38,260 nt of DNA, taken from contig JAGAOP010000037.1 of the NCBI GenBank assembly GCA_017623685.1, positions 1-38,260 of the forward strand, written 5' to 3'. Positions 1-38,260 of the stretch are shown one piece after another; the stretch's first letter is position 1, and every line of letters begins with the position of its first letter. Origin of the DNA: Spirochaetaceae bacterium (GTDB lineage: Bacteria > Spirochaetota > Spirochaetia > Treponematales > Treponemataceae). Below the pieces are notes generated by a model, which searched no databases, had not been told where the DNA came from, and saw nothing but the letters and a program-made list of their open reading frames with translations. The translations under genes were made by a program, and so were the position numbers.

Positions 1-311
1 CTCCTGTTTATTCAATTTCTAGTGGATTGGATTATCCTGGAAGTGGCCCAGAACACTGTATGCTAAAGGATATGGGACGTATTCAGTACACTGTAGCAAG
101 TGACCAAGAATGTTTGGAAGCTTTTTACACACTTTGCCGTTTAGAAGGAATTATTCCTGCATTGGAAAGCGCTCACGCTGTGGCTTATGCCATGAAGGCT
201 GCTCAAGAACGACCTGAAAAATCTATTTTGGTTTGTTTGTCTGGTCGCGGAGATAAGGATATTGACTTTATCGTAGAAAACTACGGAACTGGGGAAGAAT
301 ATTTGAAGTAG
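1..311 (+). CDS. trpB: Tryptophan synthase beta chain, C-terminal part (5' truncated by window edge)
   Basis: The reading frame is open from base 3 and ends at TAG 309-311. It encodes about 102 residues that match the C-terminus of TrpB, the PLP enzyme that condenses indole with serine to make tryptophan. Visible family signatures are the [13 protein letters not shown] segment, the [11 protein letters not shown] segment and the terminal LSGRGDKD motif of the PLP phosphate-binding end of the protein. The N-terminus and PLP lysine lie outside the window. A hairpin with a T-run at 506-543 could end its transcript. No trpA follows on this strand, so trpB is last in its operon here, or trpA lies elsewhere. 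Confidence 0.93.
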
Positions 312-325
312 CTTCGGCTTCGCTC

Positions 326-498
326 AGCTACCGGAGTTTGAGAGGCTACCGGACAGAGCTACCGGAGTTTGAGCGGCTACCGGACATAGCTACCGGAGTT
401 TGAGCGGCTTCGCTCAGCTACCGAGTTTCCTGAGCGTAGTCGAAGGAGACAATTACCGAGCTTCCTGAGCATAGTCGAAGGAGACAATTACCGGGTTT
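326..498. repeat. Two short tandem repeat arrays (31-bp and 35-bp periods)
   Basis: The 17-mer AGCTACCGGAGTTTGAG starts at 326, 357 and 388 (period 31), with similar 14-nt linkers; a truncated fourth copy starts at 416. A second array starts at 429 and 464 (period 35) with the core CCTGAGCRTAGTCGAAGG followed by AGACAATTACCG. The linkers contain the small dyad GAGCG-GCTT-CGCTC. The two arrays share the CTACCG/TTACCG element, so they may derive from one family of intergenic repeat. No open frame of useful length covers the block. Confidence 0.85.
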
Positions 499-505
499 GT
501 TACGT

Positions 506-543
506 AAAAGGCGGGTTAGGGATTGTGCTAATTCGCCTTTTTT
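506..543 (+). terminator. Intrinsic terminator-like hairpin downstream of trpB
   Basis: AAAAGGCG (506-513) pairs with CGCCTTTT (534-541), followed by further T residues to 543. The loop is 20 nt, longer than usual. It lies about 195 nt after the trpB stop, beyond the repeat arrays, and is the first T-tailed hairpin met by transcription leaving trpB. Confidence 0.55.
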
Positions 544-551
544 GGGCGTTC

Positions 552-599
552 CCTAAAAAAGCTATCACTTAAGTTTTATTCTTTGACAGCTTTTTTAGG
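552..599. terminator. Long perfect inverted repeat, possible bidirectional terminator
   Basis: CCTAAAAAAGCT (552-563) is the exact reverse complement of AGCTTTTTTAGG (588-599). Three more pairs (565-567 with 584-586) extend the stem past one mismatch. The loop is about 16 nt. A run of six A or six T lies inside the stem on each strand, so it could stop transcription in either direction, or be the remnant of a mobile element end. Confidence 0.45.
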
Positions 600-720
600 T
601 CGCTATGTTACAGGTTCCCCTTTCGCTCCAGCCTCCTCGTCGCCATAAATGACGTCTGCGGTGGCCACTCCCTTCGGTGGTACCTTCCACAGCGCTAACG
701 CAAGGAATACCACCTATTCA
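600..720. other. GC-rich non-coding block of unknown origin
   Basis: This roughly 120-nt stretch is clearly richer in G and C than the flanking AT-rich DNA. It contains short self-similar words such as CCTTCGGTGG and GGTACCTTCC. Neither strand has a start codon with a Shine-Dalgarno leading into a convincing protein. It looks like a dispersed intergenic repeat or the relic of a transferred element, but no second copy exists in the window, so this is inference. Confidence 0.4.
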
Positions 721-772
721 GATTAAACACAAGTGCCTTCAATTTAAAAGTATAATACTTCTTTAATAAAAC

Positions 773-801
773 TTGATTTTTCAATCTGCGTAATATAAAA
801 T
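773..801 (+). promoter_or_regulatory. Candidate sigma70 promoter of the flavodoxin fusion gene
   Basis: TTGATT (773-778), 17 nt, TAAAAT (796-801). The predicted start near 808 would leave a leader of about 30 nt carrying AAGGTG (829-834) ahead of the ATG at 839. Confidence 0.45.
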
Positions 802-838
802 ATACCATGTCTTTAATTTTTTGCTTCTAAGGTGTGTT

Positions 839-2452
839 ATGAATGTTTTAGTAATAAATGGTAGTCCCAAGGGAAAAAAAAGTAATACTTATAAATTATC
901 ATCATCTTTTGTGGATGGGTTAAAAGAATCCACTGCTGATATTTCAATAGATGAAATAGATGTTTGTAAATTGAATATTAATTTTTGCCTAGGTTGCTTT
1001 TCTTGTTGGAACAAAACTCCAGGGAAATGTATTCTAAACGACGATATGAACAAAGTTATCGAAAGATTATTATGGGCAGATATTACAATTTGGTCTTTTC
1101 CCTTGTATTACTATAGCGTTCCTAGCAAATTAAAAACTTTAATCGACAGACAATTACCCATGGTTCATCCTTTTATGACTCAAGATTCTGAAAGTGGTAG
1201 CCACCCTTCTCGTTATGACATGAGCAACAAAAAAAATGTACTAATTTCAACTTGTGGGTTCTATACAACTAAAGGAAATTACGATTCAGTCCTACCATTG
1301 TTTGACCATCTACTAGGAAAGAACAATTATGAAACTATTTTTTGTTCCCAGGGTGAATTATTCCGTGTTCCTGAATTAAAAAATAAAACAGATCAATACC
1401 TAGAATCTGTTAAAGCAGCCGGAAAAGAATATGCCACAACTGGAATTTCTTCTAATACTCGTGCAAAATTAGAATCCCTTCTTTTCCCAAAAGAAACCTT
1501 TGAAGAAATGGCAAACGCAAGCTGGGGCGTAGAAAGAGAAACAGGAAAAAAAACCGATGAATCATTAGTTTTTACAAAACAAATGGCTGCTTTGTACAAT
1601 AAAAAATCTTATTCAGGCAAAGACCTTGTTATTGAATTTTGCTATACGGACATTAACAAAACTTACCAAATCCTTTTACAAAAAGATGACCATAAAGTTA
1701 TAACAGAAAATTTTTTTCCCTTTACAACAAAAATTGAAACCCCCTTTTCTCTATGGAAGGATATTGCCTGCGGAAAAATCAGCGGGCGAGATGCATTAAT
1801 GCAGCAAAAATACAGGGTTATGGGGGACTTTAACTTAATGATTCATTGGGATAAATATTTTGGTTCTTCAACAGAACAAGAAAATTCACCCAAAGAACAC
1901 AAAGCCCAAAATCAAAAAAATACCAACATGGCAATTTTATTAATTCCTTGGATAGTTTTCTGGGTTACAGCTTCTATAAACACATTCAAAGGCACTTGGA
2001 TTCCCATAGCAACTTGTACCTTGCTTTCAATTATTTTTTTTAGAAACAAAAAAACGATTTATGATGCTATTTCTAATTCATTGGTTAATTTATTTGCCCT
2101 ATCATTATTTTTCGGATGCAACATAAATATAATTTTACCGATATCATATTTCGCTTTTGGAATAATGTGGGCAATTTCTTGTTTGTTTAAAATTCCTCTT
2201 ACAGCCTACTATTCAGCAAATGAATATAATGGCGATGAAGCATTTAATAATCCGCTTTTTATAAAAACTAATAGAATATTAACGTTTTTGTGGGGAATTC
2301 TTTACATTTTGATTTCTGTAGCCACTTTTTTCCTTTTGAAAACCACCTTTGCAAATTACATTGGAATAGTAAACATATTTCCACCTATTATTATGGGTCT
2401 GTTTACAACTTGGTTCCAAAAATGGTACCCTGCAAAAGTTGCCCGTGGCTAA
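839..2452 (+). CDS. Flavodoxin / SCP2-like / membrane-domain fusion protein
   Basis: The 537-residue product has three parts. Residues 1-200 are a flavodoxin-like NAD(P)H-dependent FMN reductase domain: N-terminal strand NVLVINGSPKGKKSNT for FMN phosphate, a CLGCFSC cysteine motif near 50-56 with another Cys near 64 as in iron-sulfur flavoproteins, and WSFPLYYYSVPSKLK. Residues about 245-342 end in TPFSLWKDIACGKISGRDAL and YRVMGDFNLM, the pattern of SCP2-like lipid-binding domains. From about 364 to the end are some six hydrophobic helices. The ATG at 839 was chosen because AAGGTG precedes it and the FMN strand begins there; a TTG 18 nt upstream has no Shine-Dalgarno. It converges on the polyferredoxin operon (59-nt gap). 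A role passing electrons to a membrane or lipid substrate is inferred; the substrate is unknown. Confidence 0.8.
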   Translation: MNVLVINGSPKGKKSNTYKLSSSFVDGLKESTADISIDEIDVCKLNINFCLGCFSCWNKTPGKCILNDDMNKVIERLLWADITIWSFPLYYYSVPSKLKTLIDRQLPMVHPFMTQDSESGSHPSRYDMSNKKNVLISTCGFYTTKGNYDSVLPLFDHLLGKNNYETIFCSQGELFRVPELKNKTDQYLESVKAAGKEYATTGISSNTRAKLESLLFPKETFEEMANASWGVERETGKKTDESLVFTKQMAALYNKKSYSGKDLVIEFCYTDINKTYQILLQKDDHKVITENFFPFTTKIETPFSLWKDIACGKISGRDALMQQKYRVMGDFNLMIHWDKYFGSSTEQENSPKEHKAQNQKNTNMAILLIPWIVFWVTASINTFKGTWIPIATCTLLSIIFFRNKKTIYDAISNSLVNLFALSLFFGCNINIILPISYFAFGIMWAISCLFKIPLTAYYSANEYNGDEAFNNPLFIKTNRILTFLWGILYILISVATFFLLKTTFANYIGIVNIFPPIIMGLFTTWFQKWYPAKVARG

Positions 2453-2511
2453 ATAAATTCTAAGGCGACACCAAAAGGCACTTTTTATAATAAAAGAAAG
2501 AATCCACAGAT

Positions 2512-3369
2512 CTACTTTATAGCACCAAATTTACAAGCACTTTTACATTCACCACAACGGATACATTCTCGGTCATTTATTTTTAGAGTGTCCATTTTGC
2601 AAACATTTATACAGGCGTTACAATTTGTACATTTTGTTGCGTCTACTTTGATTCCAAAGATAGCTTTTTTATTAAAAAAAGAATAAATTGCTCCCAAAGG
2701 ACAAAAAAATCGGCAAAAAGGTCGGAACATAAATACAGACCAAACTATAAAACCCACAGCCAATGCTGTTTTCCAAGAAAAAAGAAATCCTACCGCAGTC
2801 CTTAAAGTTTCATTTGCTATCAATAAAGGCCAACCTGCAAAAATTGTTCCTTCGGGACAAAGCCACTTGCAAAAAAAAGGGGAACCGTATCCATCTTTTG
2901 CAAAATATATCAAAGGTAAAACAATACATAAAACTACAAGAATTACATATTTTATCAAAGAGAGCTTTCTTGTTATAGGACGAAGTTTTGCTGAATGTTT
3001 TATCTTTGGGGAAGGAATTTTATGCAGTAATTCTTGAAATAGTCCGAAGGGACATAAAAAAGAACAAACCATTCTACCTATCAAAGTTCCAATCAGTAAC
3101 AAAAAACCTGTAACAAAAAAAGGAAATTTTCCTGCAGCCAAGCTATTTTGCAAAGCTCCCAAAGGGCATGAAGCCACAGAACCAGGACAAGAATAACAAT
3201 TCAATCCGGGGACGCAAATGTTTTTTGTATTAACTCTAGAAATTGTACCAGTAAACCAATTTTTTACATCTGCATTGTAAATTAATGCAGATAGTAATTG
3301 TATTAGCCGCCTTTGAAACAAAATTTTCTGGCTAGACTTACTAAGTTTACTTATTTCTTCTTTAGCCAA
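2512..3369 (-). CDS. NapH/YccM-like membrane polyferredoxin (4Fe-4S)
   Basis: This 285-residue protein has several membrane helices and many cysteine clusters: CYSCPGSVASCPLG near 58-71, three CxxxCP motifs (CSFLCP about 102, CKWLCP about 167, CRFFCP about 219), then two C-terminal 4Fe-4S motifs, CTNCNACINVC (247-257) and CIRCGECKSAC (269-279). This layout is that of the NapH/NosR/YccM family, which moves electrons from quinol or cytoplasmic donors across the inner membrane. The start appears to be TTG at 3369-3367, with GGAG 10 nt upstream. The first codons overlap the stop of the CXXC microprotein by 8 nt, so translation is probably coupled. Together with the TlpA gene, it suggests an electron route to a periplasmic thioredoxin (inference). 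Confidence 0.85.
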   Translation of the reverse strand: MAKEEISKLSKSSQKILFQRRLIQLLSALIYNADVKNWFTGTISRVNTKNICVPGLNCYSCPGSVASCPLGALQNSLAAGKFPFFVTGFLLLIGTLIGRMVCSFLCPFGLFQELLHKIPSPKIKHSAKLRPITRKLSLIKYVILVVLCIVLPLIYFAKDGYGSPFFCKWLCPEGTIFAGWPLLIANETLRTAVGFLFSWKTALAVGFIVWSVFMFRPFCRFFCPLGAIYSFFNKKAIFGIKVDATKCTNCNACINVCKMDTLKINDRECIRCGECKSACKFGAIK

Positions 3370-3505
3370 TTCCGATGCACTCCATGCAAATAAAAATTGC
3401 TTTTAGATAAATATCTTTATTGTTTCCCAAAAATATTCCTAAACTTATTAACACAACTGCAAGTACAAGCAGCAAAACTTGGCTTAGTTTTATTTTACTC
3501 TGCAT
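3362..3505 (-). CDS. CXXC-motif microprotein (CD1871A-type), 47 residues
   Basis: This small gene is easy to miss. It begins at ATG 3505-3503, overlaps the end of the TlpA gene by 11 nt, and stops at TAA 3364-3362 inside the start of the polyferredoxin gene. The product is one hydrophobic helix (about residues 8-27), a short polar stretch GNNKD, and a C-terminal IFICMECIGIG with a CMEC redox pair at 40-43. The tail and size agree with the family annotated as CD1871A CXXC motif-containing protein, first named from Clostridioides difficile, which I recall as often found beside TlpA and 4Fe-4S genes. The CXXC would sit just outside or at the far face of the membrane, placed to relay electrons or dithiols between the polyferredoxin and TlpA (inference). 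Confidence 0.85.
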   Translation of the reverse strand: MQSKIKLSQVLLLVLAVVLISLGIFLGNNKDIYLKAIFICMECIGIG

Positions 3506-4001
3506 AATCTGCTACAAATCGTTCAATTTGTTTCTTATTCATCATTCCTACATGAATTTTTATAATTTTTCCATCTGGAGAAATTAGCATAGAAGTTGGA
3601 ACTCCCTGTATTCCATAGGCAAAAGCAACTTTTCCAGTTTCATCCAGAGCAGTAGGAAAGGTGTAACTATTTTTTTCCATAAAGTTTGTTAAATCTTTTT
3701 TTGTATCAGAAATAGCTATGGCTAAAAAATCCATTTTGGCATTTTCACCTTGAGTTTTAAGTTTTTTTGCAAGGGCATCCATTTCGGGCAATTCAATTCT
3801 GCAAGGAGGACACCATGTTCCCCAAAAATGCAGAAATAAAACCTTTCCCTTATAGCTATCCAAAGTTACTTTTTCACCACTGCGAAGTGTAACAGAAAAA
3901 TCCGGTGCCACACTTCCTTCTTTTATTGTCTGACTAAAAACAGGTGAAAATAAAATAAATAAAAACACCAACAAAAAAATTATTTTTCGTGAATTGTTCA
4001 T
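3495..4001 (-). CDS. TlpA-family thioredoxin-like disulfide reductase
   Basis: The 168-residue protein has an N-terminal signal segment (residues 5-23, ending VFSQ), so it is periplasmic or membrane-anchored. The thioredoxin fold begins with the peroxiredoxin-like SVAPDFSVTLRSG, followed by the active site WCPPC at 63-67 and the cis-proline loop GVPTSMLISPDG near 138-149. TlpA/ResA proteins keep periplasmic thiols or haem-binding cysteines reduced. A strong AGGAGGAG lies just upstream of the ATG. It is the first gene of a three-gene overlapping operon on the minus strand, followed by the CXXC microprotein and the polyferredoxin, which are its probable electron source. Its own partner substrates cannot be read from the sequence. 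Confidence 0.92.
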   Translation of the reverse strand: MNNSRKIIFLLVFLFILFSPVFSQTIKEGSVAPDFSVTLRSGEKVTLDSYKGKVLFLHFWGTWCPPCRIELPEMDALAKKLKTQGENAKMDFLAIAISDTKKDLTNFMEKNSYTFPTALDETGKVAFAYGIQGVPTSMLISPDGKIIKIHVGMMNKKQIERFVADYAE

Positions 4002-4105
4002 AACAACTCCTCCTTAAATAAGTTTATATAAGTAACATATTCTATATTTAAAATATACATATTTTTTTTGATTTGTCATCATAGTTGATTATTTATTTTA
4101 ATATG

Positions 4106-4134
4106 TTGACCAGAATCTTTAAATATCGTACTCT
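4106..4134 (+). promoter_or_regulatory. Candidate promoter placing the start at the ATG of the 153-residue gene
   Basis: TTGACC (4106-4111), 17 nt, TACTCT (4129-4134; weak -10). The ATG at 4141 lies 6 nt beyond the -10 box, so the transcript would begin at or next to the start codon. No Shine-Dalgarno is visible. Confidence 0.4.
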
Positions 4135-4140
4135 AAACTG

Positions 4141-4602
4141 ATGAAAAAAAATAATTTTTCTATAATTGGAGTATTTTTGATTTGCTATGAAATACTCAGA
4201 ATGATTTTTATTTTCACAACTAAACCTGAATTTTCAATAGAACTTCTTCCAGTCTCTTGGTATTCATCTGTGCCCCTTTGTTGTTTACCCATAATTCTTG
4301 TTTTTTTAATGTACAATCTTACTTCCCCAGATAGCAAAACAACTTGCACAAATCTATATATTCTTTGCAAAGTTTTATCCATGGGGGGCATTTATAAATA
4401 TTTATTTGCTCTAAAAAATATTGATTTTTCTTTGGCACAATTTAATAACTATTATTCCGTGAAACGTTCCTTTTTTTTGATGATATTTTGTGTTATTGAT
4501 GTTATACTATCCATTGTTATCTTTTTTATTGAAAGAAAACCTAAATCAACCAAAGAAACTTCTACTTTACAAAACACAGGAGAATCTGAACAATGCAAAT
4601 AA
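4141..4602 (+). CDS. Small integral membrane protein, unknown function
   Basis: I do not recognise this 153-residue protein. It has about four hydrophobic segments: near residues 7-27, 38-58, 70-90 (weaker) and 110-130, with a charged, lysine-rich C-terminal tail. No Shine-Dalgarno precedes the ATG, and a promoter-like element ends 6 nt upstream, hinting at leaderless translation. Its last 10 nt overlap the start of the MinD/ParA gene, so the two are translationally coupled and likely functionally linked; a membrane anchor or partner for the ATPase is possible but unproven. Confidence 0.65.
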   Translation: MKKNNFSIIGVFLICYEILRMIFIFTTKPEFSIELLPVSWYSSVPLCCLPIILVFLMYNLTSPDSKTTCTNLYILCKVLSMGGIYKYLFALKNIDFSLAQFNNYYSVKRSFFLMIFCVIDVILSIVIFFIERKPKSTKETSTLQNTGESEQCK

Positions 4603-5720
4603 TTCCTATTGCCAGTGGAAAAGGTGGTGTTGGAAAAAGTCTTTTATCTGCAAACCTTGCCATAGCTCTTGGACAAGCTGATAAAAAGGTCATACTGGCA
4701 GATTTAGACTTAGGTGCATCAAACTTACATCTTGTAATAGGTCACCAAGCTCCAAAATGTGGATTGGGGACTTATCTAACAGGACAAGTCGCTTTTGAAA
4801 ATATAATCTTAGAATCTGAATATAAAAATGTACGCTTTATTCCTGGGGATTCCGAAATTCCTGGATTAACAGCCATTAAAATCAGCCAAAAAAACGACCT
4901 TATTCGCAAATTTCAATCCTTAGATGCTGATTATCTTATTTTAGACTTAGGAGCAGGAACACATTTAACTATTTTGGATATGTTTTTGCTTTCTCCCCAA
5001 GGAATTGTGGTTACAGCTCCAACTGTTACAGCCACTTTGAATGGTTATCTTTTCTTAAAAAATACAGTTTTTAGAATGATGTACAATTCTTTCAAAAAAA
5101 ACTCAAAGGCTTATGCATATCTTGAAAAACTAAAGACTGATGCTGCAAGTTTGCAACGTTTATATATTCCTAAACTTGTAGAAAATATCGCAATGATTGA
5201 TCCAACTAGTGCTGCTTTGTTTAGGCATCGTATGGAACAATTTAAACCTCGTCTTGTACTGAATATGATTGATGATCCACAGGACACAGAAAAATCACTA
5301 AAGATTCGTCGTTCTTGCAATGAATACTTAGGTTTAGATTTAGAACACCTTGGGGTAATTTATCGAGATACCTTACAAGATAAAGCACTGGCTTCCAGAT
5401 TGCCCATCATTATTTACAAACCTCAATCTCTTTTAGCTCAGTCTGTTTATCGTATTGCAGAAAAAATTATTTCATCTGAAACACTTCAATTTGACAATAC
5501 CATAGATGACACCTTTGAATTAGCAGGTTCAGAAGCAGAAGAGGATTTTGAACAAAAAATGTCTTATGTAGAAGACTTATTAGGTTCAGGAGCACTTACA
5601 CCTGGAGATTTAGCGGAAACAATTCGTTCCCAACAATACGAAATTACTCAGTTGCGAAAAGAAAACCAACTACTTAAATCAAAAATTGTAAAAGCTTGTT
5701 CGCAAGGGTTTAAAATCTAA
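4593..5720 (+). CDS. MinD/ParA-family ATPase (deviant Walker A)
   Basis: The 375-residue protein opens with SGKGGVGKS (8-16), the deviant Walker A of MinD/ParA/FlhG proteins with the signature lysine at 10. ADLDLGASNLH (about 37-47) is the A' motif, and LILDLGAGTHLT near 120 is switch II. These ATPases dimerise on ATP and position division sites, flagella or other machines at the membrane. The extra C-terminal stretch after about residue 290 is acidic and then helical (ITQLRKENQLLKSKIV), longer than classical MinD, and may be a partner-binding region. The ATG at 4593 follows AGGAG and overlaps the upstream membrane gene. lgt follows after 31 nt. MinD versus FlhG-like cannot be decided; no flagellar genes are adjacent. 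Confidence 0.88.
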   Translation: MQIIPIASGKGGVGKSLLSANLAIALGQADKKVILADLDLGASNLHLVIGHQAPKCGLGTYLTGQVAFENIILESEYKNVRFIPGDSEIPGLTAIKISQKNDLIRKFQSLDADYLILDLGAGTHLTILDMFLLSPQGIVVTAPTVTATLNGYLFLKNTVFRMMYNSFKKNSKAYAYLEKLKTDAASLQRLYIPKLVENIAMIDPTSAALFRHRMEQFKPRLVLNMIDDPQDTEKSLKIRRSCNEYLGLDLEHLGVIYRDTLQDKALASRLPIIIYKPQSLLAQSVYRIAEKIISSETLQFDNTIDDTFELAGSEAEEDFEQKMSYVEDLLGSGALTPGDLAETIRSQQYEITQLRKENQLLKSKIVKACSQGFKI

Positions 5721-5751
5721 TTCTTTTTATGCCATTTTATAGGAGTTTTTT

Positions 5752-6735
5752 ATGCCACTAGCAATCAATTATCCTTCTTGGATTCATCCAGAAATATTTC
5801 CCAACGTTCCTATTCTAAGCTTACTTAGATGGTATGGTTTAATGTATGTTTTTGCATTCGGAACAGCTTTTTTTATTATGCGTCACTTAATGAAAAAAGG
5901 TGTGCTAAACACAAAAGATTATACTGCCACTGAAGATGACTTATTCAGTTTTTTTACCACTGGAATAATTTTTTTATTAATTGGTGCAAGAGTTTTTTCC
6001 ACTTTGGTTTATGATACAAGTGGTTTATATCGCCAAAAACCTTGGTTGATTTTTTGGCCTTTTAACGAATCAGGACAATTTACAGGTCTGGCAGGAATGT
6101 CCTACCACGGAGGATTTATCGGTGGGCTTATAGGAATGATTGTTTGGTGTCTATGGAAAAAACGCCCTGTTCTCCAATGGATTGATGCTATGGTAATTGC
6201 TATTGCAGCTGGTTACACCTTTGGTCGCCTTGGTAATTTTTTGAACGGAGAACTTTTTGGAAGAGTAACTACAATGCCTTGGGGTATGATTTTTCCTAAC
6301 GCACAAAAGTTTTCCGCTTCTATTCCATGGGTTCAAGAAATTGCAACTCAAGCAGGCATTGTTATAGAAGAAGGTCAACGTCTTGTAAATTTACCTCGCC
6401 ACCCAAGTCAACTATACGAAGCCTTTTTTGAAGGAATTGTTCTTTGTGCAATTCTGTGGCTTTGCCTTAAAAGAAAACCCTTTGACGGTTTTTTAGCTTC
6501 GCTATACACCATTGGCTACGGCTTTTTCCGCTTTATCATTGAATACTTTAGAGAGCCAGATATTGATTTGGGATACAGAATTGCAACTGTGGAAGATGCT
6601 CCTACTTATTTAAATTTATCTTTATTGAATATTTCCACAGGTCAGATTTTTTGTTTAGGTATGATTATAGCAGGTGTTATTGCTATGATTGTTTTTTATA
6701 TTTTAGCTAAAAGAAAAAAAGTGGCAGAAGCATAA
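5752..6735 (+). CDS. lgt: Prolipoprotein diacylglyceryl transferase
   Basis: Lgt moves diacylglycerol from phosphatidylglycerol to the lipobox cysteine, the first step of lipoprotein maturation in the inner membrane. The 327-residue protein has about seven membrane helices. Key family motifs are present: YHGGFIGGLIG (118-128, with the His equivalent to the essential E. coli residue), the Lgt signature GRLGNFLNGE (158-167) and HPSQLYEA further on. AGGAG precedes the ATG. It follows the MinD/ParA gene by 31 nt and is probably co-transcribed. The lspA gene for the next maturation step lies near the other end of the window (36658-37230). Its final codons form one arm of a terminator shared with transketolase. 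Confidence 0.96.
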   Translation: MPLAINYPSWIHPEIFPNVPILSLLRWYGLMYVFAFGTAFFIMRHLMKKGVLNTKDYTATEDDLFSFFTTGIIFLLIGARVFSTLVYDTSGLYRQKPWLIFWPFNESGQFTGLAGMSYHGGFIGGLIGMIVWCLWKKRPVLQWIDAMVIAIAAGYTFGRLGNFLNGELFGRVTTMPWGMIFPNAQKFSASIPWVQEIATQAGIVIEEGQRLVNLPRHPSQLYEAFFEGIVLCAILWLCLKRKPFDGFLASLYTIGYGFFRFIIEYFREPDIDLGYRIATVEDAPTYLNLSLLNISTGQIFCLGMIIAGVIAMIVFYILAKRKKVAEA

Positions 6736-6745
6736 CACCTCTGCC
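6723..6745. terminator. Bidirectional terminator between lgt and tkt
   Basis: GGCAGA (6723-6728) pairs with TCTGCC (6740-6745), with an 11-nt loop. On the minus strand the stem is followed by AC and seven T residues, a good intrinsic terminator for tkt; on the plus strand it is followed by GTTTTATT. The left arm lies inside the last codons of lgt. Confidence 0.6.
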
Positions 6746-6767
6746 GTTTTATTGATTCTGTAGAAAA

Positions 6768-8738
6768 CTAATCTCGTCTAGCTAAAACCTGGGCGAGTTT
6801 TTCTGCAGTAAATCCTTTGAATTCTGCAATTTTATTTCCTGGTCCAGAAACACCAAATCCTTCAAGACAGAATAAATCTTCTTTGCTAGTTGCAAAACCT
6901 TCCCAGCCCATTTTTATTCCAGCTTCTACAACAACAACTCTAGATGTTTTACCAATAATCATATCCTGAAGATTATCAGGTTGGCTGCTAAACAATTCTT
7001 TATCAACTACAGATACAACTCGAACAGTTTTTTCTGTAATTTTTTTCGCTGCTTCAAGTGCCATACTCACTTCTGAACCTGTGGCTAAAACAGTGACATC
7101 TGGATTTTTTCCACCTTGCTTAACAATATAAGCACCACATTTTATTGTGTTTCGCCAATCTGGATCATCTTTTTCGTACACAGGCAAACTTTGACGAGTT
7201 AAAATAAGGCATGTAGGCTTATTTTTTTCTGCCATAACCATATTCCAAGCTTCAACAGCTTCTTCTGCATCTCCTGGACGCAATACTTGCAAACCAGGAA
7301 TTGCCCTAAGGCAAGCAACAGTTTCTACTGGTTGATGCGTTGGTCCATCTTCGCCTACATATATTGAATCATGGGTAAGAATATAAATTACTGGCAGTTG
7401 CATAATTGCAGCCATACGCATGGCTCCTCTCATGTAATCTGAAAACACTGTAAAGGTAGCACAGAAACTACGGAATCCTCCATGTAGCGTAATTCCAGCA
7501 CAAATTGAAGCCATAGCAAATTCTCGAATACCAAAGCGAATAGTTCTTCCTAAAGGATTATCGCTGGAATAAATTCCAAAATCACTGAGTTTTGTGCAAT
7601 TTGGGCCTTCCAAATCAGCGGAACCACCTACTAAAGAAGGACACCGTTTTACAAACTCTGGAAGCATTTTACCAGTAACATTTCTTGTTGCCAAAACATC
7701 TTTCACGGTATACACAGGAGATTCTCCTGGTTCTAGGGCTAAATTCATCATTTGATCCCATTCTTTGCGTTTTTCGGGAAAGTCCCTTGACCAAGAATCA
7801 AAGATTATATTCCATTGATTTTCATTATTTTGCCATTCCTCACGCTTTGCAGCAAAATATTCTGTTGCAGAAGGAATTACTTGAAAAAATGAATTTGGAT
7901 CTAAGCCCAACGCTTCCTTTGTTTTTGCAACATTTTCTTCTCCAACTGGAGCACCATGAACAGAAGCTTTACCTTCTAAAGGGGTATGTTTTCCAATCAC
8001 AGATTTTAACATAATCAAAGAAGGATGTTCCGTGTCTGCCTTAGCTTGCTCCACTAAAGAAAAAATTTCTTCCATATCATACATAGAACCAGACAAAACT
8101 TGCCAACCATAGGCTTTATATCTTGCACCAATGTCTTCAGTAAAGGTTTCATTTGTATTTCCATCAATACTGATTCTATTTTCATCGTAAAAAACTATTA
8201 ACTTGCCCAGTTTTAAATGACCAGCTAAACTAGAAGCTTCTGCAGAAACTCCTTCCATAAGACAGCCTTCACCAACCAAAACATAAGTATAGTGATTTAT
8301 TAAATCATACTTTTCAGTGTTGAATTTAGCAGCAAGCATGTTTTCTGCTATAGCTTCTCCCACTGCCATGGCAATTCCCTGTCCAAGAGGGCCACTTGTC
8401 GCTTCTACTCCGTCAGTAATGCCAAATTCAGGATGTCCTGGGCAAGTTGAACCGATTTGCCTAAAATTCTTTATATCATCTAAAGAAATATTGTATCCAC
8501 TTAAATAAAGAACTGAATAAAGCAACATAGAGCCGTGACCTGCAGACAGAATAAATCTATCCCTATCAATCCACTTAGAATCTCGAGGATTGTGTTTTAA
8601 TATCTCACCATATAATACAGCTGCAAGTTCTGCACACCCCATAGGAAGTCCAGGATGCCCAGATTTAGCTTTTTGAATTGCATCAATAGAAAGACTTCTA
8701 ATTGATAAGGCAACAGCATCCAAGTCTTTAATGTTCAT
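6768..8738 (-). CDS. tkt: Transketolase
   Basis: The 656-residue enzyme transfers two-carbon ketol units between sugar phosphates in the non-oxidative pentose phosphate pathway, using thiamine diphosphate. Motifs in order: KSGHPGLPMG near 25, the ThDP/Mg site VGEGCLMEGVSAEA near 150, FYDENRISIDG, and the pyrimidine domain with GIREFAMASICAGI and DSIYVGEDGPTHQPVE. Length is normal for the family. The ATG at 8738 was preferred over an in-frame TTG 12 nt earlier, because that TTG overlaps the Shine-Dalgarno TTGGAG. It lies 54 nt after the EIIA gene on the same strand and may be read through from it. Confidence 0.96.
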   Translation of the reverse strand: MNIKDLDAVALSIRSLSIDAIQKAKSGHPGLPMGCAELAAVLYGEILKHNPRDSKWIDRDRFILSAGHGSMLLYSVLYLSGYNISLDDIKNFRQIGSTCPGHPEFGITDGVEATSGPLGQGIAMAVGEAIAENMLAAKFNTEKYDLINHYTYVLVGEGCLMEGVSAEASSLAGHLKLGKLIVFYDENRISIDGNTNETFTEDIGARYKAYGWQVLSGSMYDMEEIFSLVEQAKADTEHPSLIMLKSVIGKHTPLEGKASVHGAPVGEENVAKTKEALGLDPNSFFQVIPSATEYFAAKREEWQNNENQWNIIFDSWSRDFPEKRKEWDQMMNLALEPGESPVYTVKDVLATRNVTGKMLPEFVKRCPSLVGGSADLEGPNCTKLSDFGIYSSDNPLGRTIRFGIREFAMASICAGITLHGGFRSFCATFTVFSDYMRGAMRMAAIMQLPVIYILTHDSIYVGEDGPTHQPVETVACLRAIPGLQVLRPGDAEEAVEAWNMVMAEKNKPTCLILTRQSLPVYEKDDPDWRNTIKCGAYIVKQGGKNPDVTVLATGSEVSMALEAAKKITEKTVRVVSVVDKELFSSQPDNLQDMIIGKTSRVVVVEAGIKMGWEGFATSKEDLFCLEGFGVSGPGNKIAEFKGFTAEKLAQVLARRD

Positions 8739-8792
8739 AAAATACTCCAAGTCTAATATTTATTTTTTAACACTATTTTTAGCTGAAAAAAA

Positions 8793-9263
8793 TCAATTGT
8801 TTTGATAACGTTGAATTTCGGTAAAAAGCTCTTCTTCCGAAGCCTGATCTTCTAATGCACAACGTATCGAAACTTTTTGAACTAAATCAGCTATTTGTGA
8901 AAGAATTTGCATATGGTCATTTACGTTACTTGTTAGCAAAATAAAACATGCAGACACAAGTCTTTCATCTGGAGCTGACATATCTAATCTATTCTTTGGG
9001 AAAAAAAGTACAATTCGCTGAGATTCATTTTCTTTTAGAATCAAAGGTCTAGGATGTGGCAAAGCAATTCCATTACCGACAGCTGTACTCATTATTTTTT
9101 CTCTTTTTAGAAGTTCAGTACATAATTGTTCACCAGTAATGCCTTCTGGTAAATCTAACTGCTGACAAACGTTTTTATACACTTCTTCAACAGTATCACC
9201 TGGCACATCATAGTAAACACCACCTTTTTTTATTAGGCTACATATATCAATTTTCAGTTCCAT
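8793..9263 (-). CDS. PTS EIIA component, fructose/nitrogen (PtsN-like) type
   Basis: The 156-residue protein fits the EIIA fructose/mannitol/Ntr fold. The phosphorylatable histidine is His70 in GNGIALPHPRP, preceded by REKIMSTAVGNG. No EIIB or EIIC domain is attached or adjacent, which favours a regulatory (PtsN-like) role over sugar uptake (inference). The ATG at 9263 follows an AGGAGG, and the gene overlaps the 3' end of the 505-residue gene by 17 nt, so the two are translationally coupled. Transketolase follows. Confidence 0.88.
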   Translation of the reverse strand: MELKIDICSLIKKGGVYYDVPGDTVEEVYKNVCQQLDLPEGITGEQLCTELLKREKIMSTAVGNGIALPHPRPLILKENESQRIVLFFPKNRLDMSAPDERLVSACFILLTSNVNDHMQILSQIADLVQKVSIRCALEDQASEEELFTEIQRYQNN

Positions 9264-10764
9264 GTATATCCTCCTGATTACTTGCTTTTATAAGCGAGAA
9301 CTGCTTTTTATGTTGTTGTTTAACTGCTTTAGACAGTTCAAAAAAAACTTCCTCAAAGTTATAATTCATATTTTCAATGGATATTTCAATTACATTCAAA
9401 TCATCTTTTGAAATTTCTTCATTATTTACTATTGATTCCAACATGAATCGAGAATGATTTAAAAGTTGAGTAAGAATTACAATAGGTTGCTGTGGCAAAG
9501 TTTGCAAACTGAACTTTACATTGTCCAATTCAAATACGAAGGAAGCAATTTTCATGTACAACTTTAGTAACTTATTTCTTATGGAGCCAATTTCGTAATC
9601 CGCAAACCAATTATATTTTTTTTCTAATTCTTCTTTTCGATTAAATACAATATTTAATATACCTTTTTTTTCCGTTTCACTAAGAATCAAATTTTCTGGA
9701 AACATTTTTTTTAAAATATTATTATCAACTGTTATTTTATTAAAAAAACAATCTAAAATACAAGCATCCAAGACTTCCTGTAAAACTGGAAAAGACAAGG
9801 GTGAATCTTGAATGCATCCGTATAAATGATTAATTTGATTATTTTCGTCTTCGGCAGAAGACATCCAGACTCCTACAGCAGGAACTTCTTTTCCTTTATA
9901 CCAAAGTCTTGTTTCTACACCATAGTATTCTATGCCTATTTTTTTTGATTTTTTTAGAAAATGCTCAATTGTGTCTGCATATGGATTGCATAAATCATAA
10001 TGATAAGTAAAAAAAACTTTTGCTAGTTGATCTTCAATAGAAAGTCCTGGACCATATAAAATAAAACTTTCTAGCAAAGCATTTTCTAAAACTGAACACC
10101 ATTTTGCTCGCTTTTTATCTACTGGCAATGATTGAAAAGGTGTTTCCCTTTTTTCGCATACTGGTTTTATTGCAACAATTGATTTGTTCCAATCAACAAC
10201 CATTGCAGACAACATATCACCTACTTGAAAATTGCATGATTTATAAACTTCTGTCATATCTACAACAGTAAGTTTTATTTGCTTCCCCATATCATCCTCA
10301 AGCTGACTACGTATATTTTGGTCAGAGGCTGCATCTGAAAGCATATATTGCAAAGCATATTCTTCACCATAGAGTGAAAAATATGGGAAAGCATCAGCCA
10401 CAGAAAATTCCATTTCTTTTTGAGGTAAAATATCATTGCCAAACAACATACGAGTACTTCCGGCTGGATTATCATAATCCACAAAAGGGATACATCTATG
10501 GCCTACTAAAAGAAAATTGCCTAACACTTCCGCCTTTGTTGGACGAATAGAAAAATATGAATCTGTAAACGCCCCTGCCCTTGTAACATATCTGCCATTT
10601 TGTAAGGCAAATACCGAAGGTACTGAAGTAAGGAAACTGGTAATATCTCTGCTGTCAGTTTTTATCCCAATAGCATCTAATCCTTCCATAATATCTTTTA
10701 CAGTAAAGGATCCACATTGAGTTCTTAAAAACTGAATCAATAGGTTTTCAGCCAAATTATCCAT
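9247..10764 (-). CDS. Unknown 505-residue protein with N-terminal helix-turn-helix-like region
   Basis: I do not recognise a full-length family. The first 75 residues (NLLIQFLRTQCGSFTVKDIM, then GLDAIGIKT, then VFALQNGRYVTR) have the helix-helix-helix-hairpin rhythm of a winged helix such as HARE-HTH. The rest is mixed alpha/beta, then mostly helical after about residue 340, with no membrane segment or signal peptide, so it is cytoplasmic. The ATG at 10764 has no Shine-Dalgarno, and a promoter-like element sits just upstream. Its end overlaps the EIIA gene by 17 nt. A regulator whose activity depends on EIIA phosphorylation is one reading; it is inference. Confidence 0.7.
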   Translation of the reverse strand: MDNLAENLLIQFLRTQCGSFTVKDIMEGLDAIGIKTDSRDITSFLTSVPSVFALQNGRYVTRAGAFTDSYFSIRPTKAEVLGNFLLVGHRCIPFVDYDNPAGSTRMLFGNDILPQKEMEFSVADAFPYFSLYGEEYALQYMLSDAASDQNIRSQLEDDMGKQIKLTVVDMTEVYKSCNFQVGDMLSAMVVDWNKSIVAIKPVCEKRETPFQSLPVDKKRAKWCSVLENALLESFILYGPGLSIEDQLAKVFFTYHYDLCNPYADTIEHFLKKSKKIGIEYYGVETRLWYKGKEVPAVGVWMSSAEDENNQINHLYGCIQDSPLSFPVLQEVLDACILDCFFNKITVDNNILKKMFPENLILSETEKKGILNIVFNRKEELEKKYNWFADYEIGSIRNKLLKLYMKIASFVFELDNVKFSLQTLPQQPIVILTQLLNHSRFMLESIVNNEEISKDDLNVIEISIENMNYNFEEVFFELSKAVKQQHKKQFSLIKASNQEDIHGTEN

Positions 10765-10772
10765 GCAATGCT

Positions 10773-10802
10773 ATAATACACTGCATTAACCTAAAAAATC
10801 AA
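10773..10802 (-). promoter_or_regulatory. Candidate promoter of the 505-residue gene, near-leaderless
   Basis: On the minus strand: TTGATT (10802-10797), 18 nt, TATTAT (10778-10773). The ATG starts 8 nt further on at 10764, so the leader would be at most a few nucleotides. No Shine-Dalgarno is present. Confidence 0.45.
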
Positions 10803-11015
10803 CATGTTAGAAAATTTATAAGTATTTATGCTCCATTTTTTTGCTTTTTTTATGTTTTTTGTGTCATTTTTACACATTTGCTTTGTATCCTTATACTACA
10901 TTCTTTTTGTTTTTTTTGGTTAAAATAAAAAAAATAGTGTTTTTTCTTCTAAAAAATTCTTTTTTTCACTAAAAATGCCAAATTTTACAACATTTTTTTA
11001 ATTTTTCCCGATTTT
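10803..11015. other. AT-rich divergent intergenic region
   Basis: This is the main part of the 339-nt gap between the divergent 505-residue and hsp20 genes. It is dominated by runs of T and short A tracts, with no ORF or clear hairpin. Such T-tracts can bend DNA or act as UP-like elements for hsp20, but I see no specific operator; the CIRCE heat-shock element is absent. Confidence 0.5.
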
Positions 11016-11044
11016 TTGAAAATTGGCACAAAAATTGCTATACT
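11016..11044 (+). promoter_or_regulatory. hsp20 promoter: overlapping sigma70 and sigma54 matches
   Basis: A sigma70 reading is TTGAAA (11016-11021), 17 nt, TATACT (11039-11044). Within the spacer lies TGGCACA-AAAA-TTGCT (11024-11039), which fits the sigma54 consensus TGGCACG-N4-TTGCW at all but one position, with the GG and GC 12 nt apart. Both predict a start near 11049-11051. Which is used cannot be told from sequence. Confidence 0.6.
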
Positions 11045-11103
11045 TTTTAGTAGAGAAAAGCAAAAAAATGCTTATTAATTAGTAAATTTATTGGAGGTAC
11101 AAT

Positions 11104-11547
11104 ATGAACTCATTAGCTTTTTTTAACCCAAGGTTTACATCCGATTTATTCGATGTAATTGATCGCAACTTGTCTAGCATGGCACCTATTTCAGCTGCAT
11201 CATCTAGAGTTACCCCTCAGGTAGATGTTCGTGAAACCCCAGATGCCTATGTTTTAGACATGGATTTACCTGGCGTCACAGAAAATGATGTTGAAATCAA
11301 TCTTAAAGAAAGAATTCTAACTATTTCTTCTGTAAAGGAAGAAAAAAAAGAAGAAGAAAAAAGTGGCGATTGGCTAATTCGAGAAAGAAAAACCATGTCT
11401 TTTAGCAGAAGTTTTTCTTTGCCACAGGATATTGATGAACAAAATGTTTCAGCAGAATTCGACAAGGGAGTATTAACAATTAATATTCCTAGAAAGCCAG
11501 AACCAAAACCATTGCAAATTTCTATAAAAGCCAAACAAGCAAGCTAA
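11104..11547 (+). CDS. Small heat-shock protein (Hsp20/alpha-crystallin)
   Basis: The 147-residue protein has a short N-terminal arm and an alpha-crystallin domain from about residue 38: PQVDVRETPDAYVLDMDLPGV, then the EFDKGVLTINIPRK signature and a C-terminal I-x-I-type tail (LQISIK). These ATP-independent chaperones bind unfolding proteins in large oligomers. GGAGG precedes the ATG by 6 nt. It is monocistronic, between a strong hairpin downstream and the dual promoter upstream. Confidence 0.95.
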   Translation: MNSLAFFNPRFTSDLFDVIDRNLSSMAPISAASSRVTPQVDVRETPDAYVLDMDLPGVTENDVEINLKERILTISSVKEEKKEEEKSGDWLIRERKTMSFSRSFSLPQDIDEQNVSAEFDKGVLTINIPRKPEPKPLQISIKAKQAS

Positions 11548-11558
11548 ATTTAGCAAAA

Positions 11559-11597
11559 AAAGCGTCCGATTTATATTTTATTTAAATCGGACGCTTT
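11559..11597. terminator. Bidirectional terminator between hsp20 and the liv/CBS operon
   Basis: A 15-bp perfect stem: AAAGCGTCCGATTTA (11559-11573) with TAAATCGGACGCTTT (11583-11597), and a 9-nt loop. On the minus strand the stem is followed by a run of T (A-run 11555-11560 on the plus strand), so it is strongest for the liv-CBS operon and also closes hsp20. Confidence 0.85.
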
Positions 11598-11626
11598 GAA
11601 ATTAAATTTAAAAGTAAAATAAAAAA

Positions 11627-12265
11627 CTAACGAATATCTTCTAGCTTAGATCCACAAGAAGTAATAATTTCTTCCATTTCCTTTTTTTCTATTCCAGATA
11701 CTTTGCAAGTACATCTACGTTTAGACAAATCTTCGCCATCGAAGGTTACAAGAGAAACAATATTGCCATTTTTGTCTGCAATATTTCTTGCCAAAGTAGC
11801 TAACATTCCAGGTTTTTCTTCCAGTTGGAAAGTGGCTCTAACACCTGAGTGTCTTGCTCCAAACATATCAACAAAAGCTCGGAATAAGTCAGTTTCAGTA
11901 ATAATACCAACAAGTAAATCACCTTTTAAAACTGGCAAACAACCAACAGCAGAATCTGCCATTATTCTAGCAGCTTCTTCTACAACTTCTGTTTGTTGAA
12001 CTGTAAGAACATTCTTTTCCATTACTTTTTCTACTTTTAACTTAGAAAGCAAATAACTAATTTCATACATGTCTAGGGTTGTTGCACCAGAAGGTCCAGC
12101 TTTTACTAAGTCTTTTTTTGTCACAATTCCTACAAGTCTGTTGTTTTTGTCTAAAACTGGTAATTTACCAATTTTTTCCCTTGTCATCAAGGCTCTTACA
12201 TCATTCACCGACATTTCAGGTGAAACAAATACAGGGTTTCTTGTCATAACATTGGCTACAATCAT
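11627..12265 (-). CDS. CBS-CBS-ACT domain protein (AcuB-like)
   Basis: The 212-residue protein has two CBS domains (about 1-60 with NVMTRNPVFVSPEMSV and GIVTKKDLVKAG; about 75-132 with KVMEKNVLTVQQTEV and GIITETDLFRAF) and a C-terminal ACT domain (about 140-205, beginning RATFQLEEKPGMLATLA). CBS pairs bind adenosyl ligands; ACT domains often bind amino acids. B. subtilis AcuB has the same architecture. AAGGAGG precedes the ATG. It lies 35 nt after livF on the same strand, so it is the last gene of the branched-chain amino-acid transporter operon, where it may sense amino-acid or energy status (inference). Confidence 0.88.
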   Translation of the reverse strand: MIVANVMTRNPVFVSPEMSVNDVRALMTREKIGKLPVLDKNNRLVGIVTKKDLVKAGPSGATTLDMYEISYLLSKLKVEKVMEKNVLTVQQTEVVEEAARIMADSAVGCLPVLKGDLLVGIITETDLFRAFVDMFGARHSGVRATFQLEEKPGMLATLARNIADKNGNIVSLVTFDGEDLSKRRCTCKVSGIEKKEMEEIITSCGSKLEDIR

Positions 12266-12300
12266 TCTTAAACCTCCTTGAAAATCTTTATATTGATAAA

Positions 12301-13005
12301 CTAACCACCTAAATAGGCAGCTTTTACTGAATCGTCTCGAATTAAATCCTCTGCATTACCAGCTTTTGTAACAAGTCCTGTTTCCAGAATACAAGCTCTA
12401 TTTGCAATAGACAATGCTTTAAAAGCATTTTGTTCAACAAGCAATATCGTTGTTCCAGCACGATTAATCTCTTGGATAATAGCAAAAATTTCGTCTACCA
12501 AAATTGGTGCTAACCCCATAGAGGGTTCATCTAGTAACAAAAGCTGAGGCTTTGACATTAAAGCACGTCCCATGGCTAACATCTGTTGTTCCCCACCAGA
12601 AAGAGTTCCTGCAATCTGTTTAATTCTTTCTTTAAGTCTTGGGAACAAGTCAAATACTTTAACCATGTCTTGCTTTATTTCTGCAGTATTTTTTCTTGTA
12701 AAAGCACCCATTTCTAGGTTTTCTTTTACTGTTAAGTTTGCAAAAATACGTCTGCCTTCTGGAACTTGAATCAAACCTTGGCGAACAATCATATCTGGTG
12801 CCAAAGAAGAAATATCTTCGCCGTTAAATATTACTGAGCCCGATTCTTTTTTTATGATATTTGAAATTGAATGTAACGTTGTAGTTTTTCCTGCACCATT
12901 TGAACCAATTAGAGTAACTATTTCTCCTTGCTTTACATCAAAGGAAATGCCTCTTAGGGCTTTAATTGCTCCATATGAAACATTTAAATTTGTTACAGTA
13001 AGCAT
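12301..13005 (-). CDS. livF: Branched-chain amino-acid ABC transporter ATPase LivF
   Basis: The 234-residue ATPase has Walker A GSNGAGKTT near 34-42, the ABC signature LSGGEQQ near 136, Walker B LLLLDEPSMGL and a switch His position occupied by VEQNAF as usual for LivF. It powers high-affinity uptake of leucine, isoleucine, valine or related amides with LivG at the inner membrane. The ATG at 13005 shares one base with the livG stop codon; AGGAGG lies upstream. Confidence 0.95.
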   Translation of the reverse strand: MLTVTNLNVSYGAIKALRGISFDVKQGEIVTLIGSNGAGKTTTLHSISNIIKKESGSVIFNGEDISSLAPDMIVRQGLIQVPEGRRIFANLTVKENLEMGAFTRKNTAEIKQDMVKVFDLFPRLKERIKQIAGTLSGGEQQMLAMGRALMSKPQLLLLDEPSMGLAPILVDEIFAIIQEINRAGTTILLVEQNAFKALSIANRACILETGLVTKAGNAEDLIRDDSVKAAYLGG

Positions 13006-13811
13006 TATTTTTCCTCCTGTACATTATCTGTACCAAGATAAGCCCTTATTACGTCTGGGTTATTTCTAATTTCCTCAGGTGAGCCACTGGCAATGATTCT
13101 ACCATAATCCAAAACCATAATCCTTTCGCAGATTCCCATAACTAAATGCATATCGTGTTCAATGAGCAAAATTGTTAAATTGAACTCTTTTCTAATAAAA
13201 GCAATAAGTTTCATTAATTCATCAGTTTCTTGTGGGTTCATACCTGCAGCAGGTTCATCTAAAAGAAGCAAAGAAGGGTTTGAAGCCAAGGCTCTTACTA
13301 TTTCTAGTTTACGTTGCTCTCCGTAAGGTAGATTTCCTGCCAATTCATCTTTTTTGTCTTGAATTTTAAACAAAGAAAGTAATTCTTCTACTTTTTCTGT
13401 CATTACTTTTTCGTCACGGCGGAATCTTGGAGTACGAAACAAAACATCCAATGGATTCACTTTCCTTTGACTATGCAAAGCAATTCTAACATTATCTGCA
13501 ACTGAAAGTTTGTTAAACAAACGAATATTTTGGAATGTTCTTGCTATACCAATTCGATTCAACTGTGCTGGTGTCTTTTTTGAAGCAACATGAACTTTTC
13601 CTTCTTTGTCCCAAAACACAATTTCACCTTCTGTTGGAACATAAATACCTGAAAGCATATTAAATACTGTTGTTTTACCTGCTCCGTTTGGTCCAATCAA
13701 TCCGACCAATTCACCTTCATACAAGTCGCAAGAAAAATTACTTACAGCTCTTAATCCTCCAAAGACAATGGAAACATCATTTGCATGAAGAAGTTTATTC
13801 TTTTCAGACAT
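13005..13811 (-). CDS. livG: Branched-chain amino-acid ABC transporter ATPase LivG
   Basis: The 268-residue ATPase has Walker A GPNGAGKTT near 40-48, the LivG-type signature LPYGEQRKLEI, Walker B LLLLDEPAAGMNP, and the C-terminal extension RAYLG typical of LivG. It pairs with LivF. GAGGTG precedes the ATG, 1 nt after the livM stop; it abuts livF at its 3' end. Confidence 0.95.
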   Translation of the reverse strand: MSEKNKLLHANDVSIVFGGLRAVSNFSCDLYEGELVGLIGPNGAGKTTVFNMLSGIYVPTEGEIVFWDKEGKVHVASKKTPAQLNRIGIARTFQNIRLFNKLSVADNVRIALHSQRKVNPLDVLFRTPRFRRDEKVMTEKVEELLSLFKIQDKKDELAGNLPYGEQRKLEIVRALASNPSLLLLDEPAAGMNPQETDELMKLIAFIRKEFNLTILLIEHDMHLVMGICERIMVLDYGRIIASGSPEEIRNNPDVIRAYLGTDNVQEEK

Positions 13812-13812
13812 T

Positions 13813-14817
13813 TCAATTCACCTCCGTAGAAGGATCTTCTTTTTTTGATTTCTTTTTTATAAAATTACAAAATTTATCCCACAATTTAACAAAAGAAACT
13901 TCTTTCATTCCTAATAAACCTTGAGGACGGAACAACATTACAAAAATTAAAATTAATGGATATATTAACAAACGGAAATCTTGTAAAAATCGTAAAAATT
14001 CTTGCAAATAGGTTAAAACAAAGGCTGCGATTACAGAGCCTGTTATTGAACCCATTCCACCTAAAACTACAAATATTAAGTAGTCTATACTTCGATTAAA
14101 AGAAGCAAGGTCTGGTTTTACAAATCCAATAAAGGGTGCGTACAAAGCACCACCAAAACCTGCGATGGCAGAAGCAATAGCAAAGCCAATCATTTTATAT
14201 TTAAATACATCAACACCATTGGAATTTGCAGCTATTTCATCTTCTCTAACTGCCAAAATTGCACGGCCATAGGTTGACCTTAAAAAATTTTGCAACAAAA
14301 TAATTACTACAACCAACATACCGATTATAAGCAAATAAGCATAATCTGCTCTGGCTGCTAAAATTGTTGTAAAACGCAACCCGTTTGCTCCACCAGTTAT
14401 TGATTTTAGGTTTACCAAAATTACTCGAATTATTTCACCAAATCCCAAGGTAACAATAGCAAGATAATCTCCTTGAAGTTTTAATGTAGGAAATCCAATT
14501 AAAATACCAAAAATCATGGTAACTAACATGGCAATAATAATACTTGCTGGCATAGGAAAACCTAATGTCTGAGTCAAAATAATTGTTACATATGAACCTA
14601 TAGCCATAAATCCTGCTTGTCCTAAAGAAAGCTGACCTGTAATTCCACATACAACATTTACACTTATTGCCATAATTGCATTTATACCACCAAGAGTAAT
14701 AATTTGTGCAGTATATGCATCAATTACATTCAATGAAATTAATAATCCGGGAACAAAAACTGCTAAAATAGCCACACAACCGGGAATTAACATATTTCGT
14801 AACGTTTTATTTTTCAT
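13813..14817 (-). CDS. livM: Branched-chain amino-acid ABC transporter permease LivM
   Basis: The 334-residue protein has some nine hydrophobic helices and LivM family signatures: GQLSLGQAGFMAIGSY near 62-77, the coupling-helix region AVREDEIAANSNGVDVFKYK and the C-terminal LFRPQGLLGMKE. It forms the membrane channel with LivH. It starts 2 nt after livH, with AAGG from the end of livH as Shine-Dalgarno. The charged C-terminal tail (about 20 residues, KKKSKKEDPS) is unremarkable. Confidence 0.95.
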   Translation of the reverse strand: MKNKTLRNMLIPGCVAILAVFVPGLLISLNVIDAYTAQIITLGGINAIMAISVNVVCGITGQLSLGQAGFMAIGSYVTIILTQTLGFPMPASIIIAMLVTMIFGILIGFPTLKLQGDYLAIVTLGFGEIIRVILVNLKSITGGANGLRFTTILAARADYAYLLIIGMLVVVIILLQNFLRSTYGRAILAVREDEIAANSNGVDVFKYKMIGFAIASAIAGFGGALYAPFIGFVKPDLASFNRSIDYLIFVVLGGMGSITGSVIAAFVLTYLQEFLRFLQDFRLLIYPLILIFVMLFRPQGLLGMKEVSFVKLWDKFCNFIKKKSKKEDPSTEVN

Positions 14818-14819
14818 TT

Positions 14820-15719
14820 TTATACCTTTACTCTGATTTTTTCACCCATAATTCCCGTGGGCTTAACTAATAAAATAATTATCAGAATTGAAAAAGAAAT
14901 TGCATCTGCATACTGAGATGGCAAATATCCTTTTGTCAATGTTTCTGCAATACCTAAAATATACCCACCTAACATAGCACCTGGCACTGAACCTATTCCA
15001 CCTAAAACAGCTGCAACAAAGGCTTTTAAGCCTGGCATTGTTCCCATTGTGGGATCAATTTGAGGGTAAGCACTTGCATACAAAACACCACCACAGGCTG
15101 CCAAAACTGCACCTAACGCAAAGGTAAAAGAAATTGTTTTATTAACTGATATTCCCATTAAACTGGCTGCTTGCAAATCGTAGGAAACAGCTCGCATCGC
15201 CTTTCCAATTTTTGTGTAATTAATGATATAATTTAAAATAACCATTAATACGGCAGACAATATAATAACTACCAACTGAATGTTGGAAATGGAAAAATTG
15301 CCAAAGGAAATATTTACAGTTTCCATGGTTGGATATTGTCTTGGGTTAGGACCAATAAAAGGAAGAACACGAACTCCATTCTGAAGTATCAATGAAATTG
15401 CGATGGCTGTAATCAAAGAATTAAGTCTTGGAGCTTGTCGCAAAGGTCTATAGGCTAATCTTTCCATTAAAAGAGAAACAACAGCACAAACAATCATTGC
15501 AAAAATAAAAGCCACTGCCATTGCTAAAGGAGTTGTTCCTAGCCAGCGTAAAACAAAATAGCCGGAATACGCTCCCAGCATCAAAATATCACCATGAGCA
15601 AAGTTAATCAACTTTACGATTCCGTATACCATAGTATAGCCAAGTGCAATCAAAGCATATATACTACCTAAAGACAGCCCATTTATAAGCTGTTGTAGGA
15701 AAAGACTTCCCCCGTTCAT
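14820..15719 (-). CDS. livH: Branched-chain amino-acid ABC transporter permease LivH
   Basis: The 299-residue protein has about eight membrane helices. Signatures include LSLGSIYALIALGYTMVYGI, KLINFAHGDILMLGAY, RAVSYDLQAASLMGI and the terminal KPTGIMGEK. It is the first gene of livHMGF-CBS/ACT. CTGGAG precedes the ATG. No periplasmic binding protein (LivJ/K) lies upstream: the next gene is rpsG. The binding protein must be encoded elsewhere, as in some genomes with orphan binding proteins. Confidence 0.95.
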   Translation of the reverse strand: MNGGSLFLQQLINGLSLGSIYALIALGYTMVYGIVKLINFAHGDILMLGAYSGYFVLRWLGTTPLAMAVAFIFAMIVCAVVSLLMERLAYRPLRQAPRLNSLITAIAISLILQNGVRVLPFIGPNPRQYPTMETVNISFGNFSISNIQLVVIILSAVLMVILNYIINYTKIGKAMRAVSYDLQAASLMGISVNKTISFTFALGAVLAACGGVLYASAYPQIDPTMGTMPGLKAFVAAVLGGIGSVPGAMLGGYILGIAETLTKGYLPSQYADAISFSILIIILLVKPTGIMGEKIRVKV

Positions 15720-15789
15720 ATTTTCTCCAGATTATTTTTTTAAGGACTCCAAGTATTTTAAATTCCAGTAATCCCACTATATTTTTATA

Positions 15790-15818
15790 ATTTTACTATA
15801 GTTTTAAGTCTGGGTCAA
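15790..15818 (-). promoter_or_regulatory. Candidate livH promoter with flanking direct repeats
   Basis: On the minus strand: TTGACC (15818-15813), 17 nt, TAAAAT (15795-15790). The plus-strand word TTAAGTC occurs at 15804 and 15824, exactly 20 nt apart, on the two sides of the -35 box. That spacing of two helical turns would suit a dimeric regulator, but a 7-mer can recur by chance. Confidence 0.4.
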
Positions 15819-15914
15819 TGCTATTAAGTCCCATGAAACTAGCTTCTGTAAGTTAAGCATTAAATATGTGAATTGCAACATTTTGTTTTTTTTAAATAAT
15901 ACTAATTTAAAAAT

Positions 15915-15993
15915 AAAGGAACTGTCTAAAATACCATTAGAATACAAAATTATTAAATTTCATAGCCAATAATAAATTAGAAACAGTCCCTTT
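15915..15993 (-). terminator. Weak terminator candidate after rpsG
   Basis: AAAGGAACTGT (15915-15925) pairs imperfectly (one mismatch) with ACAGTCCCTTT (15983-15993) across a 57-nt loop; on the minus strand the second arm is followed by ATTTTT. The long loop makes it uncertain. The rest of 15720-16000 is AT-rich leader of livH with no ORF. Confidence 0.3.
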
Positions 15994-16000
15994 TATCAGA

Positions 16001-16471
16001 CTACCATCTATAATGTGCGAAAGCCTTATTTGCTTCTGCCATTTTGTGGGTATCTTCCTTCTTCTTGTATGCAGTTCCAGTATTATTGAATGCATCCAAT
16101 AACTCGTTGGCAAGGCATTCACCCATACCATGACCACTCTTTGCTCTAGCAGCATTAATAATCCAACGCATTGCTAGTGCTTCGCGACGAGTTTCACGAA
16201 TCTCAATAGGAACTTGGTATGTAGCACCACCTACACGGCGAGATTTAACTTCAACCATAGGTTTTACATTGTCCAGAGCTTTGAGAAATACTTCCAAAGG
16301 TTCTTTGTCTGTCTTTGCCTTTAACATATCCAAGGCTTCGTAAATAATACGTACACAAGTTGCTTTTTTTCCATCAATCATCATACGTGTTACGAATTTT
16401 GACACAACAACACTATTATACTTTGCATCAGGAGCAATAGGACGATTTACACTCTTATTTTTTCTACCCAT
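16001..16471 (-). CDS. rpsG: 30S ribosomal protein S7
   Basis: The 156-residue protein organises the 3' major domain of 16S rRNA. Signatures include [29 protein letters not shown] and the ALAMRWII segment. AAGGAG precedes the ATG. It follows rpsL by 11 nt in a two-gene unit. fusA and tuf, which follow rpsG in many bacteria, are not here; livH lies downstream instead. Confidence 0.98.
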
Positions 16472-16482
16472 TCTTTATCTCC

Positions 16483-16857
16483 TTATGCCTTAGGTCGCTT
16501 AGCACCATATTTAGAGCGTCCACGTTTACGATCCTCTACACCGAGAGTATCTTTTGCACCACGAATAATATGGTAGCGAACACCAGGAAGGTCTTTAACA
16601 CGACCACCACGAATAAGAACAACGGAGTGCTCCTGCAAGTTATGTCCTATACCAGGAATATATGCAGTAACTTCAAATCCATTGCCAAGGCGAACACGAG
16701 CAACTTTACGTAAAGCTGAGTTCGGTTTTTTGGGCGTAACAGTCATAACACGGGTACATACACCACGTTTTTGCGGACAGCTCTGAAGCGCGGGAGACTT
16801 AGTTCTGTTCGCAATGGATTTACGTCCATGACGAATTAATTGATTAATTGTAGGCAT
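16483..16857 (-). CDS. rpsL: 30S ribosomal protein S12
   Basis: The 124-residue decoding-centre protein is full length. The streptomycin-relevant loops [11 protein letters not shown] and [13 protein letters not shown] keep the wild-type lysines (equivalents of K43 and K88), so no S12-based streptomycin resistance is expected. AGGAG precedes the ATG. A strong terminator separates it from rpoC, so it should have its own promoter in 16858-16950; I see a TATAGA box on the minus strand near 16920 but no convincing -35. Confidence 0.98.
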
Positions 16858-16950
16858 TAGCCTTTCTCCTATATTCTACCGGCAGCACTCCGGCTAAATT
16901 TGGCAAATTAAACACCTATCTATAATGACAAGTGAATGTTAGTCTAGCAG

Positions 16951-16986
16951 AAAAGCCGTTGCTATGTCAATTATGCAACGGCTTTT
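16951..16986 (-). terminator. Intrinsic terminator of the rpoBC operon
   Basis: A 12-bp stem, AAAAGCCGTTGC (16951-16962) with GCAACGGCTTTT (16975-16986), with a 12-nt loop. It starts 3 nt beyond the rpoC stop on the minus strand and the stem ends in four T, followed by CTGCT. Confidence 0.8.
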
Positions 16987-16989
16987 TGA

Positions 16990-19900
16990 TTAGTCTTCTT
17001 CTGATTCAAATGAAATATCAGACATTTGAGCTTCTTGCTCTTTTTCAAGTCTACGTCGCTCAATGATTTCGTTCATCTGTTCATCCAAATCAGCAACTCG
17101 GTCATCAAATAATTTTACATTGCGATAATTTTTGATTCCAGTACCTGCAGGAATCAAATGTCCGATTGTAACATTTTCTTTCAAACCATGTAGATTATCA
17201 ACTGCACCAGCAATAGCTGCATTTGTTAAAACCCTTGTTGTTTCCTGGAATGAAGCTGCCGAAATGAATGAATCAATATTCAATGCAGCTTTGGTAATTC
17301 CTTGGAACATTGGTCTAGCAATAGCTGGCTGTCCACCTTCTTCGATAACTCGGCGGTTTTCAGCATGGAACTTATATTTATCTATTTGTTGACCAAAAAT
17401 GAACTTGGTATCACCAACAGCAACTACTTCAACTTTGCGTAACATCTGACGAACAATAACACCAATGTGTTTGTCGTTGATATTTACACCCTGAGTACGA
17501 TAAACTTGCTGAATTTCGTCCATCAAATAATTCTGCAAAGCATTTTCACCAAGGATAGCCAAAATATCGTGAGGGCTAAATGAACCATCACAAAGTTTTT
17601 CACCTGCCTCTACGGTATCGCCATCACGAACAAGCAATCGTCTTTGCATAGGAACCAGATGATCAAATGTCTTACCATATTCGTCAACAACTACAACTAA
17701 ACGCTTACCTTTGATAATTCCTTTAAACTGTACAGTACCAGAAATTTGAGCTAATACAGCAGGAACTTTTGGTTTACGAGCTTCAAACAATTCAGCAACA
17801 CGGGGCAAACCACCAGTAATATCGCTTGTCTTAGAAGCTTCTTTTAGCATCTTAGCGATAATTGTACCAGCTGAAATTTGAGCTTTATCGTCCACTAACA
17901 AAACAGCTCCAGCAGGAAGATAATAACTTCCCAATTCATTACCTGCTTCATCAGTAATCAAAACCCTAGGCTGCTTTGTTTCAAGGTGCAATTCACTAAT
18001 AGTTTTTTCAATCTTACCTGTTTCTTCGTCGATATTTTCTACCAAAGTTGAACCAGGAATAATATCTTCATAATGAACATAACCTTCAACTTCTGCAATA
18101 ATAGGTTCTGAATATGGATCAAAGGTGGCAATTGTTTCACCTTCTGGAACATAATCATCTACTTTAACAATAACTTCTGAACCATTTTGTATTTCAAGTT
18201 TTTGGTCACTTGAAGTTAAGTACATCATATCATCACGAATCAAAATACGTGCTACATCAGCCGAAATCACTTCCTTTCCATCTTTTTTAAACAATGGAAC
18301 ATCTTTTGAAACACGGTCTCCGTCTGCAACTAGCAGAGTATCCTTTGAATCTAATTGATATTTGTTTAAAACTCTAGTTACAACCATAGAGCCTTTACGA
18401 GTAAACAACTGAGATCTGTTAGGCATATTTACATGAGTACCAGAAATTTTTTCAATAAGAACAGGGTATTTCAGTACAATTCTATTGTCCTCACTAACCT
18501 TAGATGCTGTACCACCAACATGGAATGTACGCATGGTTAACTGGGTACCAGGTTGTCCAATGGATTGAGCGGCAATAATACCAACAGCTTCACCAATTTC
18601 GACAATCTTGTTATGAGCCAAGTTTCTTCCGTAACACTTACAACAAACACCATAACGACTTTCACAGGTAAGAACAGTTCTAAGTTTTACGTTTTCAACA
18701 CCAGCGTTATCAATCTTTTCAGCAAGTTCTTCTGTAATATATTCGTTTACATCACATAAAAGTTCTTGTGTAATTGGATGAAGTACTCGTTCCAAAGTAT
18801 AGCGACCAACAATTCGATTTTTTAGAGGTTCTACAACTTCGTCACCTTGTTTAATTGCTGTATATTCAATACCGTTAATTGTTCCACAATCATCTTCGGT
18901 TACAACAACATCTTGTGCAATATCAACAAGACGTCGAGTCAAATAACCAGCTTCAGCAGTTTTCAAAGCGGTATCTGAAAGACCCTTTCGAGCACCGTTT
19001 GTTGAAATAAAGAATTCAATAACAGACAAACCTTCTTTGAAGTTCGCACGAATTGGCAATTCAATAATGTCACCATTAGGACGAGCCATAAGACCACGCA
19101 TACCAGCTAACTGACGAATCTGAGTTTTACTACCTCGAGCTCCAGAATCAGACATCATGTAAATTGTGTTAAAACCATCTTTGTCCTTTTCAAGATTTTT
19201 CATCATTATGTTTGTTAATTCTTCGTTTGTCTTTGTCCAAGTATCACAAACATTGTTATATCTTTCGTCCTGTGTGATTCGACCTTCAAGATACTGCTTT
19301 TGAATCTTTTCAACTTCTTTGTTTGCCTTTTCAATCATTTCTACCTTTTCAGGAGGAACTATGATGTCATCCATTGAAATAGTAGCACCAAAGAAAGTTG
19401 CATATTTGTAACCAATTGCTTTGATAGCATCAAGCATTTGAACTGTCAGCCAAGAGCCTTGTTCATTATAAACTTTTTCGATAAGTTCTTTAAGTTCTTT
19501 GTTACCCAAAAGTTTATTTATAAATGAAACTTCTGCTGGCATATCTTCGTTAAACTTAAGCCTACCTGCTGTAGTATTTATAACTTCACCATTATATGGT
19601 GCTTTGTAAACAGGAACTCGGATTTCTGCTTGCCAATCAATACTCTTGGACTCTGCTGCTAGGAAAACTTCGCTTACAGAACTAAAACGCTTGCCTTGTC
19701 CTTTGGCATTTGGTTTAATCTTAGTTAAATAATAAATTCCTAAAACCATGTCCTGAGAAGGATAAACGATTGTTTTTCCGTTAGCTGGGTCAAGAATATT
19801 TCTAGCAGACAACATTAATGTCCAACATTCCATCTGAGCTGCTTGTGTTAATGGTACGTGAACAGCCATCTGGTCACCATCAAAGTCTGCATTAAAGGCA

Positions 19901-21231
19901 TGACAAACTAATGGGTGAAGTTTGATTGCTTTTCCTTCCACAAGCACAGGTTCAAAAGCTTGAATACCTAAGCGATGTAAGGTAGGAGCACGATTCAACA
20001 TAACAGGATGCTCTTTAACAACTTCATCAAGAATGTTAAAAACTTCTGGGGCTTCTTGTTCAACCATCATTTTTGCTTTCTTTACATTGAAAACAACATT
20101 TTTATCAACCAAGCGCTTCATAATGAAAGGTTTAAACAATTCCAAAGCCATTTTTGTTGGCAAACCACATTGCCATAACTTCAGTTCTGGTCCTACGACA
20201 ATTACAGAACGTCCAGAATAGTCAACACGCTTACCCAACAGGTTCTGTCGGAAACGACCCTGTTTACCCTTAAGCATATCAGAAATTGATTTCAGAGGCC
20301 TACTGGAAGCACCTTTTACAACACGTTTGCGTTTTGTATTATCAAACAATGCATCAACAGCTTCTTGCAACATTCTTTTTTCGTTGCGAATAATAATATC
20401 TGGTGCAGAAAGTTGCATTAGTCGTTTTAATCGGTTGTTACGATTAATAACCCGTCTATACAAATCGTTTAGATCAGAAGTAGCAAAACGACCACCATCC
20501 AACTGAACCATAGGTCGTAAATCAGGTGGGATTACTGGAATTACATCCAAAATCATCCAAGAACATTTGTTACCAGAAGAACGAAAATCTTCTACAATTT
20601 GGATTCTTTTTAAAAGATGCTTATCGCTTTTTTGACCTTTTTCAACCATTTTGGCTCTTAGTTCAACAGCTAATTCATCTAGGTTTAATCCTTCCAGCAA
20701 GGTCTTAATTGCTTCCGCACCCATTCCAGCAGTAAAAGAACCACCGTAACGATCTAAGTTTTCATTATACTGGTCTTCTGTCAACAAACTCATTTTCTTT
20801 AAGTCAGTATCACCAGCATCAATAACGATATATTTTTCGTAGTAAAGAACAGATCTAAGATCAGCCACTTTCATATCAAGTAGCAATCCCATGCGAGAAG
20901 GTACAGAACGGTAGTACCAAATATGTGAAACAGGGGCTGCCAATTCAATATGGCCCATTCGTTCACGGCGAACTTTAAAGTGAGTAACTTCAACTCCACA
21001 ACGGTCACAAACTACACCCTTGTAGCGAATTGATTTGAATTTACCACAGAAACATTCCCATTCTTTTGTAGTACCAAAAATACGCTCACAAAAGAGTCCT
21101 TCTTTTTCCGGACGTAAAGTTCGGTAGTTTATTGTTTCTGGTTTCTTAACTTCACCATAAGACCATGAACGGATAGCTTCTGGTGAAGCAAGTTTAATCA
21201 TCAAACTGTCAAAATCGTGAATATCCCGCAT
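16990..21231 (-). CDS. rpoC: RNA polymerase beta' subunit
   Basis: The 1413-residue subunit carries the catalytic [12 protein letters not shown] (447-458) that holds the active-site Mg ions. The N-terminal zinc site is C60, C62, C75 and C78; the second zinc site lies around [15 protein letters not shown]. Other conserved parts are [15 protein letters not shown], the trigger-loop region [25 protein letters not shown] and a C-terminal acidic tail. It starts 14 nt after rpoB with AAGGGG upstream, and is the last gene of the operon before the hairpin at 16951-16986. Confidence 0.98.
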
Positions 21232-21245
21232 TTGTTTCCCCTTAT

Positions 21246-24200
21246 TTAGAAATCAGAGCCAGTTGTTTTTTTAATAAGCTCTTCATCCCGTTCTGTAAGC
21301 GGAATTTGCTTACCTTTTGCATCATAAATCGTAAAATCCAAAGCCAACCCACGTAATTCTTGAACCAAAACATTGAAAGATTCAGGAACTCCAGCAGCTG
21401 AAGAAGGTTCTCCCTTAACAATGGCTTCGTATATTTTCGAGCGTCCATTCATATCGTCAGACTTAATTGTCAACAACTCTTGCAAAGTATTTGCAGCACC
21501 ATAAGCCTCTAAAGCCCATACTTCCATTTCTCCAAGACGCTGACCACCAAACATAGCTTTACCACCCAAAGGCTGCTGTGTTACAAGTGAATAAGGCCCT
21601 GTTGAACGAGCGTGCATTTTGTCATCAACCAAGTGAGCAAGTTTCATAAAGTAAATTACACCAACAAAAACTTCGTTTTGAAAAGGTTCACCTGTTTGAC
21701 CATCTCGTAAAATTGCTTTTGAATTGGCATTGAAACCGGCTTCTTTTAGTTTTTCTTCAATTTGTTCATTTGTAGGAGACTGGAATACAGGAGCTTCGTA
21801 CCATTGATTAAGATATTTACCAGCCAAACCTAACTCTGATTCCATAATCTGTCCGATATTCATTCGAGAAGGAACACCCAAAGGATTCAAACAGATATCC
21901 AAAGGAGTACCATCCTCTAAATATGGCATATCTTCTACTGGAAGAATTCGAGCAACGATACCTTTGTTTCCGTGACGACCAGCCATTTTATCTCCCTCGC
22001 GGAGCTTTCGTTTAGTAGCAATAAATACTTTAACTACTTCGTCAACACCTGGGTTCAAATCGTCACCTTCGGAACGGCGTAAACGCTGAACATCAATTAC
22101 AGTCCCTTCAATTCCATGAGGAACGTGCAAAGATGAGTCACGTACCTCTTTTGCTTTTTCACCGAAAATTGAATTCAATAATTTAAATTCAGGAGTGGTT
22201 TCTGTTTCTGTTTTTGGAGTTACCTTACCAACAAGAATGTCTCCTGAGCGAACCTTTGCACCAATACGGATTATACCTTCAGCATCCAAATTGTCTAAAG
22301 TTTTTTCGCTAGTATTTGGAATTTCTCGAGTAATCTTTTCTGGACCAAGTTTCGTTTCTCGAATATCCAAAGTAAATTCTTTGATATGTATAGAAGTAAA
22401 CATATCTTCTTTTACAACACGTTGAGAAATTAAAATAGCGTCTTCGTAGTTATAACCATTCCATGGAACAAATCCTACAAGGATATTTCGTCCTAATGCC
22501 AATTCTCCATTAAATGTTGCTGGACCATCAGCCAAAACGCCACCTTTTTCAACGTGCTGACCAAGTTCAACTATTGGGCGTTGATGGTAACAAGTATCCT
22601 GATTTGTTCTTTGATACTTAAGCAATGGATATTCGTCAAAATCATCTGGATTTCTCTGTTCATCTGGCTTAACACGAACCAAATCTGAAGTAACAAAAAC
22701 AACTTCACCTGAACGCTTTGCTTTTATTAATACACCTGAATCATAGGCACATTTTGCTTCCATACCAGTTCCAACATGAGGTGGTTCTGGGAACAAAAGA
22801 GGAACAGCCTGACGTTGCATGTTGGACCCCATAAGTGCTCGGTTTGCGTCGTCATGCTCTAAGAAAGGAACAAGAGCAGCTGAGACAGATATAATCTGCT
22901 TAGGTGAAACATCCATATATTGAATATCTTTTGGCGAACGAGTTGTATAATCCCCTTGATGTCTACAAGAAACTTGTTCAGTATCAAAAGATCCATCTTC
23001 ATGCATATTTACAGAAACCTGACCAATATAATATCTGTCTTCGTCCATAGCAGAAAGATAATCAACTTGACTAGTGGCTTTTCCGTTTTCAACCTTTCTA
23101 TAAGGAGCCTCTAGGAATCCGTAATCATTTACACGAGTATATATAGCTAAAGAAACAATAAGACCAATATTTGGACCTTCAGGAGTTTCGATAGGACACA
23201 TTCTACCATAGTGAGTATAGTGAACATCACGAACTTCAAACCCTGCTCTATCCCTAGAAAGACCTCCAGGACCTAAGGCATTAAGACGTCGCTTATGAGT
23301 TAATTCAGCCAAAGGATTAACCTGATCCATAAACTGAGACAACTGGCTAGAACCAAAGAATTCTTTAATTGTTGCCACAATAGGTTTAATAGAAATTAAA
23401 TCCTGTGGCTTCATTGTTTCAGTTTCTTTTAGACTCATGCGTTCTTTAGCAATTCTTTCCATTCTGCTAAAAGCTGTTTTTAACTGATTAGTCATCAACT
23501 CCCCAACAGAACGAACACGACGATTGCCTAAGTGGTCAATATCATCACAGTTTGCATCACCAACTGAAACTTGAATTAAATATTTCATTGTGGCGATGAT
23601 ATCTTCTTTTACAAGTGTGTGATCTTCAAAAGGCTGCTCGTAATTGAATTTTTTGTTCAATTTGTAACGACCGACACGACCAAGATCATAACGGCGTAAA
23701 GAAAAGAACATAGAAGTAAGATCTTTCTCTGCAGCTTCTACTGTAATTGGCTCACCAGGCATAAGCACTGAATAAACAGCAGCTAATGCATCTTCTTTTG
23801 TTGGTTCATCAGAGTTAGAATCTTCACTAGTAAAACGAATTTCTTCTCTGTCAAAGCAGTTGATAATCATCTGAGAACTTAAAGATGTATCTTTTTCGTC
23901 CCCAGGCTTTGCAAACCGAATAACTTGCAAATCTGTAATCCCATGGAGAACCAATTCATCCACATTGTGAAGATATAGTTTCTCTCCAGCAGGATAAAGT
24001 TTTTTACTTTCACCAGATTCAGCATCTGTAACATAAACACCTGTTGCAAGAACACGTCCAACCAAAGCTTCTTTTTCTTCTTGAGTTGAACCTACTTTCA
24101 CAGATTCAACATCATAAAAGCAGCGAATAATTTCTTCACGAGTATTTATACCAAGAGCACGCAGAAAGATTGTACCCAAAATTCGTTTTTTTCGGTCAAT

Positions 24201-24770
24201 TTTTGCGTAAATCAATTCTTTTTTCTGATCAATTTCAAATTCCAACCAGCTTCCACGATAAGGAATAATTCGGCTAGAATAAACACCTTTTTCATTGCTG
24301 AAAATAACACCAGGTGAACGGTGAATTTGGGAAACCACAACACGTTCTGCACCATTAATAATAAATGTACCACGATCCGTCATTAACGGAATGTCTCCCA
24401 TATATATATCTTTTTGACGAATTTCGCCTGTTTGTTGAAAATTCAAATTAATTCGAGCTTTGAGCGGCACAGAATAGGTCAACCCCTTTTGCTTACACTC
24501 TAATTCGGAAAGTTTAATATTTTCTTCGTCAAGCTCATAATATTCATATTCAAGGAACATATCCCCATTTGGGCTTTCAATAGGAAACGTAGAAGTAAAA
24601 ACTTCTTGCAAACCCTGTTCAGCCAATTCTTCGTGGTTATCCAACTTCTGTTTCTGCAAAAAACTCTCATAGGACGACAACTGAATGTCTATGAGATTAG
24701 GAAGCTCCATAAAATCTTGAATATTTTTACCAATGTATTGACGATTGATCGTCCGGCTCTTTGCGAACAT
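21246..24770 (-). CDS. rpoB: RNA polymerase beta subunit
   Basis: The 1174-residue subunit is full length for a spirochaete. The rifampicin pocket reads [19 protein letters not shown] then [18 protein letters not shown]: the residue equivalent to E. coli Ser531 is Asn (codon 23280-23282, residue 497 here), a substitution reported in naturally rifampicin-resistant spirochaetes. C-terminal conserved parts include [17 protein letters not shown] and [24 protein letters not shown]. The ATG at 24770 was chosen over the TTG one codon earlier because GGGGGA lies 5 nt before it. The 160-nt leader after rplL contains hairpins. Confidence 0.98.
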
Positions 24771-24812
24771 CAAATCCCCCTTGACGTTATGTCATTTAGA
24801 CAGATACAGCCA

Positions 24813-24911
24813 CCGAAAAAACCTATGTTTTTCGGCAGCACTTTTGAAAACAGTTTTGAGAAATCAAAAACAACTGAAATGATAGCCGTGTCAGATTTTC
24901 CCCAACACGGC
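24813..24911 (-). promoter_or_regulatory. Hairpins in the rplL-rpoB gap (possible attenuator or processing site)
   Basis: Two stems lie in the gap: GCCGTGT (24885-24891) with ACACGGC (24905-24911), and CCGAAAAA (24813-24820) with TTTTTCGG (24828-24835). In E. coli the same gap holds an attenuator and an RNase III site that lower rpoB relative to rplL; the same role here is inference. Confidence 0.45.
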
Positions 24912-24929
24912 ATTTTAACGGCATAAGAC

Positions 24930-25313
24930 TTATGCAATCTTAACAACGCCGCCTGCTTCTTCAACTTCTTTCTTGATTTTTTCAGCTTCTTCTTTAGAAA
25001 CGCCTTCTTTCAAAGTCTTAGGTGCACCATCAACTAGGTCTTTTGCTTCTTTCAAGCCGAGACCTGTAATTGCACGTACAGCTTTGATAACTGCAATTTT
25101 CTTAGAAGCATCAGCACTTTCCAAAGTTACATTGAACTCTGATTGTTCTTCTGCTGCAGGAGCTGCACCACCAGGAACAGCACCAGCCATCATTACAGGA
25201 GCTGCGGCGGTAACACCAAATTTTTCTTCCATAGCTTTAACAAGCTCGGAAGCTTCCATCACTGTCATTGAAGCGATTGCATCAAGAATCTGATCTGTAG
25301 TAAGAGCTGCCAT
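24930..25313 (-). CDS. rplL: 50S ribosomal protein L7/L12
   Basis: The 127-residue stalk protein recruits translation GTPases. The N-terminal dimerisation domain is followed by an Ala/Gly/Pro hinge (about 38-55) and the conserved C-terminal domain with [20 protein letters not shown] and [25 protein letters not shown] precedes the ATG. The unusually long 119-nt gap after rplJ may hold a structured RNA, but no clear stem stands out. Confidence 0.98.
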
Positions 25314-25432
25314 ATTATCTTCTCCTTAAAATAGGCATAATTTATATGCAGACAGGACGACAGCACCTGAAGCCTGACTGCTACTTTTACGAGGGCGGTT
25401 ACCGACAAACTGCCGTGTACCTACGGAACCGA

Positions 25433-25957
25433 TTATTCGGCAGCCGCTTCGCCACCCTCTGATTTTTTGTCCACATAGGCCTGCAATGTTGCAGCAAGCT
25501 TTTGAACAGGAGCGTTGATTGTAGACATAATCATAGCAATCAACTGTTTCTTTCCAGGTAACTTTGAGAAAGCTTCTAACTTGTCAGCGTCGTAAATTTC
25601 TTTCTCAATTACACCACCTTTAATCTGCAAAGCAGGAACATCTTTTGCAAAGTCATACAAAACTTTTGCTACTTCATTTGTATCTTCTGTTGAAAGAGCA
25701 ATAGCAGTTGGACCAGTTAAATAATCTGCAACACCTTCTACTTTCAATTCATCAAAAGCAATTTGAGCAAAGTTGTTTTTAATAACTTTGAAGCTACAAT
25801 TCTTTTCCCTAAGCTTATTTCTAAGTTCAGAAATCTGTCCTACAGTCAAGCCTCGGTAATCTGTAAAGATATAATCTGAACAACCAGACAATACTTCTTT
25901 TGCAGCTGAAATAGCTTCAACCTTTGCAGGCTGGAGTTTCTTTGCCTTCATAGCCAT
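25433..25957 (-). CDS. rplJ: 50S ribosomal protein L10
   Basis: The 174-residue protein anchors L12 dimers to the ribosomal stalk. The sequence includes DYRGLTVGQISELR, the FKVIKNNFAQIA segment and the C-terminal helix (PVQKLAATLQAYVDKK) that binds L12. It begins 2 nt after rplA with AAGGAGG within the end of rplA. MAMKAK offers two nearby starts; the first is taken. Confidence 0.97.
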   Translation of the reverse strand: MAMKAKKLQPAKVEAISAAKEVLSGCSDYIFTDYRGLTVGQISELRNKLREKNCSFKVIKNNFAQIAFDELKVEGVADYLTGPTAIALSTEDTNEVAKVLYDFAKDVPALQIKGGVIEKEIYDADKLEAFSKLPGKKQLIAMIMSTINAPVQKLAATLQAYVDKKSEGGEAAAE

Positions 25958-25959
25958 AG

Positions 25960-26640
25960 TTATTCTCCTTCCTTATAGTTTACCCAAACACCAGGACCCA
26001 TTGTAGAGTTTACAGAAACAGTCTGAACAAAACCAGATTTCGCATCTGCAGGTTTTTTTCTGATAATTTCTGACAATAGAGTTTGTACGTTCTCCACAAT
26101 TTTATCTGTATCCATAGATACTTTACCAACAGCAATATGCACTACACCTGTTTTGTCAGCACGGAACTCTGTTCGTCCTTTTTTTAGTTCGGCAATAGCA
26201 CTTGCAATATCTGCAGTAACAGTACCTGTTTTAGGATTAGGCATCAATCCTTTTCGACCAAGAACCATACCCAAACGACCTACATCTTTCATCATATCAG
26301 GGGTTGCAACTGCAACATCAAAGTCTAGCCAACCACCCTTTACTTTTTCGATGTATTCATCAGCACCTGCATATGCAGCACCAGCGTCTAAAGCTTCTTT
26401 TACTCTGTCTTCTTTACAGAAAACAAGAACTTTTTTCTCGCCTCTAAACTGATTTGGGAATACTAAAGTATCTCTCATAGTTTGGCTTTTTGTAAGACGC
26501 AAATTAACATGAACCTCTACTGTTTCATCAAATTTTGCAAACTTAAGTTCTTTTACCAACTTACAAGCTTCTTCCAAACTATACAATTTTGTTGGATCGT
26601 ATTTTTTTAGCGATTCGCGATAGTTTTTTCCGTGTTTCAT
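25960..26640 (-). CDS. rplA: 50S ribosomal protein L1
   Basis: The 226-residue protein binds the 23S rRNA L1 stalk, and in other bacteria represses its own operon by binding the rplK leader. Signatures include KFDETVEVHVNL and the GRKGLMPNPKTGTVT loop. It starts 1 nt after rplK, and rplJ follows after 2 nt, giving a very compact order. Confidence 0.98.
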   Translation of the reverse strand: MKHGKNYRESLKKYDPTKLYSLEEACKLVKELKFAKFDETVEVHVNLRLTKSQTMRDTLVFPNQFRGEKKVLVFCKEDRVKEALDAGAAYAGADEYIEKVKGGWLDFDVAVATPDMMKDVGRLGMVLGRKGLMPNPKTGTVTADIASAIAELKKGRTEFRADKTGVVHIAVGKVSMDTDKIVENVQTLLSEIIRKKPADAKSGFVQTVSVNSTMGPGVWVNYKEGE

Positions 26641-26641
26641 A

Positions 26642-27073
26642 TTACCGCTCCACCTCTACACCCATACTGCGGGCAGTTCCGGCAATAATCTTTTTTGCCG
26701 CTTCGATGTCATTTGCTGTGATGTCAGGCATCTTTGTCTTTGCAATTTCTTCTAATTTTTCTTTAGACAATGTTGCTACCTTATCACGCAAGGGATTAGC
26801 AGCTCCCTTTTCTAAACCAACAGCCTTTTTAATAAGTACTGCTGCAGGTGGGGTCTTGAGTTCAAAAGTAAAACTCTTGTCCTGATAAACTGTGATTATT
26901 ACAGGAACAATTAGACCAGGCTCCATTGACTTAGTTTTGTCATTAAACTGTTGAACAAACTGCGGAGCGCTTACACCATGAGGACCAAGAGCTGGTCCAA
27001 CAGGAGGAGCTGGAGTCGCCTTTCCAGCCGGACACTGCAATTTGATAACAGCCGTCACCTTTTTCTTTGCCAT
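26642..27073 (-). CDS. rplK: 50S ribosomal protein L11
   Basis: The 143-residue protein forms the GTPase-associated centre with 23S rRNA. The N-terminal thiostrepton-binding region [18 protein letters not shown], the [15 protein letters not shown] segment and the C-terminal [10 protein letters not shown] are all intact. AAGGAG precedes the ATG, and a structured 124-nt leader separates it from nusG. Confidence 0.98.
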
Positions 27074-27099
27074 ATATACTCCTTAAATTGGTATAACAA

Positions 27100-27186
27100 A
27101 GGCTTTTTAGCCTCTATCTAGCGAGGTGGTTACATGCAACGCAGTCCACCTCTCCCAAAGCAAGAACACTTGGGTTTTTAAACCCA
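27100..27186 (-). promoter_or_regulatory. Structured leader between nusG and rplK
   Basis: Four stems are visible: TGGGTTT/AAACCCA (27171-27177 with 27180-27186); an alternative pairing of CCCAA near 27154 with TTGGG near 27170 that competes with it; GAGGTGG/CCACCTC (27123-27129 with 27146-27152); and AGGCT/AGCCT (27100-27104 with 27109-27113). L1 is known to bind the rplK leader in E. coli, so autoregulation or attenuation is likely, but the L1 motif itself was not matched base by base. Confidence 0.45.
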
Positions 27187-27197
27187 GATTCTAAAAA

Positions 27198-27755
27198 TTA
27201 AATCTTCTCTACTTGAAGCAAATCAACCTCTACAGGTGTTGCACGTCCAAAAATCTGAACCATAACACGCAACTTATTTTTTTCAAGGCTAACTTCTTCG
27301 ATTGTTCCAGAGAAAGAAGCAAAAGCACCATCAACAATTTTAACTTGCTCGCCAGCAGCAAAAGACTGCTTCATACGAGTAGATTTCTCTCCCTTAATTT
27401 CGCCAGATTTTTGCAATAATGTTTTTGCTTCATCAGATGAAATTGGTCTTGGCTTTTCCCCAGAAGCCGTTCCAACAAAACCTGTTACACCTTGAATTCT
27501 TCGAATGGATGAACACACCGCCTTCCATCCAATATCAGGCAAATCCAATTCAAGCATTATATACCCAGGAAGAAATTTCTTTGTTGAGGTTTTTTTCTTG
27601 CCGTCTTTTATTTCTACTACTTCTTCTACAGGCACTTTAACATCTAATACTACTTCCGATGATAAATCACCCATATCCAAATACGAACGAATAGTCCTTT
27701 CTACCTTGCCTTCATACCCTGTATAGGTATGTAGAATATACCAACCCCTTGCCAT
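27198..27755 (-). CDS. nusG: Transcription termination/antitermination factor NusG
   Basis: The 185-residue protein has the NGN domain (about 1-115: WYILHTYTGYEGKVERTI, FLPGYIMLEL, RIQGVTGFVG) and a C-terminal KOW domain (about 132-185: FAAGEQVKIVDGAFASFSGT). It tethers Rho or ribosomes to RNA polymerase. Residues around 60-75 form a lysine-rich insert, KDGKKKTSTKK, common in bacterial NusG. It follows secE by 14 nt. Confidence 0.97.
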   Translation of the reverse strand: MARGWYILHTYTGYEGKVERTIRSYLDMGDLSSEVVLDVKVPVEEVVEIKDGKKKTSTKKFLPGYIMLELDLPDIGWKAVCSSIRRIQGVTGFVGTASGEKPRPISSDEAKTLLQKSGEIKGEKSTRMKQSFAAGEQVKIVDGAFASFSGTIEEVSLEKNKLRVMVQIFGRATPVEVDLLQVEKI

Positions 27756-27769
27756 ACAAATGCCTGCGA

Positions 27770-27949
27770 TTAAAACACTAGGTTCATGCCAGTTACAAAG
27801 AGCCAGTCAAGCAAACCGAGAATAACTGCAATAATAATTGTCGATATTAAAACAACCTTTACGGAAGACACAACATCAGAGGTAGAGGGCCACACAACCT
27901 TCTTTAACTCTGCGACACATTCTTTAAAAAAACGGACGATCTTTCTCAT
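27770..27949 (-). CDS. secE: Preprotein translocase subunit SecE
   Basis: The 59-residue protein is the small single-helix SecE form: amphipathic FFKECVAELKKVVWPS followed by one membrane helix (VVLISTIIIAVILGLLDWLF). The conserved WPS motif is present. The ATG at 27949 was chosen because SecE homology begins there and GGAAC precedes it; the open frame continues 18 codons upstream towards tRNA-Trp without homology. Confidence 0.95.
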   Translation of the reverse strand: MRKIVRFFKECVAELKKVVWPSTSDVVSSVKVVLISTIIIAVILGLLDWLFVTGMNLVF

Positions 27950-27973
27950 ATCAGTTCCTAATTTTATAAGATA

Positions 27974-28046
27974 CAGGCCAGGAAGGATTCGAACCCTCAA
28001 CATTCGGTTTTGGAGACCGACGTTCTACCATTAGAACTACTGACCT
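27974..28046 (-). tRNA. trnW: tRNA-Trp (CCA anticodon)
   Basis: The minus strand folds into a full cloverleaf: acceptor AGGTCAG with CTGGCCT (one G-U), anticodon stem TCGGT/ACCGA closing loop CTCCAAA with anticodon CCA, and T-loop GGTTCGAATCC. The discriminator base is G, as expected for tRNA-Trp. CCA is not encoded. It sits between rpmG and secE. Confidence 0.97.
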
Positions 28047-28079
28047 AATATATCAAGCGTTTCAAAACGCAATGACACC

Positions 28080-28256
28080 TTATTTTGCCTTTGTTTCCTT
28101 ATGCAATGTATGCTTGCGATCAAAAGGACAATACTTATTTAATTCAAGCTTACCTTGAATATTTTTACGATTTTTATACGTTGTATAATTCTTGCGTTTG
28201 CATTCTGAACACTGTAATGCGATAATTTCTACAGCTGTCTTTTTCTTACTGGCCAT
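28080..28256 (-). CDS. rpmG: 50S ribosomal protein L33
   Basis: The 58-residue protein reads [20 protein letters not shown] at its start, then [11 protein letters not shown] and [14 protein letters not shown]. It lies between the two tRNA genes, the usual spirochaete position. The zinc ribbon has CSEC and one further Cys in KYCPFD; the fourth ligand position is Asp, so zinc binding may be altered or use Asp or His. A GGAGG lies just upstream of the ATG. Confidence 0.96.
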
Positions 28257-28299
28257 TTGGCGACCTCCATATTAAAAACACTTTACCTTTAAGAACTCC

Positions 28300-28372
28300 A
28301 GCCTCCGAGCGGGATCGAACCGCTGACCTCAACCTTACCATGGTTGCGCTCTGCCGACTGAGCTACAGAGGC
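28300..28372 (-). tRNA. trnT: tRNA-Thr (GGU anticodon)
   Basis: The minus strand gives acceptor GCCTCTG with CGGAGGC (one G-U), D-arm AGCTCAGTCGGCAGAGC, anticodon stem CAACC/GGTTG around loop ATGGTAA with anticodon GGT, and T-loop GGTTCGATCCC. CCA is not encoded. It is the first gene after the promoter at 28401-28429, so it heads the whole secE-nusG-rpl-rpoBC transcript. Confidence 0.97.
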
Positions 28373-28400
28373 AAGTGCTAACAAAAAGATTTGTCTAACA

Positions 28401-28429
28401 ACTATATCTATATATATGTTTTTTGTCAA
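28401..28429 (-). promoter_or_regulatory. Strong sigma70 promoter for tRNA-Thr/rpmG/secE/nusG operon
   Basis: On the minus strand: a perfect TTGACA (28429-28424), 17 nt, TATAGT (28406-28401). The predicted start is near 28394, about 22 nt before the mature tRNA-Thr 5' end. It is the best promoter match in the window. Confidence 0.85.
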
Positions 28430-28467
28430 TAGATTTATATTACAATATATTATTTTTAGTTGCAAAA

Positions 28468-29205
28468 TCAATACTGAACTACAAAAGACACTTCTTGATT
28501 TTGAGTCAAAAAATCCGCTAGAGGCATAACAAACTCAACAGACTTACCAGAAATATTTGTGTTACAATTAGAAAACAAAGCTTCCGCCTTACGAACATTT
28601 GAAGGAACAGAAACGTTAATCTCAACAAAACTTTCCTCTAAAGCCTTTGCCACTGTTGCCCCGTAAATCGCTCCTATTAACTCTACATATTCCAAAGAAG
28701 ATATCTCTTCGCCAGTAAAAATCGGTGCAGAAAGCAAGTCAACATATTCCACAGTTTCAACTGGCAAAGATTCCAGTACCTGATTCACAACTTTTTTTGA
28801 CAAAGAAAGCTCTAGGGTTTTAATATCGTTTGCAGCTTGTTTTTCACTAGCAAGTATTATGGCTCCAGGAACAGTAGGCAACCTATCCTCAACTTGTAGG
28901 TCTTTTTTACTTGAAGCATTTATACTTCCAGAAATCTTTACTGATAACAAATCTGGCAATGCCACAGAAACATTTTGTAACCCAGATTCAGTTAAAGAAT
29001 CTTGAATTTGCTGATCATTAAAAAGATTTACTGATTCTGGAACACCTGTAAAAGAACGAACCGTATCTGCCACCACGTCCTTTAATGTTGCAGAAAATGA
29101 ATAATTTATCTCTCCATCTTCTTCTACAGAAATATTTAATCCTGGAGTACAGGACGTCATAGCAAAAAGTAAAGTTAGAACCACAAAAATAACTAATTTT
29201 TTCAT
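28468..29205 (-). CDS. Putative lipoprotein of unknown function
   Basis: The 245-residue protein starts with a lipoprotein signal, MKKLVIFVVLTLLFAMTSC, with Cys19 as the probable lipidation site in a relaxed spirochaetal lipobox. The mature part is beta-rich and repetitive in style (alternating hydrophobic residues, GSINASSK-type stretches) with no family I recognise. The ATG at 29205 was preferred to one 18 nt upstream because it begins the signal peptide and has AGAGA before it. It follows the P60-barrel gene by 26 nt, so both envelope proteins are likely made together. Confidence 0.7.
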   Translation of the reverse strand: MKKLVIFVVLTLLFAMTSCTPGLNISVEEDGEINYSFSATLKDVVADTVRSFTGVPESVNLFNDQQIQDSLTESGLQNVSVALPDLLSVKISGSINASSKKDLQVEDRLPTVPGAIILASEKQAANDIKTLELSLSKKVVNQVLESLPVETVEYVDLLSAPIFTGEEISSLEYVELIGAIYGATVAKALEESFVEINVSVPSNVRKAEALFSNCNTNISGKSVEFVMPLADFLTQNQEVSFVVQY

Positions 29206-29231
29206 AATTTTTTCTCTACACATATCATATA

Positions 29232-30314
29232 TTAAAAGAAATTTGACATTGGGAATGTTACACGGAAACCTGTAGAAAAGACAAGTCCTGCTGCTAAGGA
29301 ATTAATAAAAGGCAAAGCAGCACCAGTACTATCATTAAACACACAATAATGTATATCTTGAACAAAGGAAATTTTTGCACTTCCCACATCTAAACTAGGA
29401 CTTTGCCAAGAAACCCCAAAAATTCCAGGAAAAATTGAAGGTTTTACTTTTTTGGGTTCACTTTGATTAGCAGTTCCTGGTTCAACAGCAGTTCCTATTG
29501 AAAAAACAGGTCCGGCATAAACTCTAATTCCATTATCAAGACTTAAAGACACATACAGTGGCATTTTAAAGACTTCCATTGCTGGATCGTAGGAAAAAGA
29601 AAATCCCACTCCAGGCTGAATGTTTTTTCCCAAATACCGCCCATGAACATCCAAGGAAACACCTCTCCAGTTAAGAAGAAAATCATCTGCGGTAAAAAAT
29701 TGCCAATCCCCAGTTAAAGTACCTTCTAACAACACATTACTAAAAAAACTATTTTTTTCAGATGAATAAGTATCTATTGTTTCTCCAACAACAGAATTTG
29801 CAACCTGTTCAATTTCTTTTCCAGAAGGCAAAAACTTACCAGCACCAATATAGGTTCTTTTCCAATATTCTTCGTTTAAGGATGAAACTATAACTCCTGT
29901 ATTAGGACCTGAACTTGCAGCGTGAATAAATTGATTATTCCCTAGATATAATCCTACATGAGAAATTTTAGTTCCTACAGTCTTAAAAAACAAAATATCT
30001 CCAGGTTCTTTCTTGTCATCTGCAACCACTCTAACAGAAGCATATAAAGCAGAAGTTGTTCGTGGCAACTGAACTCCAATAGACTCTTTTGCCACAATAT
30101 AAATCAACCCGGAACAATCAACACCGTTTTTGTCGATTCCCCCATAAACGTAGGGAACACCAACAAACTGTTTGCTATATTCCACCATTTCTTTTCTTGC
30201 TTTTTCTGCTTCTTCCAAGGACATATCTTGTGGCACAGAATAAGAATAAAATGAAGTAGAACAAATAAATAATAATATCCAGCAAATAGCTTTTCTAATA
30301 ATCGTTATCTCCAT
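29232..30314 (-). CDS. NlpC/P60 peptidase joined to a beta-barrel-like domain
   Basis: The 360-residue protein has a signal segment (residues 8-26), then an NlpC/P60 cysteine-peptidase domain (about 38-162) with catalytic Cys67 in GVDCSGL, His119 in ISHVGLY and a third polar residue His131 in FIHAAS. These enzymes cut gamma-D-Glu-diamino acid bonds in peptidoglycan stem peptides. The rest (about 190-360) is made of alternating strands rich in aromatic and glycine residues and ends in VTFPMSNFF: a terminal Phe as in outer-membrane beta-barrels recognised by BamA. No Shine-Dalgarno is clear; TATATT lies 4 nt and TATACT about 15 nt before the ATG. The peptidase call is firm; the barrel is inferred. 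Confidence 0.85.
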   Translation of the reverse strand: MEITIIRKAICWILLFICSTSFYSYSVPQDMSLEEAEKARKEMVEYSKQFVGVPYVYGGIDKNGVDCSGLIYIVAKESIGVQLPRTTSALYASVRVVADDKKEPGDILFFKTVGTKISHVGLYLGNNQFIHAASSGPNTGVIVSSLNEEYWKRTYIGAGKFLPSGKEIEQVANSVVGETIDTYSSEKNSFFSNVLLEGTLTGDWQFFTADDFLLNWRGVSLDVHGRYLGKNIQPGVGFSFSYDPAMEVFKMPLYVSLSLDNGIRVYAGPVFSIGTAVEPGTANQSEPKKVKPSIFPGIFGVSWQSPSLDVGSAKISFVQDIHYCVFNDSTGAALPFINSLAAGLVFSTGFRVTFPMSNFF

Positions 30315-30382
30315 TTCTAATATAACAACAGTATATCCAAAAAAGTAAAAAAACTACAATATTTTTGTTTTTTTTGCAACAT

Positions 30383-30411
30383 TTTACACTCTCAATGTGT
30401 CATATTATATA
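30383..30411 (+). promoter_or_regulatory. Candidate promoter of the acyl-CoA ligase gene
   Basis: TTTACA (30383-30388), 17 nt, TATATA (30406-30411). The leader would be about 30 nt, with TAGGAA as Shine-Dalgarno before the ATG at 30448. Confidence 0.5.
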
Positions 30412-30447
30412 TATCGATTAATTAATTTTTTTTTATAGGAATAAAAC

Positions 30448-32175
30448 ATGAAAAACGCATCAAACACAACCCCTTGGAGCTTCTTAGACGAATGGAGAGG
30501 TAAAATTTTTACTGGAGAATGGCCTACCCTTCCAGAAATGCTTCGTATTACAGTAGCACGTTACCCAGACAGACCTTGTTTTACTGATTTTTCACCAAAC
30601 AAGCACACTCTTACCTATTCAGAAGTATTAAGCAATGTAGAAAAATTATCAGCTTGGCTTAGTGCTGGTGGAGTAAAAAAAGGCACTCACGTTGCAGTTT
30701 CTGGGAAAAACTCACCTGAATGGGCAACTGTTTATTTAGCAACTCTATTTGCAGGAGGAACAATAGTTCCTATTGATTATGCCCTTCATGAATCAGAAAT
30801 GGAAAACTTGTTAAATACATCGAAACCCTTATTTTTCTTTGTAGATGAGGAAAAATACGATTATTTTAACGAAAAACCTTGCGGAGCACAAATTTTTTCT
30901 TTGTCTCCAAAACACAATGACACCTACGTTTACTCTTTGGAAACAACAAAAACAACCAGCATTGAAGTTGCAACAGAAAACGACGTTGCTGCAATTCTAT
31001 TTACTTCTGGTACAACAGGAACACCTAAAGGAGTAATGCTTTCCCACAAAAACCTTGTTTCTGACTGTTATATTGCACAAACTAACTTAAAAATCTATTC
31101 TACAGATGTTTTTTATGCCCTTTTACCAATTCATCACTCTTACACAATGCAAGCTGTATTTATTGAATCCTTATCTGTAGGTGCTGAAATAGTATTTGCT
31201 AAATCAATGGCAGTTTCCAGAATGCTCAAAGAACTAAAAGAAGGACAAATCACCATGTTATTAGGTGTACCTTTGTTGTTCAATAAATTACTTGCTGGCA
31301 TTCTAAAAGGAATCAAAGACAAAGGCCCCATCGTTTATGGTTTAATGAAGTTTTTAATGGGACTATCCTATTTTATCAAAAAAGTTTTCCGGAAAAACCC
31401 TGGAAAAGTATTGTTTAAAGCTGTTTTGGAAAAAGCAAGCATTTCTACACTTAGAATTGCAATTTGTGGGGGTGGTCCTCTAGCTCCTAGCGTATTCCGA
31501 GTATACAATGAACTGGGAATTGACTTTATTCAAGGTTATGGACTTACTGAAACATCCCCAATTATCGCACTAAACCCTGTAGAACACTTTAAAATCGAAA
31601 GTGTTGGTCAATTCTTTGCACCTTACATGGAAATGAAAATCCTTGAACCAGACGAAAATGGAATTGGTGAAGTTGCCGTAAAAGGTCCAATGGTTATGCA
31701 AGGTTATTACAAAATGCCACAAGAAACCGCAGAAATGTTTACAGAAGACGGATGGTTTAAAACTGGGGACTTAGGAAAACTAGATAATGAAAATTATCTA
31801 TACCTGGCTGGGCGTGCAAAAAATATGATTGTTACAGAAGGTGGTAAAAACGTATTCCCAGAAGAAATTGAAAATCAGTTTCAGTTATACACAGATATTG
31901 AACAGATTACAGTTCAAGGCTACATCATGGATGCTGAAACAAAATCCGAAGGCATCGAAGCTTTGGTTTACCCCTCTGACGACTTATACAAAAAAATTAA
32001 AGCTTCTCGAGGAGAATTAGAAAGCCAAAGTGCTGTTCAAGAAATGGTAGAAGATATTATAGCAGAAGTAAACAAAAAACTTCAGCCATATGCACGTATT
32101 ACTAATGTTATAATCCTAGATGAACCACTTGAAATGACTACTACTAAAAAGGTTAAACGAATTTACAACAAATAA
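30448..32175 (+). CDS. AMP-dependent acyl-CoA/acyl-ACP synthetase (long-chain fatty-acid ligase type)
   Basis: The 575-residue enzyme belongs to the ANL superfamily, which activates a carboxylate as acyl-AMP and transfers it to CoA or ACP. Motifs in order: P-loop FTSGTTGTPKG (185-195), YGLTETSP adenine-binding motif near 363, GWFKTGDLG near 431 and the C-terminal catalytic lysine region MTTTKKVKR. The insertion around 285-330 and overall resemblance fit long-chain fatty-acid ligases (FadD-like), probably scavenging host fatty acids for lipids. Substrate is not readable. It is monocistronic, ending in a strong bidirectional terminator. Confidence 0.92.
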   Translation: MKNASNTTPWSFLDEWRGKIFTGEWPTLPEMLRITVARYPDRPCFTDFSPNKHTLTYSEVLSNVEKLSAWLSAGGVKKGTHVAVSGKNSPEWATVYLATLFAGGTIVPIDYALHESEMENLLNTSKPLFFFVDEEKYDYFNEKPCGAQIFSLSPKHNDTYVYSLETTKTTSIEVATENDVAAILFTSGTTGTPKGVMLSHKNLVSDCYIAQTNLKIYSTDVFYALLPIHHSYTMQAVFIESLSVGAEIVFAKSMAVSRMLKELKEGQITMLLGVPLLFNKLLAGILKGIKDKGPIVYGLMKFLMGLSYFIKKVFRKNPGKVLFKAVLEKASISTLRIAICGGGPLAPSVFRVYNELGIDFIQGYGLTETSPIIALNPVEHFKIESVGQFFAPYMEMKILEPDENGIGEVAVKGPMVMQGYYKMPQETAEMFTEDGWFKTGDLGKLDNENYLYLAGRAKNMIVTEGGKNVFPEEIENQFQLYTDIEQITVQGYIMDAETKSEGIEALVYPSDDLYKKIKASRGELESQSAVQEMVEDIIAEVNKKLQPYARITNVIILDEPLEMTTTKKVKRIYNK

Positions 32176-32209
32176 TTTCTTGTTGCAAAAAAACTTAGAC
32201 TCTATATAG

Positions 32210-32237
32210 AAAAAGCTCCGAAAACTCGGAGCTTTTT
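32210..32237. terminator. Bidirectional terminator between acyl-CoA ligase and DUF456 gene
   Basis: A 12-bp stem, AAAAAGCTCCGA (32210-32221) with TCGGAGCTTTTT (32226-32237), around a 4-nt loop. T-runs flank it on both strands, suiting the two convergent genes. Confidence 0.92.
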
Positions 32238-32264
32238 CTTTTACTTAATGAACAATCCTTGTTT

Positions 32265-32747
32265 TTAAAAAAAAGAGCGAATTAAACAAATAATAATTAC
32301 AAAGCAACAAGCTAGCTTTATTCCAATTCCAGTTAAAAATCCTAAAAAGGCACCACAGGCTGATTTAAATGCCCTTTTTTTATCTTTGCTATCATAAAGC
32401 AATTCTCCAGCTAAGGCCCCTAAAAATGGACAAATAATTATCCCTAAAGGACCAGCAAAAAACCCTAAAATCAAGCCGATAGTAACTCCCCAAGACCCCC
32501 ACTTTGTTCCACCAGTTTTGGACGTTAAATATATGGGAGCAAGATTATCTAAAACAGATACAAGAGCTGATAGGATTCCAGTTATAACCAGAGAAACCAC
32601 AGATATATCACAAAAACTACAAAAAAAAGCAGCAAGTAATCCAAACCAAGCTAAAGGGGCTCCAGGCAAGATTGGCACAACACATCCAATAGTTCCTAGT
32701 ATCACTAAAACAATGGCTAATACTAAAAGAAAAATGTCTAATCCCAT
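32265..32747 (-). CDS. DUF456 family membrane protein
   Basis: The 160-residue protein has four or five helices. It shows the glycine/proline-rich pattern of DUF456 proteins (ILGTIGCVVPILPGAPLAW near the N-terminus; FAGPLGIIICPFLGALAGELL later). The function of the family is unknown. The frame runs 52 codons further upstream through the era start, but homology begins at the ATG 32747. It has no Shine-Dalgarno; a promoter ending 6 nt upstream suggests a leaderless mRNA. It is divergent from era. Confidence 0.85.
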   Translation of the reverse strand: MGLDIFLLVLAIVLVILGTIGCVVPILPGAPLAWFGLLAAFFCSFCDISVVSLVITGILSALVSVLDNLAPIYLTSKTGGTKWGSWGVTIGLILGFFAGPLGIIICPFLGALAGELLYDSKDKKRAFKSACGAFLGFLTGIGIKLACCFVIIICLIRSFF

Positions 32748-32753
32748 GTCAAA

Positions 32754-32782
32754 AATATATATTTTTAATTTTATTTTCTCAA
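32754..32782 (-). promoter_or_regulatory. Promoter of the DUF456 gene, leaderless geometry
   Basis: On the minus strand: TTGAGA (32782-32777), 17 nt, TATATT (32759-32754), then 6 nt (TTTGAC) and the ATG at 32747. The predicted transcription start coincides with the A of the start codon. Confidence 0.6.
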
Positions 32783-32872
32783 GACATAATTTTAATTTTA
32801 AGTAAGCATTTTTTATAAACGAAACTTTTAGGTTTACTAGCCAGATATAATTTTTTAATGTATAATTTTTAC

Positions 32873-33805
32873 ATGAACATGGAAGAAAAACAAGGCGAAA
32901 CAACTTTTAAAAACAGTTTAGGAAAAGCAGGAATCGTTACAATAATCGGAAGACCTTCTGCAGGAAAATCCACTTTTTTAAATACAGCCAGTGGTGAAAA
33001 AATATCTATCGTTTCCCCTGTTCCGCAAACAACACGAAACGCCCTCCGTGGTATCGTAAACACTTCTTTCGGGCAACTTGTTTTTGTAGATACACCTGGC
33101 TATCACGATTCTGAAAAAAAACTAAACAAAAAATTAAAAGAGGTAACTCAAGAGCAACTTGTTACTTCAGATGCCCTACTTTACATTCTTGATGCAACCA
33201 GAATCCCAGGACCAGAAGAAATTCTTACCGCTGCATTAGTAAAACCACACATAGACAAAACAATTATTGCCTTAAACAAAATAGATTTACCAACAGCAAA
33301 TGTTTCCGAAGGAATAAATTTCCTAAAACAAGTTTTTCCTGAAATTTCAGAAAATCGTATTTTCCAAATTTCCGCAGAGAAAGACACAAATATAAACGAT
33401 GTTTTAAAAGCCTTGTATCAAATTATTCCCCAAGGTGAACCTCTTTACCCAGAGGAATTTTATACAGACCAAGAAGTTGACTTTCGCATTGCGGAAATTA
33501 TTCGTGAACAAGCAATAAATCGCTTGTACGATGAAATTCCCCACGCAATTTATGTAGACATTTCAGACATGGAATGGCGCCGAGAAGGCAAAGAACTTTG
33601 GGTAAGAGCCTTTTTATGCGTGGAACGAGAAAGCCAAAAAGGCATGGTCATCGGCAAAGGCGCATCTATGATAAAAACTATCCGTATTGAATCCATAAAG
33701 CAGTTGCGAAAAATATTTTCTTACCGAATCGATTTAGATTTGCAAGTTAAAGTTAATAAAAACTGGAGACAAAAAGACGTTGTATTAAACAGGGTACTAA
33801 AATGA
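32873..33805 (+). CDS. era: GTPase Era
   Basis: The 310-residue protein is a 16S rRNA maturation GTPase. The G domain shows G1 GRPSAGKST (26-34), G2 around VPQTTRNALRG, G3 DTPGYH and G4 NKID; the C-terminal KH domain holds the GKGASMIKTI loop near 262-271. Three in-frame ATGs are possible at 32858, 32873 and 32879. 32873 was chosen because a perfect TATAAT (32861-32866) lies 6 nt before it and none has a Shine-Dalgarno. The gene overlaps the DUF4230 gene by 4 nt (ATGA). Confidence 0.95.
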   Translation: MNMEEKQGETTFKNSLGKAGIVTIIGRPSAGKSTFLNTASGEKISIVSPVPQTTRNALRGIVNTSFGQLVFVDTPGYHDSEKKLNKKLKEVTQEQLVTSDALLYILDATRIPGPEEILTAALVKPHIDKTIIALNKIDLPTANVSEGINFLKQVFPEISENRIFQISAEKDTNINDVLKALYQIIPQGEPLYPEEFYTDQEVDFRIAEIIREQAINRLYDEIPHAIYVDISDMEWRREGKELWVRAFLCVERESQKGMVIGKGASMIKTIRIESIKQLRKIFSYRIDLDLQVKVNKNWRQKDVVLNRVLK

Positions 33806-34539
33806 AAAATAAATTCTCTCTTAATTTCAAAAAAGTAATTTTCTTCATTTTTATAGGATTCGGAATTATTTTTCCTTTGGTTTCTCTTAGTTTCACAAAA
33901 AAGAATTCATTTATAAATTTGCTTTGTACTGCAATGCCCCTTATTTCCTTTCTTTGCATTTTCTTTTTACTAAAAAGCGAAGGAAAAAAAGCTGGAAAAT
34001 CTTTGCAACAATTATTCCAAGAAAAAATTTATCGACCTGAAACCAGTGCTTTAACCCTAAATAAAATAATTGCTTGTTCTGAACTTTCTGTGCTAACCAC
34101 AATTTACACAGATGTAGTTTTACTAAAAAAGACTAAACTAAAAATGGCAAAAAGTTATAGCATTTACCGTTATGTAGGAAAAATAAAAACAGGAATCCAA
34201 TTAAGCGAATGTGGTTTTGAATTTGACCCAGAAAGCCAGAAAATAATTGTTTCTTTGCCACCAGTAAAGATTTTTGACCATTCAATAGATATTGAAAACA
34301 TAGAAAAGTTTGACGAAAAAAATAGTATTTTCAGTAAAATTTCCAATATGGAACTTTTTGATGAAATTACACGGAAAAAACAAGAAGCGTTAGATCGTTT
34401 AATTGACAACGGCTTAATTCAAGCCACAGAAAATCGTGTAAAAATGGAAATAACACAAATTCTTTCTGCCATGGGATATATGGATTGGGATATGTCAATC
34501 GAAACGAAAGAAACAAAACTATTAGAACATTTCAATTAG
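33802..34539 (+). CDS. DUF4230 domain protein, membrane anchored
   Basis: The 245-residue protein has two N-terminal membrane helices (about 9-31 and 37-58). A DUF4230-like domain follows (about 80-235), with the pattern ELSVLTTIYTDVV, YVGKIKTGIQLSECGFEFD, KIIVSLPPVKIFDHSID. The family has no known function. The start codon overlaps the era stop (ATGA), so translation is coupled, and the two are co-transcribed. About 105 nt and a separate promoter lie before the next gene. Confidence 0.8.
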   Translation: MKNKFSLNFKKVIFFIFIGFGIIFPLVSLSFTKKNSFINLLCTAMPLISFLCIFFLLKSEGKKAGKSLQQLFQEKIYRPETSALTLNKIIACSELSVLTTIYTDVVLLKKTKLKMAKSYSIYRYVGKIKTGIQLSECGFEFDPESQKIIVSLPPVKIFDHSIDIENIEKFDEKNSIFSKISNMELFDEITRKKQEALDRLIDNGLIQATENRVKMEITQILSAMGYMDWDMSIETKETKLLEHFN

Positions 34540-34608
34540 CAAATACATTTTTTTTCAAACCAAATTCTGCTTGAATTATTTAATTTGTCTTTCAAAAAAA
34601 ATTATTTC

Positions 34609-34638
34609 TTGACTTCCTGTCAATACATAGAATATAAT
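34609..34638 (+). promoter_or_regulatory. Promoter of the 562-residue gene, leaderless geometry
   Basis: TTGACT (34609-34614), 18 nt, a perfect TATAAT (34633-34638), then 6 nt of A and the ATG at 34645. There is no Shine-Dalgarno, and the predicted start falls on or next to the ATG. Confidence 0.7.
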
Positions 34639-34644
34639 AAAAAA

Positions 34645-36333
34645 ATGTACGAAGACGAATTAGCCCCAGAAATAGCAGCATTACTTTCTGCCACCGCAGA
34701 ATCCTTGCCCTCTACAAAAAAAAATGATTTAGAAATCAACGTTGACGATATTGAAGAAGTTGAAACACCTGTTCCTCAGGTTTCTGAAAAAAAACAAATG
34801 GCATCTGGCGGAGTTCCAGAAGTAGATTTAAGCGTCCGTCAATTTAAGCCCATTACAGAATTTTTCTCTACAACACCCTCTAATGTTTTTGACGATAAAA
34901 ATTATTACAAATCTGCATTAGGTGGTGAAAATGAATCTGCCCAAAGATTACATTCCCTTTTAACAAAATATCTTACCTCTCAAGACCCAAAAGACAGAGC
35001 TGTTTACCGACAGCAAATGGTAAATATTTATTGGGAGTTCTTAAGATCCTTAGCTCCAAAAATGGGAAATTTAGGAATAGCCACTAGCAAAAAAATGTTA
35101 ATGCGTTTTGGTGTTGTACTTCCTTCTCTTTTTACTACAGAGCAAAAAGATACTTTTGCTTCCGTTTTTGTGGACAACCTTCATAATGAACCTGTTTTTT
35201 ACCTTGATGAATGGTTTAGAGAAATTGCAGCAGGCCGCCTAACCTTGTCTGCCACAGACGAAGCTCGACCTGCCCGAAAAAACAGCGGAAACCCCGCAGA
35301 AGAAAACGCAAGAATAATGCAACTTAAAAGCAAAAACTCTGGCAAACTTCAAAATGCAGAAAACTTGCTTTCTTCTAAAGAAAGTCAGCGAGCAATGCTA
35401 GAGGCAGAATTAAAATCTAGGGTTGAACAACTTTGTACTCATGAAGCAATTATTGGTCTTGGAAATCACAAAGCACCTTATTCTGAAAGTCAAAAACGAC
35501 TTTTTTCTGAAATTACAGAAAGATTAAGGTCCCTTTCAAAAGTTGACAAAGAATTAAATGCTCATTTAGCAGAAGTAAAAGAAGCAAAGTCAATTTCTGA
35601 TTCCTTAGATGCAAAATCTGCTTCTACACCTACTAACATTGAAATTAGCAAATCAGATATTTACACCGAATTAGATACAGTTAGGCAAATGGCAAAAATG
35701 ACAGTTGGTCGCCAAGGAAACCATTTCCCTATTTTCACTAGAGAATATTACCACTGTACTCCTAGAGGCACTGGTTTTAGAGAAAATGTTATAGACACAA
35801 TGGCATGGATTGAATCCATTGACCCAAATGTTTTCTGCCGATTGCATAAGAATGTTCAAAACAGAATAGTTCCTTATGTTATTCTTTTACCTACTTACGG
35901 AGACACTGGTTTTTGTTGGGAGCCCTTTGATCGCTACAACAGAATCACAAGCCGAGGTCGAATTGCAATTCCAATGTATCCAAAAGATTTGAAAATTGCT
36001 CTTTTAACAGCTGTGGCAGATTTACGCTGGCAAGTTGCGAAAGAAAAAGCATCTTACTATTGGATGGAAGAAGGTCTAACAGGGCAATATTACCAGTGGC
36101 TTGTTGCACAAAAATTGAAAGGGGATGTAAAAGACTATTTTATCAACGATTATGTTCTTTGGATGACAAAAGAAAGTGATGGTGTTCAACGTTTGGACAA
36201 AGAAGTCCGAGGTATATTCTGGAGACACATGCCCTTCTCTCAAGAGCTAAAGGACAAGCTAAAAACAAGAAGCCTTGTTTACCAAGAATTATATCAGCGT
36301 GATATTAACCGCTCTATGTCAGATGGATATTGA
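34645..36333 (+). CDS. Unknown 562-residue protein, probably spirochaete-specific
   Basis: I do not recognise a family. The first 50 residues are acidic (LEINVDDIEEVETPVPQ), then a helical segment to about 220 (WEFLRSLAPKMGNLGIATSKK, EQKDTFASVFVDNL), a coiled-coil-like stretch about 225-330 rich in Lys/Glu/Ser, and a compact C-terminal domain with tryptophans and tyrosines (TYGDTGFCWEPFDRYNRITS; DLRWQVAKEKASYYW). It has no signal peptide or membrane helix, so it is cytoplasmic. The open frame extends 20 codons upstream, but the promoter boxes lie inside that extension, so the start is MYEDEL at 34645. A strong terminator follows, so it is monocistronic. Confidence 0.75.
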   Translation: MYEDELAPEIAALLSATAESLPSTKKNDLEINVDDIEEVETPVPQVSEKKQMASGGVPEVDLSVRQFKPITEFFSTTPSNVFDDKNYYKSALGGENESAQRLHSLLTKYLTSQDPKDRAVYRQQMVNIYWEFLRSLAPKMGNLGIATSKKMLMRFGVVLPSLFTTEQKDTFASVFVDNLHNEPVFYLDEWFREIAAGRLTLSATDEARPARKNSGNPAEENARIMQLKSKNSGKLQNAENLLSSKESQRAMLEAELKSRVEQLCTHEAIIGLGNHKAPYSESQKRLFSEITERLRSLSKVDKELNAHLAEVKEAKSISDSLDAKSASTPTNIEISKSDIYTELDTVRQMAKMTVGRQGNHFPIFTREYYHCTPRGTGFRENVIDTMAWIESIDPNVFCRLHKNVQNRIVPYVILLPTYGDTGFCWEPFDRYNRITSRGRIAIPMYPKDLKIALLTAVADLRWQVAKEKASYYWMEEGLTGQYYQWLVAQKLKGDVKDYFINDYVLWMTKESDGVQRLDKEVRGIFWRHMPFSQELKDKLKTRSLVYQELYQRDINRSMSDGY

Positions 36334-36361
36334 TTTAATTTTTTCTACACTTTAGATTTTT

Positions 36362-36400
36362 CCCTAAAAACATCTAAGAGGTTTTTAGGGATTTTTTTTT
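36362..36400 (+). terminator. Intrinsic terminator of the 562-residue gene
   Basis: CCCTAAAAAC (36362-36371) pairs with GTTTTTAGGG (36381-36390), with a 9-nt loop and then A and nine T. Confidence 0.92.
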
Positions 36401-36428
36401 GGAATATAATTTTGAAAAAACTCAGTAC

Positions 36429-36668
36429 TTATTTATTTGACTTTCCGTCTATTCCAATTTTTACAGCTAATACTTTGTTGATTTTTTGAGAAAAAAATGT
36501 ACCAAAAAATATAGCTAAAAGAAAGGCAACGGGCAACAAACTAACTCCCTTTTCTTTTAAGAAATAAAGGATAAGAAAAGTTGCCCCTAAAAGAATTATT
36601 CCCATTATAAGAATTGTAATAATGGAACTTAAAACTACAAACAAAACAGATTTTTGGTTATGCGTCAT
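36429..36668 (-). CDS. Small two-helix membrane protein, unknown function
   Basis: The 79-residue protein has two long hydrophobic helices (about 7-36 and 43-62) and a short basic tail. It matches no family I can name. Its ATG lies inside the last codons of lspA (11-nt overlap), so translation depends on lspA. Coupling hints at a link to lipoprotein processing or the envelope, without proof. Confidence 0.65.
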   Translation of the reverse strand: MTHNQKSVLFVVLSSIITILIMGIILLGATFLILYFLKEKGVSLLPVAFLLAIFFGTFFSQKINKVLAVKIGIDGKSNK

Positions 36669-37230
36669 GGTTATTTTCTTGTTCTTTTGATAATTTTTTA
36701 TCTTGAATCATAGCTTTTATCAATGAAATAATTAATAAAGCACTACAAACACATATAGCAGAATCAGCTACATTAAATGTAGGCCAACGTTCTAGTCCAA
36801 ATATTCCATAAAACTTTACATCGATAAAGTCCACAACACCTTCAGGACGAAAAAATCTGTCTACAAGGTTTCCTAAACCACCACCTACAATTCCAGCAAT
36901 AGCCCATCTTTGGAATTTAGTAAAATCATTGCTTTTAAAGTATACAACCAACACTAAAACCAACACGATTAAAGGTATTACACCTAAAACCAACATTCTG
37001 GGGATATCTGATAAACCATGACCCATGCTAAAAGCAGCTCCTGGATTATAAACATGAATTATTCTAAGAAAATCCCCTCCAAAAGAAGCTCCCACTGAAT
37101 AAGGAGCAATATTTTTTGTTATTAGCCATTTTGTAATCTGGTCTACAACAAGAATTGCCACAGTTAAAAAAAGAGGAATAATCTTTACCCACTTATTAGT
37201 GTTTTTTTCAACAGAAATATCGTTATTCAT
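36658..37230 (-). CDS. lspA: Lipoprotein signal peptidase (signal peptidase II)
   Basis: The 190-residue membrane aspartyl protease cuts the signal peptide before the lipidated cysteine. Its four helices, the NPGAAFS motif near 62, and both catalytic Asp residues are present: Asp124 in GNLVDRF and Asp156 in FNVADSAI. It is slightly longer than usual because of an N-terminal cytoplasmic stretch. The ATG at 37230 has no Shine-Dalgarno; TATAGT lies 8 nt upstream on the minus strand, but the -35 is poor. It is downstream of the Nif3-like gene on the same strand. Confidence 0.95.
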   Translation of the reverse strand: MNNDISVEKNTNKWVKIIPLFLTVAILVVDQITKWLITKNIAPYSVGASFGGDFLRIIHVYNPGAAFSMGHGLSDIPRMLVLGVIPLIVLVLVLVVYFKSNDFTKFQRWAIAGIVGGGLGNLVDRFFRPEGVVDFIDVKFYGIFGLERWPTFNVADSAICVCSALLIISLIKAMIQDKKLSKEQENNHDA

Positions 37231-37287
37231 ACTAATATACTATACTATCCACAAACTAAAGTCTAGAACCCTAAATAAAGCACAATG

Positions 37288-38055
37288 CTATAAACCAGTT
37301 GGAACATCAATAAATACAGTTTCAATTCCTTTTTCTGCAGATATTTTTTCCATTACCAAAGAAACCCCAACTGTTTCTGTTTGATAATGGCCACCTGCAA
37401 TCACAGCGATTTGAGCTTCTTTCGCAAGATGATATTGCTCGTGGTAAATCTCGCCTGTAATATAGAGGTCATAACCTTTTTCTATTCCGTCAGATAATTC
37501 ACGTCCAGCACCTCCGGATATTATCCCTACACTTTGAATTTCTTTTTTTCCAAAGGGTAAGACATGCAAAGGTTTTTCACCTTGAGGAAACAATTTTTGG
37601 GATATTTGGTCTAGAGTAAGAGGTTTCGGTAATTTTCCACCAACACCTATTTCCATACCTTTCCACATGCCAAAAGTTTCAAGTTGTTGTAAATTCAGTC
37701 TTTTTGCCAAACCAAAATTATTTCCCACTTCCATATTGGCATCCAAGGGAATATGACAAGCATATAATGCCACATCATTTTTTATCAGCTCTCGAATTCG
37801 ATTCCCGTAATCACCTCGGATAGGATTGCAAGCCCCCCAAAACATTCCATGATGAACAAATAATAATTGAGCTTCTTCTTGTATTGCTTTTTTTATCGTT
37901 TCTAAACATGCATCAACGGCAAATGCAACTTTTTTTATTTCTTTTGTTTCTGGGCTACTATTATCAACTTGAATGCCGTTTCTAGAAGAATCCGCTGAAT
38001 ACTTTTCAAACTCCAAAAAAGACCTAAAATATAAATCTAGTTCACTAAGTGTCAT
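37288..38055 (-). CDS. Nif3-like dinuclear metal-centre protein (YbgI/YqfO family)
   Basis: The 255-residue protein has the family's metal-binding residues: VHHGMFWG near 67, HIPLDAN near 100 and GGHYQTETVG near 222. Family members form hexameric rings with a two-metal site; some act as GTP cyclohydrolase I type 2-like or cell-wall factors, but the cellular role is uncertain. AAGGAG precedes the ATG, and this Shine-Dalgarno lies within an 82-bp repeat (38060-38141). Confidence 0.93.
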   Translation of the reverse strand: MTLSELDLYFRSFLEFEKYSADSSRNGIQVDNSSPETKEIKKVAFAVDACLETIKKAIQEEAQLLFVHHGMFWGACNPIRGDYGNRIRELIKNDVALYACHIPLDANMEVGNNFGLAKRLNLQQLETFGMWKGMEIGVGGKLPKPLTLDQISQKLFPQGEKPLHVLPFGKKEIQSVGIISGGAGRELSDGIEKGYDLYITGEIYHEQYHLAKEAQIAVIAGGHYQTETVGVSLVMEKISAEKGIETVFIDVPTGL

Positions 38056-38059
38056 TTTC

Positions 38060-38260
38060 TACTCCTTAATAAACACCACGTTTAGCGGCGAGCCATGGAT
38101 GGCGAGAATCTCAGATTGAAAAGCTCAACGGAATTTCAACCTGAAATGATAAAAAATTCAAGGAAGTATTTTTTATCATACTCCTTAATAAACACCGCGT
38201 TTAGCGGCGAGCCATGGATGGCGAGAATCTCAGGTTGAAAAGCGCAACGGAATTTCAACC
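38060..38260 (-). repeat. Two copies of an 82-bp direct repeat with hairpins
   Basis: Copy 1 is 38060-38141 and copy 2 is 38179-38260, period 119 nt, 79 of 82 bases identical. The 37-nt linker holds a perfect GATAAAAAA/TTTTTTATC hairpin (38148-38156 with 38168-38176 or so). Each unit contains a GGTTGAAA-type dyad and the CCATGG core with flanking GGCGAG. On the minus strand each unit ends in TAAGGAGTA, a Shine-Dalgarno. Copy 2 runs off the window edge, so the array may continue. Confidence 0.85.

Follow-up and report, generated by a model that had tools for sequence, protein, structure and literature searches.

How might a bacterium keep an extracytoplasmic thioredoxin reduced when its genome shows no DsbD or CcdA? 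The question is raised by a locus in a 38,260-nucleotide stretch of DNA from a Spirochaetaceae bacterium (the window), where the genes for a TlpA/ResA-like thioredoxin, a microprotein (M) and a membrane polyferredoxin (P) overlap on the minus strand (Table 1). An earlier note on this DNA had proposed that the three proteins carry electrons through the membrane to periplasmic thiols in place of DsbD/CcdA, which it had not seen here. That absence extends to the whole assembly, a 1.91-Mb draft of 84.8% completeness that yields no PF02683 and no PF13386 match. The overlaps that the note had described, 11 nt between TlpA and M (3495-3505) and 8 nt between M and P (3362-3369), are borne out by the open reading frame list.

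Table 1. Coordinates of the three genes and of their principal features in the window
Feature	Position	Strand	Description
TlpA	3495..4001	-	168 aa; TlpA/ResA-like thioredoxin, predicted extracytoplasmic; from open reading frame list
N-terminal signal/anchor segment of TlpA		-	Sequence read by eye
WCPPC redox motif, TlpA residues 63-67	3801..3815	-	Sequence; motif tally in relatives
Microprotein M	3362..3505	-	47 aa; basic N-terminus, hydrophobic segment, C-terminal CMECIGIG
CMEC of M, residues 40-43, then IGIG and stop	3377..3388	-	Sequence
Membrane polyferredoxin P, NapH-like	2512..3369	-	285 aa; TTG start within 3' end of M
C52-x5-C58-x2-C61-x6-C68 of P	3166..3216	-	Predicted outer face; missing in E. 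coli NapH; C52, C58 and C61 in 73/73, C68 in 72/73
C102-x3-C106-P of P	3052..3066	-	Predicted inner face; common to P and NapH
C167-x3-C171-P of P	2857..2871	-	Predicted outer face; missing in E. coli NapH; 73/73 rows
C219-x3-C223-P of P	2701..2715	-	Predicted inner face; common to P and NapH
C-terminal di-cluster ferredoxin domain of P (C247 to C279, eight cysteines)	2533..2631	-	Predicted cytoplasmic

Because all three match Pfam or NCBIfam models over cut-off, they are genuine genes and not chance open reading frames. TlpA matches AhpC-TSA (90.6 bits) and Redoxin (87.1 bits), and P matches Fer4_5 (64.3 bits) and Fer4 (40.1 bits). By score (41.5 bits against a cut-off of 32), M is a member of the CD1871A family (NCBIfam NF040920, CD1871A_fam). 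TlpA has a redoxin domain of thioredoxin fold together with a WCxxC motif, the combination that marks TlpA/ResA thioredoxins, and falls under the cut-off of the narrower ResA model (NF002854; 129.3 vs 170 bits). P falls under the NapH cut-offs (TIGR02163, 54.7 vs 213.05 bits; NF007013, 40.6 vs 234 bits); its closest named relatives are annotated as '4Fe-4S binding protein' in Spirochaetaceae and Treponema. The note had expected the microprotein gene to be overlooked, but NCBIfam names its family and RefSeq annotates it, for example in Peptoclostridium acidaminophilum, where a CD1871A-named gene neighbours that of a 4Fe-4S binding protein and the two overlap by 8 nt, as here. The NF040920 description gives a name and no function, and a search of 5.39 million papers for the word CD1871A found no occurrence. 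Convergent with the triad on the plus strand (821-2452) is a gene for a 543-aa protein with a flavodoxin-like N-terminal domain (Flavodoxin_2, FMN_red) and a C-terminal region that weakly resembles the VC0807 family; an NCBIfam search at 1e-10 gave no match for it.

The grouping of these genes is conserved well beyond this genome. In a sample of 392 genomes from the phylum, M was found by NF040920 in 66 (63 over the curated cut-off) and P in 67 (E <= 1e-40); 65 of the 66 M-bearing genomes have the two side by side on one strand. The exceptions to the pairing were a sub-threshold M with P on a different contig (G010), a P alone (G074) and a second M copy in G369. Around M at 30 of the phylum loci (1.5 kb per side) we found M, P and TlpA together in 23, M and P in 6, and M and TlpA in 1. 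For named genomes we took the loci of the best 80 of 588 relatives of P, a set that is biased because it was picked by similarity to P; it spans spirochaetes, Clostridia, Negativicutes and one Slackia. An M-like gene occurs in 79 of these best 80 of 588 loci: it adjoins P in 74, is fused to it in 1 and lies elsewhere in the locus in 3, and the remaining one has an additional C-terminal tail (L105); L073 has a degenerate remnant only. TlpA, too, lies within the locus in 79 of the best 80 of 588 (the sole exception is L103). Sorted by arrangement, 30 of the 80 loci have TlpA fused to P, 30 have it upstream and 16 downstream, with 4 left uncategorised. The note had named one finding that would speak against its relay, that the three genes often occur apart from one another; this was looked for and not found.

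The overlaps themselves vary. Among 108 M genes, which take in 2 without P in the locus and 2 without a start codon, 13 have a 1- or 4-nt overlap and 49 another start; the 8-nt TTG overlap is present in only 42. Such overlaps suggest translational coupling, rather than the enforced equal expression that had been claimed for them. No fourth gene emerged: among 70 linked neighbours we found no enriched partner, no linked reductase and no Pfam family common to more than 4, so that the unit looks general.

Some individual loci deserve mention in their own right. Oceanirhabdus seepicola (G437; L108, L145, L151, L156, L157) has five M matches and two DsbD_TM matches. In P. acidaminophilum (L159, NZ_CP007453.1) the triad lies on an 809-kb plasmid, with an opposite-strand MFS gene between TlpA and M. 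In genome G173 (L017 / L124), which has no DsbD_TM match, the polyferredoxin is split across two frames next to an intact M. Two short, unannotated records from human stool labelled 'Bacteriophage sp.' (MT836098.1 and MT836032.1) encode a relative of P at 44-45% identity.

Natural fusions suggest on which side of the membrane the partners of P work. In the 30 TlpA fusions among the best 80 of 588 loci, P is followed by a hydrophobic helix and then by the TlpA domain in one protein; in two other proteins (L040/P0122 and P0123) it is followed by a hydrophobic helix and then by M. With the ferredoxin domain inside, both designs would put TlpA and the CxxC of M outside. An outside position fits because in both the partner comes past a hydrophobic helix that follows the ferredoxin domain. 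In 30 of the best 80 of 588 loci, a count that leaves out the P-M fusion L040, M forms the end of a longer open frame of 168-362 codons (for example L046, L051, L058 and L087); these frames are mostly beside a P-TlpA fusion, and those read by eye look like multi-helix membrane proteins.

The cysteines of P, too, can be assigned to sides of the membrane. In place of the five iron-sulfur-type motifs first counted, an alignment of 73 P sequences shows 18 conserved cysteines in six clusters, of which 17 are invariant and the eighteenth (C68) is conserved in 72. The sole P without C68 (L063) has tryptophan instead and adjoins an intact M; this could be an assembly error, or C68 could be a non-essential ligand. 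In an alignment with E. coli NapH, 12 cysteines are common, namely the eight of the ferredoxin domain with C102, C106, C219 and C223, and C52, C58, C61, C68, C167 and C171 have no counterpart. These six extra cysteines are predicted to face outward because their loops are poor in lysine and arginine and the other non-membrane segments are rich: with segment borders drawn by hand, on the basis of the model and the sequence, the inner segments contain 29.6 (N-tail), 19.1 and 14.4 K+R per 100 residues and the outer loops 8.5 and 5.6. The AlphaFold2 model of P is good, with a pLDDT of 87.9 and a pTM of 0.84; Foldseek with this model against solved structures gave no match at E up to 0.001. P would hold two ferredoxin clusters and one inner cluster, with outer cysteines sufficing for one further cluster plus a dithiol.

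M is 47 residues long, as the note had it, but its end is CMECIGIG and not CMEC, and the description as a single helix is doubtful because M appears as two helices in a model of the natural P-M fusion, a model that is poor overall (pTM 0.33) and carries no information on docking. In 10 of 46 sequences the more positive charge does not lie on the N-flank of M, which counts against the pathway proposed below. One M gene stands out: in genome G536 (L116 3425-3535) a TGA occupies the first cysteine codon of the CxxC, followed by LECIGIG and a stop. The same genome carries SelB, a tRNA-Sec beside SelB, and SelA and SelD upstream, making this M a candidate selenoprotein microprotein. None of the other M matches listed has an internal stop. 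The hairpin behind the TGA is unremarkable (z -1.0), and a TGA in a single genome may be a sequencing error. If it is a genuine selenocysteine, the first cysteine of the CxxC would be a redox thiol.

Do genomes with the triad dispense with CcdA/DsbD? In the phylum sample DsbD_TM occurs in 249 of 392 genomes, but its share is 8 of 66 where M is present and 241 of 326 where M is absent (odds ratio 0.049, Fisher p 2.5e-21, kinship ignored). Counted by genus, DsbD_TM occurs in an M-bearing genome in 8 of 23 genera; of the 143 genera that lack M, 125 have it (p 2.4e-7, kinship again ignored); when DsbD_TM in any genome of the genus is allowed, a hand tally gives 11 of the 23. Neither system is obligatory, since 85 of the 326 phylum genomes without M lack DsbD_TM as well. 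In a sample of 331 Clostridia genomes M is present in 51, DsbD_TM in 170 and both in 17; DsbD_TM thus accompanies 17 of 51 genomes with M and 153 of 280 without (odds ratio 0.415, p 0.006, kinship ignored). Near the window, M and DsbD_TM thus exclude each other strongly, whereas Clostridia show no more than a trend. The labels spirochaetes and Clostridia for the genomes of these samples were taken from named relatives. Among 50 named P-bearing genomes examined from the best 80 of 588 P loci, 5 have DsbD_TM.

The genus of the source organism offers the closest comparison. Its four other sampled genomes all have DsbD_TM and neither M nor P, and in each DsbD_TM is found with TlpA: as one open reading frame in two (L117, L119), 110 nt apart in a third (L118), and on the same strand with about 330 nt between them in the fourth (L120). 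For three of the four, the position of DsbD_TM was confirmed in the locus sequence. In these four relatives CcdA, which is unrelated to P, would do the job of the triad. P itself gives no PF02683 (DsbD_TM) match at E up to 1. The proposed replacement of DsbD/CcdA is accordingly upheld in part: the linkage of M and P, the fusions, the switch of partner within the genus and the anticorrelation with DsbD_TM speak for it, but it is not strict, as the 8 phylum and 17 Clostridia genomes with both attest. What the earlier note observed is confirmed, and most, though not all, of its interpretation is supported by the genome comparison.

We conclude that TlpA, M and P form a conserved three-part unit, which probably serves as a transmembrane thiol-reducing pathway and would be the iron-sulfur counterpart of CcdA/DsbD. 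From the three genes, their linkage, their fusions elsewhere, the set of conserved cysteines and the low frequency of DsbD_TM in genomes with M, all of them observed, we infer electron transfer, its direction, its donor and the cluster content as follows. Low-potential electrons, probably from ferredoxin, would enter the cytoplasmic di-cluster domain of P and cross the cluster held by C102, C106, C219 and C223 to the outer face. There the six cysteines that NapH lacks would provide for a further [4Fe-4S] cluster and a redox dithiol, an arrangement resembling that of ferredoxin:thioredoxin reductase. M would be a membrane-anchored peptide with its CxxC just outside the membrane; it would accept two electrons as a dithiol and pass them to the WCPPC of TlpA, which in turn would reduce disulfides outside the cytoplasm.

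A possible objection concerns the part given to M, which could instead be a structural subunit that contributes its two cysteines as the last ligands of an outer-face iron-sulfur cluster of P, with electrons going from P-M to TlpA or another acceptor and no dithiol step in M. The arithmetic is attractive, for the 18 conserved cysteines of P and the 2 of M make 20, exactly five four-cysteine clusters, and M adjoins P or is fused to it. The CxxC-[IVM]-G end of M is also strongly conserved, as a docking element might be, in 107 sequences that were kept only if CxxC-[IVM]-G-[ILVA] stood near the C-terminus, so that the conserved pattern reflects this selection. Against this, the CxxC of M is followed by I/V/M-G and has neither the CP nor the CxxCxxCxxxC pattern found in the clusters of P, and one M has a TGA at its first cysteine in a genome that decodes selenocysteine. 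Selenocysteine typically takes the place of a redox thiol rather than that of a cluster ligand. We consider a structural role for M rather unlikely.

Two further objections leave M aside. The anticorrelation with CcdA might be a by-product of ancestry or life style, in anaerobes that lose CcdA anyway, with the triad doing something unrelated. The much weaker effect in Clostridia and the phylum genomes that lack both M and DsbD_TM (85 of 326) would suit such an account; we nevertheless judge it improbable, given that the effect has the same direction in the phylum and Clostridia samples and holds by genus (8/23 vs 125/143), and that all four other sampled genomes of the source genus have CcdA with TlpA and no triad. 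Alternatively, electrons might flow outward for another purpose, such as reduction of metals, flavins or sulfur compounds or a NapH-like quinol-linked step, with TlpA an accessory. NapH-like proteins have been proposed to supply diverse extracytosolic reductases, in the available text of PMC8238504, and NapH models match each of the 73 P sequences at E up to 0.001. Such an output seems highly improbable to us when no reductase is linked, any one Pfam family is common to at most 4 of the 70 linked neighbours, 30 of the best 80 of 588 loci have a P-TlpA fusion, and TlpA is paired with CcdA in the four genomes from the source genus.

Our preferred reading, a transmembrane route for thiol reduction, invites comparison with known systems. 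The job proposed for the triad is that of DsbD/CcdA, to bring electrons across the membrane to an extracytoplasmic TlpA-type thioredoxin, and DsbD/CcdA and P are each fused to TlpA in some genomes. The two show no sequence relation in the PF02683 search (E up to 1), and their chemistry would differ: CcdA passes electrons by dithiols, whereas P would use iron-sulfur clusters. In its last step P would work like ferredoxin:thioredoxin reductase, where a cluster beside a dithiol turns one-electron donors to disulfide reduction. That reductase is a soluble enzyme of plants and cyanobacteria, whereas P is a predicted membrane protein, and the catalytic subunit is absent from the 13 Pfam families that P matches at E up to 1.

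P belongs with the broad group of NapH-like transmembrane ferredoxins (NapH, NosR, PceC), which have Fer4_5, two CxxxCP pairs and a C-terminal di-cluster ferredoxin; profile comparison gives a probability of 98.7, and both ferredoxin clusters are common with E. coli NapH. It differs from the group in the six additional cysteines placed at the outer face and in having thiol partners rather than FMN domains or nitrate reductase. A 2021 paper, in its available text, describes NapH-like proteins as conduits that carry electrons through the membrane to FMN proteins and reductases outside the cytosol (PMC8238504).

The three-gene operon has already been described, with its mechanism left open, in the available text of a preprint of November 2025 (PMC12637426), which reports a previously uncharacterised three-protein 4Fe-4S / TlpA / CxxC operon of gut Clostridia; these are the same three kinds of gene, in one operon, as here. 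The preprint, as far as available, is a biomarker study in which immune side effects are predicted from the abundance of the operon; its authors mention 3-4 transmembrane segments and the possibility that extracellular targets are reduced. The available main text has no CcdA, DsbD, periplasm or Treponema, and the arguments made here from substitution, fusion, cysteine topology and selenocysteine do not appear in it. The reading that we offer unites the available accounts of PMC12637426 and PMC8238504, as a NapH-like conduit with a thiol output.

We put forward, tentatively, a second and unrelated route by which reducing power may reach outer thiols in Clostridia and spirochaetes: an iron-sulfur wire that spans the membrane and ends on the outside in a dithiol enzyme. 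A peptide of about 45 residues would couple it to TlpA, the hand-over point being a CxxC at the C-terminus of that peptide, which in at least one species would read UxxC. If this is true, the triad would keep the extracytoplasmic thioredoxins reduced in the 58 of 66 M-bearing phylum genomes that have no DsbD_TM match, and CD1871A, a named family without a function, would gain a job. It would also show one-electron iron-sulfur chemistry being converted to disulfide reduction across a membrane, and would give a mechanism to an operon that the 2025 preprint, in its available text, links to the side effects of cancer immunotherapy (PMC12637426).
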